Of a stretch of DNA of 64,000 nt, positions 1 to 64,000 are shown piece by piece. Every line of letters begins with the position of its first letter. Positions within the stretch are counted from its first letter, which is position 1. The DNA comes from Nocardiopsis kunsanensis DSM 44524 (lineage in GTDB: Bacteria > Actinomycetota > Actinomycetes > Streptosporangiales > Streptosporangiaceae): assembly GCF_000340965.1 (NCBI RefSeq), contig NZ_ANAY01000016.1, positions 62,001 through 126,000 of the forward strand, written 5' to 3'. The translations under genes were made by a program, and so were the position numbers. Below the pieces are notes generated by a model. It did no database searches and was not told where the DNA came from. It was given only the letters and a program-made list of their open reading frames with translations.

Positions 1-1044
1 CTTCGACGCGGTCTTCGAGGAGGTCTTCGGCGACGCGGCCCCGTCCAGGAGCCCCGGCGGGCCCCGTCCTCGGTCCGTACCAGGCACCGTGCCCGGTCCG
101 CGTCCGAGGGCGCGGGCCGTGGCACCACGGTCGCCCCTGGCACCGGCGAGGCAGGCGAGGGCCGGGCCGTGCGGGGGCGCGGCCGCGCGCCCCTGCCCTG
201 GGCCACACCGGCCGCCCCGTCGGAGCCCTCGTCCCCGGCCCACGTGGCACTGTCGGCCACCGAGCGTGAGGCGTTGGCCGGCGAACCCTTCGAGACCCTG
301 TCCGAGGACCAGGTGGCGCAGATCGGCGCGTGGCTCGCCGAGAGTCTGCCCCGCATGCCGCGGCGGCGGCCCCGGCGCCGGCGTCCCGGTCGCTGCGGGG
401 ACCGTGTTGCCCTGCGTGCCACCCTCGCGCGGGCCCGGCGCACCGAGTGGGAACTCGTCCAGGAGGAGCGGGTCCGCCGGCCCAGGAGGCTCGTGGTGCT
501 GTGCGACGTGAGCGAGTCGGTGCGCACGCAGTCCGCCGCCCGCATGCACCTCATGCGCGCACTCGTGCGCTCCTCCGCCCGGGCGGAGGCCTTCGCCTTC
601 GCCACCCGCCTGACCCGTCTCACCCCGGTCCTGGCGCACAGCGATGTGGACGCGGCGTTGGAACGCGCCGGCGAGACCGTGGCCGACCGGTTCGGCGGGA
701 CCCGGATCGCCGCGAGCGTGCACGAACTCCTCACCTCCCGCCACGGGGCGTCGGTGCGGGGCGCGGTCGTGCTCGTGCTCTCCGACGGCTGGGACAGCGG
801 GTCCCCGGAGCGGATAGCCGCGGTCATGGCCCGGTTGCGCCGGCGCGCGCACCGGGTGGTGTGGGCCAACCCGCGTGCGGCGGCGCCGGGCTTCGAGCCC
901 CGCGCCGCAGGTATGGCGGCGGCGCTGCCCCACTGCGACGAGTTCCTGCCCGCGCACAGTTTCGCCGCCCTGCGGGACGTGATCGCGGCGGTGGCCGACA
1001 CGGCCTCGCCGGGCCCGCGCGGGCGACGCGAGGCTTCCCGGTGA
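1..1044 (+). CDS. CoxE-like VWA domain protein, 5'-partial, apparent frameshift
   Basis: The C-terminal two thirds read as a von Willebrand A domain of the CoxE type, which usually works with a MoxR AAA ATPase encoded nearby. The first MIDAS motif DVSES lies near 504-518 and the SDGWDSG loop near 781-801. The gene begins left of the window. The first bases give a good protein-like reading (FDAVFEEVFGD) in frame 2, but the VWA domain is in frame 1 from about 240. The frames appear to switch in the Pro/Arg-rich linker, by a real indel or a sequence error. The gene ends at the presumed left edge of an accessory island, and a decayed copy of its 3' end lies at 7635-7795. Confidence 0.8.
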   Translation, partial: LRRGLRGGLRRRGPVQEPRRAPSSVRTRHRARSASEGAGRGTTVAPGTGEAGEGRAVRGRGRAPLPWATPAAPSEPSSPAHVALSATEREALAGEPFETLSEDQVAQIGAWLAESLPRMPRRRPRRRRPGRCGDRVALRATLARARRTEWELVQEERVRRPRRLVVLCDVSESVRTQSAARMHLMRALVRSSARAEAFAFATRLTRLTPVLAHSDVDAALERAGETVADRFGGTRIAASVHELLTSRHGASVRGAVVLVLSDGWDSGSPERIAAVMARLRRRAHRVVWANPRAAAPGFEPRAAGMAAALPHCDEFLPAHSFAALRDVIAAVADTASPGPRGRREASR

Positions 1045-1132
1045 TTTCACCGGCTTCATCCCTGTTTCAACACGATCGTCCCCGGGCGTAGAGAGACGGT
1101 CGCTTCGCTGTGCCGCCCGGGGCGGTGTGCCG

Positions 1133-1154
1133 TCAGGTCAGGGCCGGGACCCGG
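1133..1154. repeat. Left copy of 22-bp direct repeat flanking the ATPase/Toprim pair
   Basis: A 22-bp sequence beginning TCAGGTCAGGGC occurs here and identically at 3301-3322, in the same orientation. Identity stops at both flanks. The two copies bracket the ATPase and Toprim-like genes. The right copy forms the last codons and stop of the gene at 3301-3693, and this copy would encode the same tail (RVPALT, stop) on the minus strand. That is what is expected if the cassette entered at the 3' end of that gene and duplicated the target. Confidence 0.75.
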
Positions 1155-1200
1155 GCACCCCTCGTGTCCGCAGCCGACGGACTGGGGCTGGACGGCCCCC

Positions 1201-1881
1201 TCACCCTCGAAGGTGTTCCCGACCGCAGAGCTCGACGTCGTGCCAGAACCGTGTCCAGGAGCTGTTGCTGCCCTGGACCGCACCCAGGTGTCTGCCGTCG
1301 ACGACGGCACGAAAGACGGCGGGCGCATCGGATTCGGTGTACCGACGCCCCTTGGCCTTGGAGACCTCACGCATGAGGAGGCCCTTGGGGTCGGCAAAAC
1401 GACCGGTGTCCCTGCCCACGTACTTGGTGGGGAGCTTCCACGTCTTCACCACTGTGGGCAGCGCCTCCGGAAAGAGCAGCATCCACGCTTCCATCTCGGC
1501 GACCGCCAGGACATAGTGTCCGTTGTCCGTCTGATGATGGATCTCCTGCTCCACCCGCCGGTGGGCTTCCACGTAGGCCGGACCGTCGACGGCATCGAAG
1601 TCCTCGTGCACGTAGAGACAAGCCACTCGGGTTCCCGGCCCCTGTTTCTCAGCGACACCCTTGGCCTTGTTGATGATCGAGCGGACCCTCTTGGCGAGGT
1701 TCTCCCCTGTGGCCTTGTGGAGGCGGACGGTATCGCGGATCTGCACGATACTGCCGCGCAGAGCAGGATGTTTCTCCTCAAGGAGGGTCTTCAGACTTTC
1801 CCGGTCGTTGCTGTCCTCACCCGCGATCACCACGACGGAGCGGTCTCGGCCCTTACGTCGTGATTGGTGCCGACCACTCAC
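1201..1881 (-). CDS. Toprim-like (DUF4276-type) protein, partner of AAA ATPase
   Basis: This 226-residue protein starts with a basic tail followed by a beta-strand/acidic loop (VVVIAGEDSNDRESL), then HEDFDAVDG and AEMEAWMLLFPEAL. That order of acidic motifs resembles Toprim-fold DUF4276 proteins, in which these residues would bind metal. It starts with GTG at 1881, overlapping the TGA of the upstream ATPase gene by 4 bp, so the two are probably translated together. Toprim-like proteins paired with AAA15/OLD-like ATPases form several known anti-phage modules, such as PARIS and AbiL-type systems. Family assignment here is by motif pattern only, and the activity is inferred. Confidence 0.6.
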   Translation of the reverse strand: MSGRHQSRRKGRDRSVVVIAGEDSNDRESLKTLLEEKHPALRGSIVQIRDTVRLHKATGENLAKRVRSIINKAKGVAEKQGPGTRVACLYVHEDFDAVDGPAYVEAHRRVEQEIHHQTDNGHYVLAVAEMEAWMLLFPEALPTVVKTWKLPTKYVGRDTGRFADPKGLLMREVSKAKGRRYTESDAPAVFRAVVDGRHLGAVQGSNSSWTRFWHDVELCGREHLRG

Positions 1882-3086
1882 AGATCACCGCCCAGAGCTC
1901 CGGAGAACCACAGCTCGCCCAGGGGAAGGTCCTCGCTCCGCTCCACGATGGCTTCCAGCCGCTCTTGGGTGACCGCTGGTATCCGGGACGCCCCGTCACT
2001 GTCGCGTTCACAGACGACGAGTTCCTCCGGCCTGAGTCTGTCGGCGAGGGCCGGCGAGTGGGTCGCGATGAGGAACTGGGTGCGTTCGCTCGCTTCACGA
2101 ATGCGTTCCACGAGCAATTCCAACGCTTGGGGGTGGAGCCCGTGGTCGATCTCCTCGATACAAGTCAGCGCGGGAGGGTTCGAGTCGTACAGAAGCGCGA
2201 GGAGTCCGAGGAGCCGGATCGTTCCGAACGAGGCATCCGCCAATTCGGTGGGTACCCGGAGGCCGGTCTCCCGGAGAACCACGATGATTTCGCGCCCGGC
2301 ACCAGAAGGGAACTCGAAGTCGATTCCGTCGAGGTGCGGCAGAACCTCTCTCGCGTCGTCGACCAGACGCTGCCACGAGTCCGGGTCGTTCCTACTGAGG
2401 GTGAACAGGAAAAAAGCGAGGTTCGAGGCATCTGCCTCGAGCGTGGCTCCCCTGGGTGCATGAGAGGGGACACGCGAGGGAAAACGGGCCGAGGACACAT
2501 CCACGTCGAACACACGGAACGAGGCCAGCCCTTCGGCGAGGGTGGCGACCTCACTGCCGCCGGCGTCATCACTCAACCGCGGCAAGGTGGACAGGCCACT
2601 GCTGAACTTCTGTAGACCGATCGAGTGTACGTCTTCGTTCTGGCCTCGCCGTGTGTCCTCGACACGGGCTTCCTTTCCCTGGATGGTGATGCGCCGCCCG
2701 CGTCCCTTGACCCGTTTGAACTGGAAGCTCTCCTGCCGGGAAAGAGCGAATTCGCCCTCTCTCTTGCGTCGTTTGATCTCGAGTTCGTACTCGTCGAGTG
2801 CGTTGGAGCTGCTGTGCTTGGTCCAGGTCGCTTCGATACGGATCCGGATGAACCCCGGAGTCCGGGTACCGCCGCGAAACGCCGTGTTCTCGAAACCATT
2901 GCGTGCTGCGAGTGCGGGCTCGATATCGGTCTGGATGATGTCGGCCAGGAAGCGGAAGACGTCCAACACGTTGGTCTTGCCCGCTCCGTTGGGTCCGACC
3001 AGCACGGTGAGTGGGCCGAGCGGAACACTGACATCACGCAGACTGCGGAAGTTCTGCACTTGGAGTCTCAACAAACGCTTGTCCAT
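1878..3086 (-). CDS. AAA (AAA15/AAA21, RecF/OLD-like) ATPase
   Basis: A 402-residue SMC/RecF-like ATPase. Walker A is GPNGAGKT (residues 31-38) just after the typical N-terminal strand LQVQNFRSLRDVSVPL. A signature-like segment (SFGTIRLLGLL), Walker B (LTCIEEIDHGLHP) and the switch region LIATHSPALAD follow near the C terminus. The ATG at 3086 is chosen because the conserved fold starts immediately there. A longer upstream reading is not protein-like. It overlaps the Toprim-like gene by 4 bp. The pair sits alone between 22-bp direct repeats, so it behaves as a transferable unit. A role in phage defence is inferred from the architecture and location. Confidence 0.8.
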   Translation of the reverse strand: MDKRLLRLQVQNFRSLRDVSVPLGPLTVLVGPNGAGKTNVLDVFRFLADIIQTDIEPALAARNGFENTAFRGGTRTPGFIRIRIEATWTKHSSSNALDEYELEIKRRKREGEFALSRQESFQFKRVKGRGRRITIQGKEARVEDTRRGQNEDVHSIGLQKFSSGLSTLPRLSDDAGGSEVATLAEGLASFRVFDVDVSSARFPSRVPSHAPRGATLEADASNLAFFLFTLSRNDPDSWQRLVDDAREVLPHLDGIDFEFPSGAGREIIVVLRETGLRVPTELADASFGTIRLLGLLALLYDSNPPALTCIEEIDHGLHPQALELLVERIREASERTQFLIATHSPALADRLRPEELVVCERDSDGASRIPAVTQERLEAIVERSEDLPLGELWFSGALGGDL

Positions 3087-3300
3087 AGCTCCCAGCGTTC
3101 CGTCTCGTCTTGCGCCCGGATCGACGCTGCCGGACCTCCGCGTACATGCGGAGCGGGTCACGGCCGTTGTGTCCGCGCACATGTGGCGCCCTTGCGCCAC
3201 GAACTATAACCGTCCCATCGCCGACACGGCCTTCCCCGCCCACCACAGGACGTGTTCCCTCGGATCCGATGGTGGGCGGGATCGCACCGACAGGCGGTAC

Positions 3301-3322
3301 TCAGGTCAGGGCCGGGACCCGG
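3301..3322. repeat. Right copy of 22-bp direct repeat
   Basis: Perfect match to 1133-1154. It coincides with the last seven codons region and stop of the minus-strand gene 3301-3693. No integrase or recombinase gene is visible between the repeats, so if the cassette is mobile it would need help in trans. Confidence 0.75.
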
Positions 3323-3693
3323 CTGTCGGCCGCCTTCTCGGTCCACAGGCGGAAGGCGGGCGGATCGGTGTGCGGCCACAGCTTCAGCAGCAGGGCGTCG
3401 ACGTCGGGGGCCTCCTCCAGCCCGGCAGGGGTGGCGACCCAGAACGATTGGGTGTTTTCGCCCCACCAGATGATGAGGTGCCGATACTGGCGCTGGACCT
3501 GCGCGGCCTGGGCATGTTCGCGGGAGTACTCGGAGCGGTGCCCACCCAGACGGGGCAGGCGCTGAGCGCGGCGCCGACGGCAGGAGGGGTGATCGCACAC
3601 CGTGCACGCGGGGCCCACCAGGGCAGGCCGGTGCGGGAGGCTGCGGTACAGCGGATCGCTAGAGGGCCGCGGGGAGGGGATAGGGTTCTGCAT
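3301..3693 (-). CDS. Small uncharacterised protein downstream of lasso cyclase
   Basis: A 130-residue protein I do not recognise. The N-terminal third is Arg/Pro-rich with a CTVCDHPSC cluster. The C-terminal half is the more conserved-looking part (YRHLIIWWGENTQSFWVATP). There is no signal peptide or membrane segment. ATG at 3693 is preceded by AAGAGGA and lies 15 bp after the cyclase stop, so it is in the lasso operon. It does not look like the lasso RRE protein (B1) or the transglutaminase-like leader peptidase (B2), because no Cys-His-Asp triad is visible. Its last codons form the right 22-bp repeat. Confidence 0.55.
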   Translation of the reverse strand: MQNPIPSPRPSSDPLYRSLPHRPALVGPACTVCDHPSCRRRRAQRLPRLGGHRSEYSREHAQAAQVQRQYRHLIIWWGENTQSFWVATPAGLEEAPDVDALLLKLWPHTDPPAFRLWTEKAADSRVPALT

Positions 3694-3708
3694 CAGATCC
3701 TCTTTTCC

Positions 3709-4854
3709 TTACTTAGTGGGGCTCTCCAGGTCGAACGGAGTACGTACCTGTGGCGTTGAACGTGCGTTCTGCAAGGCGTCCCAGATTGAAGTGCGTCGGA
3801 TCTGCGCCCAACGAGCAGCTTCTCCCAGCGCTGCCCACGGCTTCTTGTGTCGCATGAGGTACGCGATGTGACTGGGCGGGGTGAGGAGGAGGCCGTCACC
3901 ACCGTCACCGGTCATGTGCATGTCCGATCCCTGTTCCGCGAGCCAGACCAGCTGTGCTGAGAAGTGGGCGTAGGAGACGGTGGAGGGCGCGGGTTCGTCG
4001 GTTGCCGGTACCAGGTCGAGGTCGGTGTACGGCAGATGCTCGCGGCGTATCGGCATCCACCGGTGGCGTAACCCCTGGTGCGGAATGGACTCGCGTGCGT
4101 AATCGAGATCTCCGCCCTGGAACACTCCCTCCGGGTGCAAGGTGACTCCGGTGATGTGCCGCCCCTCGAGTGCGAGGCGGGCAGCAGCGACGAGTCCCAG
4201 CGCCGTGGAGTCGAAGCCGCCGGAGAAGTCCGTGCTTGGGTGCTTCCCCGACTCGATACGTACGCTCACTGCGCTTTCCAACGCCGAGCGGAGACGGCGA
4301 CCGTGATCAACGCCGTCAGTCGCGGCCGGCCGCCAGACTGGGCGCTGTTCTACGTTCCTACCGGACAGACGCACCCTGTGGCCGAAGGCGAGCGGGTCCA
4401 CGTGCTCGAAGCAAGACCCGTGGAACTGGTCACCGGCCACCCTGGCTGCCATGTGGGTGAGGCTGATCTCTGGGTCCCCGTGGAGCGACGCGAGCATCCG
4501 CGCGCTCGAACTCCAGATGAGCCCGTGTGCCGTGCGGCGTGTGTAGAGCGGTGTGGCGCCCAGGTCGGTCCACAGCGTGACGCCGTCCGGAGTGACCTCG
4601 GCGACGATGTAACTTCCCGCCCACCTCCAAGCAACGTCGTTGGGAACCCCGTGGGCTACCGCTCGCTGAACCTGATGAACATCAGCCCCACACATGCCGA
4701 TCACTATCAAGCCGCTGCCACGGTCCCGATAGGGAATGACCATGTGGGGATCGGGGTATTCCGGACTCAGCCACAGCGACGGGAGGTCCGTAACGGGCTG
4801 TGCACCGGCCGGCCGGACGTGCATTTGGGGGCCGGTGGTCCCTCCGAACCACAT
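3709..4854 (-). CDS. Lasso peptide cyclase (asparagine synthetase-like), C-terminally truncated
   Basis: A 381-residue protein of the asparagine-synthetase-like family that adenylates a ring Asp/Glu and closes the lasso macrolactam. The N-terminal glutaminase-like domain lacks a catalytic N-terminal Cys, as in cyclases. The ATP-pyrophosphatase motif SGGFDS is at 211-216 and TGDGGD at 315-320. Lasso cyclases are usually near 550-600 residues. This one ends about 60 residues after TGDGGD with an unconserved tail, so roughly 170-200 residues appear missing. ATG at 4854 has an AGGAAGGCGGAGAG ribosome site. It follows the precursor gene after a hairpin. Cyclisation activity is doubtful. Confidence 0.8.
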   Translation of the reverse strand: MWFGGTTGPQMHVRPAGAQPVTDLPSLWLSPEYPDPHMVIPYRDRGSGLIVIGMCGADVHQVQRAVAHGVPNDVAWRWAGSYIVAEVTPDGVTLWTDLGATPLYTRRTAHGLIWSSSARMLASLHGDPEISLTHMAARVAGDQFHGSCFEHVDPLAFGHRVRLSGRNVEQRPVWRPAATDGVDHGRRLRSALESAVSVRIESGKHPSTDFSGGFDSTALGLVAAARLALEGRHITGVTLHPEGVFQGGDLDYARESIPHQGLRHRWMPIRREHLPYTDLDLVPATDEPAPSTVSYAHFSAQLVWLAEQGSDMHMTGDGGDGLLLTPPSHIAYLMRHKKPWAALGEAARWAQIRRTSIWDALQNARSTPQVRTPFDLESPTK

Positions 4855-4878
4855 GCTCTCCGCCTTCCTGAGGGGGCG

Positions 4879-4909
4879 AGGGCGCCCGCCCCGACGGACG
4901 AGCGCCCTC
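4879..4909 (-). terminator. Hairpin between lasso precursor and cyclase genes
   Basis: Arms GAGGGCGC (4879-4886) and GCGCCCTC (4902-4909) are perfectly complementary. The hairpin sits between the precursor stop and the cyclase start. Such structures often attenuate transcription so that the precursor message exceeds that of the enzymes. Confidence 0.5.
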
Positions 4910-4916
4910 CAGGGGG

Positions 4917-5045
4917 TCAGTTGTACGGGTTGCGCTTGTTCTCGTTGCGGGCGCTGCCCTCGCCGAGGGTCAGGTCGGCGGCGTCGCCGAGGTCGATGAC
5001 GGACTCGTCCGTGTCGAGAGGGACGGGAATGACCGAAGCGTCCAT
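4917..5045 (-). CDS. Lasso peptide precursor, 42 aa
   Basis: A short gene translating to a 27-residue acidic leader ending LGDAADLTL and a 15-residue core GEGSARNENKRNPYN. It has the hallmarks of actinobacterial lasso precursors: the LGDAxxLT leader end, Thr at -2 to the cleavage site, Gly at core position 1, and Glu at core position 8 for an 8-membered macrolactam. The tail would be the seven residues NKRNPYN. ATG at 5045 is preceded by AAAGGGCAGAAGC, and a cyclase gene follows directly. I do not recognise this core as a known lasso peptide. No leader peptidase, RRE protein or ABC exporter is visible nearby. Confidence 0.82.
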   Translation of the reverse strand: MDASVIPVPLDTDESVIDLGDAADLTLGEGSARNENKRNPYN

Positions 5046-5230
5046 GCTTCTGCCCTTTCTTGATTGACGGATCGGCGCCGATCACTTATGCGCCGGGTAA
5101 CCACACGCCGGGAAGAAAGTTTGAGATTCCCGCGTGCAGGTGCCGCTCTGTACTGTGGAACTCACGCTACGGACCACTCCCGCGGACCTGCCACGGACCG
5201 GGAGTACGAGTAACCTCCTCGGAGCCCCCC

Positions 5231-6376
5231 ATGGCCAAGCGCACCGCCCCCTCAACCCGGACCGCCAGTCAGGGTTCGTTGTCACGACCCGACGCAGACC
5301 GTGAAGGGCGGGTGTCGGGGTACGTCCTCAAGACCATCCGACAGGCCGTCGGCCTCACACAGGAACAGCTCGCCGAGCGAACCCGGGTGGATGTATCCAC
5401 TCTCCAGGGCTGGGAGTCCGGGCGCCGTCCACTGATGGCCGTCCCCACCGACGCCTACCTCGAGCTCCGCCACCTCCTCCACCGGCTGGGGGCGTCACCA
5501 AAGCTGCTCGAGCAGCTCGACACCGGTCTGCAAGCAGACCGCTTCCTCGGGTACGTACTCGCCTCGGACGGACCCATCGATCTGGACAACCACCCGCTCG
5601 CGACGTGGGTGATCACGAGACCGTTCACGGAGCTGGTCGCATGGCCCTTCACCGGTGCGGTGCCCCACGCTTTGCAAGAGGCCGCCCCGCTCCGCCGTCG
5701 GGGTCCTTCAGGAACCGGGCCCGGCCTCGCCTCGGACGAACGCCGACACATGGTCGATCACCTCCGGACCGTCGCCGAACAGTCGGCGAAGGCTTCTGTG
5801 GAGGGTGCGTTGCTTCGGCGCCAGGCTCACTACGTTGCCGGGTTCGACAAGTCCAGCGAAACCATCGAGTGGCTGGCGGTCATGCAGCGCGCGGAACAGC
5901 GACGCCTGGGCAACGAGGTGGAATGGAGCCCCTCGTGGGCCGTCGTCCGCTCGGGCGCGCACACCCTGGCCCGTACCGGCGATGAGGAGGCGCTCCCGCA
6001 GTTCATCGATGTGCACATCTCCACGGACGCCTGCGAGATCGCCAATCTCAACTACTGGGCGTACTGGCTCGGCGAGATCCCGGAGCCCCAGCTCGCGGAT
6101 ACGTTCATGATCGAGCTCCACCTCGACTCCTGGCACGGCGACCGGCTCATCAAACACCTCAAGGGCCGTCTCATCCCCACCAACCCCTACGTGGACGTTG
6201 TGTGCCACACCCTGTGGTCGTTGATCATCCGCAAACCCGCGCTGCTTGACACAAAGGTCGCCGATGACCTGGCTTCTTCGGTGCCCCGGATGCTGGAGGA
6301 AGGCGTTGTCTCACCACAGTCGCGTCGTGAGCTCGAGGAAGTCCTCTACGCTCTTCGAATGATCCAACGACGCTAG
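5231..6376 (+). CDS. XRE-family helix-turn-helix regulator
   Basis: A 381-residue protein with an N-terminal HTH_3 domain at residues 30-70 (GLTQEQLAERTRVDVSTLQG) and a long C-terminal region of unknown fold typical of large actinobacterial XRE regulators. The ATG at 5231 follows GGAG by a short spacer and precedes the first conserved region. An upstream start at 5060 would add a non-protein-like leader. It is divergent from the lasso genes across 185 bp and could regulate them. The HD-domain gene starts 12 bp after its stop, so the two form an operon. Confidence 0.8.
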   Translation: MAKRTAPSTRTASQGSLSRPDADREGRVSGYVLKTIRQAVGLTQEQLAERTRVDVSTLQGWESGRRPLMAVPTDAYLELRHLLHRLGASPKLLEQLDTGLQADRFLGYVLASDGPIDLDNHPLATWVITRPFTELVAWPFTGAVPHALQEAAPLRRRGPSGTGPGLASDERRHMVDHLRTVAEQSAKASVEGALLRRQAHYVAGFDKSSETIEWLAVMQRAEQRRLGNEVEWSPSWAVVRSGAHTLARTGDEEALPQFIDVHISTDACEIANLNYWAYWLGEIPEPQLADTFMIELHLDSWHGDRLIKHLKGRLIPTNPYVDVVCHTLWSLIIRKPALLDTKVADDLASSVPRMLEEGVVSPQSRRELEEVLYALRMIQRR

Positions 6377-6388
6377 AAAGGGCCCTTC

Positions 6389-6973
6389 ATGGCTGATGAG
6401 CAGGACGTGCGGGCACTGGACTACCTGTACGAGGCAGGCCTACTCAAGCGGTACCGGCGTACCGGCTGGGTGGTCGCCGGTGTCGCTGCCCCGGAGTCGA
6501 TCGCGGACCACTCGCACCGGGCAGCGATCGTTGCTGCGGTCGTGGCTGAGCTGGAAGGGGCCGACCCGCAACGCTCGGCGTTCCTCGCGTTGTTCCATGA
6601 CACGCAGGAATCGCGGCTGACAGATATCCCCTACATCGGAAAGCGTTACCTGAAGGCCGCATCCAACGCCGAGGTGACCGCTGACCAAACTGCTGGGATG
6701 CCTGAGGGGTTGGCGCGGTTGATCGGAGGAACAGAGTCGGAGTACGAGGCCCGAGAGTCAGCTGAAGCTGTATGCGCGCGGGATGCCGACAAGCTCGAAT
6801 GCCTTCTTCAGGCCGTGGAGTACCGGGAGCAGGGCACGGACACCCAGGCGTGGATCGACACCTCGTTCGCAGCGCTGAAGACGTCTTCGGCTCAGCGGTT
6901 GGCGAAACTCGCTCTTGAGAGGACGCCGTTGGCGTGGATGCACGAGGCGCGGGACGCAAAATCCCCGAAGTAG
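6389..6973 (+). CDS. HD-domain phosphohydrolase (YfbR/HDDC2-like)
   Basis: A 194-residue HD-domain protein. The metal ligands fit the family: His in IADHSHRA (41-43), the HD pair at 70-71 in LFHDTQES, and the distal Asp in ARDADKLE (132-134). Proteins of the YfbR/HDDC2 group are 5'-deoxynucleotidases, so a nucleotide monophosphatase role is likely but not certain. It has an AAAGGG ribosome site and follows the XRE gene by 12 bp. XRE/HD pairs of this kind are common in actinomycete accessory regions. Confidence 0.8.
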   Translation: MADEQDVRALDYLYEAGLLKRYRRTGWVVAGVAAPESIADHSHRAAIVAAVVAELEGADPQRSAFLALFHDTQESRLTDIPYIGKRYLKAASNAEVTADQTAGMPEGLARLIGGTESEYEARESAEAVCARDADKLECLLQAVEYREQGTDTQAWIDTSFAALKTSSAQRLAKLALERTPLAWMHEARDAKSPK

Positions 6974-6984
6974 GTGTACGCACG

Positions 6985-7330
6985 GATCCGCCCAGGCACC
7001 TCGGACCGTGACCGCGCGAGCCCTGGGTGTCCACGATGGGCGCTTGGGCGGCCACCTGGCCGGCGGGGTCATTGCGGCCGGCAGGTGCCCTTCCTGGCTC
7101 TGGCGCGTACGTGAGCTCCGCGCGCTCTTGCCGTCCACGATGAGTACGGCCAGGTCGACTGCACAGCCTTGCCCAGGGCGCACTCGACCTACCGCTACCG
7201 CGAGACGGACCTGGAGTCCACAGACGAGCATCGACGGCGCGGTCCGCAACGTCGGCCCGGATACGGAACAGCTCTACGAAGAGCATCTCTGCAAGACCAC
7301 GATCAGGAAGGGCTCATCTCGAAGCCCAAC
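6985..7330 (-). mobile_element. ISAs1-like transposase remnant
   Basis: No intact gene is present between 6974 and 7634. On the minus strand, fragments in two frames match the order expected for the ISAs1 (H-repeat-type) DDE transposase: LIVDGKSARSSRTR around 7100-7145, then in another frame NDPAGQVAAQAPIVDTQGS around 7000-7065. The first resembles the family motif with the first catalytic Asp (VDGK.xRGSRTR). Several frameshifts separate the pieces and no inverted repeats are evident. The rest of the interval, 7330-7634, shows nothing I can identify. The remnant supports past insertion activity in this island. Confidence 0.5.
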
Positions 7331-7634
7331 CTTCTCCTGGGCGGAGACACCCACTCACCTCAGTATCCCCTTTTCTCGACGGCCCCTCGGACGAAGGCGA
7401 CGAGAAGTGGGCGCTCCTGGCCCGGCCGAGTACGTGATTCCTCTCGATCCGGATTTCACTGCGTGCCCGTTCTGGAGCATCCGGCGAAGCGGCCTGAAAG
7501 CGCTGGATTTCGAGAACATGCGAATGGTGATGTGGTCCCGCCACTGGCATCCGAGGTAACGAAACAGGTCGGTCCGGGGCGCTCGACACCACCTCTCTCG
7601 ATGCGGGACCCCCGCTTCTGACTGACGTCCATCC

Positions 7635-7795
7635 GCTCGTGCTCTCCGACGACTGGGACAGCGGGCCCCGGAGCGAATAGCTGCGGATAGCCTGGCTGCG
7701 CTGGCGCGCACCGGGTGGTGTGGGCCGACCCGCACGCAACGGCGCCGGACCCCTCGCCGGAGGTATGGCGGCGACGCTGCGGCAGGCACGATTGG
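7635..7795 (+). pseudogene. Decayed 3' fragment of a CoxE-like VWA gene
   Basis: From GCTCGTGCTCTCCGAC at 7635 the sequence aligns with 771-945 of the VWA gene at the window start, through the SDG/WDSG loop and the VVWA(N/D)P segment. It has several small deletions, an in-frame stop and clear divergence, by eye roughly a fifth of positions. No start or N-terminal domain is present. It is a dead end-fragment. Its position just before the methyltransferase gene suggests it is the original neighbour of that gene, displaced when the island between the two VWA ends arrived. Confidence 0.75.
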
Positions 7796-7825
7796 TCGAG
7801 TCGGAGGCCGGGTAGCGGACAGGCC

Positions 7826-8488
7826 ATGCTGCTAGTGCGACCGCCGGGCGTCTACCGAGCCCAGGAGGACACCTCGCTGCTCCGTCAGGTACTGCGTCGA
7901 CGGGGCCGGCGCGGCCTGGTCGAGGGCCGCTCCGTCCTCGACATCGGTTCGGGTACCGGGGCGCTGGGTATCGAGGCCTTCCGTGCCGGCGCGGCCGATC
8001 TCACCGCCATCGACCTGTCGCGGCGTTCGGTCCTGACCAGTTGGCTCAACAGCCGCCTGCACGGGATCCCGGCGACGGTCCGCCGCGGTGACCTGTTCTC
8101 CCCCGTGAACCCGCACCGCTTCGACCTCGTGCTCGCCAACCCGCCTTACGTGCCCACCGCCGATAGGCCGCCGTCCCGCCACCGGATGGCCAGGTGCTGG
8201 GACGCGGGTCCGGACGGCCGGGTGCTGTTGGACCGTATCTGCGCGGGGGCGCCCTCGGCACTCGACGAGGACGGGACGCTCCTGGTCGTGCAGTCCGGGA
8301 TCGCCGGTGAGCAAGCCACGCTGGACCGGTGCGAGGAGGCCGGGCTGGTGGCCGAGACGGTCGCGCGGGCCCGCATCCCGTTCGGTCCGGTCCTGCGGGC
8401 ACGGGTCCCGGAACTGCGCACCCGCGGGCTGCTCGGTCCCGACCAGGTCGAGGAGGAACTCGTGGTCATCGAGGCGCGCCATGGCTGA
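7826..8488 (+). CDS. HemK-like SAM methyltransferase
   Basis: A 220-residue class I methyltransferase. The SAM-binding motif LDIGSGTGALG is at 38-48, the acidic AIDLS strand end follows, and NPPY is at 105-108. NPPY marks enzymes methylating planar amide or amine nitrogens, as in HemK/PrmC. It lacks the N-terminal helical domain of PrmC, so it is probably not the release-factor enzyme. ATG at 7826 is chosen because sequence upstream is VWA pseudogene. Its end overlaps the CDGSH gene by 8 bp, placing it first in a four-gene operon. The substrate is unknown. Confidence 0.8.
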   Translation: MLLVRPPGVYRAQEDTSLLRQVLRRRGRRGLVEGRSVLDIGSGTGALGIEAFRAGAADLTAIDLSRRSVLTSWLNSRLHGIPATVRRGDLFSPVNPHRFDLVLANPPYVPTADRPPSRHRMARCWDAGPDGRVLLDRICAGAPSALDEDGTLLVVQSGIAGEQATLDRCEEAGLVAETVARARIPFGPVLRARVPELRTRGLLGPDQVEEELVVIEARHG

Positions 8489-8696
8489 GGAGCGTCGCCG
8501 GGTCGTCGTCACCGGGGAAGGCCCGATCCTCGTCCACGGCCCGGTCGATGTGGAGATGCCCGATGGAACGCGTGTACGGAGCGATCGGGCGGTGACCGCG
8601 CTGTGCGTGTGCGGACGCAGCCGGCGCCGCCCGTTCTGCGACACCAGCCACCGTCGACGTGTACGTGGCAAGGAGAGAAAGAAGGAGGAGCCGTGA
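8481..8696 (+). CDS. CDGSH iron-sulfur domain protein
   Basis: A 71-residue protein carrying the CDGSH signature: C42-x-C44, S47, P51, C53-D54 and H57 (CVCGRSRRRPFCDTSH). This Cys3-His set binds a 2Fe-2S cluster, so the protein is probably a small electron-transfer or redox-sensing partner. It overlaps the methyltransferase gene by 8 bp and its TGA overlaps the GTG of the next gene, implying coupled translation. In the operon it may supply electrons to the diiron-type enzyme encoded next. That link is inference from gene order. Confidence 0.88.
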   Translation: MAEERRRVVVTGEGPILVHGPVDVEMPDGTRVRSDRAVTALCVCGRSRRRPFCDTSHRRRVRGKERKKEEP

Positions 8697-9694
8697 CCGC
8701 GATGTTGTCGGGGGCGCCGGTGCTTCCCGCCCCCCGTGGACCGGTCTCCGAGGCGGTTCTGTCCGCGCTGCGCGGGGATCGGCACGGATTCTCGGGCGCG
8801 GACGGGTCCTCGCCGTACGGGGAGGACCTCCAGCTGGCGCTCTACTGCTGTTACGAGCTCCACTACCGCGGTTTCCAGGACGTCGGCACGGACCGCGAAT
8901 GGGATCCGGAAGTGCTCGCGGTCCGCGGCGAGCTGGAAAGGATCTTCCTCGACGCGCTCAGGGACGACGTGCCCTCCGGTACGGACGTGGAGGCCGAGCT
9001 CGACGCGCTCCTCGTCGAGCACGTCGACGCGTTCGGCGTTTCCCACCACCTGCGCCAGCACGGGAAGCTGTGGCAGCTGCGTGAGTACGTCGCGCACCGT
9101 TCGCTCTACCACTTGAAGGAGGCCGACCCGCAGTCCTTCGTCATCCCGCGCCTGGACGGCCCGTCCAAAGCTGCCCTGGTGACGGTGCAGCACGACGAGT
9201 ACGGCGCGGGGGACCCCGAACGCACACACTCCAAGCTCTTCGCCGACATGATGGCCGGACTCGGTCTCTCCGACGCCTACGGTGCCTATCTCGGCTCTGC
9301 TCCCGCGGAAATGCTGGCCGAGGTCAATTTCATGTCGCTGTGCGGGCTGCACCGTGCCTTGCGTGCGGCGCTGATCGGGCAGTTCGCCACCATCGAGATC
9401 ACCTCCTCCCCCGGCTCGGACCGGCTGGTCAAGGCCATGCGGAGACTGGGCTGCGGTCCGGACGCCGTCCGGTTCTACGCCGAGCATGTGGAGGCCGATG
9501 CGGTGCACGAGCAGCTCGTTCGGCGCGAGGTGATCGCGCCGCTGCTGAAGGACGAACCCGGGTTGGCGCCCGATCTCGTGTTCGGGATCCGCAGCAGCAC
9601 GTTCCTCGCCGGCCGGTTGGAGGAGTACCTGTTGCACCACTGGAACCGCGGTGCCTCGAGCTTCCGCGAGCCCTCGTACGCGGGGCAGCCATGA
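8693..9694 (+). CDS. Iron-containing redox enzyme, haem-oxygenase-like (HDO) fold
   Basis: A 333-residue protein of the haem-oxygenase-like diiron family. Candidate metal ligands in helices include E169 and H179 (HDEYGAGDPERTHSKLF) and E264/D269/H272 (YAEHVEADAVHE), with further conserved-looking ELHYRGF at 55-61. Members oxidise or cleave amino-acid or fatty-acid-derived substrates in natural-product pathways. The start is GTG at 8693, with AAGGAGGAG just upstream and a GTGA overlap with the CDGSH stop. Its own TGA overlaps the ATG of the EgtD-like gene. The substrate cannot be told from sequence. Confidence 0.8.
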   Translation: MTAMLSGAPVLPAPRGPVSEAVLSALRGDRHGFSGADGSSPYGEDLQLALYCCYELHYRGFQDVGTDREWDPEVLAVRGELERIFLDALRDDVPSGTDVEAELDALLVEHVDAFGVSHHLRQHGKLWQLREYVAHRSLYHLKEADPQSFVIPRLDGPSKAALVTVQHDEYGAGDPERTHSKLFADMMAGLGLSDAYGAYLGSAPAEMLAEVNFMSLCGLHRALRAALIGQFATIEITSSPGSDRLVKAMRRLGCGPDAVRFYAEHVEADAVHEQLVRREVIAPLLKDEPGLAPDLVFGIRSSTFLAGRLEEYLLHHWNRGASSFREPSYAGQP

Positions 9695-10692
9695 CCCCGT
9701 CCGAACCTGCGGTGCGGGTGGGCGTCGTGCCGCTCGACGACAGGGACGGCACGGTTGCGGAGGAGGAGGTCGTGCGCGCCTGCCTCCTGCAGACGCCGCC
9801 CCGGCTGCCGCCCTGGCTCGGCTACGACCCGGTCGGTTCCGAGCTGTTCGAGCAGATCACCGAGTTGCCCACGTACTACCTGACCCGTGTGGAGCGGGGC
9901 CTGCTGGAGCGCTACTCCTCGGACCTGGCCGAGCAGCTCGGCTGCGGTCGGCTCGCGGAGCTGGGTAGCGGGAGCGCGAAGAAGACCGCGCTGCTGCTGG
10001 AGAGTTGTGTGCGTCTACGTGCGACCACCTACCTTCCGATCGACGTCGATCGGAGCATGCTGGAATCCAGTGGTGCCATGTTGTCCGCGCAGATGGACGG
10101 TCTGGAGGTCACCGGGCTGTGGGGACGGTACGAGGCGGGTCTGGAGTGGCTCCGTACCTACCCCGGTGATCCGCTCGCGGTCGCCTTCCTCGGCAGCAGT
10201 TTCGGCAACACCACGCGTGAGGAGCGTGACGGGTTGCTCGACGAAATCGCCCGCAGTCTGCGCCCGGGCGAGCGCTTCCTGCTCTCCGCCGATCTGGACA
10301 AGAGCCGCGAGGCCCTGGAGGCCTGTTACAACGATCCCCCCGGGTACTCGGCCTTCGCCGACTTCCGGCTCAACTACCTCACCCAGCTCAACCGTCGCTA
10401 CGGTGCCGGTTTCGTGCTCGACGACTTCGTCCCGGAGGCTCATTACAACGCGGCCACATCGACCGTGGAGGGGATTCTTCGTGCCCGGGACGACCGGACG
10501 GTACCGATACCGGGGCTCGGGCTCACACTGCACGTACCGCGCGGCCACTTCGTCAACGTCGGCTATTCGGTGAAGTTCAACGGCGAGCGGTTGGTCCGTG
10601 ACGTGGGGGCGCACGGTTTCAGCCTGAGGTCGCAGTGGCGGGACCACGAGACCCAGTACGGGTTCTTCCTCTTCAGCCGCGACGAGCTCTGA
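9691..10692 (+). CDS. EgtD-like (Methyltransf_33) N-methyltransferase
   Basis: A 333-residue methyltransferase of the EgtD family, which trimethylates the alpha-amino group of histidine in ergothioneine synthesis. The SAM motif ELGSGSAKK is at 90-98, with FLGSSFGNT and PDLDK-like SADLDKS further on. TYYLTRVE near 61-68 is the usual family N-terminal segment. Length matches EgtD (about 320). No EgtB, EgtC or EgtE is nearby; the neighbours are instead a diiron protein and a CDGSH protein, so the substrate may be a different amino acid or peptide. ATG overlaps the upstream stop (ATGA). Confidence 0.82.
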   Translation: MTPSEPAVRVGVVPLDDRDGTVAEEEVVRACLLQTPPRLPPWLGYDPVGSELFEQITELPTYYLTRVERGLLERYSSDLAEQLGCGRLAELGSGSAKKTALLLESCVRLRATTYLPIDVDRSMLESSGAMLSAQMDGLEVTGLWGRYEAGLEWLRTYPGDPLAVAFLGSSFGNTTREERDGLLDEIARSLRPGERFLLSADLDKSREALEACYNDPPGYSAFADFRLNYLTQLNRRYGAGFVLDDFVPEAHYNAATSTVEGILRARDDRTVPIPGLGLTLHVPRGHFVNVGYSVKFNGERLVRDVGAHGFSLRSQWRDHETQYGFFLFSRDEL

Positions 10693-10836
10693 TCCGGAAG
10701 CTGCGCGCCCGTGCGCACTCGCAGTGTCCGGCGGCGTGTCTGCCTCTTCGTCCTGCTCAGGGTGTTCTCGCCGGTCCGACCGGGTGGTCGGGGTCCGTCC
10801 GGAGCCCCGTGCAACGACACAGGGCGGGAGGAGACC

Positions 10837-11028
10837 ATGGCCGAGCTGAACCCGGTCGACCTGCAGAAGGCGCTCAAGGGGGCCAGTACCCCGCGAGCCG
10901 TGGGGCCTGACCTCACTGGCGCAGGAGAGCGGTGCGGACAACACCCTGGTGGAGGAGATCTCGGGCGCGGGACCGGACCGGTTCGGGGCCCCGACGACGT
11001 ACAAGAGGCCCTCTTCGGCAACGATTGA
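10837..11028 (+). pseudogene. DUF2795-like small protein with compensating frameshifts
   Basis: Read straight through, the frame gives 63 residues starting MAELNPVDLQKALKGAS and ending GPDDVQEALFGND, both typical of DUF2795 ends. The middle third in that frame is nonsense-like, whereas the +1 frame from about 10892 to 10983 reads LTSLAQESGADNTLVEEISG, the expected DUF2795 centre. Two indels, near 10890 and in the GGGG at about 10983-10986, would restore the whole family sequence. The gene is either damaged with an open frame kept by chance, or the sequence has two errors. It has a GGGAGGAGACC ribosome site and follows the EgtD-like gene by 144 bp. Confidence 0.65.
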
Positions 11029-11134
11029 CACCCGTGGCCCCGGGACGGTGGTCGGCCGCAGCCGCGGGCCGCCGTCCCGGGTCACCGGGACCGATCCCTA
11101 CGTCAGTTCTGCGGAGACGCAGAGGGCGGATCGG

Positions 11135-11422
11135 CTACTCCTTCGGGCCGTCCTGAGCACAGCTCCACACCCCAGCCAGCAGGGTCGCCCCGACCACGAT
11201 CAACGCGATCGCCCACGATCCCACCGGCGCCATAGCGGTCTCGCATGTTCCTCCGGCCCCCATCCTGGGCGCCTCCCCCGCGGCGAACCACCCGAAGGAG
11301 CCGTCAACGCTGCCCGGGGTCCACCAACCCGCCCCACACGGCCCGCTGGGTATCAGCCCGAGGGCCAGTCCACCGGCGACCGAAGCGGTGGCCAGCGTGC
11401 GGATGACCTGAACAGGGGACAC
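11135..11422 (-). CDS. Small membrane protein of unknown function
   Basis: A 95-residue protein with a hydrophobic N-terminal segment (TLATASVAGGLALGLI) resembling a signal anchor, a Gly/Trp-rich middle, and a second membrane segment (WAIALIVVGATLLAGVW) near the C terminus. The GTG start at 11422 is supported by GAGGAGA 6-7 bp upstream. I do not recognise a family. It is convergent with the DUF2795-like gene. Confidence 0.6.
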   Translation of the reverse strand: MSPVQVIRTLATASVAGGLALGLIPSGPCGAGWWTPGSVDGSFGWFAAGEAPRMGAGGTCETAMAPVGSWAIALIVVGATLLAGVWSCAQDGPKE

Positions 11423-11483
11423 GGCTTTCTCCTCGTAACAAGTGCTTTTCCACAGGGGACGGACGCCCCACGAATCGCGTTCA

Positions 11484-12547
11484 TCAAAGGACGAGGGATG
11501 AAACTTTAATGGAGGGGCGGTCCGTTGAAGGATATCTGCGATCCTCAGGGGCCGCTGAAGCGGCAGACCCTGGCCGCCAGCTCCAGAGGGTGACGTGCAC
11601 CGAGGGCCGGAAGTGGCCCACTGGGACTCCCGTGCCCCGCAGCATCGTCTGTGTGGCACGGGCGGTGGCGGCGAAGCGGACGAACTCGTCGGCCAACCCG
11701 GGTAGCTCATCCTCCCTCAGGGGCGCGGCAGTCCAGGAATCCCCGGTGCGCGCGGGCGGTCTGCTCGGGGGGGGGTGACCAGCGACCCGGACGCCAGGTC
11801 ACGGGAGACGGCGAAACCGCGCGCGAGCCCGACGCCCTCGCCCTGTCGGACACGGTCCAGGGCGGCGGCGTGGCTCTGGAAGACCCTCTGCCGGTGGGCG
11901 GGGATCCTGAAACGGCGCAGGGTCGACGGCACGGTCCCGTACCGTGCCTTGGCCGAGGGGCCCAGGGGCCACGTGTGTTCACGCATACAGCCTTCGTCGA
12001 TCCGGCGCCGGGCCAGGGGGTGGCCGGGCGCCGGCACGGTGACCATCTCGAAGTCGAGGATGGTCCGTCCGGTGATCGCAGGTCCTGTCCCGGGACGGGA
12101 CCCGAGCGCGGACCCGACGACGACGTCGACGGACCGGCTCCGCAGGAGGGCAGGCAGTTCTTCGGGGTCGTGCACGCTGAGTTCGGCGTTGAGGTTGTCG
12201 ACTCGGCCCACGAACTACTCGATGAGGCCCAGAGCGGTGTAGTCGTCGAACAGGCTGGAGGCGGCCACCCGCAGGAGGCGTTCTCCACCGCGGGCCCGGG
12301 TGACCTCGCTGAGAGTGCGGTCGTGCAGTTCCAGCATGTCAGCGGCGCGGCCGGCCAGGCGCAGGCCTCCGGGGGTGAAGACGAGTCCGGCAGCGCTCGG
12401 GGAGAACAGGGGGTCGCCGAAGAATGTGCGGATCCTACCCACCTGCAGGGACACGGCGGCCTCGGAGACACCGAGATCGTGTGCGGCCTTCTCGGCCGAG
12501 CCGGAACGGGCCACTGCCGAGAACGCCCAGAGCCGACTCGGGGTCAC
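11484..12547 (-). pseudogene. LysR-family regulator, disrupted
   Basis: The N-terminal part reads as a LysR winged-helix domain (SRLWAFSAVARSGSAEKAAH). Translation then stops at an in-frame TAG (12215-12217), and the same frame continues beyond it as a LysR effector domain (DVVVGSALGSRPGTGP). At the run of nine Gs (11767-11775 on the plus strand) the frame changes, and the usual family C terminus (FRPSVHVTLWS) appears in a second frame, running past the normal end to a stop at 11484. With a nonsense codon and a frameshift it is very likely a pseudogene. One or both lesions could be sequence errors. Confidence 0.8.
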
Positions 12548-12839
12548 CGCAGGTCCCTTCTTCGGCGTGTACTCGGGTACGCGGGCCCGCAGGGCAGGGC
12601 GGGACAACGGCTCGAAAGCCTGGACGGCATGTGGGCCTCCCGGGTGGGGTGTGCGGTCGGATCAGAAGAGCGCTCCCCGGCCACAAGGGGACTTCGGTCC
12701 CGAGCCGTCGCGGCGAAGGCCCCTGCTGTAGCCGCAAGTACCGCGTTCCTGTCCTTCTCCTTCCCGGAGCCGTTTCCGGGAGCGAGGGCTCGGGGCCGTA
12801 GGGCCGGAACCTGTCGGTCCCGCCCCTACGGGTGCGGGG

Positions 12840-13313
12840 TCAGGCCCCGCCGAGGGTGGTGCCCGGGACACGGGTCGCGGTCCAGACGCCTTCGTCGTCC
12901 GCGCGCAGCTCCAGACTGCCGGCTTCCTCACCGCCGGAGAAGACCATCGCGACGCTGACGATCTCGGTCTCGCCGTCCAGGTCGCTGTTCATCTCGGCCT
13001 CGCCGGCCTCGAGGCCGTCGGGGCCGGGTAGGGATTCGGCGTAGTCCGGAAAGGCGGTCGCGCAGTCGTCGGCTTCCTGGGTCTGGGCGACGAGGTCCTG
13101 GGCGGGTTCGTCGAGCAGCGCGCATCCGGCCTCGCCGTCGCGGTCGTGCACGGCCTGGACGAAGTCCTCTGCCGTCTGCTCGGCCGAGGCCGTGCCGCCT
13201 TCCTCGGGGGCGGTCTCGGCACCGTCGTCGCCTCCGCATGCGCTCAGGGCCAGACCGAGGGCCAGCGCGGGGACAGCAACAAGGGTGCCTCTCATGGGGA
13301 TGAGGTTTCGCAT
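12840..13313 (-). CDS. Secreted lipoprotein, DUF4878-like size
   Basis: A 157-residue lipoprotein. Residues 1-26 form a lipoprotein signal peptide ending in the lipobox LSAC, so the mature protein starts at Cys26 and is anchored outside the membrane. An acidic Glu/Ala linker follows, then a small domain beginning TAEDFVQAVHDRDGEAGCALL, the pattern of small actinobacterial lipoproteins with an NTF2-like fold. An alternative ATG six codons in (13295) is also possible. The interval 12548-12839 upstream of the LysR remnant holds no gene I can support. Confidence 0.7.
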   Translation of the reverse strand: MRNLIPMRGTLVAVPALALGLALSACGGDDGAETAPEEGGTASAEQTAEDFVQAVHDRDGEAGCALLDEPAQDLVAQTQEADDCATAFPDYAESLPGPDGLEAGEAEMNSDLDGETEIVSVAMVFSGGEEAGSLELRADDEGVWTATRVPGTTLGGA

Positions 13314-13613
13314 GGGGATGATGTGCCTTTCATGGAGCGGGGGAAAGACGGGGGAGAAACATTGTTACCGCACTCATCGAAGCGGTGACTACTTGTGCGG
13401 ACAGGAGGGTGTGTGCGGCCCTCGGGCAGAGTTCCACGGTGGCGGGGGGCCACGGGACCGGGGTTGTTCCCTCCGTCGACCTCTGGTGGGATGGAGCGTG
13501 GCCCGCAACACTCGCAACCGCGACCGGGCAGTACAACAGGACTTTCTGGCGCGAAGGAGCACGCGCGGGCGTGCCACGGGCGGCGCGGCCGCGCGTCCGC
13601 GCCGGAGGTGAAG

Positions 13614-14832
13614 ATGACACGTCCGCTGCGGGAGAGCCCACGGACCGACCCGTTCGCGCAGATCCCCCCCGACGTGGTCCCGCCCCTGCGCGCACTGGTG
13701 CCCGGAATGGTCGAGGAAGCGCTCGACGGTATCCGCCGGCGGGCGGAGAGCTTCGGTGCGCCCCTGGAGACTGAGGAATCCGACCAGCTCAGCACGATGC
13801 TGGCCGCCGCGCTCGGGACCTTCCTGGAACGCGTGGAGAGCCCCGGGGACGCCGGGGGCGGGCCCGAAGAGGTGGCGACGCAGTTCCGTGCGTTCGGTGA
13901 ACACGAGGCCCGCTCCGGACGCACCCTGGAGTGCCTGCACACGGCCATGCGCACGACCGCGGCGGTGGCCTGGCGGCAGATGTCCGACGCCGGCCCGCAT
14001 ACACACAGGTACATGGGGCCGATCGGCGAGGCGATCTTCGTGTTCCAGGAGGAGATCTCGACCGCGGCGACGCAGGGGCACGCGCGTGTACGCGGCGCCG
14101 GAGTGGATGCCCTGCGCCGGCGCCGGGCCCGGCTCTCGCGTGTACTCCTGGGCGAGACGGGCATCGAGTACGACGCCCGGGCTCTCGGCGGTCTGGCCCG
14201 TGCGGCACGGTGGCAGGTGCCCGAGCGTGTAGCGGTGGCGCTGCTGCACCGGGAGGGTCCCGCCGAGGTGGCGCCGATGCTACCGGGTGAGGTCCTGGTG
14301 GATCTGGATCGGGCCGAACCGCGCGCCGTCGTGCCCGACCCGGAGGGGCCCGGGCGCCCCCCGCGCGCTGGAGCGGATCTTCCGCGGGTTCGGTGTCGTA
14401 CTGGGCCCGAGCGTTCCCTTGGACCGTGCACCCGAGTCGTTGGGGCGGGCCAGAGACCTGGCCGAGCTGGTCGTTAGCGGGCTCGTGCCCGGCGGCGACG
14501 TGGTGCGTTGGGACGACCATCTGCCGGAGCTGTTGCTCTCGCGCGACAGGGGCCTGGTCGGTGCCATGGCGCGTTCCCGTCTCGCCCCGATGTCGCCTCT
14601 GCGCGCGCACCAGCGCGCACGGATGGCGGACACGTTGTTGGCGTGGCTGGAGTCCGGGTTCAACGCGAACGAGGCCGCGGAACGGTTGCGGATCCATCCG
14701 CAGACGGTGCGCTACCGGATGCGCCAGTTGGAGGGGTTGTTCGGCGAGCGTCTGCGTGATCCGACCGAACGTTTCGAACTGGAACTGGTCCTACGGGCCC
14801 GGCGTCTGCTCGGTCCCCTGGAGGAAGACTGA
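13614..14832 (+). pseudogene. PucR/CdaR-like HTH regulator with frameshift
   Basis: The N-terminal part (13614 to about 14355) reads as a GGDEF-like/PucR regulatory region. The remainder reads in another frame from about 14357, ending with a clear PucR C-terminal helix-turn-helix (EAAERLRIHPQTVRYRMRQL). The switch coincides with a run of six Cs at 14357-14362; a one-base change there joins both parts into a protein of about 405 residues. GGAGG lies 6 bp before the ATG. A strong terminator follows. The gene is either inactivated or carries a homopolymer sequence error. The upstream 300 bp hold no further gene. Confidence 0.75.
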
Positions 14833-14850
14833 CCGCTGTCCCCGGCCGTG

Positions 14851-14891
14851 TGCGGCACCTGCCTCGGTCCTGGGCCGAGGCAGGTGCCGCA
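14851..14891 (+). terminator. Strong intrinsic-type hairpin after PucR-like gene
   Basis: Arms of 17 bp, TGCGGCACCTGCCTCGG and its exact complement, enclose a 7-nt loop, starting 18 bp after the PucR stop. There is no U tract, as is usual in actinobacteria. It lies between convergent genes and could serve both. Confidence 0.8.
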
Positions 14892-14959
14892 CGGGCCGAG
14901 CGGGCGCACGGGCTCCGCGTCCGGAAGCGGGCACCCGCGCGACCGGAACCTCTGCGCCC

Positions 14960-15925
14960 CTACGCGGGCGCGAGGGCGCGCACGACGGCGGCGGGGTCGG
15001 TGCCGGGCGGGGTGAGGGGTGCCAGGACGGGGGTGCTCACACCGTTGTCGGTGTAGGCGCGTACCCGTTCCCGGCAGTACTCGGCGGGCCCGTGCACGAG
15101 GAGGTCGTCGACGACGGAGTCGGGGATGGCGGCCAGGGCGCCCTTGCGGTCGCCCTCCTCCCACTTCTTCCACATGGGTCCGAGCTCCTCGCGGCCCAAC
15201 CACTCGTGGAAGGCCCGGTAGACGGGCACGTTGAGGTAGGCCGCGATGGCCCGGCGTCCGATGGCGCGTGCGGTCTCTGCGTCGGTGTCGGGCGCGACGA
15301 AGATCCGCGCGACGATCTCCTTGTCCTCCCCGAACTGGCGTACGTGCGGGGCGACGGTGCCCACGTCCTGTGCGGAGAGCCAGTTGATGATGGCGCCGTC
15401 GCCCTCGCGGCCGGCCAGGCGCAGCATGCCCTGGCGCAGCGCGGCGACGAGGATCGGCGGGCTCTGCTCGGGCGGGGTGGAGAGGGTGAAGCCCTGGACG
15501 GAGAAGGTGTCGTAGTCGGCCTTGACCTTCTCCCCGGTCAGTGCGGTGCGCAGGAAACGCACGGTATCGCGCATGCGTTTGTAGGGTTCTTCGAAGGGGA
15601 TGGAGTTCCATCGTTCGACGATGACGTTGGAGGAGGTACCGACCCCGAGCGCGAACCGGCCGGGTGCGGCTGCGGCGAGGGTGGCGGCGCTCATGGCCAG
15701 GGTCGCGGGTCCGCGTGTGTAGACGGGCACGATCGCGGTGCCCAGGCGCAGTTGCGGCGCCCACTCGCTCGCGAGCGCGAGCGGGGTGAAGGCGTCGGTG
15801 CCGTTGGCCTCGGCCGACCACACGTCGGTGTAGCCGAGGTCGGGCATGCGCTGGAAGAGGTTCTTCTGTTCGAGGAGGGACAGTCCTTCGAGTGGAACGG
15901 TCATACCCCAACGGGGGGTGGTCAT
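14960..15925 (-). CDS. LLM-class F420-dependent oxidoreductase
   Basis: A 321-residue luciferase-like TIM-barrel protein. The N-terminal strand (WGMTVPLEGLSLLEQKNLFQ), DVWSAEANGTDAF, the GTAIVPVYTRGP segment and GRFALGVGTSS are characteristic of F420-dependent LLM oxidoreductases of actinobacteria. It would bind reduced or oxidised F420 in the barrel and act on an unknown substrate. ATG at 15925 is preferred because the barrel begins directly after it; a longer form from 16003 would add a non-conserved tail. Confidence 0.82.
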   Translation of the reverse strand: MTTPRWGMTVPLEGLSLLEQKNLFQRMPDLGYTDVWSAEANGTDAFTPLALASEWAPQLRLGTAIVPVYTRGPATLAMSAATLAAAAPGRFALGVGTSSNVIVERWNSIPFEEPYKRMRDTVRFLRTALTGEKVKADYDTFSVQGFTLSTPPEQSPPILVAALRQGMLRLAGREGDGAIINWLSAQDVGTVAPHVRQFGEDKEIVARIFVAPDTDAETARAIGRRAIAAYLNVPVYRAFHEWLGREELGPMWKKWEEGDRKGALAAIPDSVVDDLLVHGPAEYCRERVRAYTDNGVSTPVLAPLTPPGTDPAAVVRALAPA

Positions 15926-16114
15926 GGCGTCTCCCTGCGGATCGGTGTCCCCAGACATCATACCGCCCGGTCGGTTTGTGGACACCCCTTGACTTTTCCC
16001 CATCGGTCACGGCCCACTCCCCCACGCGCCCTCCGTCAGATGTGAAACAACGCCCGCCGGGGCGTATGTTCGTAACCGAAGACACACCCGAAGCGAGCGA
16101 AGGAGGCCCAGCCA

Positions 16115-16642
16115 GTGGCCACGCCACCCTCCCCATACGACTTCCTGCCGGAGGTCCCGTCGTTCACCGTCACGAGCACCGACGTGGACGAGGGCCGGAC
16201 CCTGCCCAAGGCACAGGTCAGCGGGATCATGGGCGCCGGCGGTGAGGACGTCTCGCCGCAGCTGTCCTGGAGCGGGTTCCCGGAGGACACCCACAGCTTC
16301 GTCGTCACCTGTTTCGACCCCGACGCGCCCACCGCCAGCGGTTTCTGGCACTGGGCGGTCGCCAACATCCCCGTCAGCGTCACCGAGCTGGCCACCGGCG
16401 CGGGTGAGGGCTCGGAGCCGGCCGAGGGTGCGGTTACCCTGCGCAACGACGCGGGAAGCAACCGTTACATCGGTGCCGGGCCGCCGCCCGGACACGGCCC
16501 GCACCGCTACATGTTCGTCGTGCACGCGGTGGACGTGCCCCGCCTCGAGGTCGACGAATCGGCCAGCCCGGCCTTCCTCGGCTTCAACCTGTTCTCGCAC
16601 ACACTGGCCCGGGCCACCATCGTCCCGGTCTACGAGCAGTAG
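16115..16642 (+). CDS. YbhB/YbcL-type PEBP family protein
   Basis: A 175-residue phosphatidylethanolamine-binding-protein family member. Family landmarks are [30 protein letters not shown] (the DPDAP and HW pocket), and [18 protein letters not shown]. The bacterial members are small cytosolic proteins of unclear role. GTG at 16115 has AAGGAGG about 9 bp upstream. It is followed by a strong hairpin. Confidence 0.88.
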
Positions 16643-16672
16643 CCGGCCTCCCCGCGCCGCGCGGGACGCCCC

Positions 16673-16708
16673 GGGGCGGGCAGCGGTCTCCCGGCCGCTG
16701 CCCGCCCC
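16673..16708 (+). terminator. Terminator after PEBP gene
   Basis: Perfect 14-bp arms GGGGCGGGCAGCGG / CCGCTGCCCGCCCC with an 8-nt loop, 31 bp beyond the PEBP stop. Confidence 0.8.
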
Positions 16709-16877
16709 GCCTCTCTCCCGGGGGCGCTGGTGTACACGCGCGAGCAGCCGAAAAGGTTCACGTTCGACGACGACACAGCCGGAACCGGCCAATCCGCCGT
16801 CCACCCGGCCTTTCGGCGTTACTCTCTGTGGTCTGACCAGCCGCCCTGACTCCCGGACAGCCTTGAGGGGTGCATCG

Positions 16878-17957
16878 GTGCCAGACCAGACAACGACGAA
16901 ACCGACCGTCGTGGTGACCACCGCCGGCTCGGCCCCCACACCCGGCACCATCCTCCACCTGCGCTCCTGCGGGTTCCGTGTGGTGGCCACCGACGTCGAC
17001 CCCGCTGCCCCCGGTCTGTACCTGGCCGACCGGGGCTGCCTGGTTCCCCCGGGCGACAGCGAGGCGTTCCTGCCCCGCCTGCGGCAGTTGTGCGCGGAGG
17101 AGCGGGCCGTGGCGGTCATCCCCCTGGTCGACGAGGAGCTCCTCGGGGTCGGCACGCTCGACGGCCCCGCCACCACGGTGCTGCTGCCCCGCCCGGAATT
17201 CGTACGCACCTGCCTGGACAAGTACGTCCTCATGCGCGAGCTCGACACGGCCGGGATCGGCGTGCCGCGCACCTGGCCGATGTCCGAATGGCCCGCACAG
17301 GCCGCCGACACCGCACCCGGAGGGCTGGTGGTCAAACCCCGCAGCGGACGCGGCAGCCGCGGGGTGTCCTTCGTCGGTTCCGCACAGGACATGGCGCGGG
17401 CCGTGGCCGAGGGCGGGTACGGCACCGAGGAGCTCATCGTGCAGGAGCGGGTCACCGGACCCGAGTACACCGTCTCCGTGGTCGCCTGGCGCGACGGACG
17501 GGCCCAGGCCGTGGTGCCCAAGGAGGTCGTACTCAAGCAGGGCGTCACCAAATACGCGGTGACCCGCCGCAACGAAGCGGTGGAGGAGGCCTGCCGCGCG
17601 ATCCAGGAGAACCTGCGCGCCGACGGCCCCTTCAACGTGCAGTTGTGCTTGGACGGCCACGGGCGTCCACGGGTGTTCGAGATCAACCCCCGGTTCTCGT
17701 CCACGGCGGCCCTGACCAGGGCTGCGGGGGTCGACGAGATCGCCGGGCTGTTGAGCCAGGCGGTACTCGGGGGTCCGCCGCTCACCGACGACTGGCACGA
17801 GGGGGTGGCCATGGTGCGGCGCTGGACCGACGAGTTCCTGAGCGAGTCCCAGTTCACCTCGCACGGCATCTCGCCCGCACCACCCGCTGCGGCGCCCGCC
17901 CGGCCCTCGCACGAGGACGCGCCGGACGAGCACCGGTCCCCGGTGCGTGCACGGTGA
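16878..17957 (+). CDS. ATP-grasp ligase, PylC/carbamoyl-phosphate-synthase-like
   Basis: A 359-residue ATP-grasp protein. The N-terminal Rossmann-like part (VVVTTAGSAPTPGTILHLRS) recalls PylC and CarB-like ligases. The ATP-binding portion includes LVVKPRSGRGSRGVSFV and the metal-binding end VFEINPRFSSTAALT. Such enzymes activate a carboxylate as acyl phosphate and join it to an amine or thiol. It starts at GTG 16878 with GAGGGG upstream and overlaps the phosphatase gene by 4 bp (GTGA). The pairing suggests a shared pathway making or salvaging a phosphorylated small molecule, but no substrate can be assigned. Confidence 0.8.
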   Translation: MPDQTTTKPTVVVTTAGSAPTPGTILHLRSCGFRVVATDVDPAAPGLYLADRGCLVPPGDSEAFLPRLRQLCAEERAVAVIPLVDEELLGVGTLDGPATTVLLPRPEFVRTCLDKYVLMRELDTAGIGVPRTWPMSEWPAQAADTAPGGLVVKPRSGRGSRGVSFVGSAQDMARAVAEGGYGTEELIVQERVTGPEYTVSVVAWRDGRAQAVVPKEVVLKQGVTKYAVTRRNEAVEEACRAIQENLRADGPFNVQLCLDGHGRPRVFEINPRFSSTAALTRAAGVDEIAGLLSQAVLGGPPLTDDWHEGVAMVRRWTDEFLSESQFTSHGISPAPPAAAPARPSHEDAPDEHRSPVRAR

Positions 17958-18748
17958 GCGCCCCGCAGACCCATCCCCTGGCCGAGGCCGTGGCCGGCGC
18001 CGTCACCGGGGTCGGGGCGTTGCTGCGCACCTGGCGCGCCGATCCGGCGAACCTGAACGGGGTCTGGGAGGGCAGCCAGTTCAAGGCCCGGGCCGACGCG
18101 ATGGCGCACCGGGCGTTGAGTGACCGGCTCGCGGCGATCGATCCGACCATCCCGGTCCTGAGTGAGGAGGACCCCGCGGGCCTGCCCCGGCACCGTCCCT
18201 CCCGTTACTGGCTCATCGACCCCGTCGACGGCACCGCCAGCTACATCCACGGGTTCTCCGGCTACGTCACCCAGGCAGCGCTGGTCATCGGCGAGCGGCC
18301 CGAGGTCGCAGCGGTGTACGCACCCGACAGCGACACGCTCTACACGGCGGTGCGGGGCCGGGGTGCGCACCGTGACGGCCGGCGCCTGCCGCCTCTGGGC
18401 GCCTGGCCACCGGGGGCAGGTGTGCTCACCGACAACACGCCGGAACCGCGCGGTGTGGCGTTGCGGGTGTACGAGCACTTCGGTTACGACGCGTACCTGG
18501 AGAGCGGGAGCATCTCCCTGAAGTTGTGCCTGATCGCCGAGGGCACCGCGCACCTGTTCGTCAAGGACGTGCCGGTACGTGACTGGGACGTGGCCGCGCC
18601 GGCGCTGCTGTTGTCGGAGGTGGGCGGCCATCTGACCCGGTTGGACGGGACCGGTTTCACCTTCCGCGGGCCGTGGGAGCACACCGGGCTGGTGGGTGCC
18701 GCCGACCCTTCCACGGGGCGTCGGGCCGCGCACTGGTCGGCGGGCTGA
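17954..18748 (+). CDS. Inositol monophosphatase-family phosphatase
   Basis: A 264-residue member of the IMPase/CysQ/FBPase superfamily. Metal ligands are in LSEEDP, the family core IDPVDGTASYIHGF, and the C-terminal WDVAAPALLLSEVGG. The usual E-E-rich helix near the N terminus is present as SQFKARADAMA. It may hydrolyse inositol phosphate, a sugar phosphate or PAP; the sequence does not discriminate. It begins at GTG 17954, overlapping the ATP-grasp stop. Confidence 0.82.
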   Translation: MSAPQTHPLAEAVAGAVTGVGALLRTWRADPANLNGVWEGSQFKARADAMAHRALSDRLAAIDPTIPVLSEEDPAGLPRHRPSRYWLIDPVDGTASYIHGFSGYVTQAALVIGERPEVAAVYAPDSDTLYTAVRGRGAHRDGRRLPPLGAWPPGAGVLTDNTPEPRGVALRVYEHFGYDAYLESGSISLKLCLIAEGTAHLFVKDVPVRDWDVAAPALLLSEVGGHLTRLDGTGFTFRGPWEHTGLVGAADPSTGRRAAHWSAG

Positions 18749-18826
18749 ACCGCCTCCGGGCCGGCTTCGCCGAATCCTGGCCCGGCGCACACAAGTCGCG
18801 TCCACAGGGCCTTTCCGCGGCAAAAG

Positions 18827-19324
18827 GTGAAGCGTATCGTGTGGGCCACGACTCGCGCCTGTGGGGGTGGGAAGTTGCAGGACCAACGTCTGCCGCTGAA
18901 GCAGATCCGTGCCTCCGACGGCGAGCGTGACCTCACCGTCGAACGCCTCGCCCGCGCTTTCGCCGAGGGCCGCCTGGACCGTGAGGAGTACGACCGCCGC
19001 GTCGATTCGGCGCTGATGGCCGTGCGCGTGGGTGAGCTCGGGCGGCTGACCGCCGACCTGCCGCGTCCCACGTTCTCCGGTCGGCGCCCCCGTTTCAACG
19101 GCACACGGCGCGGCGGCGACCTCGGTTCGTGGGCGGTGCCGCTGCGGGAGTGGAACGACGAGTGGCGTGCCTGGGGCGGCGCCGCACTGGTCCTCACCGG
19201 CCTGTGGGGGATCACGAGTGTCGTGGGCGGTGCTCTGTTCCCCTTCTGGCCGGTGGTGCCGTTGGCGATCTGGGCGGCCCTGCTGCTGGTGTCGGCGCTG
19301 GTTCCGGGCCAGGAGCATACCTGA
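18827..19324 (+). CDS. DUF1707 (SHOCT-like) membrane protein
   Basis: A 165-residue protein with an N-terminal DUF1707 domain (LKQIRASDGERDLTVERL ... GRLDREEYDRRVDSA) followed by a basic linker and two closely spaced membrane segments (GAALVLTGLWGITSVVGGAL, VVPLAIWAALLLVSAL). DUF1707 is a short actinobacterial domain with a DxxR/GRL..EEYDRR pattern, of unknown role, usually cytosolic. Start is uncertain: GTG 18827 or TTG 18875 both fit, the latter closer to the conserved domain. Confidence 0.8.
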   Translation: MKRIVWATTRACGGGKLQDQRLPLKQIRASDGERDLTVERLARAFAEGRLDREEYDRRVDSALMAVRVGELGRLTADLPRPTFSGRRPRFNGTRRGGDLGSWAVPLREWNDEWRAWGGAALVLTGLWGITSVVGGALFPFWPVVPLAIWAALLLVSALVPGQEHT

Positions 19325-19403
19325 AAGCCCTGGGGGCGGTCCCCGCTGCGGGGCGCGTGGGCCCAGAGGGGCGGACCTGCCGCGGGGAACGGTACGAGCG
19401 GTG

Positions 19404-19898
19404 TCAGCCGACGGCGTGCAGCCAGCGTACGGGGGCGCCGTCGCCTGCGTACCGGAAGGGTTCGAGCTCCTCGTCCCAAGCCTTGCCGGTGAGCAGCTCC
19501 AGCTGTGCGATCAGGTCCGCTCCTCCGGCGGCGGCCTGTTCGGTGGCCGCGCGCAGGCGCCCCTCGGGCACCAGGACCTCGCCGGCGGCGCTCATGATGG
19601 AGGCGAACATGCCCAGCGACGGCGTATAGCTGTAGCGAACACCGTCGCAGTCGGGTGAGCCCTCCTCGGTCACCTCGAACCGCAGCCGCTGCCACGTGTT
19701 GAGGGCCGAAGCGATCTCCCCGGCCGTCCCGGGCCTGCCCTGCCAGTTGAGTTCGGCCCGGTGGTTTCCTGGGGCCGCGGGTTGAGCGACCCAATCGAGT
19801 TTGACGGGCACACCGACGACACCCGCGACCGCCCACTCGACGTGTGGGCACAGCGCCGCGGGCGCGGAGTGGACGTACATGACGCCACGTGCGGACAC
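19404..19898 (-). CDS. DUF3145 family protein
   Basis: A 164-residue protein matching the actinobacteria-restricted DUF3145 pattern: RGVMYVHSAPAALCPHVEWA at the N terminus, LNWQGRPGTAGEIASAL in the middle, and EELEPFRYAGDGAPVRWLH at the C terminus. The function is unknown; it is a conserved single-copy cytosolic protein. GTG at 19898 is chosen because AGGAGG lies 7 bp upstream and the family begins there. Confidence 0.9.
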   Translation of the reverse strand: MSARGVMYVHSAPAALCPHVEWAVAGVVGVPVKLDWVAQPAAPGNHRAELNWQGRPGTAGEIASALNTWQRLRFEVTEEGSPDCDGVRYSYTPSLGMFASIMSAAGEVLVPEGRLRAATEQAAAGGADLIAQLELLTGKAWDEELEPFRYAGDGAPVRWLHAVG

Positions 19899-20008
19899 CG
19901 AACCTCCTGTTACGAACGAGTGCGCTTCCCCGACGCCCTCGTACCACGAGAAGGTTGCATACCCGCCTTGATGCGTTTGCCCCATTGTGCCGTAAGGGCA
20001 TCCGGAGA

Positions 20009-20026
20009 ACCAGCGGTCACGCTGGT
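20009..20026. promoter_or_regulatory. Inverted repeat in divergent promoter region
   Basis: ACCAGCG-GTCA-CGCTGGT is a perfect inverted repeat midway between the DUF3145 gene and the divergent sigma factor gene. It could be an operator or a weak hairpin; nothing else distinguishes the interval 19899-20116. Confidence 0.3.
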
Positions 20027-20116
20027 CGTTTTCCTGCGTTCCCCCCGTCACCGGGGCTCCCAGCGGTTAGCGTGAGCCTCGGAGCGGCAGGCAGTCCGAT
20101 CATAGTGGGGGCGGTT

Positions 20117-20758
20117 GTGCCAGACCAGCCGGGTGAGGGCAACCACGGCACGAACGAGTCACAGAAAACGATACTTTCGACCACAGTCGAGGGCGAAACC
20201 CCACCCGGGTTGCCGATTCCGGCCAGAACGGACGAGGACGACGCAGCCCTGGTCGCCCGGGCCCGGAAGGGCGACGCCCGTGCCTGGGAGGCCATCGTCG
20301 ACCGGCACCTACCCATGGTCAACGCCATCGCGACCTCCTACCGGCTGGGTTCCCCCGACCGGGAGGACGCCGTGCAGACGGTGTGGCTGACTCTCAATCA
20401 GCACCTGCCCCACCTGCATTCACCACACCATCTGCGCCATTGGCTGCGCCGTGTCACACGTTCCCTCTGTGGCCGGCAGCGCCGGCAGATCCGGCACCTG
20501 CAACCCGTGGATCCACAGGTCCTGGCCGCGCGGGCCCCGGGAGAGGAGGCATCGAGCCACGAGCACGATCCGGAGACGCTCTACCTGCGCAAGGAGCTCC
20601 ACGAAGCTCTGCACCGCGCCGTGGGCGGCCTCACCGACCCCGCCGACCGGCGCGCCGCCCGCTACTACCTGGGCCAGGCCCCCGCGCACGAGACCACGCC
20701 CGTGGAGCGGCGGCGCCTCAAACGCCGGCTCCACCGACTGCTGAGGGAGCACCGTTGA
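20117..20758 (+). CDS. Sigma-70 family (ECF-type) RNA polymerase sigma factor
   Basis: A 213-residue protein. Region 2 is clear: DDAALVARARKGDARAWEAI, then YRLGSPDREDAVQTVWL, with LRHWLRRVTRS after it. The C-terminal region lacks an obvious well-formed region 4 but contains a basic helical end (VERRRLKRRLHRLLREHR). It starts at GTG 20117, after an N-terminal extension of about 40 residues. Its TGA overlaps a TTG start of the next gene. It forms a three-gene module with that gene and a TPR-CHAT protease, suggesting that the protease signals to transcription. Confidence 0.78.
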   Translation: MPDQPGEGNHGTNESQKTILSTTVEGETPPGLPIPARTDEDDAALVARARKGDARAWEAIVDRHLPMVNAIATSYRLGSPDREDAVQTVWLTLNQHLPHLHSPHHLRHWLRRVTRSLCGRQRRQIRHLQPVDPQVLAARAPGEEASSHEHDPETLYLRKELHEALHRAVGGLTDPADRRAARYYLGQAPAHETTPVERRRLKRRLHRLLREHR

Positions 20759-21171
20759 ACCACCGTGTCGCACACACCGGGGACCTGCGTGGGCGGGCCT
20801 CCGCTCTGGCAGCCTTCGACCGCTCCGACGACCGGCGCGGGCAGGCACGGCTCACCGCCGAGCGCTGCCCCGACCCCGAGCCCGTGCGTGCTCACGGGCC
20901 GGACCTGCTCACCCACATGCGTTTCGACCACGACAGCCTCAGCATCGACCTGTGGGTGCGTGACAGGGGAGGCACACGTTCGCTGTCCGGGCTGGTCGTC
21001 GGGGAGCCGGCCGGGTCCCGCGTCCAGGTACGCCGTCCCGGCCACGCCTACGACCGGCGGGTGGCCCTGGACGGCTCCTTCGGGGTGGTGGAGCTCGCAC
21101 CGGGGCCGGTGAGTCTGGTGGTGCGGTCCCGGGACGAGACCTCGGTCGTGACGGACTGGTTCACGGTCTGA
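20755..21171 (+). CDS. Small protein between sigma factor and CHAT genes
   Basis: A 138-residue protein with no recognisable catalytic motif, signal peptide or membrane segment. The N-terminal 50 residues are charged and probably flexible; the rest reads as beta-strands (LSIDLWVRDRGGTRSLSGLVVG ... VELAPGPVSLVVRSRDETSVVT), suggesting a small beta-sandwich. The TTG at 20755 overlaps the sigma stop (TTGA), so its translation is tied to the sigma factor. It is a candidate sigma-binding partner or protease target, by position only. Not an anti-sigma of known type: no HxxxCxxC motif. Confidence 0.7.
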   Translation: MNHRVAHTGDLRGRASALAAFDRSDDRRGQARLTAERCPDPEPVRAHGPDLLTHMRFDHDSLSIDLWVRDRGGTRSLSGLVVGEPAGSRVQVRRPGHAYDRRVALDGSFGVVELAPGPVSLVVRSRDETSVVTDWFTV

Positions 21172-21557
21172 CCCGCCGTGCTCGGCCCGGTTCCCGACTC
21201 GGGCCGTAGGCCCCGGCACCTGAGAGCGCTTCCCCCTCCCTCCGGGGCCACGCACCGGTACGCCCTCCCGGCTCCGCCTGGCCTTCCCCCTGCTCCCCCC
21301 TCAGGGCCGTCCCTCCAACACCGCCCCGCACTCCGGTCCCCTGACACCCGTGGTTGTCTCCCCGCACAGAAGCGGATGTTCTGAACCCGGCTCCCGGGAC
21401 ACACAGAAAACACGGACGCGTGCGCTCTCTTGTCCGGGTTCGATCCGGTTCGCCCATCGCTCCGTGCACCGTCTCCTCCCGAACCCTCCCCACACCGCGA
21501 AGGAGCTGGCCACACTGGGGACCGTCCCGGCCCCCACCGTGGAAAGAGGCGTCCTCC
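21172..21557. other. Non-coding interval upstream of CHAT gene
   Basis: 386 bp without a supportable gene. A hairpin GGCCCG/CGGGCC (21184-21205, 10-nt loop) lies right after the upstream stop. The rest is Pro/Arg-coding-like GC-rich sequence with no clear family. A promoter for the CHAT gene may lie here. Confidence 0.4.
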
Positions 21558-23486
21558 GTGGCACCGAACTCACCCCCGCTCACCTCCTCGGCCGCTCTGC
21601 GCACCGGACACACACTGCTCAGACAGGTGGGGGAAGGTGTGCAACTGGCCCGCAGCGGACGTTTCGAGGACACCGTCGCCCTGCTCGACGAGACCCAGTA
21701 CCTCCTACGCCGCCACCCGCTCTCCCGGGTCTCCACGGTGCTCCCCGGAACCCTGGCCAACCTGGGGCTGGCCCAGAGCCTGTGCGGGAACTTCACTGCC
21801 GCGCGGGACCACCTGCAGGAGGCACGCTCCCGGGCGGACGAGCACGGGTTGGCGGTCCTGGACCTCATCGTCCGTCAGAACCTGGGCTGTCTCGCCCTGC
21901 ACCGGGGCGACAGCGCGGCCGCCATCGGGCTCTTCCACGATCTGCTGCCCAGCATGCCCGAGGACCGGCGCGAGGCCCTGCACGTGGACATGGCCGAGGC
22001 CCTGCTGACCGAGGGCCTCGTGGAGGAGGCCGTGGAGGCTCTGGACGACAGTGCGGGCGCGGGTCCCACAGCACAGCTACGTGAGGCCACACTCCGCCTG
22101 CTGGAGGGCGATCCGGCGCACGCCCGCGCCGTCGGCCTGCAGGTACGGCAGCTGCACGGGCGCGGGTCATTGTGGTACCGGTTCGCCGAACGTCTGGTGT
22201 ACCGGGCCGGACGGCGCTCGCCCCGCCGCCGTCGCCGGGGGTGTCCCGTACCCGTTTCGAACGCGCACCCGCCGCACACCGTGCGTGCGGGGCTGGCGCA
22301 GGCCTTGTCGACGGGCGCCGCGGAGACGGCTCTGGAGTGGGCCGAACTGACACGGGCCTCGAGGACACCCCTCGTTCCGGGGCCGACCGCGGCGGCCGAC
22401 CGGGAACACACCGACGCCTACAGGTCCTCGCACGCACACTCGGGAGCAGCCGGGGCGGAAGCCCGGGCACGGGAGTGGGAACAGGCCCGGTGGCGTTCGT
22501 TCTACGCCCCGCATCTGCGCCGGGCCCTGTCTCCCCCGGAGGCGGCCCCCTCCACCCGGGACGGTACGGAGCCGTGGTGTCCGGTCACGGACACGCTGCG
22601 GGGCCGTCTCGGAGGTCGGGCCTACGTACGGTACGTACAGATCGACGACCGGGCCTGGGCATTGGTGGCCTCGGAGGAAGGTGTCGAGGCCTTCCCCTTG
22701 GGCTCGGCCGCGGACCTGTCGGCCCGGGCCGCACGTTTCGCCGCCTGCGCCCCGGGCGGCCCCGGGTTCGCGCGGGCCGCGGACGAAGCGGGCAGGTCCC
22801 TGCTGGGCCCGGTACTCGCGAGGATCGGCGACCGGCCCCTGGTCCTGTCGTGGGACCCCTTCCTGGGAGAACCTCCCTGGGGCGCCCTTCCGGCACTGTG
22901 CGGGCGTCCGCTGTCCCTGGTGGCCTCGGCACGGGCATGGTTGGAGCGGCCCTCCGAGGTGCCGTCCCCGGACCGTGTGCTGCTCGCGTCGGGCCCCACC
23001 CTTCCCGGCGCCGTGGCCGAGGTGGACGCGCTGGCCCGCCTGTACCCGCAGGCGCGGGTCCTGTCCGGGGAGCGGGCCCGGCCGGAGGCGGTGCTGGAGG
23101 GGATGGAGCACTCCGACCTGGTGCATCTGGCCGGGCACGGGCACGTGCCGAAGCGGGCGGCGATGCTTGCGTCGGTGGAGTTGGAGGGGGCTCCGCTGCT
23201 GGCCTGCGATCTGGCCGGGATCGAGCGGGTTCCGTCGGTGGTCACGTTGGCCACGTGCTGGAACGGGCGTGCCTTCGGGCGCCGTGCCGGCCCGCCGTTG
23301 GGGTTCGTGGGGGCGTTGTTGGCCCGGGGTGCCCGTGCTGTGGTGGCCAGCCCCGTCCCGGTACGCGACGCGCAGACGGGTACGGCCATGCGGCGGTTCC
23401 ACCGGGCTCTGGCGGCCGGGACGCCTGTGCCCGAGGCGGTCGCGCTCCACCTCGGGCATGCGGGGTTCTGCTGCTACGGCGGGTGA
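21558..23486 (+). CDS. TPR-CHAT domain protein (caspase-like protease)
   Basis: A 642-residue protein. The first 250 residues are tetratricopeptide-like helical repeats (LANLGLAQSLCGNFTAARDH). The C-terminal part is a CHAT domain with the catalytic pair in HLAGHGHV (His527) and LATCWNG (Cys567), so it is probably an active cysteine protease of the caspase clan. Family length is usual. GTG at 21558 follows a GAAAGAGG site; a start at 21354 would add non-conserved sequence. It sits after a sigma factor and a small protein. TPR-CHAT proteases control a sigma factor in the type III-E Craspase system. An analogous role here is inferred. Confidence 0.82.
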   Translation: MAPNSPPLTSSAALRTGHTLLRQVGEGVQLARSGRFEDTVALLDETQYLLRRHPLSRVSTVLPGTLANLGLAQSLCGNFTAARDHLQEARSRADEHGLAVLDLIVRQNLGCLALHRGDSAAAIGLFHDLLPSMPEDRREALHVDMAEALLTEGLVEEAVEALDDSAGAGPTAQLREATLRLLEGDPAHARAVGLQVRQLHGRGSLWYRFAERLVYRAGRRSPRRRRRGCPVPVSNAHPPHTVRAGLAQALSTGAAETALEWAELTRASRTPLVPGPTAAADREHTDAYRSSHAHSGAAGAEARAREWEQARWRSFYAPHLRRALSPPEAAPSTRDGTEPWCPVTDTLRGRLGGRAYVRYVQIDDRAWALVASEEGVEAFPLGSAADLSARAARFAACAPGGPGFARAADEAGRSLLGPVLARIGDRPLVLSWDPFLGEPPWGALPALCGRPLSLVASARAWLERPSEVPSPDRVLLASGPTLPGAVAEVDALARLYPQARVLSGERARPEAVLEGMEHSDLVHLAGHGHVPKRAAMLASVELEGAPLLACDLAGIERVPSVVTLATCWNGRAFGRRAGPPLGFVGALLARGARAVVASPVPVRDAQTGTAMRRFHRALAAGTPVPEAVALHLGHAGFCCYGG

Positions 23487-23490
23487 GTCT

Positions 23491-24144
23491 CTACCAGCCG
23501 CGCTCGTGCCACTCCCCGAGGCTGGGGCGCTCGGCGCCGAGGGTGGTGTCGCGGCCATGGCCGGGGTAGACCCACGTGTCGTCGTCCATGGCCCCGAAGA
23601 CGCGCTCCTCCACGTCGCCGAGGAGGCGGCGGAAGTCCTCGTCGGACCACGTGCGGCCCACACCGCCCGGGAAGAGGCTGTCCCCCGTGAACAGGTGGGT
23701 GCGCCCCTCGGGGTCGTCGTAGCGCAGTGCGATCGAGCCGGGGGTGTGCCCGCGCAGGTGCACGACGGAGATCGAGCATTCCCCGACGCGGACACGTGTG
23801 CCGTCCACGGCGGGCTCGTCCACGGACACGGGCAGTTCGTCGGCGTCGTCGGGGTGGGCCACGGTGCGGGCGCCGGTCTGGCCGACGACCTCGGCCAGGG
23901 CCTGCCAGTGGTCCTGGTGGCGGTGGGTGGTGATCACCCGCGCCAGTCCGTCCTCACCGACCAGCTCGAGCAGGCGGTCCGCCTCTGCTGCCGCATCGAT
24001 GAGCACCGCCTCGCCGGTGGCACGGCAACGCAGCAGGTAGGCGTTGTTGTCCATCGGTCCGACGGCCAGTTTGTGGATCGTCAGGTGCGGTAGTTCTCGC
24101 AGGTCGGCGGGGCCGCCGACCCTGGTATCTCCGGAGTAGCTCAC
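23491..24144 (-). CDS. MBL-fold metallo-hydrolase (glyoxalase II-like)
   Basis: A 217-residue metallo-beta-lactamase-fold enzyme. The motif THRHQDHW gives the HxHxDH set, GHTPGS the next His, and FTGDSLFPGGVGRT the bridging Asp, with a final VYPGHG. This motif order with GDSLFPGGVGRT is typical of the glyoxalase II/persulfide dioxygenase group. It probably hydrolyses a thioester. GTG at 24144 is chosen; a start at 24237 gives a Pro-rich non-conserved leader. It is convergent with the CHAT gene with 4 bp between stops. Confidence 0.85.
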   Translation of the reverse strand: MSYSGDTRVGGPADLRELPHLTIHKLAVGPMDNNAYLLRCRATGEAVLIDAAAEADRLLELVGEDGLARVITTHRHQDHWQALAEVVGQTGARTVAHPDDADELPVSVDEPAVDGTRVRVGECSISVVHLRGHTPGSIALRYDDPEGRTHLFTGDSLFPGGVGRTWSDEDFRRLLGDVEERVFGAMDDDTWVYPGHGRDTTLGAERPSLGEWHERGW

Positions 24145-24341
24145 CCGACTATTGTGGCCCGGCCCCGGACTCGTACAAACCCCACCCCGGGGTTCCGGTA
24201 CGGGAAACGCGCAGCGCCGATGCCCTGCGCAGGTCACCCGGTACCCGTGGCTGCCGCTCGGGGCGGGCCGGTCCCGGGGGCGGAGCGGGCGTCCCGCTCC
24301 GCGTTCCCGAGTCGGGACGCGGACCCGGGAGTGTGGTCGGG

Positions 24342-25157
24342 TCAGCGCGACCAGGAGGGCGAACGCTTCTCGAAGAACGCGGATCGGCCCTCGGCCGCCT
24401 CCTCACCGGCGAAGAACTCCGCGGACAGCTCACCCATGCGGGCGAAGGCCTCGGCGCGGCGGTCCGGAACGGACTCGGTGCCGCCCCCGACCTCGTCGAG
24501 CAGCTGTTTGGTGCGGGACAGCGCGGCGGGCGCGGCCACGCGCAGGCCCTCCAGGACACGCTCCGACGCCTCCGCCATCTCCCCGTGGGGCACCGCCTGG
24601 GTGATGAGCCCGGCCTCGGCCGCGGTTTCGGCGTCGAACGTCTCTCCGGTGAGGAAGTAGTAGCTGAGCCGGCGCGCATGCATCCGGGCCGACACCGGGA
24701 CCGAGATGATCGCCGGGACCGCGCCGATGCGCACCTCGGTGAAGGCGAAGGTGGCGCTCTTCGGCGCGAGGGCGATGTCGGCCGCAGCCACCAGGCCGAT
24801 GCCGCCGGCGCGCGCCACACCGTTGAGCACCGCCACCACCGGCTTGGGCCCGTCCATGATCTGCTCGAAGATCTCCGGGAGCTCGGGGGCCGGTTCGACC
24901 TCCTCTCCCGCCAGGGCGGCACCGATCTCCTTGAGGTCGGCCCCGGCGCAGAAGACCGGCCCGGTGGCGGTGAGCACGACGGCGCGGACCTCGTCGTCGG
25001 CCATGGCATCGGCCAGGGCCCGGGACAGCTCCGTCCGCAGGCGTGCGGAGAGCGCGTTGCGGTTGCGCGGGGAGTCGAGGGTGACGGTGGCGACGGCTCG
25101 TTCGACGGTGAGCGTCACCAGCGGGGTGTCGCCGGCGGGGGGCTGCTGCTGCGTCAT
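24342..25157 (-). CDS. Enoyl-CoA hydratase/isomerase family protein
   Basis: A 271-residue crotonase-fold protein. The N-terminal CoA-binding segment (RNRNALSARLRTELSRAL), the oxyanion motif VFCAGADLKEI and NGVARAGGIGLVAAADI match the family. Usual length is 260-270. It could be an enoyl-CoA hydratase in beta-oxidation or a related isomerase. ATG at 25157 is the natural start; upstream sequence is not protein-like. The substrate is not evident. Confidence 0.88.
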   Translation of the reverse strand: MTQQQPPAGDTPLVTLTVERAVATVTLDSPRNRNALSARLRTELSRALADAMADDEVRAVVLTATGPVFCAGADLKEIGAALAGEEVEPAPELPEIFEQIMDGPKPVVAVLNGVARAGGIGLVAAADIALAPKSATFAFTEVRIGAVPAIISVPVSARMHARRLSYYFLTGETFDAETAAEAGLITQAVPHGEMAEASERVLEGLRVAAPAALSRTKQLLDEVGGGTESVPDRRAEAFARMGELSAEFFAGEEAAEGRSAFFEKRSPSWSR

Positions 25158-25279
25158 CGCAGTCGACCTTTCCGGGGGCCGTCCACGTCGGTGGGGACGT
25201 GAGGACTCGTGTGTTACGTGACACCCCACACGTTAGGTCACGGGTCGCGGGCACCCGCTGCCCGGGCCCCGGACACGGA

Positions 25280-25317
25280 GAGGGCACCGCCCCACCCGCG
25301 GTGGTGGCGGTGCCCTC
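25280..25317. terminator. Terminator downstream of DUF5998 gene
   Basis: Arms GAGGGCACCGCC (25280-25291) and GGCGGTGCCCTC (25306-25317) with a 14-nt loop that can itself pair (CCACC/GGTGG). It ends 12 bp from the DUF5998 stop on the minus strand. Confidence 0.75.
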
Positions 25318-25329
25318 GCAGCACGCCGG

Positions 25330-25926
25330 TCAGCGGCCCCCGGTCGCGGCCGAGAGTGCGTCGGCGAAACCCATCATGGAACGCACGGCGTCGGGCCCGT
25401 CGGCCGCCTCGCTCACCCGCAGGGTGAGGGGTTCGGCGGTGACGGCACCGGTGTAGCCGTGGTCGAGCTCGCAGCTCTCGTCGGCGCAGGCGGCCGGTTC
25501 GAGGTCGATGTGGGCGACCGCGCCCCAGTTCACCGACAGGTTGACGCTGAGCACGAGCTCGCTGGGCAGACTGCCGGGTGTGTACTGGGCCGGGTTGGGC
25601 ACGACGCGGGTCAGGCCCACCGACTGGACGTTGCCGAGCTGGATGCTGTCGGTCGTGGTGGAGGCGTGCGAGGTGCCTCCGGGCTCGGCCGGAGGGTGCT
25701 CGTCGGTGTGGCAGACCACGAGCCGGGTGGCGGTCAGCAGCATCACGGTGATGTGCCGACGCATCTCCATGGCCGGATCGAAGGTCGCTTCGTGGTGTAC
25801 GACGAACGCCTCGGCACCCTCCTCACCCAGGGCATCGGCGGCCGCGTCGATGACCAGCGCGGGATAGTACCCGCTCCGTTCGATCTCCGAACGCCAGTCC
25901 GCGGAGACGGCTCGTGTTTTCCTCAT
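25330..25926 (-). CDS. DUF5998 family protein
   Basis: A 198-residue actinobacterial protein of the DUF5998 type (SGYYPALVIDAAADALGEE at the N terminus, then HHEATFDPAMEMRRHITVML). The function is unknown. The core reads as a beta-rich soluble domain, and CADESCELDHGY contains a Cys pair. It lies 65 bp after the end of the Pat-like acetyltransferase gene on the same strand, probably in one operon, as seen in other actinomycetes. Confidence 0.8.
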   Translation of the reverse strand: MRKTRAVSADWRSEIERSGYYPALVIDAAADALGEEGAEAFVVHHEATFDPAMEMRRHITVMLLTATRLVVCHTDEHPPAEPGGTSHASTTTDSIQLGNVQSVGLTRVVPNPAQYTPGSLPSELVLSVNLSVNWGAVAHIDLEPAACADESCELDHGYTGAVTAEPLTLRVSEAADGPDAVRSMMGFADALSAATGGR

Positions 25927-25991
25927 ACTCCCATCCTGCCCCCTACCGCCGACATTTTGCGACCGGGATCGGAAAAGCCCAGGCCACATGG

Positions 25992-28712
25992 TCAGAAGGT
26001 CACCCCGCGCAGACGACGCGGCCCGACGTCGGGGCGGACCTCGGGGGCCTCCCGCAACCACGCGCGCGCACCGAGCACGTGGGCGCCGGTGGCGTTGACC
26101 AGTACCGGGTCGAGGTCGATGTAGCCGATCTCGGGGAAGGCCTCCACCAGGCGCGAGACCCGGATCAGCAGCTCCTCCAGCGCTTCGACGTTGGGTTGTT
26201 CGGCCAAGGAGGTCGAGCCGGCCGGAAGCCCGAACAGCAGGGGCGCCGCACGCACCGCGTGGATGAGGTCGGCGGCGTCCATGTCGCTGAGCGGGGCCAG
26301 GCGGAAGGCCCGGTCGTCGAGGAGTTCAGCGGTCACGTCGGCCAGCCCGAAGGAGACCACCGACCCGAAGGACTGGTTGTCCCCGGCCCGGATCACCGTG
26401 GGCACGCCGGGCGCAGCCATACGCTGCACGACGAGTTCGGCCTCGCCACTGAAGCGGTCCGCCAGCGAGTTGTAGGCGCTGCGCACGTCCTCGGGGGTGC
26501 GCAGGTCGGCCCGCACGAAGGTGCCCCCGGCGCGTACCCGCAGGTCGGGGGCGTCGGCCTTGACCACCGCGGGGTACCCGAGCTGCCCGGCGGCGACGAC
26601 GGCCTCGTCGGCGGAGGAGACGGTGATGTCGGGATAGACGGCGATACCGTAGCTGGCGAGGAGGTCGCGGGCGTCCTGGCCCGGGATCGCGGTCTCCTCG
26701 TCGTAGCGGCGTTCACCCCCGAACCAGGCCACGTCCTCCTCTTGCGGGGTGCCCTTGTCCAGGGCACGGGTGATGACCGCGCGTGCGCGGGCGCGGTCGA
26801 TGTCGGGCAGTTCCGGGTGGCGTCCGGGTTTGCGGTTGCGCCACTGGGCGTAGCGCGTGGCCAGGGACAGTGCGCGGACGGCGTCCTCGGGCGCGGGGTA
26901 GGACGGCACGGACCCCTTGAGGGTCTCTCCGCTGTCACCGACGTGGCGCAGTTCCTCGGGGAGGCCCTGCCGTGCCAGGTAGGTGGTGACGATTGGTTTG
27001 TCCGCCCCCTGGGCGCGGGCCCGTAGCACCCGTGCAACGTCGTCGGAGATGGGGTGCAGGGCGGGGATGAACACGACCACGACGGAATCGACCTCGGGTG
27101 AGGACAGCGCCGCTTCCAGAGCGAGGTCGAAGTCCTTCGCGGTGGCCTGGGGGCCCAGGTTGACGGGCTCGTGCGGTTTGAGGCCCTGGCGTACGGCTGC
27201 GTCCTTGACCAGCAGCTCCAGTGAGTCGGAGTTGCCGATGATGCCCACGCGTGCCCCTTCGGGGAGCGGCTGGTAGGCGAAGACCTGGGCGGCGTCGAAC
27301 ATCTGGGTGATGTCGTCGACGCGCACCACACCGGCCTGCTGGAACAGGGACGTGACGGCGTAGTCGGGCAGGGAGAGCCCGCCGGCGGCGTGGCCGGTGG
27401 GGGTCGCCTGGGCGGAACCGCCGCTGCGTACGGCCACGAGGGGTTTCTGCTTGGCCAGGCGCCGGGCCAGACGGGTGAACTTCCGCGGGTTGCCCAGCGA
27501 CTCCAGGTACTGGAGCACGACCCCGGTGGTGGGGTCCTCCTGCCAGTACTGCATGAGGTCGTTGCCGGACACGTCGGCACGGTTGCCGGCCGAGACGAAG
27601 GTCGACAGGCCCATGCCGCGTTCGGCCACACTCTGCAGGATCGCGCGGCCCAGAGCTCCCGACTGGGAGAAGAAACCGATGGGGCCGCTGGGCGGCAGGT
27701 CGGGCGAGAGGGTGGCGTTCAGGGACACCTCGGGGTCGCTGTTGGCGATCCCGAGACAGTTGGGTCCGACCACACGCATGCCGGCGGCTCGGGCCGTGCG
27801 CACCAGTTCGTCCTGGCGGGCACGCCCCTCCGCGCCGATCTCACCGAAGCCGGAGCTGACCACGACGAGCCCGTGCACGCCCTTCTCCGCGCACTCCTCC
27901 ACGATGGGCAGGACCGAATCGGCGCGTACGGCGACCACGGCCAGGTCGACGTCGTCGGGGATGTCGCTGACCGTGGGGTAGGCACGCACGCCGGCCACGG
28001 CCTTGGCTTCGGGGTGGACGGGGTAGACGGGGCCCTGGAAGTCGCCGCCGAGCAGGTTGCGCAGGGAGCTCTGGCCGATGGTGTGGGCGGTGCGACTTGC
28101 ACCGATCACGGCGACGGACTCCGGGTAGAGCAGGCGGGCGATCGAGCGCGATTCGGCTCGCTGTTCGCGGGCCTGCATGACTTCCTTGGAGTTGTCGGTG
28201 GGCTGCAGGTCCAGCGTGAGGCGGATGACGCCTTCGTCGAAGGTCTGCTGGGCGGTGTACCCGGCTTCGCGGAAGACGTTGACCATCCTGCGGTTCTCGG
28301 GCAGGACGTCGGCGATGAAGCGGCGCACGCCCCTCTCGCGCGCGGCTGCGCCGATGTGTTCGAGCAGGACCGAGGCGAGGCCGCGGCCCTGGTGGGCGTC
28401 CTCCACCACGAAGGCGACCTCGGCCTCTTCCGGGGCGATCTTGTCGTAGCGCACCACCGCCACGAGTGAGTCGGAGATGGTGGCCACCAGCCCGACGCGG
28501 TCCTCGTAGTCGACGTTGGTGAACCGGTCGACGTCCCGGTCGGACAGTTTCGGGTAGGGCGCGAAGAACCTGTAGTAGATCGTCTCCGGCGAGAGCCGGG
28601 CGTGGAACTCGCGCAGCAGGTCGGCGTCTTCAGGGGTGATGGGGCGCATGTGCGCGGTGCCGCCGTCGGTCAACACGACGTCGGCTTCCCAGTGGTTCGG
28701 GTAGGACTGCAC
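25992..28712 (-). CDS. GNAT-acyl-CoA synthetase fusion, Pat-like protein acetyltransferase
   Basis: A 906-residue fusion. Residues 1-170 are a GNAT acetyltransferase (YYRFFAPYPKLSDRDV, DAHQGRGLASVLLEHI with the acetyl-CoA loop). The remainder is an ADP-forming acyl-CoA synthetase: a Rossmann CoA-binding domain (PESVAVIGASRTAHTIGQS), a ligase domain with the phosphorylatable His-containing segment region (GPNCLGIANS), and a C-terminal ATP-grasp domain (YPAVVKADAPDLR). In actinobacteria such Pat-like proteins acetylate lysines of acyl-CoA synthetases. Whether the synthetase part is active or regulatory is not visible. GTG at 28712 is the chosen start; DUF5998 follows. Confidence 0.86.
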   Translation of the reverse strand: MQSYPNHWEADVVLTDGGTAHMRPITPEDADLLREFHARLSPETIYYRFFAPYPKLSDRDVDRFTNVDYEDRVGLVATISDSLVAVVRYDKIAPEEAEVAFVVEDAHQGRGLASVLLEHIGAAARERGVRRFIADVLPENRRMVNVFREAGYTAQQTFDEGVIRLTLDLQPTDNSKEVMQAREQRAESRSIARLLYPESVAVIGASRTAHTIGQSSLRNLLGGDFQGPVYPVHPEAKAVAGVRAYPTVSDIPDDVDLAVVAVRADSVLPIVEECAEKGVHGLVVVSSGFGEIGAEGRARQDELVRTARAAGMRVVGPNCLGIANSDPEVSLNATLSPDLPPSGPIGFFSQSGALGRAILQSVAERGMGLSTFVSAGNRADVSGNDLMQYWQEDPTTGVVLQYLESLGNPRKFTRLARRLAKQKPLVAVRSGGSAQATPTGHAAGGLSLPDYAVTSLFQQAGVVRVDDITQMFDAAQVFAYQPLPEGARVGIIGNSDSLELLVKDAAVRQGLKPHEPVNLGPQATAKDFDLALEAALSSPEVDSVVVVFIPALHPISDDVARVLRARAQGADKPIVTTYLARQGLPEELRHVGDSGETLKGSVPSYPAPEDAVRALSLATRYAQWRNRKPGRHPELPDIDRARARAVITRALDKGTPQEEDVAWFGGERRYDEETAIPGQDARDLLASYGIAVYPDITVSSADEAVVAAGQLGYPAVVKADAPDLRVRAGGTFVRADLRTPEDVRSAYNSLADRFSGEAELVVQRMAAPGVPTVIRAGDNQSFGSVVSFGLADVTAELLDDRAFRLAPLSDMDAADLIHAVRAAPLLFGLPAGSTSLAEQPNVEALEELLIRVSRLVEAFPEIGYIDLDPVLVNATGAHVLGARAWLREAPEVRPDVGPRRLRGVTF

Positions 28713-28967
28713 GCCTGCGAGACTAGACGAAATTCGGCCGAAACTGGGGAAAGCCTTCGGGACGGGTACAAGAACACCGGACTGATCACGCAGGGTAACG
28801 GTTTTCCCGGCGATCGTCACAGGGCCGCGGTTCCTCCCGCTACGGGCCGATCATCCCCTGGACACGGCGTGTCCGGGGCGCTGTCACTTCGTTACACGTA
28901 GCTGACAGTTCACCTGTTAACGTCGTTCGGGCACAGATTCTCATAACCCTCGGCGGTGGCTGGCGAA

Positions 28968-29912
28968 ATGACACGAGTGGTCGTAATCGGTGATCTCATG
29001 ACCGATGCAGTCGCGCGCGCGTTCCACCCGTTGGCCCGCGGCAGCGACACCCCTGCATCCGTGGTCATGTACGGCGGAGGCTCGGGCGCCAACATCGCCT
29101 CGTGGCTCGCTGTGGAGGGCACCGACACGACCTTCGTAGGCCGACGCGGCTCCGACATCACCGGCCGCACCCGCGAGATGGAGCTCATGGGATACGGGCT
29201 CGACTCGCGCATGGTAATGGACCCGGAGCGCCCCACCGGCACGTGTGTGGTGATGATCACACACCGGGGCGACCGCACGATGCTCAGTGACCCCGGCGCC
29301 AATGCCCGTCTGCAACCCGAGGATCTGCCCCGCGACGTTTTCGCCCCGGACGGGCACCTGCACGTGTCCGGCTACACGCTCATCAACGAGGACTCCCGCC
29401 GTGCGGCCCGTGTCGCGCTGCGCACGGCGCAGGAGACCGGGATGTCGATCTCGGTGGACAGCGGCTCGCACGCGCCGCTCAAGCGGACCGGGGCCGAGGA
29501 GTTCCTGGAGTGGACGCAGGGTGTGCGGCTGCTCTTCGCCAACATGGACCAGGCCAAGGTACTCACCGGCCGCGAGGAGCCCGAGGACGCCGCCAAAGTA
29601 CTGACGGCGTGGTTCCCGAACGTGGTACTCAAGCTGGGTGACGAGGGCGGCCTGTGGGCGTCCAAGACCCGCGAGGGCTGTGTACGGGTCCCGGCCGAGC
29701 CGGTGGAGCCCTCCCCGGGTTCGGTCGGTGCCGGGGACGCGTTCATGGCCGGGTTTCTGCCCGCGTGGCTCCTGGGACGCCACCCCAAAGAGGCGCTCGG
29801 ACGCGCCCAGCGCCTGGCAGCTCGTGCCCTGCACCAGCCGGGTGCCCGCCCCGACCTGGGCGAGACCGAGCCGGTACGGCGCAGCGCCCCGCGCGGTCAG
29901 CGCATCCGCTGA
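28968..29912 (+). CDS. PfkB-family carbohydrate kinase
   Basis: A 314-residue ribokinase-fold sugar kinase. The N-terminal signature (GGGSGANIASWLAVEGTDTT) and the C-terminal PfkB signature with catalytic Asp (SPGSVGAGDAFMAGFLPAW) are both present. The sugar substrate is unknown. A GTG 12 bp upstream (28956) is an alternative start. It has its own promoter region (28713-28967) shared divergently with the Pat-like gene. It is convergent with recQ. Confidence 0.86.
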   Translation: MTRVVVIGDLMTDAVARAFHPLARGSDTPASVVMYGGGSGANIASWLAVEGTDTTFVGRRGSDITGRTREMELMGYGLDSRMVMDPERPTGTCVVMITHRGDRTMLSDPGANARLQPEDLPRDVFAPDGHLHVSGYTLINEDSRRAARVALRTAQETGMSISVDSGSHAPLKRTGAEEFLEWTQGVRLLFANMDQAKVLTGREEPEDAAKVLTAWFPNVVLKLGDEGGLWASKTREGCVRVPAEPVEPSPGSVGAGDAFMAGFLPAWLLGRHPKEALGRAQRLAARALHQPGARPDLGETEPVRRSAPRGQRIR

Positions 29913-30007
29913 CACCCGGCGTGCCCCTTCCCCCGGGGGCTCCCGCCGTGTTGCACACGGCCCTCGGCCGTGCCGGTACGAGGCGGTCCCGCGGGGGCCG
30001 CGCTCTC

Positions 30008-30027
30008 GCGCGCCCGTACGGGCGCGC
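30008..30027. terminator. Palindrome between convergent PfkB and RecQ genes
   Basis: GCGCGCCCGTACGGGCGCGC is a perfect 20-bp palindrome in the 203-bp gap between convergent stops. As RNA it could form a hairpin on either strand. Confidence 0.45.
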
Positions 30028-30115
30028 ACCGTCCTGCGTGTGGGAAGGGCTGGGTGGAAGAGCGGGGCACGGACCACACCCACCGGCCCTCCCCGGTCCG
30101 CTTCCCCGTGCTGGC

Positions 30116-32281
30116 TCACCCGCCGTTACCGGCGAGCGTGAGGGGCAGAACCGCCGGAGCACCGGCGCGGCGCAGCAGAGAGGCGGCCACGGTCAGGCTC
30201 CACCCCGTGTCGACGTAGTCGTCCACGAGCAGCACCGGGCCCTCCGACCGCGACGCCCGTTCGGCCGTCCCGGGCCCGAGGCGCAGGGCAGCGTGCACCT
30301 GGGCCAGGCGCAGGGCACTGTTGTGCCGGCGCTCCCCCGGCCCGGTGGCACTGCTGTACTCCAGGGAGCCGAGGGGCTGCATCCGGCCGAGGCGGGCGAT
30401 CCGTGCGGCCAGGTCGGTGATGAGGACCGGCCGGGTCACGGACGGCATCGCGGCCACGGCCACGGGGCGGTGGGCCCAGTCCCAGTCGGCCAGGACACGC
30501 ACCAGCCCTTGCAGTACCCGTTCGTTCACGGGTTCGTCCGGGGCGTCGGCTGCCAGGAGGCGGCGCAGTTCGGTCCCCCATCCGATGTCGGTGATGCGGG
30601 CCAGGGCGCGACCTTCCTCGTGGCGTTCGCCCTCGGGCACCCGTCCGCTGAGCGGGACGTCGAGCGTCTTCATCCCGGTGGGCCACTGACGGCGCACACT
30701 GATGGGTGTACCGGGACGGTCGAGCACCCCGGCAGCGGCGCTGCGCCGGTCGGGGTCGACCTCGGTGGGCCAGTACTGGCCGGTGCACACGTCGCAGCGC
30801 CCGCAGGGGCGTGCCTCGGGGTCGTCGAGCTGTGTGCGCAGGAACTCCATGCGGCACTCGGTGGCGGCGATGTAGTCGAGCATGGCCCGGCGTTCGTGTT
30901 CGCGGGCGGCCGCCACGGCGGCGTAGCGCTCCGCGTCGTAGGTCCAGGGTTTCCCGGTCCGGACCCAGCCGCCGCGCACGCGCTCCACGGCCCCGTCGAC
31001 GTCGAGGACCTTGAGCATCTGTTCCAGACGGGAGCGGCGCAGGTCGACGCGGGTCTCCAGCCGGCTGATGGAGAGGGGTTCGCCGGCTTGTCCGAGCACG
31101 TCCAGGGTCTGGCGGACGGTCTGCTCGGGCGGGAAGGACAGGCTCGCGAAGTAGTCCCAGATCCGGGTGTCCTCACGCCCGGGCAACAGCACGGCGTGGG
31201 CCCGGTCGAGCCCGCGGCCGGCGCGTCCGACCTGCTGGTAGTAGGAGATGGGTGACTGTGGCGCACCCAGGTGGACCACGAAACCGAGGTCGGGCTTGTC
31301 GAAACCCATCCCCAGAGCGCTGGTGGCGACCAGGGCCTTGACCTCGTTGGACAGGAGGGCGTCCTCGGCCTCGCGTCGCTCCTCGGGCTCGGTCCGGCCG
31401 GTGTAGGCACGCACGGCCATGCCCTGTTCGGACAGGAACCGGGCGGTCTCCAGGGCCGCGTCGACGGTGAGGGTGTAGATGATCCCGGAACCCTCGATGC
31501 GGGGGAGGTTCTCGGCCAGCCATCCGAGGCGGGCGGTGGGGTCGGGCAGTTCGGCGACGGCCAGGCTCAGGCTCTCGCGTTCGAGGGGGCCGCGCAGGAC
31601 GAGGGTCTCCTGGTGTTCGTCCCCCGAGCGCAGTTGTTCGGCGACATCGTGGGTGACCCGTTCGTTGGCGGTGGCGGTGGTGGCGAGCACGGGGATGCCG
31701 TCGGGCAGTTCGTGCAGGAGCTGGCGGATCCGCCGGTAGTCGGGGCGGAAGTCGTGGCCCCAGTCGGAGACGCAGTGCGCCTCGTCGATCACGACCAGGC
31801 CGGCACCGGCGGCGAGCTCGGGCAGGGCCCGGTCGCGGAACTCGGGGTTGTTGAGGCGCTCGGGGCTGATGAGCAGGACGTCGACGAGTCCGGCCCCGAC
31901 GTCGGCGTAGGTGGACTCCCAGTCCGTGGTGTTGGAGCTGTTGATGGTCCGGGCCCGGATGCCGGCGCGTTCAGCGGCGGCGATCTGGTTGCGCATGAGC
32001 GCCAACAACGGGGAGACGATGACGGTCGGACCGGCTCCCGCGCCCCGGCGCAGGGCGGTGGCGACGAAGTACACGGCGGACTTGCCCCACCCGGTGCGCT
32101 GCACGACAAGGGCCCGGCGCTGGTGGGCGACCAGGGCGTGGACGGCCCTCCACTGGTCCTCCCGCAACCGTGCGCCGTCCCCGGCCAGGGCACGCAGGTG
32201 CTGCTCGGCGCGCTCGCGCAGTGCGGCTCCGTCCGGGGCCGCCGGGGTGTCGTGGGTGCCGTCGTGCGTGGGGGTCCTCAT
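30116..32281 (-). CDS. RecQ-type DNA helicase fused to phosphoribosyltransferase domain
   Basis: A 721-residue protein. The SF2 helicase core includes motif I RTGWGKSAVYF (residues 62-72), the DEAH box VIDEAHCVSDWGHDFRPDY, and motif VI QQVGRAGRG. A Cys-rich zinc-binding region (CRMEF...CGRCDVC) follows. The C-terminal 200 residues end with a type I phosphoribosyltransferase PRPP motif (VLLVDDYVDTGWS) instead of the HRDC domain of RecQ. This RecQ-PRT architecture is known in actinobacteria. The PRT partner suggests a link to nucleotide sensing or salvage at damaged DNA, which is inference. Confidence 0.88.
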   Translation of the reverse strand: MRTPTHDGTHDTPAAPDGAALRERAEQHLRALAGDGARLREDQWRAVHALVAHQRRALVVQRTGWGKSAVYFVATALRRGAGAGPTVIVSPLLALMRNQIAAAERAGIRARTINSSNTTDWESTYADVGAGLVDVLLISPERLNNPEFRDRALPELAAGAGLVVIDEAHCVSDWGHDFRPDYRRIRQLLHELPDGIPVLATTATANERVTHDVAEQLRSGDEHQETLVLRGPLERESLSLAVAELPDPTARLGWLAENLPRIEGSGIIYTLTVDAALETARFLSEQGMAVRAYTGRTEPEERREAEDALLSNEVKALVATSALGMGFDKPDLGFVVHLGAPQSPISYYQQVGRAGRGLDRAHAVLLPGREDTRIWDYFASLSFPPEQTVRQTLDVLGQAGEPLSISRLETRVDLRRSRLEQMLKVLDVDGAVERVRGGWVRTGKPWTYDAERYAAVAAAREHERRAMLDYIAATECRMEFLRTQLDDPEARPCGRCDVCTGQYWPTEVDPDRRSAAAGVLDRPGTPISVRRQWPTGMKTLDVPLSGRVPEGERHEEGRALARITDIGWGTELRRLLAADAPDEPVNERVLQGLVRVLADWDWAHRPVAVAAMPSVTRPVLITDLAARIARLGRMQPLGSLEYSSATGPGERRHNSALRLAQVHAALRLGPGTAERASRSEGPVLLVDDYVDTGWSLTVAASLLRRAGAPAVLPLTLAGNGG

Positions 32282-32726
32282 GCGTTCCTTGTTACCAGAG
32301 CAGCGGGCCCGTGACCGGCTGTCCACAGGTCCGATGAGGAGCGCCACACGATCGGCCCCGGGCCAGGCAGGCAGCGGGCACAACGGTACGGACCGGCAGG
32401 ACACTCGGGGGTGACCGGACCGCCACTCTTTCCTTTCCCGGCATTGCCCTTCGTCGGCGGTGGCTGAACACTCTGCCGTCAGGGATCACATGTTGCTGTG
32501 TACCCAGCACGCACGGTCATGAGCGAAAGGAAACCGGTGTCCGTTCCCCTTGGCGGCTGAGAACCCGCCCCGGAGCACATCCCCCAGGTGTGCGGGGGTG
32601 GTTCTCGTCCCGGTCCGCTCACGGAACGAGGGCCACCGCCCATACCGGAAAAAGCCCCGCAGTCACGCGACTCACACCGGCCGGACCGGGCTCCCGCGTA
32701 CGTTCCACTCCTCGGAACAGGACAGA
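32282..32726. other. Divergent promoter region of recQ-like gene and parC
   Basis: 445 bp without a gene I can support. It must hold the start signals of both divergent genes. There is an AGGACAG site just before parC. Confidence 0.4.
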
Positions 32727-35225
32727 ATGACGTTCATGGCCCGTACTACTTCCCGTCCCCCCGAGGATCTCGCCGAGAAGATCATCGACATCGACGTCTC
32801 CGAGGAGATGCGCGGCAGCTTCCTGGAGTACGCGTACTCGGTCATCTACCAACGCGCACTGCCAGACGCCCGCGACGGCATGAAACCGGTGCAGCGGCGC
32901 ATCCTCTACCAGATGAACGAGATGGGACTGCGGCCGGACCGCGGCCACGTCAAGTGCGCCCGCGTCGTCGGTGACGTCATGGGGCGCCTGCACCCGCACG
33001 GCGACTCCGCGATCTACGACGCCCTGGTCCGGCTCAGCCAGTCCTTCGCGATGCGTGTGCCGTTGGTGGACGGCCACGGAAACTTCGGCTCCCTCGGCGG
33101 CGACGACGCCCCCGCCGCCATGCGCTACACCGAGGCGCGCATGGCCCGTCCCACACAGCTGCTGGTCGAGGGTATAGACGAGAACGTCGTCGACTTCCAG
33201 CCCAACTACGACGGGCAGGAGACCGAGCCCGAGGTTCTTCCCGCGGCTTTCCCGAACCTGCTGGTCAACGGCTCCTCCGGGATCGCCGTCGGCATGGCCA
33301 CCAACATGGCCCCCCACAACCTGGGCGAGGTCATCGCGGCCGCTCGGCACCTGGTGCTGCACCCCGACGCGACCCTCGAGGAGCTCATGGAGTTCGTCCC
33401 GGGCCCGGACCTGCCCACCGGTGGCACCATCGTGGGTCTGGACGGGGTCCGCGACGCCTACGCCCGCGGCCGCGGCAGCTTCAAGACGCGTGCGACCGTC
33501 TCCATCGAGAAGGTCTCGGCCCGCCGCACCGGCCTGGTCGTGACCGAGCTGCCCTACAACGTGGGCCCGGAGAAGGTCATCAGCCGCATCAAGGAGCTGG
33601 TGCAGGCCAAGAAGCTCCAGGGCATCTCCGACCTCAAGGACCTCACCGACCGCAACCAGGGGCTGCGCCTGGTCGTGGAGCTCAAGAACGGTTTCAACCC
33701 CGAGGCCGTTCTCGAGGAGCTGTACCGCCTGACAGCGATGGAGGAGTCCTTCGGGATCAACAACGTCGCGCTCGTCGACGGTCGGCCCCGCACCCTGGGC
33801 CTGCGCGAGCTGCTGCAGGTCTACGCCGACCACCGGCTCGACGTGGTGCGCCGCCGCAGCGAACACCGGCGGGAGAAGCGCCGCGAGCGCCTGCACCTGG
33901 TCGACGGGCTCATGGTCGCGCTGCTCGACATCGACCGTGTGATCTCCCTGATCCGCGAGGCCGACGACACGGCCGGGGCGCGTGAGGCGCTCAAGGGCGC
34001 CTACGACCTCTCCGAGGTGCAGGCCCGCTACATCCTCGACACCCCGCTGCGCCGCCTGACGCGCTTCGACCGGCTGGAGCTGGAGACCGAGCGCGACAAG
34101 TTGAACAAGGAGATCGAGGAGCTCACCTCGATCCTGGAGTCGGACAAGAAGCTGCGGCGCGTGGTCGCCAAGGAGCTCAACGCCGTCACCAAGGAGTACG
34201 CCACCCCCCGCCGCACGCAGCTGCGCGAGAACGACGGCCAGGCCCGGTCCGCGGCGATCCCTCTGGAGATGGCCGACCAACCCTGCCACGTACTCATGGG
34301 CACCGACGGCACCATCGGCCGCAGCAAGGGCGCGACCCTTCCGTCCGCCTACGAGGGCATCCGCACCAAGCACGACTCGGTCGCCACGTCGCTGCCGACC
34401 ACTTCGCGTTCGGAGATCGGTCTTGTCACCGATCTCGGACGGTTGATCCGGTTGCCGGTGGTGGAACTACCCGAAGTGCCCGACTCGGCCGAGGAGGAAC
34501 CGCCGTTGGCCTCCGGCCTTCCCGTCGAGGAGTTCGTCCAGCTGGAGGAGGACGAACGTGTGGTTTCGGTGGTGGGTGTGCACACTGACGGCCCCGGGTT
34601 CGTGCTGGGCACACGCGGCGGTGTGGTCAAGCGGGTCGCCCCGGACCAGCCGCCGAACAAGGACGACTTCGAGGTCATCGCACTCAAGGACGAGGACCGG
34701 GTCGTGGGCGCCACCCAGTTGTCCACCGGTGAGGAGGACCTCGCCTTCATCACCTCGGAGGCGCAGCTGCTACGTTTCTCCGCATCGGCGGTGCGGCCCC
34801 AGGGCCGTCCTGCCGGCGGTGTGGCCGGGATCCGGTTGACCGAGGACGCCCGGGTACTGTGGTTCGGGTCCGTGCCGAGCCCGCAGGACTCGGTGGTGGT
34901 GACGGTCTCCGGTTCGTCACAGACGTTGGACGGTACCGACGGCGGCTCGGCCAAGGTCACCCCGTTCGAGTCCTACCCCAGCAAGGGCCGGGCGACCGGC
35001 GGTGTGCGCTGTCACCGTTACCTCAAGGGCGAGGACACCTTGTTGTTCGGGTGGATCGGCCGCACCCCGGAACGTGCTTCCCGCGCCGACGGCAAGCCTG
35101 TGCGCCTGCCCGACCCGAACGACCGCCGGGACGGGTCCGGGGAGGCGATGAGGAGTCTTGTGACCTCTGCGGGGTCGGGCCAGACCGACTCCGGGATCGT
35201 GTCCGTGGAAAACCCGCCCTCCTGA
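32727..35225 (+). CDS. parC: Type IIA topoisomerase subunit A, ParC-type
   Basis: An 832-residue topoisomerase A subunit. The breakage-reunion domain is clear: [19 protein letters not shown], the quinolone-region [15 protein letters not shown], and the active-site Tyr134 in [10 protein letters not shown]. The C-terminal beta-pinwheel follows from about 500. It pairs with the ParE-like gene at 37684-39789. The C-terminal domain has no obvious GyrA box, which favours topoisomerase IV over gyrase. Start taken at ATG 32727 (ATG 32736 also possible). Confidence 0.85.
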
Positions 35226-35240
35226 CCATGCGGCGCGGCC

Positions 35241-35263
35241 ACCGGCCCGCACCGGGCCGGTGA
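35241..35263 (+). terminator. Terminator after parC
   Basis: Arms CACCGGCCC and GGGCCGGTG with a 5-nt loop, 16 bp beyond the parC stop. Confidence 0.6.
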
Positions 35264-35376
35264 CGTGCCGTAGCGTGCCGTGCGCAGGGATCCGTACGCC
35301 TGTGCACGGCCGCACGGCGCCCCGTGGTGTGCACGGCCGTGCACACCGACGACAACGACGAGGAAGGGCATCGAGA

Positions 35377-35898
35377 ATGAGCGCACCCGAAGGGGTCCCC
35401 TCCGCTTTCTCCGACGTGTTCTCGGCCAACGTCGAGTACGCCGCGAACTTCTCCCTGAACGGGCTGCAGCCCGTGGCAAAACGCGGCCTGGCTCTGGTCA
35501 CGTGTATGGACTCGCGGATCGAACCCCTGGACATGTTGGGCATGAAGCCCGGTGACGCCAAGATCCTGCGCAACGCGGGCGCCCGCGTCACGGACGACAC
35601 CCTGCGCACGCTGGTCCTGGCCGTGTACCTGCTCGGCGTGGACCGGGTACTGGTGCTGCCGCACACCCGCTGCAGGATGGCCTCCGTGGAGAACGACGAC
35701 ATGGTGCACGACCTCATCGAGGAGCAGTACGGCGTGGACACCCGGAGTCTGGAGTTCCACACCGACAACGACCAGCTGGGCGCGCTCCGCCACGACCTCG
35801 AACGCATCCGCCACCATCCGCTGCTGCCCAAGGACCTGCCCGTCACCGGCGCGGTCTACGACGTGGACACCGGCCGCGTGGCCCCCACCGGCCTCTGA
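35377..35898 (+). CDS. Beta-class carbonic anhydrase
   Basis: A 173-residue beta-carbonic anhydrase. Zinc ligands are Cys in TCMDSRI, His and Cys in PHTRCRM, with the Asp/Arg dyad in CMDSR and RNAGARV. This short form resembles small actinobacterial enzymes. It would interconvert CO2 and bicarbonate in the cytosol. ATG at 35377 precedes the conserved helices. Confidence 0.86.
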   Translation: MSAPEGVPSAFSDVFSANVEYAANFSLNGLQPVAKRGLALVTCMDSRIEPLDMLGMKPGDAKILRNAGARVTDDTLRTLVLAVYLLGVDRVLVLPHTRCRMASVENDDMVHDLIEEQYGVDTRSLEFHTDNDQLGALRHDLERIRHHPLLPKDLPVTGAVYDVDTGRVAPTGL

Positions 35899-36050
35899 GG
35901 GACCGCACGGGCCTGGAAGGACAGCACAACCACGGTGTAGGCGCTGCGGACCGCGCAGGCGGGTAGGTCCCTGGTGGGCCCGGGAATGCCGACGCCCTCC
36001 GGGCGGTTGTCGTTCCTTCCGGACGACTCCGCGTCGTCGAGAGGAGCACC

Positions 36051-36377
36051 GTGGCTGACAGCACTTACGACACCTTCAACCGTGCCCGCATGTTCATGGA
36101 GCTCGGCGATCCCATCCACGCGGCCAAGATCCTCGAACCCGTGACCACCGAGGGGGCCGAGAACCGTTCCATGATGGAGCTGCTCGGGCGCGCCTACTTC
36201 GGTTCGGCCCAACTCAACAAGGCCGAACGTGTTTTCCGCCGGCTCATCGAGCTCGATCCCGTGGACAACTGGGCCCACATCGCTCTGGCACGCACTCTCG
36301 AGAGGCAGAACCGCCATGAGGAGGCGGCCCCCTACCGCAGGATGTACTCGGTGATGTCCGGGGGCAGCCTGGACTGA
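36051..36377 (+). CDS. Tetratricopeptide repeat protein
   Basis: A 108-residue all-helical protein with two to three TPR units ([40 protein letters not shown]). The GTG at 36051 follows GAGAGGAGCACC. Such short TPR proteins act as protein-binding adaptors; the partner is unknown. The next gene starts within 45 bp, so the two may be cotranscribed. Confidence 0.8.
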
Positions 36378-36421
36378 TGCTGCACGCGGCCGCGCCGAGG
36401 TCTCCCCGGCGCGGCCCGGCT

Positions 36422-37576
36422 ATGGTGGCTGCCATGATCTCACCTCCACCGCACGTCCCCGGACCCGGCGACGACCCCGCATGGGTCGAACGCGACACCC
36501 ACGCCACGCGCCGGTGGGCCGACGAAGCCGTGCGCAAGGTGATGGCCGACGCCAACCGCTCGGCCGATACCCACCTGCACACCTTCCCCCTCCCGGAGGA
36601 ATGGGGCATCGACCTCTACCTCAAGGACGAGTCGGTCCATCCCACAGGCAGCCTCAAACACCGTCTCGCGCGGTCCCTGTTCCTGTACGGGGTGGCCAAC
36701 GGGTGGATCACCGAGAGCACGACGATCGTGGAGGCCAGCTCCGGGTCGACCGCCGTCTCGGAGGCCTACTTCGCGCAGTTGATCGGGCTGGAGTTCGTCA
36801 CGGTCATCCCGCGCAGTACGAGCCCGGAGAAGATCGCGCTCATCGAGAGGTACGGCGGCCGCTGCCACTTCGTCGACGCTCCCTCGGCGATGTACACCGA
36901 GGCCGAGCGTCTGGCCACCGAGACCGGCGGGCACTACATGGACCAGTTCACGCACGCCGAACGCGCCACGGACTGGCGGGGCAACAACAACATCGCCGAG
37001 TCGATCTTCGAGCAACTGGCACTGGAACGCTACCCCTGCCCGGAGTGGGTCGTCGTGGGGGCCGGGACCGGGGGCACCTCGGCGACCATCGGCCGCTACT
37101 TGCGTTACCGTCGCCTGGGCACCCGCCTCGCGGTGGTCGACCCGGAGAACTCGGCGTTCTTCCCCGGATGGGTGACGGGAGCCTCCGACTACGCGACCGG
37201 CATGCCCTCGGGTATCGAGGGGATCGGCCGGCCCCGCATGGAACCGAGCTTCGTCCCCTCGGTGATCGACCTGATGATGCCGGTGCCCGACGCCGCCAGC
37301 ATCGCGGCCATGCGGGACCTGCACGACCGTACGGGGCTGTCGGCGGGCGGCTCGACCGGAACGAACCTGTGGGGTGTGTGGCACCTGATCGCCCGTATGC
37401 TCCGCGAGGGCCGCAAGGGCAGTGTGGTCACACTCATCTGCGACGGCGGCGAGCGTTACCAGCACAGCTACTACGACGACACGTGGGTGAAGGAGCGCGG
37501 CATGGACCCGGCCCCTTACCGCACGGCGATCGAACGGCTGTTGTCGGACGGTGTGTGGGAGCCTCCCCGCGCCTGA
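36422..37576 (+). CDS. PLP-dependent cysteine-synthase-family enzyme (CysK2-like)
   Basis: A 384-residue fold-type II PLP enzyme. The PLP lysine is in [13 protein letters not shown], the phosphate-binding loop in [16 protein letters not shown], and [12 protein letters not shown] binds the substrate carboxylate. It is longer than ordinary CysK (about 310) and resembles the CysK2 group of actinobacteria, which use O-phosphoserine or thiosulfate to make cysteine or S-sulfocysteine. No ThiS-like carrier is adjacent. Start at ATG 36422 or 36434; no clear ribosome site. A bidirectional hairpin follows. Confidence 0.75.
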
Positions 37577-37600
37577 GCGGCGCGCCCCCGCGACAGGAAC

Positions 37601-37639
37601 GGTGGCCGCACCCCGGGAGGCCGGGGTGTTGCGGCCACC
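37601..37639. terminator. Bidirectional terminator between CysK2-like gene and parE
   Basis: Arms GGTGGCCGCA and TGCGGCCACC with additional inner pairing (CCCCG/CGGGG), lying 25 bp after one stop and 45 bp from the opposing one. Confidence 0.7.
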
Positions 37640-37683
37640 GCCGGAAACAGCCGAGGTGTCCGGCTCCTGGCGTTGCCGGTGCC

Positions 37684-39789
37684 TCAGGCGTCGATGCGTG
37701 CGGCATCGAGCTCTTGCGCGCCGTCCTGGATGAACCGGCGGCGCGGGGCCACCTCGTTACCCATGAGCAGGTTGAACACCGACGCGGCCTCCTCGGCCTG
37801 CTCCACCCGGATCCGGCGCAGCGTGCGGTGGCTCGGGTCCATGGTGGTCTCGGCGAGCTGGTCGGCATCCATCTCACCCAACCCCTTGTACCGCTGCACC
37901 GGTTCCTTCCAGGAGATGCCGCGCTTCTCGAGATCGAGCAGGGTGCGCTGCAGCTCGGCGTCGGAGTAGGTGTAGATGTAGCGGTCTTCCTTCTTGGCCC
38001 CACGTTTGCGCTTGGTGTTGGTGATCTCGATGCGGTGCAGCGGCGGCACGGCCGCGTAGACCCGCCCGGCCTCCAACATGGGGCGCATGTAGCGGTAGAT
38101 GAGGGTGAGCAGCAGGCACCGGATGTGGGCGCCGTCGACGTCGGCGTCGGCCATGAGGATGATGCGGCCGTAGCGCGCTGCGTCGATGTCGAACGTACGC
38201 CCGGAACCGGCGCCGATCACCTGCAGGATGGCGGCGCACTCGGCGTTCTTGAGCATGTCCGCGACAGAGGACTTCTGCACGTTGAGGATCTTGCCCCGGA
38301 TCGGCAGCAGCGCCTGGAACTCCGAGTCGCGTGCCAGTTTGGCAGTACCGAGGGCGGAGTCCCCCTCGACGATGAAGAGTTCGCTGTGCTCCAGGCCCTC
38401 GCTGCGACAGTCCACGAGTTTGGCCGGGAGCGCCGAACTCTCCAGGGCGTTCTTGCGGCGCTGGGTCTCGCGCTGCTGGCGGGCGGCCAGGCGGGCCTTG
38501 GCGGCGCCCACGACCTTCTCCAGGACGTTGCGGGCCTTGACCTTGTCCGCACGCTTGGTGGAGGCCAGCCACTCCTTGAGGTGCGAGCCCATGATCTGGG
38601 AGACGATGCGCGTCGCGGCGGAGGTGCCCAGGATCTCCTTGGTCTGACCCTCGAACTGCGGTTCGGGAAGGCGCACGGTCACGACCGCGGTCAGGCCCTC
38701 CTGGGTGTCGTCCTTGATGACGGGGTCGTCGCTGTTCTTGAGGAGTTTGCTGGCGCGCAGCTGGTCGTTGATCACCCGCACCAGGGCGCGTTCGAACCCG
38801 TTGAGGTGGGTGCCGCCCTTGGGGGTGGCGATCACGTTGACGAAGGAACGCACCGTGGTGTCGTAGCCGGTACCCCAGCGCAGGGCGATGTCGACGTCGA
38901 GTCGGCGTTCGACGTCGGTGGGCACCATGTGCCCTTCCTCGTCCAGCACCGGCACGGTCTCGTTGAAGGTGCCGCTGCCCTGGACCCGCAGCACGTCGCT
39001 GACGGCCTCGTCGGTCGCCAGGTAGGTGCAGAACTCGCTGATCCCGCCGTCGAAGCGGAACTCCTCCTCGTAGTGGGGCTCGCCCTCGGTGCGCTCGTCG
39101 CGCACGGCGATGGTGAGTCCGGGGATGAGGAAAGCGGTCTGCCGTGCGCGGTCCATCAGGGACTCGCGCGCGATGTCGGCTTCCTTGAGGAAGATCTGGT
39201 TGTCGGGCCAGAAACGGATGCGGGTACCGGTGGTCTTCTGGGAGACCTTGCGTACCTGCTCCAGCCCGGAGTCCGGGGTGAACTCGGCGTCGGGCCCCTC
39301 TCCGGCGAAACGGCCGGCGATGCCTCGGCGGAAGCTGAGCGCGTGGGTGCGGCCCTGACGGTCGACCTCGACGTCGAGGCGGGACGAGAGGGCGTTGACC
39401 ACGGAGGCGCCGACACCGTGGAGCCCGCCGGAGGCGTTGTAGGAACCGGAGCCGAACTTGCCACCCGCGTGGAGCTTGGTCATGACGAGCTCGACACCGG
39501 AGAGGCCGGACTTGGGTTCGACGTCCACCGGGATCCCGCGTCCGTCGTCGGCCACGGAGACGGAACCGTCGGCGTGGAGGACGACATCGACGCGGGAACA
39601 GTAGTTGCCCAGGGCCTCGTCGACGGAGTTGTCGATGATCTCCCACATGCAGTGGGTGAGGCCGCGGCTGTCGGTGGATCCGATGTACATGCCCGGCCGT
39701 TTGCGCACCGCTTCAAGACCTTCGAGGACCGACAGGTGCCGGGCGGAATAGTCCTCGGGGTCATGGACGGCTGCGGTCAAGGCAGTCAC
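37684..39789 (-). CDS. parE: Type IIA topoisomerase subunit B, ParE-type
   Basis: A 701-residue GHKL-ATPase topoisomerase subunit. ATP-binding residues lie in EIIDNSVDEALGNY, DDGRGIPVD and GGLHGVGASVVNALS. The Toprim domain carries EGDSALGTAKLARD and DADVDGAHIRCLLLT. The C-terminal 40 residues match the family end (YKGLGEMDADQLAETTM). Length fits ParE/GyrB of actinobacteria. GTG at 39789 is supported by AGGAGAT upstream. It lies within 2.5 kb of parC, in the opposite orientation. Confidence 0.86.
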   Translation of the reverse strand: MTALTAAVHDPEDYSARHLSVLEGLEAVRKRPGMYIGSTDSRGLTHCMWEIIDNSVDEALGNYCSRVDVVLHADGSVSVADDGRGIPVDVEPKSGLSGVELVMTKLHAGGKFGSGSYNASGGLHGVGASVVNALSSRLDVEVDRQGRTHALSFRRGIAGRFAGEGPDAEFTPDSGLEQVRKVSQKTTGTRIRFWPDNQIFLKEADIARESLMDRARQTAFLIPGLTIAVRDERTEGEPHYEEEFRFDGGISEFCTYLATDEAVSDVLRVQGSGTFNETVPVLDEEGHMVPTDVERRLDVDIALRWGTGYDTTVRSFVNVIATPKGGTHLNGFERALVRVINDQLRASKLLKNSDDPVIKDDTQEGLTAVVTVRLPEPQFEGQTKEILGTSAATRIVSQIMGSHLKEWLASTKRADKVKARNVLEKVVGAAKARLAARQQRETQRRKNALESSALPAKLVDCRSEGLEHSELFIVEGDSALGTAKLARDSEFQALLPIRGKILNVQKSSVADMLKNAECAAILQVIGAGSGRTFDIDAARYGRIILMADADVDGAHIRCLLLTLIYRYMRPMLEAGRVYAAVPPLHRIEITNTKRKRGAKKEDRYIYTYSDAELQRTLLDLEKRGISWKEPVQRYKGLGEMDADQLAETTMDPSHRTLRRIRVEQAEEAASVFNLLMGNEVAPRRRFIQDGAQELDAARIDA

Positions 39790-40284
39790 TCGGACATCTC
39801 CTGCGTCTTGAGGGCCATCGGGCTCCAGTAGCGGTGCGTGCCCTTTGTACCGCGCCGCACTGACTGAACGGGGGGTGGGCCGCGCCGAGGGCTGGTGATC
39901 CCTCACACGGTCGTCGGACGGGAGGGGACGGAAGTGGCCGGCGGTGTGCGTCCACCGCTGGGTGCGCGGCGGTATCGAGTGTTCCGCGCGGTCGGCGGGT
40001 CCTACCTCGCGCGAGACTACCACCTCCTCGTGCATGCAATCGGTGGCAGTGAGCGGGAGACCCCCGTTGCCCGGAGTATGCGGAACCGCCACAAGGATGC
40101 GTGACCACCACAAGGGGTACACCGTTGGCAAGCGTCGACGCGCGGTGACATTGCCCCGGAAGAGGACGGAACGGAATCATCCCGACTGATTCCGCTGTCG
40201 GCGTACAGGGGATCCGGTTGGGAACGTCCGCGCCGGGTTAGATGTTGTCAGAGGTGACTAACGCCGAGTATTGAGGATGGCGAA
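39790..40284. other. Intergenic region upstream of parE and DUF7455 gene
   Basis: 495 bp with no gene I can support. It must contain the divergent promoters of parE and the DUF7455 gene. Confidence 0.4.
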
Positions 40285-40509
40285 GTGACTGGAACCCTTG
40301 CCCCCACCCAGCCGCTGACGGCTGCTGACCGTTGCGACCGCTGTGGTGCACAGGCGTATGTCCGGGTACTGCTGAACTCCGGCGGCGAGCTGTTGTTCTG
40401 CGCTCACCACATGCGCAAGCACGACGACTCGATCCGAAAGATCGCCTCGGACATCCAGGACGAGACGGACAAGCTCCACGAGAGCAACAACGCCACGGAC
40501 GAGCGTTAG
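40285..40509 (+). CDS. DUF7455 small zinc-ribbon-like protein
   Basis: A 74-residue protein with RCDRCGAQAYVRV and, 20 residues on, LFCAHHMRKHD, so a Cys-x2-Cys plus Cys/His set that probably binds one zinc. This pattern is the actinobacteria-wide DUF7455. The C-terminal half is a charged helix. Function unknown. GTG at 40285 after GAGGATGGCGAA. Confidence 0.85.
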   Translation: MTGTLAPTQPLTAADRCDRCGAQAYVRVLLNSGGELLFCAHHMRKHDDSIRKIASDIQDETDKLHESNNATDER

Positions 40510-40568
40510 CCACGGCACGGTCGCGGGGCCTTCCCCGCGGCCGGTACGGCACAACAGAACAAGCTTGC

Positions 40569-40600
40569 GTAGGCGGCGGTCCCCCGGGGCCGCCGCCTAC
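40569..40600 (+). terminator. Terminator after DUF7455 gene
   Basis: Arms GTAGGCGGCGG and CCGCCGCCTAC with a 10-nt inner part, which may itself pair, 60 bp beyond the stop. Confidence 0.75.
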
Positions 40601-40650
40601 GACTGTTCCGGGGGCCTCCACACCGTCTCCACGCGGTCCGGGAACACCTC

Positions 40651-41331
40651 TCAGCCCAGGACACGGTTGTGGTAACGGCTCACCGGCACGAACCCGAAAC
40701 CCTCGTACAGCCCGATCGCCGGGCCGTTGCCCTCGACCACACACAGGTAAGCGCTGCGGGCGCCTCTGTCGTGGGCCCAGGCGAGCAGGTCCTCGAGCAC
40801 TCCACGCCCCACACCCCGGCCTCGGGACCCGGCAGCGGTGACCATGGCACATATCGCCGCGGATTCCCCGTCCACCACCACACAGCCACGCCCTTCTCCG
40901 TCCGGGGCGACCCCGTACCCGGCCGCGACCCGCCCCAGGACGCGTTCGATCCCACGGACCTGATGCTCGGAACCGGCGGTCAGGGCAGACCACTGCGCAG
41001 CGGGGCGGGTCCCGATCCCCGTGGTACCGGGCCCTGCGGGGCGTTCCGCGAGACCGCGCCCGAGCACGAGAGTGGGCTCGACCATCCGGTACCCGGCCCG
41101 CTCCAGCCGTGCGTCGGTCTCCTCCTCCCCCGGCCAGACCTGAACGCAGGGGGTGAGCAGGCATCCGCGATAGAAGTCGGTGACCACGTCGACATCGGCC
41201 CCGGGCTCCAGGACGAGTGCGCAGTTGGCCCGTTTGGTGACACCGTCGCTCCGCCCCAGCCGCCATCCGCCGCGTTCGACCGCCTCCAGCGCGGGCCAGT
41301 CGGCGGCCACCCGCCGCGCCCACTCGTGCAT
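40651..41331 (-). CDS. GNAT-family N-acetyltransferase
   Basis: A 226-residue protein with the C-terminal GNAT fold: an acetyl-CoA-binding loop (GSRGRGVGRGVLEDLLAWA) and the final NGPAIGLYEGFGFVPVSRY. The N-terminal 100 residues form a less conserved second lobe, so it may be a tandem GNAT with a degenerate first half. Substrate unknown. Confidence 0.8.
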   Translation of the reverse strand: MHEWARRVAADWPALEAVERGGWRLGRSDGVTKRANCALVLEPGADVDVVTDFYRGCLLTPCVQVWPGEEETDARLERAGYRMVEPTLVLGRGLAERPAGPGTTGIGTRPAAQWSALTAGSEHQVRGIERVLGRVAAGYGVAPDGEGRGCVVVDGESAAICAMVTAAGSRGRGVGRGVLEDLLAWAHDRGARSAYLCVVEGNGPAIGLYEGFGFVPVSRYHNRVLG

Positions 41332-41419
41332 GCCGGTCTCCTCACCTTCGGGAAGCCGCGATGGTACCGGGGCTTACCATGGGTGCGTTCTTCCACCCCG
41401 CCCTCGTCTGGAGTCCCGC

Positions 41420-42160
41420 ATGCTCGTCCTCCTACCGCCCTCGGAGGGCAAGGCCGCCGACGGCGACGGTCCCCCGCTCGACCTGGCCTCGTTGACCCTT
41501 CCCGGCCTGACCGCCGCACGCCAGGAGGTCATGGCGGCTCTGACGGAGGTGTGTTCGGGGGCCGAGGAGGAAGCCCGACGGGTCCTGGGGCTCTCCCCCG
41601 CGCAGACGGACGCGCTCAAACGCAACCTGTCACTGGAGACGGCGCCGACTCTGCGGGCCGATCAGCTCTACACCGGGGTCCTCTACGACCGCCTGGCCCC
41701 GGCCGGCCTGCCCCGCACCGACCGACTGCTCATCTTCTCCGGCCTGTGGGGTGCGGTGGGCCCGGCCGACCAGCTGCCGCCCTACCGGCTGTCCATCGGG
41801 AGCAAACTGCCGCCGCTGGGCGGGCTGGGTGCTTACTGGCGCCGGGCCGCCAAGAAGGACCTGGACGAGTTCACCGAGGGGCACCTGCTGGTGGACTGCC
41901 GTTCCTCGGCCTACGCGTCCGCCTACAAGAACGAGGCGGCGCTGCCGGTGCGGGTCCTGCGCGAACGTGTGGTGGACGGACAGGCCGAACGGTCGGTGGT
42001 CAGCCACATGGCCAAGGCCACCCGTGGCGACATCACCCGCTCACTCCTGTTGGAGGGGGTGGAGGCGCGCACCCCGGAAGAGCTCGCCGACGCGCTGCGC
42101 GATCTGGGGCACACAGTGGAGCTCGGCCAGGGACGGCTCGACGTCGTCGTGCGCGACTGA
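41420..42160 (+). CDS. yaaA: YaaA family peroxide stress protein
   Basis: A 246-residue YaaA/DUF328 protein. Family markers are LLPPSEGKA at the N terminus, YTGVLYDRL, and a C-terminal part with VDCRSSAYA(S)AY and KATRGDITR. E. coli YaaA lowers intracellular iron and limits peroxide damage to DNA. ATG at 41420 is chosen because LLPPSEGK is the conserved start. Confidence 0.88.
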   Translation: MLVLLPPSEGKAADGDGPPLDLASLTLPGLTAARQEVMAALTEVCSGAEEEARRVLGLSPAQTDALKRNLSLETAPTLRADQLYTGVLYDRLAPAGLPRTDRLLIFSGLWGAVGPADQLPPYRLSIGSKLPPLGGLGAYWRRAAKKDLDEFTEGHLLVDCRSSAYASAYKNEAALPVRVLRERVVDGQAERSVVSHMAKATRGDITRSLLLEGVEARTPEELADALRDLGHTVELGQGRLDVVVRD

Positions 42161-42185
42161 GCTCCCGGCGTTCGGGACGTGCGGG

Positions 42186-42482
42186 TTACTTGTTGCCGAG
42201 CTCCCGCTCGACCGCGTCGACCTTGCCGTTCAGGGCGTCGCTGACACCCTCGCGGATGTCGGCCTTGATGGTGAGCGAGATCCGGGAGGAATCCCGGCCT
42301 GCGGCCTCGGTGGCACGCCTGACCACGTCCATGACCTCGTCCCACTCGCCCTCGACGGTGGTGAACATGGCCGAGGTCTCATTGGGAAGGCCGCTCTCGC
42401 GCACCACCCGGACCGCTCGGGCCACAGCAGGCGCAAGAGACTCGGTACTACCTTCCGGGGCTACGGAGAACGCAACGATCAT
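42186..42482 (-). CDS. MTH1187-family thiamine-binding protein
   Basis: A 98-residue protein of the MTH1187/YkoF-like family (MIVAFSVAPEGSTESLAPAV; SAMFTTVEGEWDEVMDVV), a ferredoxin-like fold that binds thiamine or a related ligand in some members. Nothing thiamine-related lies nearby. It is convergent with yaaA. Confidence 0.8.
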   Translation of the reverse strand: MIVAFSVAPEGSTESLAPAVARAVRVVRESGLPNETSAMFTTVEGEWDEVMDVVRRATEAAGRDSSRISLTIKADIREGVSDALNGKVDAVERELGNK

Positions 42483-42805
42483 GACCCCATGGTGCATGCG
42501 CCACGCGGAACACTTCAAGCACTTCCCCCGGAAGCGCACACGTGTCTTCACCCTCTGTCACGATACGGCCCAGTATCGCAACTTTATGCCACACCTACAG
42601 CACCTACGGCAGCATGATCCCGTCGGATGGAACACGCCTTGGTGAACACGGGTGCCGTACACAGATCGCGGAGATCAACGCTGACTGATCGCCACACCCG
42701 CGCACGGACGGGACCGCACTCGACGCGAAGATGCGCCGCCCCGAGGGGTCGGGGCGGCGCATCGGACCCGGTCTCTTCGGTCTGACTCGCTACCTGGGAC
42801 GCGAC
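42483..42805. other. Intergenic region downstream of principal sigma gene
   Basis: 323 bp without a gene I can support. It contains the sigma factor terminator at 42732-42761. Confidence 0.5.
42732..42761 (-). terminator. Terminator of principal sigma factor gene
   Basis: A 13-bp perfect stem TGCGCCGCCCCGA/TCGGGGCGGCGCA with a GGGG loop, 44 bp beyond the sigma stop. Confidence 0.85.
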
Positions 42806-44482
42806 CTAGTCCAGGTAGTCACGGAGCACCTGCGAACGCGACGGGTGACGGAGCTTCGACATCGTCTTGCTCTCGATCTGCCGGATACGCTCGCGGGTGA
42901 CCCCGTAGACCTTGCCGATCTCGTCTAAAGTCTTGGGTTGGCCGTCGGTGAGACCGAAGCGCATCGAAACGACGCCGGCCTCACGCTCGGAGAGGGTGTC
43001 GAGCACAGAGTGGAGCTGCTCCTGCAACAGGGTGAAGCTGACCGCCTCACCCGGCTGAATCGCCTCGGAGTCCTCGATGAGGTCACCGAACTCGCTGTCT
43101 CCGTCCTCGCCCAGCGGAGTGTGCAGGGAGATCGGCTCGCGACCGTACTTCTGCACCTCGACGACCTTCTCCGGGGTCATGTCGAGTTCCTTGGCCAGCT
43201 CCTCCGGGGTGGGCTCACGGCCCAGGTCCTGGAGCATCTGGCGTTGCACACGCGCAAGCTTGTTGATGACCTCGACCATGTGCACCGGGATACGGATGGT
43301 GCGGGCCTGGTCGGCCATGGCGCGGGTGATGGCCTGGCGGATCCACCACGTGGCGTAGGTGGAGAACTTGAAACCCTTGGTGTAGTCGAACTTCTCCACC
43401 GCGCGGATCAGCCCGAGGTTGCCCTCCTGGATGAGGTCCAGGAACAGCATGCCGCGGCCGGTGTAACGCTTGGCCAGCGAGACGACCAGGCGCAGGTTGG
43501 CCTCGAGCAGGTGCCTCTTGGCACGTCCGCCGTCCTCGGCGATCCAGTCCAGCTCGTCGCGCAGTTCGAAGGTGAGGGCGTCGTTCTCCTCGGAGAGCTT
43601 CTCCTCCGCGAACAGGCCGGCCTCGATGCGCTTGGCGAGCTCGACCTCCTGCTCCGCGTTGAGCAGCGGCACTTTACCGATCTGCTTCAGGTAGTCCTTG
43701 ACCGGGTCTGCGGTCGCACCGGCCGCGACCACCTGGGCGGCGGGGGCGTCGTCGTCGTCCTCGTAGAGGACGAAGGAATCGTCCTCGCTGGTGGGTTTGG
43801 TCGGCGCACCCACGGCCTCGGGCTTGGCCGGTTTCTTCTCGGTCTCGGCCGGGTCCTCGACCAGCTCCAGCTCGGCGCCGGTGTGCTCGAGGTCGTCCAT
43901 CTCGTCGTCGGCGAACTCTCCGGCAGGGGCGAGTTCGAGGTCCTTCTTGCCCGACTTCTTGGCGGTGTCGGCCGCAGTGCTCTTCTTCGCCGAGGTCTTC
44001 TTGGAGGTCGACTTGGCGGTGGTCTTGGCCGCCGCCGTCTTCTTGGCCGCGGGCTTCTTGGCTTCCGCCTTCTTGGCGGGGGCCTGCTTCTCCTCGGCCT
44101 GGTCCTTGTCGGACGAGTCCACCACAGCCGTGACCGTCTCGGGCTGCTCCTGCGCAGCAGCCGCACGTGCGGGCTTGGCGGCAGCAGGCTTGGCCGCGGC
44201 GGGCTTGGCGGCCGAGCGCGTCCCGGAGGAGGACTTGCGCCGCGAGGAGGACTTGCGCCGCGAAGAAGCCGACTCGGGAACGAGGACCGTCACGCCCTCC
44301 TTGGCGAGGCTGCGGAGCACGGACTGCGCCTGGGACATGGGGATTTCGGCCTCTTCGAAGGCACGGCGCACGTCCTCGGGCTCAAGGAAGCCCTGGGACC
44401 GCCCACGCTCGATCAGCTGCTGAATGACGGGCTCTTGCAGTGACTCGGACTGCTTCGAGCGAGTCGAACTGGCAGATGACAC
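42806..44482 (-). CDS. sigA: Principal RNA polymerase sigma factor (SigA/HrdB type)
   Basis: A 558-residue group 1 sigma factor. The C-terminal half holds region 1.2 to 4: [20 protein letters not shown], the region 2 core [20 protein letters not shown] with [11 protein letters not shown], and region 4 [19 protein letters not shown]. The N-terminal third has a region 1.1-like domain ([16 protein letters not shown]) and then a 150-residue Lys/Ala/Pro-rich linker, as in Streptomyces HrdB. GTG at 44482 is chosen, with AGAGG 5 bp upstream; GTG 44488 is possible. It directs housekeeping transcription. Confidence 0.92.
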
Positions 44483-44673
44483 AAACACCTCTCGAACGGA
44501 CGTGTGGCGAGACTTCGGACCCGGTGGCCCGCCTGGCCGGAACCGGGCGCGTCACCCTCTCCCACCTGCGGCCTGGGATCCCCCACGGGGCGGGGAAGCC
44601 GAGCTTCATCCCCGCGTCGCGGGATGGAACGGCCTCTTCACTGTAAGCAAGACATTGGACTTGTTCGTACGGT

Positions 44674-46722
44674 CTACCGCTCCGGCGCCGAATCGATCAC
44701 CGGAAGCTGAACAGCGAGCAGCGTGACGTCGTCGTCCTGCTCATACCCTTCGAGCATGCTCTCCACAAGGTACTCCAGCATCTGCTGTGGGTCGCCCACG
44801 ACCTCCGGCGGCGCCTCCGAGGCCACGTGGACGAGCTCGTCCAACCCGGCATCGGCGGAGCGTTTGCGGTTCTCGACCAGTCCATCGGAGTACAGGGCCA
44901 CGGTGTTACCGGGTTGCACGAAGAATTTGTGGTGGCCTCGCTCCGAGCTGATCCCCAGCGGTGTGTCGGGAACGGTCTCCAGCAAAGAAGGGCCCGCATT
45001 GCCGACCAGCAACGGCGGCAGGTGGCCGGCGTTGCTGAGGTCGAGCTGACCCGTCACCGGGTCGAGCACGAAGTAGACCAGTGTTGTCACCTGGTCCATT
45101 CCCTCTGTGGCCTCGAACATGCGGTCCAACCCGGTCAGCACGTCCGCTGGTTCGGGCATGGAGAAGGCCAGGGCGCGCAGGGCGTTGCGGATCCGGCTCA
45201 TCCCGGCGGCCGCCGGGATGCCCTTGCCCATGACGTCGCCGAGGACCCCGGCGACACGTCCGTCCGGCAGGGGGAAGGCGTCGTACCAGTCACCGCCCAC
45301 CTGCACGTGTTGGGAACCGGACCGGTAGAAGGCGGTCAGGTTGACGCCCTCCACCTCGGGGAGCTCCTCGGGCAGCAGGCTGCGTTGGAGCTCCTCGGCG
45401 GTCCCGTGCTCGCGTTCGTAGAGCATGGCCCGGCCGATCGCGAGGGCGCACTGGCCGGCCAGGGCCTCCAGGAAGACACGTTCCTCCTCACCGATCTCCC
45501 GCGGGTCGGTGAAGGCGAAACGCAGGGCACCGATGGCGCGCCCGCCGACCATCATCGGCAGGGCGGCCCAGGCGCGTTCGGGGGTGGAGCCGACCAGTTC
45601 CTCCACCTCGGGGGCCTCCCCCAGGAGCGCACGCAGGTCGGCCGGGCAGTCCACCAGTACCGCGTGCCCCCGGGCGACCGCGTGGGCGGCCACGTCGGGG
45701 TGGTGGAGGGGGAACGTGCGCCGGGGCAGGTCGTGGCCCTGTCCGGCGGCCATGACCCGCAGACCGGAGTGGTCGCGGTCCAGCAGGACCACGGAGGTGT
45801 GGTGTGCGCCCACACCGGAACGGCCGATGTCGCTCATGGCGTGTACGACCTCGTCGGCGGTCAGTGCCTCGGCCAGGTCGGAGGTGGCCTTCTGCAGACG
45901 GGCCGTACGCATCGCGGCCTCGCTCAACTGCTGGTTGAGGCGTTGGCGCAGTTCGAGGGCCTCGCGCTCGGTGGTGATGTCGACGAGGGTTCCGACCCAT
46001 TCGGCGGTCTCGGGGCCGTCCATGATCGGGTGGGCCCGGGCCCGGAAGTGGTCGTAGCCGCCCGAGCGGGTACGCAGGCGGAACATGGCGTCGAACGGGG
46101 TCACGTCGAGGACGGCGTCGCCCCATGCGCGTTCGACCCGTGAGCGGTCGTCGGGGTGGAGGGCGTCGAGCCAGCCGTGCCCCATGAAGGCCTCGGGTGC
46201 CTGGCCGGTGATGGCCCGCCACTTGGGGCAGTCCTCACGGAACTCCCCTCCCGGGCCTGCGGTCCACACGATCTGGTTACCGGCTTCGAGCAAGGCACGC
46301 AGGCGCTGCTCCTCGCGGCCGACACCGTCGTGGTTGCGTGCCGCGAGGAGGGCGACGTGGTGGTCGCCGGAGGCGGGGTCGGTGACGGGGAACCAGGTCA
46401 GTTCCCACACCTGGTCCTCACCGGTGTGGTGGCGATCGCGCACCGCCTGGCCGCTCTCGCGTACCGAGGCCAGGGACTCACGGTAGGCAGCGGCGCGGCC
46501 GGTTTCCCCGTCCTCCTCGAGCAGGGTGCCGGGCTCCCGGCCCAGGCACTGGGCAGGCGTGCGCCCCAGCAGTCCGGCCATGCGCTTGTTGATGGTGCCG
46601 AACATGTCGTCCGGGCCGAGGAGCGCGAAACCGATGGGGGAATCCGTCAACAGGGACGTCACCGCATCGGGAAGTTCCGCCTGGTCGATCCGCGGTGGCG
46701 GAATCGATGTCTCGGCGCTCAC
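44674..46722 (-). CDS. PAS-PAS-GAF-SpoIIE (PP2C) phosphatase
   Basis: A 682-residue signalling protein. Two PAS domains (LTDSPIGFALLGPDDMFGTI; WRAITGQAPEAFMGHGWLDA) are followed by a GAF domain and a C-terminal SpoIIE/PP2C phosphatase (VGGDWYDAFPLPDGR, GDVMGKGIPAAAGMSRIR, DGLVENR). Such proteins dephosphorylate anti-anti-sigma factors in partner-switching control of stress sigma factors. No antagonist gene is adjacent. GTG start at 46722 is supported by GGAGGTG upstream. Confidence 0.86.
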   Translation of the reverse strand: MSAETSIPPPRIDQAELPDAVTSLLTDSPIGFALLGPDDMFGTINKRMAGLLGRTPAQCLGREPGTLLEEDGETGRAAAYRESLASVRESGQAVRDRHHTGEDQVWELTWFPVTDPASGDHHVALLAARNHDGVGREEQRLRALLEAGNQIVWTAGPGGEFREDCPKWRAITGQAPEAFMGHGWLDALHPDDRSRVERAWGDAVLDVTPFDAMFRLRTRSGGYDHFRARAHPIMDGPETAEWVGTLVDITTEREALELRQRLNQQLSEAAMRTARLQKATSDLAEALTADEVVHAMSDIGRSGVGAHHTSVVLLDRDHSGLRVMAAGQGHDLPRRTFPLHHPDVAAHAVARGHAVLVDCPADLRALLGEAPEVEELVGSTPERAWAALPMMVGGRAIGALRFAFTDPREIGEEERVFLEALAGQCALAIGRAMLYEREHGTAEELQRSLLPEELPEVEGVNLTAFYRSGSQHVQVGGDWYDAFPLPDGRVAGVLGDVMGKGIPAAAGMSRIRNALRALAFSMPEPADVLTGLDRMFEATEGMDQVTTLVYFVLDPVTGQLDLSNAGHLPPLLVGNAGPSLLETVPDTPLGISSERGHHKFFVQPGNTVALYSDGLVENRKRSADAGLDELVHVASEAPPEVVGDPQQMLEYLVESMLEGYEQDDDVTLLAVQLPVIDSAPER

Positions 46723-47295
46723 TTACTCGACACCTCCGGAACCCTTGGATTCCCCAACGGTGTTTCGTGGGGGTTTCTGTCTGGACCGCGTGGCCCCTGT
46801 CGGTCTGGGGGCGTCCACGACCGATGTCGTGGAAGGCGCGGAACCGAAGTGCGCTCGGGGGGTTCCACGACCTTCGGGAGTCACGCTCCATGACTCCTCT
46901 CGGCCGCTGTCACGGCACAAGCATAAGACACACGGATCCTCACGCAACGGCCGTCGCCGCCCCGACAGGACCACGAAGGCGGAACGTAAAGGGTAAACCA
47001 CCGAACGGTCTGATGGTGGTGACGGGCTCGTTCCGGGACCGTGTGTTCTCCTGCGCTTTCCCGCTCCCCACACTCCGTCGGACTTTGTGACGAACACTCC
47101 GAAACTGATCCGTTATATGCCCGAATTGCCCATTCTGCATCGCTGACCTGCGAGGACGGGGAGCACCGGGTAAACCTCCGGTGTCCGAGGTTTTATCAGG
47201 CACGAGCGGCATCGGGGGTTGACAGTCGTTCGAGAACAAGTGAAATGGGTGAAGGTCACCGTCCAGACCATCTTCAGCTAGGGGTGTGAGCGAGA
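46723..47295. other. 573-bp non-coding interval
   Basis: Between the divergent phosphatase gene and the small gene at 47296 there is no supportable coding region. The right half has lower GC than the surroundings, a hairpin (47172-47193) and a TTGACA at 47219-47224 that could be a -35 element. Confidence 0.45.
47172..47193 (+). terminator. Hairpin followed by T-run in intergenic region
   Basis: AAACCTC / GAGGTTT arms with an 8-nt loop, followed by TTTTA. It looks like an intrinsic terminator with a U tract, unusual in this genome, but no gene precedes it on the plus strand. It might end a small RNA. Confidence 0.35.
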
Positions 47296-47568
47296 ATGCT
47301 CCAGACCTTCCCGGTCCAGGATCTGAGCCGGATCTCAGCACGGCTCCACGACGAGTACAGCGCGCTGCCCCACCGACGGGTGGAGCGCTGCGTCAGCGAC
47401 GCCTGGAAATGCGCCGAACACCTGGGGATCGCGGTCACCCCGCACCTGGTGGAACGAGTGGCGCGCGAGCACCTGGAAGCCATGGTGACCCCCTCGCAGC
47501 CGGACCGGGACGCACCGTCGGCCGACACCCTGCTCACCGGCCCCCACACGGTCCCGGGGCCGCACTGA
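47296..47568 (+). CDS. Small three-helix-bundle-like protein
   Basis: A 90-residue protein whose core (LSRISARLHDEYSALPHRRVERCVSDAWKCAEHLG then VERVAREHLEAM) reads as three helices, similar to actinobacterial three-helix-bundle dimerisation domain proteins. The tail is Pro/Thr-rich. Function unknown. ATG at 47296, with GTGAGCGAGA upstream. Confidence 0.55.
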   Translation: MLQTFPVQDLSRISARLHDEYSALPHRRVERCVSDAWKCAEHLGIAVTPHLVERVAREHLEAMVTPSQPDRDAPSADTLLTGPHTVPGPH

Positions 47569-47708
47569 GACGACACCGGACACGAAGGGCACGCCGATCC
47601 ACCTCGGTCTGCGTGCCCTCGACCTGTGCCGGGACGGGTCACCGCCCGCGGCCGTCCACAGTTCCGGCCAGCGGCGACACCACATCGTAATCTCTGGCAT
47701 ACCCTCTG

Positions 47709-49379
47709 GTGGTGCCCTCCCCAACGCCTCCCTCACCCGCAGGCCCCGACCCCGTCCCCACCGCCGTCTTCGACGAAATGCTGCGTGCGGCCAGAACCCT
47801 GTTGGCCGTACGCCACCCGCTGGACGCCGAGATCGCTTTCAGCGAGATGCTCGGCAGCTGGTGGGGCGAGCGTCTACCCGGCGTGGACGTCGAACGCCTT
47901 CTCGGCGAGGGCCTCATCACACGTGCCACCGCCTCCGCCCACCCCGCCGGACTGGGGATCCTCGCTGCGGTGAGTGCGCTGGGCACCAGCGGGACCCAGC
48001 GCGCCCTGGCCGAACAGGGGGTCATCGCACTGCGCGACCGGGGTCTGACCGTGCCCCGGTGGGCCACCCAGCTGGGATGGGTGAGGCCGCTGTCGGCCCA
48101 CGTCAACGGTGACCGGTTCGGCGACATCGACGAGGTGGTCCTGGTCTTCGGCCGGGAGAGCGGGCCGGGCAGCGCCTCCTCCGAGGCCGAGCACGCGCTG
48201 ATCCTGGTCCAGGACCACAACGGTGGTGGAGTGCTGCGGGACGCCTGGATCACCACGAAGGTCGAGACCCTGCTCGAGAAGTGCCGCGAGCGTGCCCGGT
48301 CCGACGGCTTCGCCCGGTTCGAGGACCTTGATCCGGCCGCCGCCCGCGCCGTGTTGGAGCGGGCCCTGCGCCGCACCGAGCAGGTGGTCTCCGGTGCCGA
48401 CCGTTCGGAAGCCCCGGTCCCCCAGGCCGTGGGGTTGACCGCCTCGGACCTGACCGGGGGCTCGCTGGCCACCCACTTCGCCCTGGCCAACTCACGGGTG
48501 CGACACCTGCCCGAGCCCTCCCGGGAGGCGCCTCCGCCCGTTCCGGTCTGGCGGCGCGACCGGCGCGCCATGCTGGCTGCCAGGTTCCTGGCCTCCGACG
48601 AGGCGGCCGAGCTGTCCGACTCCTACGCCGCGAGCCGCTGCACCGACCACATCATCACCCACGGGTGCGACATCGACAGCGGACGGCCCCTCCGGGTGAG
48701 CCCGCGCAAGGTCGAGTCCTTCCTGTTGCACTGGCTGCCCGGACGGGTGGTACTTCTGCCCGAGGAACAGGAGGCCATGCCGCACGTACTGGCCGCGTGG
48801 GTGCGGTGGGCCGGCTCGCGCGACGGGCTGCCGGAGGTCGCGGTCGCCGCGACCCTCGACGCGGTGTGGGACTCCACCGCCGCTTTCGCCCGCACCTACC
48901 GGGACCCGGCCCGGCCGTTGGGCCTGCGTCAGGAAGCGGTGCGCCGGCTGCTGCCCGACGGCGACTTCGCGGCGCTGGCCCGGCGCATGTTCGCGTTCCC
49001 GCTCATGGCCAGCGAGATCGTGGCCTGGGCCCCGGATGAGTTCGACCTCGACACCTCGCAGGGACGCCGCGCCCTGTTGCGGCTGGACCACTTCGGCGAG
49101 TACGACGCCACGACCCCGCACAACGGCCGCCATTCCAGCGGGCGGGACCATTGGTACCGGCCGGTGACCGGACACGATCCCGTCCGCGAGCGCGAGCTGG
49201 ACCGGCTCGAACGGTTGGCGGTGCGGCTCTGGCACGGGCGGCCTCCCAACCTGTGGGCGGCCGCCCGCCGCCTGCTCGACCGGGGGCTGGCCCGTACCAC
49301 CGTGCTCCGGGAGTTGGACGAAGTACTCGGGGCGGCCACGAGCGAGAGCGAGCTACGGCGCAGGCTGGACTCCCTCTGA
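47709..49379 (+). CDS. Hypothetical 556-residue protein
   Basis: I do not recognise the family. The protein is soluble, mixed alpha/beta. A conserved-looking part is AEHALILVQDHNGGGVLRDAWITTKV (acidic and His-containing), another is HIITHGCDID, and the C-terminal 150 residues are helical. No signal peptide or membrane segment. Starts GTG 47709 or GTG 47712. Codon use and GC resemble the neighbours, so it is a genuine gene. Convergent with the tyrosine phosphatase gene. Confidence 0.7.
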   Translation: MVPSPTPPSPAGPDPVPTAVFDEMLRAARTLLAVRHPLDAEIAFSEMLGSWWGERLPGVDVERLLGEGLITRATASAHPAGLGILAAVSALGTSGTQRALAEQGVIALRDRGLTVPRWATQLGWVRPLSAHVNGDRFGDIDEVVLVFGRESGPGSASSEAEHALILVQDHNGGGVLRDAWITTKVETLLEKCRERARSDGFARFEDLDPAAARAVLERALRRTEQVVSGADRSEAPVPQAVGLTASDLTGGSLATHFALANSRVRHLPEPSREAPPPVPVWRRDRRAMLAARFLASDEAAELSDSYAASRCTDHIITHGCDIDSGRPLRVSPRKVESFLLHWLPGRVVLLPEEQEAMPHVLAAWVRWAGSRDGLPEVAVAATLDAVWDSTAAFARTYRDPARPLGLRQEAVRRLLPDGDFAALARRMFAFPLMASEIVAWAPDEFDLDTSQGRRALLRLDHFGEYDATTPHNGRHSSGRDHWYRPVTGHDPVRERELDRLERLAVRLWHGRPPNLWAAARRLLDRGLARTTVLRELDEVLGAATSESELRRRLDSL

Positions 49380-49399
49380 CCGGCAGCGTGGCCGGGGTC

Positions 49400-50191
49400 T
49401 CACACCAGCATGCGCTCGCGCAGGGCCTCCAGGGTCGTCCCGCTCACACGCAGCCCCTCGGTCACGTAGGCGTCGAAGGAACCGTAAGCAGCATCGACCT
49501 GTTCGAAGGCGATGTTCAGGTACTCGGCACGCACCCGTGTCATGGGAACGACGTCCTCCCATTCCAGCCCGCTGTGGTCCGACAGCAGCCGCATCCACTT
49601 CTCGGTGTTGGCCTGGCGGGTGTTGCTCTCCATGTAGTCACCGATGACGGCCCGGCGTTCCACACCCAGCAGCGTGAGCAGCAGTGCCGCGCCCCACCCG
49701 GTGCGGTCCTTGCCGGCGCTGCAGTGGAAGACCAGTGACGTGGGACCCTTGGCCGCGCGCTCGACCAGGTCGCGGTAGCCGTCCAGGGCCTCGGTGTCGT
49801 TGACGAGGTCACGGTAGACCTCGTCCATGAACCGTGTGGCGCCCCCGTTGCCGAACATGGCCTGTGCGGCCTCCGGGTCGGTGAGGGTCCGGGAGAAGTT
49901 GGCTCCGGCCTTCTCCGGGTCCTGGACGCTCACGACTGCGTACTCGGCGCCCTCGGGCACGATGTCGGGCAGGTTCTCGCGTTCGTGGGAGGTGCGCAGG
50001 TCGAGCAACTGGCGGATGCCCAGCCCGTTGAAGGTGGACAGGTCCTCAGCAGAGATCGAGTGCAGGGCGTCGGAGCGGAACAGCAGTCCCGGGCGGACGG
50101 TGCGCCCGCTCTCGGTCCGGTGACCGCCGAGGTCTCGGAAGTTCGGGGCGCTGGGGAGGAGGAAACCGTCTCTGTTCACGGGCAAGACCAT
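49400..50191 (-). CDS. Protein tyrosine phosphatase, MptpB-like
   Basis: A 263-residue phosphatase with the CX5R signature HCSAGKDRTG (Cys157, Arg163) and N-terminal PNFRDLGGHRT typical of the PtpB/Y_phosphatase3 family. It would dephosphorylate phosphotyrosine, phosphoserine or phosphoinositides. No secretion signal is visible. It precedes the nucleotidyltransferase end by 47 bp on the same strand. Confidence 0.85.
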   Translation of the reverse strand: MVLPVNRDGFLLPSAPNFRDLGGHRTESGRTVRPGLLFRSDALHSISAEDLSTFNGLGIRQLLDLRTSHERENLPDIVPEGAEYAVVSVQDPEKAGANFSRTLTDPEAAQAMFGNGGATRFMDEVYRDLVNDTEALDGYRDLVERAAKGPTSLVFHCSAGKDRTGWGAALLLTLLGVERRAVIGDYMESNTRQANTEKWMRLLSDHSGLEWEDVVPMTRVRAEYLNIAFEQVDAAYGSFDAYVTEGLRVSGTTLEALRERMLV

Positions 50192-50238
50192 ATCCGTCCC
50201 CCGTCACCGGGTCACGGGGGAACGGAACGCTGCCGGGA

Positions 50239-50973
50239 TCATCCCTGCTCACGGAGGGCGGAGATCTCCCCGCCCGCCTCCTTGACGTCCTTGGCGGTGT
50301 CCACGCCCCGCCAGAAACCGTCGATACGGTAAGCGGTGAGCTCGCCCTTCTCCGCCAGGTCCGGGAAGGTCGAGGACTCGTGGTCGCCCTTGGTCGGCAG
50401 CAGCGGTGTGATGCCGGGCTCGAACAGGTACACGCCGGCGTTGATCCACACCGGTAGCAGCGGACTCTGGGTGAACCCCTCGATGCGGTCGTCGGCGTCG
50501 ACGTCGACGATGCCCCACGTGGTGCGGAACCGGGCCAGGGCCAGGGTGGCCAGGCCGCCCTTGGCCCGGTGGTGCTCGGTCAGCTCCGAGAGGGGGAACC
50601 AGGTGAGCACGTCGCCGTTGAGAGCGAAGTAGGGGGCGTTCTGGTCTCTCAGGCCGGTGGCCGCGTAGCGCAGGGCCCCGCCCCTTCCCAGCGGCTCGTC
50701 CTCGACCAGGAGGGAGATCTCGGGTCCGCCGGTACGGGCCGACAGGTGTTCGCGCAGCACCTCGGCCTTGTAACCGCAGGAGACCACGACCTGCTCCACA
50801 CCGTGGTCGGCGAGCCACTCGAGCTGGTAGTCGATGATCGGGCGCCCGGCCACCTCGACCATGGCCTTGGGGCGGGTGTCGGTGTAGGGACGCAAGCGGG
50901 TCGCCTGGCCCCCGGCAAGGATCAACGCCTGGGTGACCGGTGTCTGGGGGTTCGGGGATGTAGCGCTCGTCAT
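50239..50973 (-). CDS. Sugar-1-phosphate nucleotidyltransferase
   Basis: A 244-residue NTP_transferase protein. The N-terminal signature is ALILAGGQATRLRPYTDTRPKAM, with the sugar-binding ENGDVLTW-like segment (ALNGDVLTWFPL) and C-terminal GFWRGVDTAKDV. It makes an NDP-sugar from a sugar 1-phosphate; substrate not evident. Its start lies 10-20 bp from the left end of a TnpB element, which probably separates the gene from its original promoter. A tyrosine phosphatase gene follows. Confidence 0.85.
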   Translation of the reverse strand: MTSATSPNPQTPVTQALILAGGQATRLRPYTDTRPKAMVEVAGRPIIDYQLEWLADHGVEQVVVSCGYKAEVLREHLSARTGGPEISLLVEDEPLGRGGALRYAATGLRDQNAPYFALNGDVLTWFPLSELTEHHRAKGGLATLALARFRTTWGIVDVDADDRIEGFTQSPLLPVWINAGVYLFEPGITPLLPTKGDHESSTFPDLAEKGELTAYRIDGFWRGVDTAKDVKEAGGEISALREQG

Positions 50974-50992
50974 CTGATTGCTGGGCGTGGAG

Positions 50993-51012
50993 TCCCCCGC
51001 CTTCAGGCGGGG
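50993..51012. repeat. Left-end subterminal hairpin of TnpB element
   Basis: CCCCCGCCTTCAGGCGGGG folds with 7-8-bp arms around TTCA. Matching GCCTTCAGGC occurs at the right end. Confidence 0.7.
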
Positions 51013-51066
51013 AAGGAAACGCCCCTCTCCTTCCTGGTTAGGGCTGACAAGAACGTCGGATAGAAC

Positions 51067-52296
51067 GTGAGCATGGCCAGGTCGACGGCGAAGCGGGCGT
51101 TCAAGTACCGCTTCTACCCCACGGATGCGCAGGCAGCGGAGCTGTCGCGCACCTTCGGGTGTGTGCGCCTGGTCTACAACAGGGCTCTGGCCCACCGCAC
51201 GGCGGCATGGTTCACCGAACAGCGGCGGATCAACTACAACGAGGCTTCGGCCGCGCTCACCGCGTGGAAGAAGGACCCCGATCCCGCGTTCCTCAACGAG
51301 GTCTCCAGCGTTCCGCTCCAGCAAGGGTTGCGGCACCTGCAGACGGCGTTCCGCAACTTCTTCGACCAGCGGGCCGAGTACCCGCGGTTCAAGTCCCGGA
51401 AGAAGTCGAAGGCCTCGGCGGAGTACTCCCGGTCGGGGTTCGCCTACAGCGACGGGCAGATCACTCTGGCGAAGATGGCCGAGCCGTTGGACATCGTGTG
51501 GTCGCGGCCCCTGCCCGAAGGAGCCCAACCGTCGACGGTGACGGTGTCCCGGGACCGTGCGGACCGATGGCACGTGTCGATCCTGTGCGAGGACACCATT
51601 ACCCGCCTTCCGGCCTCGGACCAGGCGGTGGGGGTGGATACGGGCTTGACCTCGCTGGTGACCCTGTCCACCGGGGAGAAGGTCGCCAACCCGAAGCATG
51701 AGCGGCGTGACCGGGCCAAGCTGGCCAAGGCCCAACGGGAGCTCTCCCGCAAGGCCAAGGGCAGCGCGAACCGGGACAAGGCCCGTACCAAAGCCGCCCG
51801 CGTGTACGCCCGCATCGCCGACCGCAGGAAGGACTTCCTGCACGAGCTCTCGACCCGACTCGTCCGCGAGAACCAAGTGGTCGTGATCGAGGACCTGACC
51901 GTGCGCACCATGGTCAAGAACAGGAAACTCGCCCGCGCCATCTCGGATGCGGCCTGGACCCAGTTCCGGTCGATGCTGGAGTACAAGGCGGCCTGGTACG
52001 GGCGGGAGCTGGTCACCATCGACCGGTTCTTCCCCTTCTCCAAGCTGTGCTCGGCCTGCGGGACCCTTCAGGAGACGCTGGCGCTGGACGTGCGCGAGTG
52101 GACCTGTTCCTGTGGCGTTACCCATGACCGCGACGTGAACGCGGCGATCAACATCCGGGCCGCCGGGCTGGCGGCATCTGCCTGTGGAGCCGGTGTGAGA
52201 CCTCAACGGGAGCCCTCCCGGACGGGGCGGTCGGCGACAAAGCAGGAAGGCCACGGGGCGACCCGTGACGGGGCGCAAGCCCCGAACCACCGGTAG
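51067..52296 (+). CDS. tnpB: TnpB family RNA-guided nuclease
   Basis: A 409-residue TnpB. The RuvC residues are all present: D191 (GVDTGL), E275 (VIEDLTV) and D356 (HDRDVNAA). The zinc-ribbon has CSACG at 328-332 and a shortened CSCG at 347-350 (Cys-x-Cys instead of Cys-x2-Cys). The N-terminal helical region (KRAFKYRFYPT) is typical. TnpB is guided by an omega RNA made from the right end of the element and cuts at a TAM, promoting retention of the element. The start may also be ATG at 51073. Codon use matches the host. Confidence 0.9.
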   Translation: MSMARSTAKRAFKYRFYPTDAQAAELSRTFGCVRLVYNRALAHRTAAWFTEQRRINYNEASAALTAWKKDPDPAFLNEVSSVPLQQGLRHLQTAFRNFFDQRAEYPRFKSRKKSKASAEYSRSGFAYSDGQITLAKMAEPLDIVWSRPLPEGAQPSTVTVSRDRADRWHVSILCEDTITRLPASDQAVGVDTGLTSLVTLSTGEKVANPKHERRDRAKLAKAQRELSRKAKGSANRDKARTKAARVYARIADRRKDFLHELSTRLVRENQVVVIEDLTVRTMVKNRKLARAISDAAWTQFRSMLEYKAAWYGRELVTIDRFFPFSKLCSACGTLQETLALDVREWTCSCGVTHDRDVNAAINIRAAGLAASACGAGVRPQREPSRTGRSATKQEGHGATRDGAQAPNHR

Positions 52297-52302
52297 GTGG
52301 TT

Positions 52303-52340
52303 GGAATCCTCCGCCTTCAGGCGTGGGGAGGAGTCAAGGG
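52303..52340 (+). ncRNA. Probable omega RNA end / right-end hairpin
   Basis: Just after the tnpB stop, GCCTTCAGGC (52313-52322) flanked by CTCC and GGAG makes a stem-loop matching the left end. In characterised TnpB elements this region is the 3' scaffold of the omega RNA, and the guide is the adjacent host sequence, here probably starting near 52339. The RNA extends upstream into tnpB. Its exact ends are not visible. Confidence 0.5.
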
Positions 52341-52400
52341 GAGGACCATAGCACGCACGTCATACCGGCTCCTCGATGGGATTACCGCCGGTAACACCTA

Positions 52401-54884
52401 TCAGGCCCCTTGTGTGGCCTCACCATAGGCCAGACGGACGTCCTCACTGGTCAGGCGGGTCAGGTCGGCGGCGGTGGCCGACTCCCCGATCTCCTGCGAC
52501 ACCCTCAGGTCCCGGTGTGAACAGGCCTTCTCGAACAGGGAACGGGCGAACCTGCCGTTGCCGAGCTCGTCGATCAGGCCCTCACCGCACACGTGGCCGA
52601 AGATGCTGCACAGGTCCGCGAGCGCGTCCTCGTCGAAGGTGTCACCGGTCCGGGCCGCCACGGTCTCGGCGATCTCGGTGAGCTCCTCGGGGCTGTAGGA
52701 GGGAAATCGCACACGCACGTCGAAACGGGAGGCCAGACCGGAGTTGGACCTCAGGAAACGCTCCATCTCCGCGGGGTAGCCGGCCAGGACCACCACCAGC
52801 CGGGACCGGTCGTCCTCGGCCCGCTTGAGCAGGGTCTGGATCGCTTCCTGACCGAACGCGTCCCCACCGCTGTAACCGGGGTTGACCAGCGAGTAGGCCT
52901 CGTCGACGAAGAGCACCCCGCCCAGGGCCCGGTCGACCAGTTTGTCGGTCTTGAGTGCTGTCGCCCCCAGGTGCTCACCCACCAGGTCGGCACGCTGGGC
53001 CTCGACCACGTCGGCCTTGCCCAGCAGCCCGAGGGCGGAGAAGACCCGGCCCAGGACCCGGGCCACGGTCGTCTTCCCGGTCCCGGGCGGACCCGTGAAG
53101 ACGAAGTGGCGCATGGGGGGCTGGTTGGCCAGGCCCTGTTCCTCACGGAGTTTGGCCACCCGCAACTGCGCCACGAGCGAACGCACCTGGTCCTTGACCG
53201 GCTCCAGGCCGATCATGCCGTCCAGCTCGGCCAGGGCCTCCTCGATGCCGGGCGACTCCCCGAACCCGGCCAGGTGCGCGGTCAGTTCGGTGTAGGCGGT
53301 GCGCACGTCAGCGGCGCGCACGGTGATGAGGTCCTCGGCCTCGGGCCGGGGCGCCGGAGCACCGTCCTCGACGCCCGAGGTGACCACCCGCACATCGCGG
53401 GCCTGAGCAGCCTTCTCCACGACCGAACGTGCGAAGCGGCCGTTCCCGAGTTCGTCGACGACCTCGCGCTTGGCCGCCTGGTCGAAACCGCGCCGCAGCG
53501 CACGGGCCGCTTCCTCGTCCAGGGTGTCGCCGCGTTGGCGCACCAGGGATTCGGAGATGCGGAAGAGTTCGTCGGCCGAGTAACTGGGGAAGGTGATGCG
53601 GGTGGCGAAGCGCGAGGCCAGGCCCGGGTTGGTCGCCAGGAACTCGTCCATCTCCTTGGCATAGCCCGCCAGGATCACCACGATCCGGTCGCGGTCGTCC
53701 TCGGCCCGCTTGAGCAGGGTCTGGACGGCCTCGTTGCCGAACCGGTCCTTCTGGCCGTCACCCTCGTTGACCAGCGAGTAGGCCTCGTCGACGAAGAGCA
53801 CCCCGCCCAGGGCCCGATCCACGAGCTCGTTGGTCTTGATGGCGGTCGCACCCAGGTACTCCCCCACCAGGTCGGCACGCTGGGCCTCGACCACCTGGGC
53901 GCTGGGCAGCAGCCCGAAGGAGTGGAAGACCGTGGCGAGAGTACGCGCGACGCTGGTCTTCCCGGTCCCGGGAGGCCCGGAGAAGACCAGATGGCGCAGG
54001 GGCCGCTCGACGGGGAAACCGGCGTCGGAGCGCAGGCGGGCCGCCTCGATGGAGGCCGCGAGCCCACGGACCTGCTGTTTGACCGGGTCCAGGCCGATCA
54101 TGTCCTCGAGCTCGGCCAAGGCCTGGTCGACGGGGACCGGCTCGTCGTCGGATGCGGGAGCAACCGGGCCCTTGCCCGGGGCTCCCTCTGCGGGGGCGCC
54201 TTCGCGCCGGTGCTCCCGGCGTCCCTGCCCGGTTCCGGTGGTGCGGGCTGCGGCGGGGGCCGGGCGTTCGGCCTCTCGTTTCTCACGGGCCTCGTCGGCC
54301 TCACGTTCGACCTGCCGTGCGGAGGTCAGGCGCCACAGCAGGCATGCGGCGGCGGCCAGATAGACCAGGGCGATCGGCCACCACGGCGGGAAGGGGCCGC
54401 CGGCGTCCCCGTTCAGTCCGCGCACGATCATCCACAGCAGGGACAGGGAGAACCCGCAGATCAGTCCGGCCGTCAGGGCCAGGGCCGTGGTGTGCCAGAC
54501 GGGGTACTCGCGCACACGTCCGGCCACCAGGACGACCAGGGCCGGGACCGGTAGGAGGAGCAGGACGAGCGGGCTGCCCGCGAGAGGTATCTGGAAGAGC
54601 AAGGAGGTCAGGGTCAGCCACAACACCGAAACCACGACGGTGAGGAAGGCGTCCATGGATCGCATGAGGGCGTGGAATGCCACCAGGACCACGACGGCGG
54701 TGGTGAGCACACCGAGGACCGGCAGCCCGACGATCAGAGCGAGCAGGGTGGCGATGAAACAGACCACGAGCGCGGCGACCAGGCGCCTGCTCAGCGGCAG
54801 AGCGTGGTAACGCAGGCGCAGGCGGTCCAGCCGCGAGGTCCGTTCCGGCTGCGCCGCGGTGGCCGAGCTCGGCTCTCGCGTCAT
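52401..54884 (-). CDS. Membrane-anchored tandem CbxX/EccA-like AAA ATPase
   Basis: An 827-residue protein. The first 190 residues contain about six membrane segments (LVAALVVCFIATLLALIVGL, PLVLLLLPVPALVVLVAG and others), followed by a charged linker. Two AAA modules of the CbxX/CfqX type follow, each with GPPGTGKT (Walker A), GGVLFVDEAYSLVN (Walker B) and a LASRF sensor. The modules are closely similar, indicating internal duplication. Single modules occur in EccA of type VII secretion and in Rubisco activase CbxX. No ESX genes are near. It may remodel membrane proteins. Confidence 0.82.
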   Translation of the reverse strand: MTREPSSATAAQPERTSRLDRLRLRYHALPLSRRLVAALVVCFIATLLALIVGLPVLGVLTTAVVVLVAFHALMRSMDAFLTVVVSVLWLTLTSLLFQIPLAGSPLVLLLLPVPALVVLVAGRVREYPVWHTTALALTAGLICGFSLSLLWMIVRGLNGDAGGPFPPWWPIALVYLAAAACLLWRLTSARQVEREADEAREKREAERPAPAAARTTGTGQGRREHRREGAPAEGAPGKGPVAPASDDEPVPVDQALAELEDMIGLDPVKQQVRGLAASIEAARLRSDAGFPVERPLRHLVFSGPPGTGKTSVARTLATVFHSFGLLPSAQVVEAQRADLVGEYLGATAIKTNELVDRALGGVLFVDEAYSLVNEGDGQKDRFGNEAVQTLLKRAEDDRDRIVVILAGYAKEMDEFLATNPGLASRFATRITFPSYSADELFRISESLVRQRGDTLDEEAARALRRGFDQAAKREVVDELGNGRFARSVVEKAAQARDVRVVTSGVEDGAPAPRPEAEDLITVRAADVRTAYTELTAHLAGFGESPGIEEALAELDGMIGLEPVKDQVRSLVAQLRVAKLREEQGLANQPPMRHFVFTGPPGTGKTTVARVLGRVFSALGLLGKADVVEAQRADLVGEHLGATALKTDKLVDRALGGVLFVDEAYSLVNPGYSGGDAFGQEAIQTLLKRAEDDRSRLVVVLAGYPAEMERFLRSNSGLASRFDVRVRFPSYSPEELTEIAETVAARTGDTFDEDALADLCSIFGHVCGEGLIDELGNGRFARSLFEKACSHRDLRVSQEIGESATAADLTRLTSEDVRLAYGEATQGA

Positions 54885-55102
54885 CCGTGCCCCTTCCTGA
54901 TGGGGGTCAGTGGGCGGTCGACCGGACCGGCCCGGGTGCGGGCGGGTCGGCTGTGTCGGGGGATACTACGCCGAAGGCTCCTCCGGGGTGAGGGCGACGG
55001 GTGATGCACCGCCCGGGCCTCCAGCCAAGCCTTGCCCCAACCAGGACCGGATGTCCAGTGCGGGACGGCGTGTCGTTTCCGGTCCCCGCGAAGAAGGAGG
55101 GG

Positions 55103-55798
55103 TCAGAGCAGAGGGATCTGGCCGCCCGGCGCGGGCCGCTCCCGGCGCAGGTGCCGCCACTTGGGCAGGGCGTCCAAGTAGGCCCAGGTCATGCGGTGGT
55201 GCGGGGTGGGCCCCTCCTCCGCCAGTGTCGCGCGGTGGGTCGGCGAGGGGTACCCGGCACCGCGTTCGAACCCGAACCCTGGGTGGTCCTCGGCGAGTTC
55301 GGCCATGTGGGCATCGCGGGCGACCTTGGCCAGAACCGCGGCGGCGGCCACGTTCACACAGGTCAGGTCTCCCTTGATCTGTGTTCGTACCTTCCAGGGG
55401 CTGCCGATGAAGTCGTGGTGGCCGTCGAGAACGACCGCGTCGGGACGCGTACCGAGCCCGCCCAGGGCACGGTGGGCCGCGCGGCGCAGCGCCTCGGTCA
55501 TACCGACCTCGTCGATCTCGGCCGGCGCGGACCACCCGAAGGCGTGGTCGGTGACCCAGGGGCCGGTGAGGCCGGCGATCTCGCGGCGGCGGGCGGGGGT
55601 GAGCTTCTTGGAGTCGGTCAGGCCGGCGGGGACCCCGTCAGCCGGGCCGGAGACCGCCGCGCACACGAGCACGGGACCGGCCCAGGCTCCGCGGCCGACC
55701 TCGTCGACCCCCGCGATCACACGTGCGCCGCCACGGCGCAGCTCCTCCTCCAGCTCGAAGGTGGGCGCGGTTCGGGGTTCCGGGGTCGTCGTCGGCAC
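55103..55798 (-). CDS. rnhB: Ribonuclease HII
   Basis: A 231-residue RNase HII. The metal-binding residues are in [13 protein letters not shown] (DEXGRG), VLDGHHDF and [10 protein letters not shown]. It removes RNA primers and misinserted ribonucleotides. The end is extended by a Pro-rich tail ([11 protein letters not shown]). ATG at 55798. Confidence 0.92.
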
Positions 55799-56279
55799 GT
55801 TCCCACCCTAAAGCCCCACCGCCCCGTCCCGTACGGGGGTCGTTACCGCTCCCGGCGCTCCCGGGCGCCTTCGTGGTGGGGCTGCTCACATGGGCAGCCG
55901 GTCCGCTGATCGCCATGAACGCCCCACCCGGGCTTCTTCCTCCGGCCCGACCGGGCCCGTCCCCCTTCCGACCGGGCACGAGTGCGCTGGTACCGGCAGT
56001 GTGCCTACCCGCCACGGCCGCCCGGGGACGGCTGTGGAACCGCCTCGTCCTCGCCCCCTGCCCACGCGCACGAGCACGGACCGAAGACCGCCGTACGGGC
56101 GGGGTTCCGGGAAAGAGCCCGTACGGTTTCCCGCCGTCGCCCCGAACACGCACCGCCACTGCTTTATCCTGTGTGGCGGGCCGATCTCGGTCGGTCCCCC
56201 GAATTCCGACGCACCCAGGGGCCGTCCGGCCTCTCCACGGGTGCGTCCCGACGACACGGATCCGCCTGGGGGGTGCGCC
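55799..56279. other. 481-bp non-coding interval
   Basis: No gene I can support lies here. It holds the inverted repeat at 56091-56126 and, presumably, the promoters of rnhB and the membrane protein gene. Confidence 0.4.
56091..56126. terminator. Long-loop inverted repeat followed by T-run
   Basis: CCGTACGGGC (56091-56100) and GCCCGTACGG (56117-56126) are perfect complements, with a 16-nt spacer and TTTC after. No gene is upstream on the plus strand, so it is an orphan hairpin or an operator pair. Confidence 0.35.
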
Positions 56280-56936
56280 ATGTCCGCCGATGCTTCCGGC
56301 CCGACCCCTGAAGGGTCCGTGGCCAAACTGATGGAGCTCTCCGACAAGCCCACACCGGTGAGACGGCTGATCAGTTGGTCCTCGCGTCCGCCCGGCCGGC
56401 TCTACATCCCCGCGTGCGCAGTGGTCGGGATCGCGCTGCTGTACGAGGACAGCGTGCCCGGCGGCCACCTGCCGACCTTCCTCTTCGGTCTCATCGCCGG
56501 ACTGCTGCTGGCCGGCATGGGAGCGCTGCGCCTGGGGATCGCGCTCGCCGTGGCCCGCCCGATGATCCGCTACTACTGGCTGCGCTGGATCTCCGCGCCG
56601 CTGGTGGCCGCGGTCGCCATCGGTGTGGCCTTCGTCGACATCCCGCTGCAGACGCGGGTCCAGGCATCGACCGAGCAGCTCACCGAGCTACGCGAACAGG
56701 TCGACGGCTCCACGACGATCCCGCGCAACGGCAAGACGACCGGCCTCTACCAGCTGCACAGCGTCTCCGTGGCGGACGGCATCACCCACTACGAGATCGA
56801 GAACGCCGGTCTCTTCTCACCGGCGGGGCTGGCCCACAGCACCGAGGAGATCCCGGACGGGGTCTTCCTCCCCGGTCAGGGATCGAAGATCTACGAGCAC
56901 GTGGCCGACGACTGGTACGTCTGGGTCGCCCACTGA
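56280..56936 (+). CDS. Membrane protein of unknown function
   Basis: A 218-residue protein with three membrane segments in the first 125 residues (YIPACAVVGIALLY; LFGLIAGLLLAGMGALRLGI; APLVAAVAIGVAFVDI). A soluble C-terminal domain of about 95 residues follows, probably outside the membrane. ATG at 56280 with GGGGGGTGCGCC. The family is not recognised. Confidence 0.65.
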   Translation: MSADASGPTPEGSVAKLMELSDKPTPVRRLISWSSRPPGRLYIPACAVVGIALLYEDSVPGGHLPTFLFGLIAGLLLAGMGALRLGIALAVARPMIRYYWLRWISAPLVAAVAIGVAFVDIPLQTRVQASTEQLTELREQVDGSTTIPRNGKTTGLYQLHSVSVADGITHYEIENAGLFSPAGLAHSTEEIPDGVFLPGQGSKIYEHVADDWYVWVAH

Positions 56937-57127
56937 GCTCCCGAGCAGGCACGGGCCCCGAGGGCGGACAGACCCGGGGCCCGAATTCTTACCTTCTCCT
57001 TGACGATCCGATGTCGTCCTCCAACACTGCTCTCACCTTCGCTCGGTAAGAAGTGAGCGACGAGCCGGAAGAGGAACGAGTCCTCTCCCATCCCCCGGCT
57101 GAGAAGCCGAACCAGAGGGAGTCACAC

Positions 57128-57325
57128 ATGCGTGAGTTCATGCTCACCCTGCACCTGCGCATCCACGACGCGATCACCGCCATGCGCAGGGCCCACGCAG
57201 TCGGAGACGACGACCTGGCCACTTCCCAGGCGGGCGAGGTCGAGGACCTCGTCGAGCTCGCCGCCCGTAACGGGATCGACCTCGGTACCTGCTACGACTC
57301 CCTCTCCCTGGCTCCGACCGCCTGA
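57128..57325 (+). CDS. Small helical hypothetical protein
   Basis: A 65-residue protein (MREFMLTLHLRIHDAITAMR...), mostly helical, with a GAGGGAGTCACAC ribosome site before ATG 57128. A longer GTG start at 57053 is possible. No family recognised. It is followed by a bidirectional terminator. Confidence 0.5.
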   Translation: MREFMLTLHLRIHDAITAMRRAHAVGDDDLATSQAGEVEDLVELAARNGIDLGTCYDSLSLAPTA

Positions 57326-57342
57326 TCCTCCACCCCGACGCA

Positions 57343-57380
57343 GAAGGGGCGGGCCCACCGATCGTGGGCCCGCCCCTTTC
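57343..57380. terminator. Bidirectional terminator
   Basis: GAAGGGGCGGGCCCAC pairs with GTGGGCCCGCCCCTTTC around a CGATC loop, between convergent genes. Confidence 0.85.
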
Positions 57381-57403
57381 GTCATGCTGGGGAACGGCCT
57401 GCC

Positions 57404-58843
57404 TCAGCGGCGCCCGTACCCTTCACCCTGCTCGAACTGCTGGTTCATGGCCTCCTGCTGCCGGCGCTGGTACTCCTCCGACATGCGCTGTTGGCGCCCT
57501 GCCGCGGCGGCCACCGACCCGCGGGCCGCCTCGAAGGCCTCCGATCCGCCACCGGGGACCGAGTCCAATGATGAACGGGGCGCACCGTCCATGACCCGGG
57601 GCAGCAGTTGCGCGGTGAGCAGCGTCGACAGGGTCGAACCGTCACCGGAGCCCGGCTCGGTCTGCACCACGACCGGTCGCGGAGCGCTCCCGGCCAGCGC
57701 AGAACCCACGTCCAGGCGGCGCCGTGCCAGCTCGTACTCCAGGACCGCACGGTTGTCGCGGTAGGCCGTGGCCAACCGTTGCTGCGCCTTGGCCTCGTTC
57801 TCCGCGGCCACCAGGTCGGCACGGCCCTTCGTCTCGATCTCGTAGCGCACCCGCTGCGCCTCGGTCTCCTGCTCCTGGAGCATCTGGGCGACGTCCTTGC
57901 GCGCCTTGTTCAGTGAAGCGTTGACCTCGACGATCTTGGCGTCCCGGGTCTTCTTGGAGCGCTCGATGTCCATGAGAAGAGTGTCGATGCGGCGCTTGCG
58001 GGTCAGCTCCCACTCCTGCTCGTAGGCGACCAGCTCCTTGGCGACCCGCTCCCGTGTGGCCAGGTGCTGCTGGTACTGGTTGGGCAGCTGCACGTCGGGG
58101 ATGTTGCAACCGGTGATGGTCACACCGTACTTCTCCAGCTGGCTGTTGAGCAGGCGCCGCATGTCCTCCACGTTCGAGCCGCGCAGGTCGTGGGCGGACT
58201 CGGTGTTGACCTGCCGGCTGCGCTGGCGGATGGCGTCCTGCACCGCGCTGGAGAGCACCAGGTCGAAGTTGCTGGCCCCGATCATCTTCACGAACCGGAT
58301 CGGGTCGATGATGCGGAACTTCAGGAAGAACTCGATCGACTTCAGCGGCACGTTCTCCCGTGTGGGGCAGGCCACCACCGGCGCGGTGTAGGGGATCTCG
58401 GTGCGGGTGTCCACGACGAAGTCGACCCGCGCCCACGGGTGCCACAGGTAGTGGCGGCCCGGCTCGATGGCTTTCACCACCGCCCCGTACTTGGTGAGGA
58501 CACCGTGGGTGCCCTCCTCGATCTCCACGATGGAACTGCGCCACCACCACAGGCCTGCCACGACGATCGCCAACAGCCCCGCCAGCATCGTGGGCACCGT
58601 CAGCAACGCGTAGGTCACGGCGCCGGTCGCAGCCACGTTGATCGCCATCATCAGCGCGGAGAAGAGCGCGAACAGGCCGAACCAGACCAGGACCGTCCAT
58701 TTCAGGCCGCGGTTGTCGCGCGGGATCACCACGGGGACGATCGCCCCGTCGTCGCCTCCGCGCAGCAACCCGGCCAGGTCGCTCCACGAGGCCAGGGACT
58801 CCTTGATGGTGGAGCCACTACCGCCGTTCATCGGCCGGCTCAT
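57404..58843 (-). CDS. SPFH/Band 7 domain protein
   Basis: A 479-residue SPFH protein. A double membrane hairpin lies near residues 48-100, followed by the SPFH domain (VEIEEGTHGVLTKYGAV, AIEPGRHYLWHPW). A long coiled-coil (residues 260-370) and a Gln-rich tail follow. SPFH proteins form membrane scaffolds. Its ATG follows directly the TAG of the second SPFH gene, so both are made from one message. Confidence 0.85.
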   Translation of the reverse strand: MSRPMNGGSGSTIKESLASWSDLAGLLRGGDDGAIVPVVIPRDNRGLKWTVLVWFGLFALFSALMMAINVAATGAVTYALLTVPTMLAGLLAIVVAGLWWWRSSIVEIEEGTHGVLTKYGAVVKAIEPGRHYLWHPWARVDFVVDTRTEIPYTAPVVACPTRENVPLKSIEFFLKFRIIDPIRFVKMIGASNFDLVLSSAVQDAIRQRSRQVNTESAHDLRGSNVEDMRRLLNSQLEKYGVTITGCNIPDVQLPNQYQQHLATRERVAKELVAYEQEWELTRKRRIDTLLMDIERSKKTRDAKIVEVNASLNKARKDVAQMLQEQETEAQRVRYEIETKGRADLVAAENEAKAQQRLATAYRDNRAVLEYELARRRLDVGSALAGSAPRPVVVQTEPGSGDGSTLSTLLTAQLLPRVMDGAPRSSLDSVPGGGSEAFEAARGSVAAAAGRQQRMSEEYQRRQQEAMNQQFEQGEGYGRR

Positions 58844-60589
58844 CTACTGACCTCCCTGTTCGGTGTCGGGACCCTGCCCGCCGTGTCCCCACGGCGCCTG
58901 CGGGGCATGGCCGGTGTCTCCGTCCGCCCCCGCCTCACCGGACTCCTGGGTCCCGGCCTCCTCGCTGATGCGCTCGTCCAGGGCATCCTCCGAGACCGAC
59001 TTGCGGATCTCCTCCACGAGGGTCTCGTCGGCTTCCTCACCGCCCTGTTGGGGTTCCTCGGCGTCCTGGACCAGCGCATTGATCTCCTGCTCGCGATCGG
59101 AGATACGGCCGCGGATGTCCTCCAGGCGGCTGCGGATGTCGGCCATGTCCTGCTCGGAGAAGAGCACCGAATCGGTCTGGCCGATGATCTCCTGGGCGAT
59201 ACGCAGGTAGTCGACGCTGGCTTCGTCTCCCGAGCCGATCCGCAGCACCTGCGGCAGGCTCTCGGCGACCGATTCCAGCTTGGTGAGCAGGTCCTCGCGG
59301 AACCGGTAGTTGAGGATCTCGGGCGCCTCGGCCGCACTGACCGCCCGGATGTCCAGCGCCTGGGCCTGAAGGAGCGCGGCGTTGGCATTGGCCTCCGACT
59401 CGGCCTCCACGAACCGCTGGCTCGCCAGGGCGTTGGCCCGGTTGGTCTCACGCTCCAGGGCGGTGTCCATCTGCGCCTGGTACTGGGCGATGTCGGCCTG
59501 GATCGCCGAGAGCGTCTCGTTGAGGGTGGCCAGCTCCTTGTTCAGGTCACCCTCGTTCTGCTCCTTGCGGAGCTGGAGCTCGTACTCGAACGTGTAGGCG
59601 TCCTTGGCCACCCGAACCATCTCCGGTGCGGCCAGGTCCATGCGGTACTCCTGGTTGGAGGGCTCGGCATGGGTGATATTGGCGCTGGTCAGCACCACGA
59701 TCCCGCTGAACTGGCGGTTGAGGGACTCCACCAGCCCGTGGGTGCTCTCACCGACCATGTCGTAGATCGCCGAGGCCTCCTGCTCGTAGATGAGGCTGCG
59801 GGTGGTCTCGCTGATGGCGTTGTTGAGCTTCTCCTGGAAACCGTGCACACCGCCGAGCGTGTAGACGAAGTCCGTGGCGTTCTCGATGCGGAACTGCACG
59901 AACAGGTCGATGGAGGCCTGCACCCCGCTCTTGGTGGGGGCTTCGCGGATCGGCGCGTTGAAGGGGTACTCGCGCGCGGTGTTGACGATGTAGGAGACCC
60001 GCTTCCACGGGTTGAACAGGGTGACCCGGCCGGGTGCGTAGTTGTTCTCGCGCTTACCGAAGCGGGTGACGATGGCCTCGCAGCCCTCGGGGACCATCAC
60101 CATGCCCTGTCGCCACCACATGAAGGCGGCCACGGCCGCGGTGATGAGCCAGTAGTGGATGCCGAAGAACGGGTTGAGCAGCGGGTTGCTCTGACCCATC
60201 ATCGCCTGCGGGATCAGCACGGCGAACAGCCCGATCACACCGATCGCCACCAGAGCCAGGGCCGGGAGCATGGTCACGAACGTGCGCCCGCGGGGGATCA
60301 CCATGGGGCAGATGACGTGCACCGGACCGTCGGAGCCTCGCTCGTAGGAGCTGCTGTTGATCGCCTCGCCGGCGTTGTTGAGCGATGTGGTCTTCTGTTC
60401 GATGCGGGTGCCCACCGAGGCACCCTGGTCGCGTGCGGCCACGAAATCACGCGGGTCGAGGCCGTCCTCTCCGGGCGGGCCTCCTTCCTGACCCACGGTC
60501 TCCTGGACCGCCTGGGTCGCGGCTTCACGCGGGTCCTCGCCCTGGGCCACCGCGCTCGCCGCTCCGCGCACTGTCTGCGCAAAGGACAT
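58844..60589 (-). CDS. SPFH/Band 7 domain protein, second paralogue
   Basis: A 581-residue protein with an N-terminal hydrophilic region, two membrane segments (TFVTMLPALALVAIGVIGLF, IHYWLITAAVAAFMWW), and the SPFH domain (VMVPEGCEAIVTRFGKRENN, PGRVTLFNPWKR). A coiled coil rich in Glu/Ala/Gln follows. It is upstream in the two-gene SPFH operon, and the next gene starts at the base after its stop. ATG at 60589 has GAGGAGT upstream. Confidence 0.85.
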   Translation of the reverse strand: MSFAQTVRGAASAVAQGEDPREAATQAVQETVGQEGGPPGEDGLDPRDFVAARDQGASVGTRIEQKTTSLNNAGEAINSSSYERGSDGPVHVICPMVIPRGRTFVTMLPALALVAIGVIGLFAVLIPQAMMGQSNPLLNPFFGIHYWLITAAVAAFMWWRQGMVMVPEGCEAIVTRFGKRENNYAPGRVTLFNPWKRVSYIVNTAREYPFNAPIREAPTKSGVQASIDLFVQFRIENATDFVYTLGGVHGFQEKLNNAISETTRSLIYEQEASAIYDMVGESTHGLVESLNRQFSGIVVLTSANITHAEPSNQEYRMDLAAPEMVRVAKDAYTFEYELQLRKEQNEGDLNKELATLNETLSAIQADIAQYQAQMDTALERETNRANALASQRFVEAESEANANAALLQAQALDIRAVSAAEAPEILNYRFREDLLTKLESVAESLPQVLRIGSGDEASVDYLRIAQEIIGQTDSVLFSEQDMADIRSRLEDIRGRISDREQEINALVQDAEEPQQGGEEADETLVEEIRKSVSEDALDERISEEAGTQESGEAGADGDTGHAPQAPWGHGGQGPDTEQGGQ

Positions 60590-60846
60590 GGACACTCCTC
60601 GTTGCGGAGATGGGGAACTGTAGGTTCTGACGCGTCGTTCACCGGCACGGTTCCAGGTCAGAGCGCATCGTACAGCCAAAAATCCGGAACCGGACGTCCT
60701 CCATCCTCCTACACGGACGGGACCGGAACCGGGAGTTCGGGCCCCAGAAGTGTTCCACGGGCCCGTGCAGAGCCCTGGGAGCATCCCGTTAACGTCGGAA
60801 TGTGACGACCGTGAAGGTCGCATCCCCGGCCACGAGGAGAAGACCG

Positions 60847-61152
60847 ATGCCCGCAGTATCCAGTGCAGCCCTGACCACCGCAGGCCTCATCGGGGGTTAC
60901 TCGACCGCCCGTGCCACCGGGAACCGGCCCTTGGGCGGTGTGGTGCTCGCGGCCTTCGGCGCTGCCGCCTTCGAGGCGATCCGGCGCCGTGCCGGTGCGG
61001 GCGCCGCCGTCGCTGTGACCGGCACCTACGTGGCGGCCTTCGGCCTGTCGCATCCGCTGGCGAAGAAGATCGGTTCCTGGCCCGCCGTCCTCAGCATGAC
61101 CGCCGCGACCGCCGCCGTGGCCGTGGCCTCGGGCGGACGCGACGGTTCCTGA
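60847..61152 (+). CDS. Small Ala/Gly-rich membrane protein
   Basis: A 101-residue protein with two to three probable membrane segments (AVSSAALTTAGLIGGY; GVVLAAFGAAAFEAI; AVLSMTAATAAVAVASG). A GAGGAGAAGACCG ribosome site precedes ATG 60847. No family recognised. Confidence 0.6.
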   Translation: MPAVSSAALTTAGLIGGYSTARATGNRPLGGVVLAAFGAAAFEAIRRRAGAGAAVAVTGTYVAAFGLSHPLAKKIGSWPAVLSMTAATAAVAVASGGRDGS

Positions 61153-61554
61153 GTCCGCGCCGGTCGAGTGCGATGAGCAGACCGGCCACAGTGTTCCCAG
61201 GTGCCACGCTCACCGCCTCCGTGCCCTCGGCCCGGGGGATCGCGGCGATCAGTATGGGGGACCCCTTCCACTGGTGGCATGCGGACGCAAAGGGGTTGTC
61301 CGCCTCCGGCCCGGCCGACCGTGGACCCGCGCGCACCAGGACTCCCCGGTCGGGAGCCCGGACGGGAGAACGAGAGGAAGGGCAACGGCCGTCTGCCCGA
61401 CGCCGGTCCCGCTCCGGTACCAGCGATTCAGCTGCCCTCCAGCACCTGTGAAGGCTCGCCACCGCCTCGTCCTTGCTCATCCGGGCGAGCTCGGACCGGT
61501 CCCCTCGGTGCGCGGTCCGGGGCACCCGCGTCACGCGGGTGCCCCGGCGAGCGA
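61153..61554. other. Intergenic region downstream of nrdJ
   Basis: 402 bp with no supported gene. A minus-strand open frame of about 110 residues (around 61201-61534) has no recognisable family. The nrdJ terminator lies at 61518-61548. Confidence 0.45.
61518..61548 (-). terminator. Terminator of nrdJ
   Basis: Perfect 14-bp arms CCGGGGCACCCGCG/CGCGGGTGCCCCGG with loop TCA, 6 bp beyond the nrdJ stop on the minus strand. Confidence 0.9.
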
Positions 61555-64000
61555 TCAGCTGCAGCCGCTGGTGGCTCCGCAGCCCTCGCAGGCGTAGCAG
61601 CTACCGGACGGGCGCATCTTGGTGCCGCACGTGATGCACAGGGGGGCGTCGGCCATGAACCCCTCCGAGGAACCGACCTCCGCGCCGGCCTTCGGGCGCT
61701 CCTCCTCGGTGCTCTGCTCGGAGCTCGTCCCGGACGCGGCGGCCCCCTGCGAGGGAGCGGCCGACTGGGCGTCGGACTCCACCTGCGCGGCGAGCTGCGC
61801 AGGATCCTCCCCGTTGAGCTGGGCCTGGCGCTCGGCGGCCGAGAACACACCCAGCGCGGCGCGCTCGTCGTAGGGCAGGTGGTCCAGGGCCAGACGACGG
61901 AAGATGTAGTCCACCACCGACTGGGCCATCCGGATGTCCGGGTCGTCGGTCATGCCGGCCGGGTCGAACCGCATGTTCGTGAACTTCTCCACGTAGGTCT
62001 CCAGCGGGACCCCGTACTGGAGCGCGATGGAGATGGCGATGGAGAAGGCGTCCATGACCCCGGCCAGGGTCGAGCCCTGCTTGCCGAGCTTGAGGAAGAC
62101 CTCGCCCAGACCGTCGTCCGGGTAGGAGCCGGCGGTGATGTAGCCCTCGGCACCGCCCACGGAGAAGGACGTGGTCTCGCTCGGTCGCTTCTTCGGCAGG
62201 CGGCGGCGCACCGGCCGCGGAACCTCCACGACCTGCGGCTCCTCCTTCTCCTTCTCCTCGTTCTTGCCGGTGGAGAGCGGCTGGCCGACCTTGCAGTTGT
62301 CCCGGTAGACCGCGAGTGCCTTCAGGCCCAGCTTCCAGCCCTGGAAGTAGATGTGCTCGAAGTCGGCGACCGTGGCTTCCTCCGGCACGTTCACCGTCTT
62401 GGAGATGGCGCCGGACAGGAAGGGCTGGGCGGCGGCCATCATGCGCACGTGGCCCATGGGCTCGATGTAGCGGCGGCCCATCGCGCAGTCGAAGACCTCG
62501 TAGTGCTCCGGGCGCAGGCCGGGGGCGTCGATGACGTGGCCGTGCTCGGACACGTACTCCACGATCGCCTCGATCTGCTCGTTCTGGTAACCGAGGTTGG
62601 TCAGGGCGCGCGGGATGGCCTGGTTGACGATCTGCATGGAGCCGCCGCCGACCAGCTTCTTGAACTTGACCAGCGAGAAGTCCGGCTCGATGCCGGTGGT
62701 GTCGCAGTCCATCATGAAGCCGATGGTGCCGGTGGGGGCCAGCAGGCTGGCCTGCGCGTTACGCCAGCCGTTGCGTTCGCCGATCTTGAGGCAGTCCGCC
62801 CACTCACGGGTGGCTGCGGCGTGGATCGGACGCTCCAGGGTGCCCACGGTGGCGAGGTCGTCGTTGGCGGCGGCGTGCTTGCGCATGACCCGCTTGTGGG
62901 CCTGCTCGTTGCGCTTGTAACCGTCATAGGTACCCACGACACCGGCCATCTCGGCGCTGCGGCGGTATGCGGCACCGGTCATCAACGAGGTGATGGAGCC
63001 GGCGACCGCACGACCGCCGTCGGAGTCGTAGGCGTGCCCGGTCGCCATGAGCAGGGCACCGAGGTTGGCGTAACCGATGCCGAGCTGACGGTAGGCGCGG
63101 GTGGTCTCGCCGATCTTCTGTGTGGGGAAGTCGGCGAAGGTGATGGAGATGTCCATCGCCGTGATGACCAGTTCGGTCAGCTTGGTGAAGGCCTCGACGT
63201 CGAAGGTGTCGTCGTGCCGGAGGAACTTCAGCAGGTTGATCGAGGCCAGGTTGCAGGAGGAGTCGTCCAGGGACATGTACTCCGAACACGGGTTGGAGGC
63301 GGAGATCCGGCCCGTCTCGGGGTTGGTGTGCCAGTCCTGGATGGTGCCGTCGTACTGGATCCCGGGGTCGGCGCACTCCCAGGCGGACTGGGCCATCCGG
63401 TTGAACAGGCTCCTGGAGTCGACGGTGGCCACGACCTCGCCGCTGGTCCGGGAGGTCAGACCGAACTCCGAGTCGCTCTCGACCGCGCGCATGAACGCAT
63501 CGGAGACCCGCACCGAGTTGTTGGCGTTCTGGTACTGGACGCTGAACATGTCGGAGCCGCCCAGGTCGACGTCGAACCCTGCGTCGCGCAGGGCACGGAT
63601 CTTGTGCTCCTCGCGGGACTTGGTCTCGACGAACTCCTCGATGTCGGGGTGGTCGACGTCGAGCACGACCATCTTTGCGGCCCGCCGGGTGGCACCGCCG
63701 GACTTGATGGTGCCGGCGGAGGCGTCGGCGCCGCGCATGAAGGAGACGGGGCCGGAGGCGGTACCGCCGGAGGAGAGCAGCTCCCTGCTGGAGCGGATAC
63801 GGGACAGGTTCACCCCCGCGCCGGATCCGCCCTTGAAGATGATCCCCTCTTCCTTGTACCAGTCGAGGATCGACTCCATCGTGTCGTCCACCGACAGGAT
63901 GAAGCACGCGCTGACCTGCTGCGCGGACGTGGTACCGACGTTGAACCACACGGGGGAGTTGAAGCTGAAGAACTGGTGGGCCAGGGCGTACTTCAGCTCG
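61555..64000 (-). CDS. nrdJ: Vitamin B12-dependent ribonucleotide reductase, 5'-partial
   Basis: The 3' 815 codons of a class II ribonucleotide reductase, which makes deoxyribonucleotides using adenosylcobalamin. Clear segments are GTTSAQQVSACFILSVDD, SASNPCSEYMSLDDSSCNLA (catalytic NPCSE), and LLAPTGTIGFMMDCDTTGIE. After an insertion rich in Glu/Lys the C-terminal domain ends in a Cys-rich zinc region (CITCGTKM...CYACEGCGA...CS), typical of NrdJ of actinobacteria. The gene starts beyond the right edge, so any B12 riboswitch would be outside the window. Confidence 0.93.
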   Translation of the reverse strand, partial: ELKYALAHQFFSFNSPVWFNVGTTSAQQVSACFILSVDDTMESILDWYKEEGIIFKGGSGAGVNLSRIRSSRELLSSGGTASGPVSFMRGADASAGTIKSGGATRRAAKMVVLDVDHPDIEEFVETKSREEHKIRALRDAGFDVDLGGSDMFSVQYQNANNSVRVSDAFMRAVESDSEFGLTSRTSGEVVATVDSRSLFNRMAQSAWECADPGIQYDGTIQDWHTNPETGRISASNPCSEYMSLDDSSCNLASINLLKFLRHDDTFDVEAFTKLTELVITAMDISITFADFPTQKIGETTRAYRQLGIGYANLGALLMATGHAYDSDGGRAVAGSITSLMTGAAYRRSAEMAGVVGTYDGYKRNEQAHKRVMRKHAAANDDLATVGTLERPIHAAATREWADCLKIGERNGWRNAQASLLAPTGTIGFMMDCDTTGIEPDFSLVKFKKLVGGGSMQIVNQAIPRALTNLGYQNEQIEAIVEYVSEHGHVIDAPGLRPEHYEVFDCAMGRRYIEPMGHVRMMAAAQPFLSGAISKTVNVPEEATVADFEHIYFQGWKLGLKALAVYRDNCKVGQPLSTGKNEEKEKEEPQVVEVPRPVRRRLPKKRPSETTSFSVGGAEGYITAGSYPDDGLGEVFLKLGKQGSTLAGVMDAFSIAISIALQYGVPLETYVEKFTNMRFDPAGMTDDPDIRMAQSVVDYIFRRLALDHLPYDERAALGVFSAAERQAQLNGEDPAQLAAQVESDAQSAAPSQGAAASGTSSEQSTEEERPKAGAEVGSSEGFMADAPLCITCGTKMRPSGSCYACEGCGATSGCS

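Follow-up and report, generated by a model that had tools for sequence, protein, structure and literature searches.

The two genes analyzed here constitute, by the match of both proteins to profile models, a new member of HEC-01, a family already catalogued by PADLOC as a candidate defense family. They lie in a window of 64,000 nucleotides (the whole stretch of DNA analyzed; positions 62001-126000 of contig 16 in a 5.31-Mb genome), both on the reverse strand: HEC-01A (1878..3086) is predicted to be an ABC/OLD-type ATPase (AAA_21) of 402 amino acids and HEC-01B (1201..1881) a small Toprim-like protein of 226 amino acids, the two open reading frames (ORFs) overlapping by 4 nucleotides. In the PADLOC profile search HEC-01A matched model PDLC04183 at E = 2.2e-192 (model positions 1-402 of 402), and HEC-01B matched PDLC04207 at E = 6.4e-76 (positions 1-200 of 203). 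Family membership, a conserved order of the two genes and the ATPase motifs are thus legible in the sequences themselves; that the pair is a defense system is likely, by analogy. The best joint explanation, to which we assign a probability of roughly 0.6, is a chromosomal HEC-01 system in which an ATPase gates a Toprim nuclease acting against phages, the direct repeats around the pair being a local footprint. The original prediction had proposed an ATPase and Toprim-like pair of the PARIS, AbiL and OLD kind, and a defense-type gene pair; it is borne out by the matches to HEC-01 models, by the residue pattern of HEC-01B and by the listing of HEC-01 among PADLOC's defense candidates.

The family model of HEC-01A begins at the ATG at 3086, so the start at 3200 in the list of ORFs is too far upstream. 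The protein matches Pfam AAA_21 at E = 1.3e-39, and a profile built from seven HEC-01A proteins matches an OLD chain (1.8e-14), PtuA (7.5e-12) and GajA (3.6e-6) in the Protein Data Bank (PDB), in agreement with the OLD-like ATPase assignment made earlier. HEC-01B had been described as a Toprim-like protein of the DUF4276 type; the Toprim part of this description is supported by its residue pattern, but the DUF4276 match is weak (E = 0.016, below the cut-off), and no Pfam model reaches the cut-off for the window protein. Among its relatives, 9 of 47 match DUF4276 at 0.01 or better. A sequence search of HEC-01B against the PDB returned nothing significant (AriB was among the matches, at E = 0.5), and among PADLOC models, with E values up to 1, only those of HEC-01B were matched, with neither AriB nor AbiLii among them.

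The Toprim-like assignment of HEC-01B is founded on a parallel with the two-metal site of OLD and RNase M5. At least 46 of the 47 HEC-01B sequences retain each of eight residues (E22, D26, D94, D96, E129, E131, W133 and K166), whose acidic and lysine members have the layout E22, D26, D94xD96, E129xE131, K166. The catalytic set described for the Toprim domain of Bp OLD comprises E400, E404, D455, D457, T506 and E508 with the lysine K562; E404 and E508 of that protein have aligned counterparts in RNase M5, an aspartate and a glutamate (PMC6755086). Order and short spacings agree between HEC-01B and Bp OLD (a glutamate followed four positions later by an acidic residue, then DxD, a polar or acidic pair two apart, and the lysine), indicating a complete Toprim-type acidic and lysine pattern, as a match of pattern rather than of structure. 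The AlphaFold model of HEC-01B is confident (pLDDT 92.2, pTM 0.87).

A species-level genome scan yielded 77 HEC-01 loci, mostly in actinobacteria with a few in other phyla, the last rows being weak or partial. The gene order is conserved: an adjacent HEC-01B row is present at 77 of 82 homologous loci (96 table rows minus 14, of which 5 were poor and 9 redundant; the remaining 5 of the 82 have no usable HEC-01B row), and the exact 4-nucleotide overlap recurs at 59 of the 77 loci with such a row, a count favored by our rule of taking, for HEC-01B, whichever start codon lay closest to the end of HEC-01A. Presence is patchy across the window's order, in which 33 of 345 genomes carry HEC-01A at E <= 1e-60; within its genus, 6 genomes do so among the 40 examined. 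A role in housekeeping or repair, rather than in defense, for this OLD-family ATPase and nuclease pair is difficult to reconcile with this patchiness in the genus and with flanks that vary from species to species. Such a role would suit the cell-cycle function reported for archaeal OLD ATPases (PMC12796447) and the constant neighbors kept by a distant Streptomyces branch, but these neighbors (a caspase-helicase and a Beta_protein gene, from Pfam searches of two loci) are themselves unlike housekeeping genes, and we regard this alternative as improbable. Conserved synteny, which the original prediction had named as evidence against itself, was seen in that distant branch and not at the window's pair.

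The phage collection contained no close homologue (three records, with identity of at most 27%), nor did the plasmid collection (one distant match, at 31% identity), and carriage of HEC-01 by phages or plasmids was rejected on these grounds. We also screened 126 of 130 neighbor proteins, from 42 loci, against defense models; among the best 25 of the 75 models matched, DISARM, type IIG RM, Cas3e/Cas8e, NsnA and a second HEC-01A were represented by one protein each and MkoA/MkoC by six; the counts listed for known defense families fall on few proteins.

Two copies of TCAGGTCAGGGCCGGGACCCGG surround the gene pair in direct orientation, at 1133-1154 and 3301-3322 (both listed on the reverse strand), identical at 22 of 22 positions and 2168 nucleotides apart from start to start. 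The left, distal copy lies 46 nucleotides beyond the HEC-01B stop; the right, proximal copy is separated from HEC-01A by 214 nucleotides and forms the final 22 nucleotides of a 130-amino-acid gene, small130 (3301..3693, reverse strand), which belongs to a multicopy family of the genus. HEC-01A and HEC-01B are all that lies between the copies, and no recombinase gene was found among the ORFs of the interval. Perfect 22-bp direct repeats, two overlapping genes alone between them and a right copy at the 3' end of a neighboring gene had all been predicted and are confirmed; the further statement that the genes are exactly bracketed is incorrect, given that the repeats do not abut them. Genome-wide, the 22-mer has two exact copies plus one with 3 mismatches, and the reversed 22-mer, used as a control pattern, has 0 matches in the whole genome. 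When window positions 1-1200 were compared with 3087-4586, none of 1000 dinucleotide shuffles reached 22 nucleotides (longest exact repeat, 19); with a stricter null, made from real flanks of mismatched HEC-01 loci, 22 nucleotides or more were reached in 0.2% of 1500 pairs. The repeat is therefore real and above chance, and the possibility that it is a common chance motif, raised with the original prediction, does not hold for a sequence with two exact copies in the genome and 0/1000 shuffles of its length.

To assess bracketing repeats across the family, we searched the 1.5 kb on either side of the pair at 58 HEC-01 loci for the longest exact repeat that the two flanks have in common, a sample of loci with at least 1 kb of flank on each side (which leaves out the locus of genome G016, among others), and compared its length with that from mismatched loci, for which the 99% level is 15 nucleotides and the maximum 52. 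Three of the 58 exceed that level, namely G008 (94 nucleotides), the window (22) and G023 (16), and one more reaches 15. The repeat in G008 is part of a 433-nucleotide duplication and that in G023 is a CRISPR repeat; the three sequences are unrelated to one another, and since the bracketing sequences differ between loci they do not mark out one and the same element. Around the pair, the remaining five of the closest loci showed no exact repeat of the window's kind. In one of these, G015, the pair is flanked by a small130 copy on one side and by a second, degenerate one on the other (an imperfect 3' part of 282 nucleotides, 78%). In G016 the gene next to the pair on its upstream side is of the small130 type and has a tail that agrees with the window's at 20 of 22 positions, the best among 84 other copies (next, 18/22; here and in the array counts below, the small130 copies are those fetched, a part of the genus total), and this genome has no distal copy of the tail beyond the pair (best, 15/22). 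Downstream of the HEC-01B stop seven Nocardiopsis loci have no common sequence, as read by eye, and G006 and G013, which do not carry the pair, both differ from the window over several kilobases.

These comparisons leave the mobile-cassette reading of the repeats unproven, and the 22-nucleotide copies probably do not mark the boundaries of a conserved mobile unit. The form of that reading suggested originally, a cassette with target-site-like repeats and no recombinase of its own, would have the pair inserted at the small130 3' end by an enzyme acting in trans, with the 22-mer as an attachment core or as a target duplication that rebuilt the end of the gene. The perfect repeat placed exactly at a gene end, above chance, the sharp divergence on either side of the repeats, the end of between-species similarity at the HEC-01B stop (by eye) and the small130-type gene directly upstream of the pair at four Nocardiopsis loci, including the window, speak for such an insertion. 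We nevertheless consider it unlikely: such exact repeats are missing at the five other closest loci (with the imperfect small130 part in their place in G015), no recombinase gene lies inside the repeats, and the genome's three further small130 matches lack the 22-mer. In G016 the tail closest to the proximal copy (20/22) has no distal counterpart, and the three loci above the null all differ.

Most likely, the 22-nucleotide repeats are the trace of a single local event where a multicopy neighbor gene has its 3' end, a reading favored by the differing bracketing sequences together with the closest tail, in G016, standing alone. Either most of a second small130 copy beyond the pair may have been lost, leaving its bare tail, or a repair or insertion event may have copied the tail. 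The arrangement in G015 could be a state that leaves such a bare tail. The tail copy is perfect, against only 83-94% identity for a neighboring VWA_CoxE duplicate, and may thus also stem from a younger and cleaner event such as a single insertion.

That duplicate is one of several signs that the locus is variable and that the 22-nucleotide event is one among several rearrangements there. The left neighbor of the pair is a VWA_CoxE gene (Pfam; 1..1044, forward strand, starting before the window), and a degenerate partial copy of its positions 771-928 lies at 7635..7780 on the same strand (146 nucleotides, three matching segments at the identities given above). A convergent LysR gene follows the VWA_CoxE gene after about 50 nucleotides in G013; the two are about 10.6 kb apart in the window (1000-11577). 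G006 keeps synteny with the window to the left and to the right, in blocks of 80-91% identity, and has a different filling, with a small130 copy and no HEC-01. The 38-amino-acid ORF of which G008 has two copies around its pair is present as a single copy in the window (11138-11233), and G006 has it as well.

The small130 family has surroundings of its own. A HATPase gene lies within 900 nucleotides upstream of small130 in 69 of the 79 copies with enough sequence, and among the neighborhoods listed a divergent DUF397-XRE pair is often found beyond it; a published analysis takes DUF397 and its HTH partner for a toxin-antitoxin pair, set in a gene neighborhood that is mobile (PMC7159879). Parts of such modules (XRE-DUF5753, HATPase, DUF397) are present within about 6 kb of HEC-01 at 30 of 69 loci versus 3 of 40 control regions, a rough comparison because the control regions are fixed positions in Nocardiopsis and family genomes and the HEC-01 loci are mostly from Streptomyces and interrelated.

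The intergenic region upstream of HEC-01A (3087..3300, reverse strand) contains a hairpin with arms at 3235-3250 and 3265-3280 and a block, TAGTTCGTG..GCGCCACATGTGCGC, at 3175-3206. Among the 40 genomes of the genus this block has one other exact occurrence, at the HEC-01 locus of G016, and a wider regulon motif was rejected on that account.

The most interesting new lead is the CRISPR neighborhood of the window's relatives. We scanned the upstream regions of eight HEC-01 loci, the six closest Nocardiopsis loci (including the window) and those of G047 and G073. Type I-E repeats stand directly upstream of HEC-01A, on the same strand, at four of the six closest loci (six intact repeats in G015, three in G010, three in G023 and one in G008, with more degenerate ones by eye), and have a period of about 61 nucleotides in three of these four; none was found upstream in the window, G016, G047 or G073. 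G023 has two further intact repeats downstream of the pair and, after another 6.6 kb of the same contig, a Cas7e gene; G015 has one downstream, beyond the second small130 copy. A partial downstream repeat in G008 was rejected (7 of 100 shuffles reached its score), as was a decayed CRISPR relic in the window's 214-nucleotide intergenic region (a palindrome at -70, whose position weight matrix [PWM] score was equaled by 16 of 100 shuffles). The best upstream PWM match in G016 was reached by 5 of 100 shuffles, and a leader and repeat profile search of the window's upstream region returned nothing. Homologues in other genera gave isolated motif matches and no periodic upstream array. A loose palindrome shows only mild enrichment in the HEC-01A upstream regions of all loci taken together (43 in 56 kb versus 422 in 974 kb); it is on the four Nocardiopsis loci, not on these counts, that the claim of upstream CRISPR repeats rests.

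Arrays also follow small130 where HEC-01 is not involved. At least two repeats occur within 600 nucleotides after small130, on the same strand, at 11 of 85 copies, compared with any repeat on the upstream side at 1 of 85 and with 1 repeat-like match in 528 kb of control regions; the arrays mostly begin about 150 or 194 nucleotides past the small130 stop. The 85 copies include 6 HEC-01-linked rows (the window, G010, G016 and three in G015, two of which are pieces of one degenerate copy), and 9 of 79 copies, in 7 genomes (with three copies in G011), are followed by an array once these rows are removed.

A functional tie between CRISPR arrays and HEC-01 would mean that the Nocardiopsis pair is wired to a type I-E mini-array, whether by leader read-through, through processing by Cas6 or through CreTA-type repression by Cascade, and is switched on when CRISPR immunity fails. 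The same-strand repeats just before HEC-01A are in keeping with such a tie, as is one spacer segment that is identical in G010 and G015 and has no exact match elsewhere in the 40 genomes. A tree of HEC-01 proteins from 14 chosen homologues joins the window to the array-bearing G023 as its fully supported sister and places G008 outside the other five closest loci, so that one gain of an ancestral array with two losses is possible; the array label, however, requires 3 changes, a result matched in 156 of 500 label shuffles (no significant clustering). AAG is the PAM used in the spacer-to-promoter test. Among the matches listed, up to three per spacer, the 17 spacers of the four arrays (with assumed spacer limits) gave no AAG-PAM match with a near-perfect seed around the HEC-01 promoter, and CreTA-like self-targeting by the mini-arrays was rejected accordingly. 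A Cas7e match is present in G015 and G023 and absent in G008 and G010; Cas6e is strong in G000, G015, G016 and G023, and weak in G008 and G010 (7.7e-12 and 5.7e-17). Cascade control is therefore unlikely in G008 and G010 at least, there being neither a guide match to the promoter among those listed nor a Cas7e match. Taken with the window's lack of a leader or repeat relic by profile and the array-free upstream regions of other genera, these results make the wiring of HEC-01 to a mini-array very doubtful, and co-location of arrays and HEC-01 at a favored site is the simpler reading. A more elaborate version, in which Nocardiopsis HEC-01 would be a back-up immune module docked onto the leader and mini-array of a CRISPR locus, next to a mobile, toxin-antitoxin-like DUF397/HTH/HATPase module, with CRISPR transcription, processing or Cascade binding setting its expression and the window copy having since lost its array, seems to us highly improbable.

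What HEC-01 would sense, how its nuclease would be inhibited, what it would cut and its action against phages we infer from better known systems. By analogy with PARIS and the OLD nucleases, HEC-01A would most likely be a sensor or gate ATPase that restrains the Toprim nuclease HEC-01B; a phage product would release or activate HEC-01B, which would then cut nucleic acid (host tRNA or DNA) and so stop the infection. A full-text literature search, with preprints outside its scope, found no paper or experiment on HEC-01 function, and 'HEC' does not occur in the main text of the PADLOC papers (PMC8565338, PMC9252829). In an account of Desulfovibrio prophages HEC-01 is named in a list of the systems detected (PMC12724379), and several Hma-embedded candidates, including HEC-06, are described as having activity, with experimental support (PMC12988326). 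Our analysis places a defined, testable pair in a catalogued candidate family and supplies residues to mutate. The recurrent adjacency of CRISPR arrays, HEC-01 and DUF397/HTH/HATPase modules points to a common landing place for defense genes in the genus, and the arrangement offers a cheap test of whether CRISPR arrays drive or restrain adjacent second-line defense.

Comparison with known systems places the pair as follows. As in CreTA, CRISPR repeats that are ectopic and partly degenerate precede a gene in the window's relatives, but their number is mostly higher than in CreTA, which has one or two (PMC9458426); no guide-to-promoter match was found at HEC-01 among the matches listed, and no repeats were detected in the window. 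With OLD, GajA of Gabija and PtuA of Septu, HEC-01 shares the ATPase profile of HEC-01A and, in HEC-01B, the E..(4)..D, DxD, ExE and K pattern, whereas its nuclease and ATPase are encoded by separate genes and no helicase or HNH partner lies beside the window's pair. AbiL has the same gene logic, and its AbiLi model matches HEC-01A at 5.5e-28, although much more weakly than HEC-01 and with no AbiLii match in HEC-01B. PARIS likewise has separate ABC ATPase and Toprim genes, and hexameric AriA is described as holding AriB until phage proteins trigger its release and AriB cleaves tRNA (PMC12409363). HEC-01A matches the AriA ATPase model at 3.3e-35, but that model corresponds in length (304) to the general AAA_21 domain, and HEC-01B has no match to the AriB model, its similarity to AriB in the PDB reaching only E = 0.5; with the same gene logic and no AriB match, HEC-01 may act like PARIS without being PARIS. 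Set beside PADLOC's Hma-embedded candidate 1 itself, the window's pair differs in its surroundings, being next to VWA_CoxE, small130 and a lasso-like cyclase with no Hma among the annotated neighbors, but both of its proteins match that family over nearly their full length and its gene order is kept.

The family of small130, the 130-aa gene directly upstream of the candidate defence pair HEC-01A/HEC-01B (an ABC/OLD-type ATPase and a Toprim-like protein), is often found beside CRISPR arrays of type I-E. At least two type I-E repeats lie within 600 nt downstream of the gene in 11 of the 85 copies that we examined (L033, L042, L219, L223, L228, L232, L235, L239 and L263, together with the HEC-01 loci L082 and L084), and the array mostly starts about 150 or 194 nt beyond the small130 stop codon; on the upstream side, any CRISPR repeat was found in one of the 85. 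The mini-arrays of L082 and L084, which belong to two species and lie upstream of HEC-01A, share an identical spacer segment with a palindromic core, GCTACTAAGGTGCTTAGGGG, for which there is no exact copy anywhere else in the 40 genus genomes. This segment may have a promoter or operator role. The window carries a sequence block upstream of HEC-01A (3175-3206, TAGTTCGTG..GCGCCACATGTGCGC), common among the 40 genomes only to G016, and its intergenic RNA in this region folds better than shuffled sequences (z of -2.68).

Parts of XRE-DUF5753/DUF397/HATPase modules occur near HEC-01 at 30 of 69 loci, as compared with 3 of 40 control regions. Beside the pair in the window lies a minimal lasso-like cluster (3709-5045), comprising a macrolactam cyclase gene of the albusnodin/ikarugamycin family (NF033561, 1.1e-120) and, adjoining it, a possible 42-aa precursor open reading frame (4917-5045).

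The VWA_CoxE gene, left neighbor of the pair, directly adjoins a LysR gene in the relative G013, whereas 10.6 kb separate the same two genes in the window. The LysR-type gene of the window (11578-12701) looks interrupted, judging from the alignment, because two different frames match a single G013 reading frame. Between VWA_CoxE and LysR, the window holds a partial, degenerate second copy of VWA_CoxE (7635-7780, matching 771-928). In Nocardiopsis alkaliphila, HEC-01 (L087) is bracketed by a 433-nt direct duplication (86%) containing a 38-aa open reading frame, with one copy upstream of HEC-01A (about -704 to -277) and the other downstream of HEC-01B (about +160 to +585).

In a distant Streptomyces branch, protein clusters reveal constant neighbors around HEC-01, namely a helicase (L145, L147, L151, L154, L159 and L163) and a Beta_protein gene (L145, L146, L147, L151, L154, L156, L159 and L161). 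Pfam assignments at two loci show that the helicase is a 1300-aa protein fused to a caspase and that the other neighbor belongs to Beta_protein (PF14350); HEC-01 possibly forms a larger conflict system with them in this branch.
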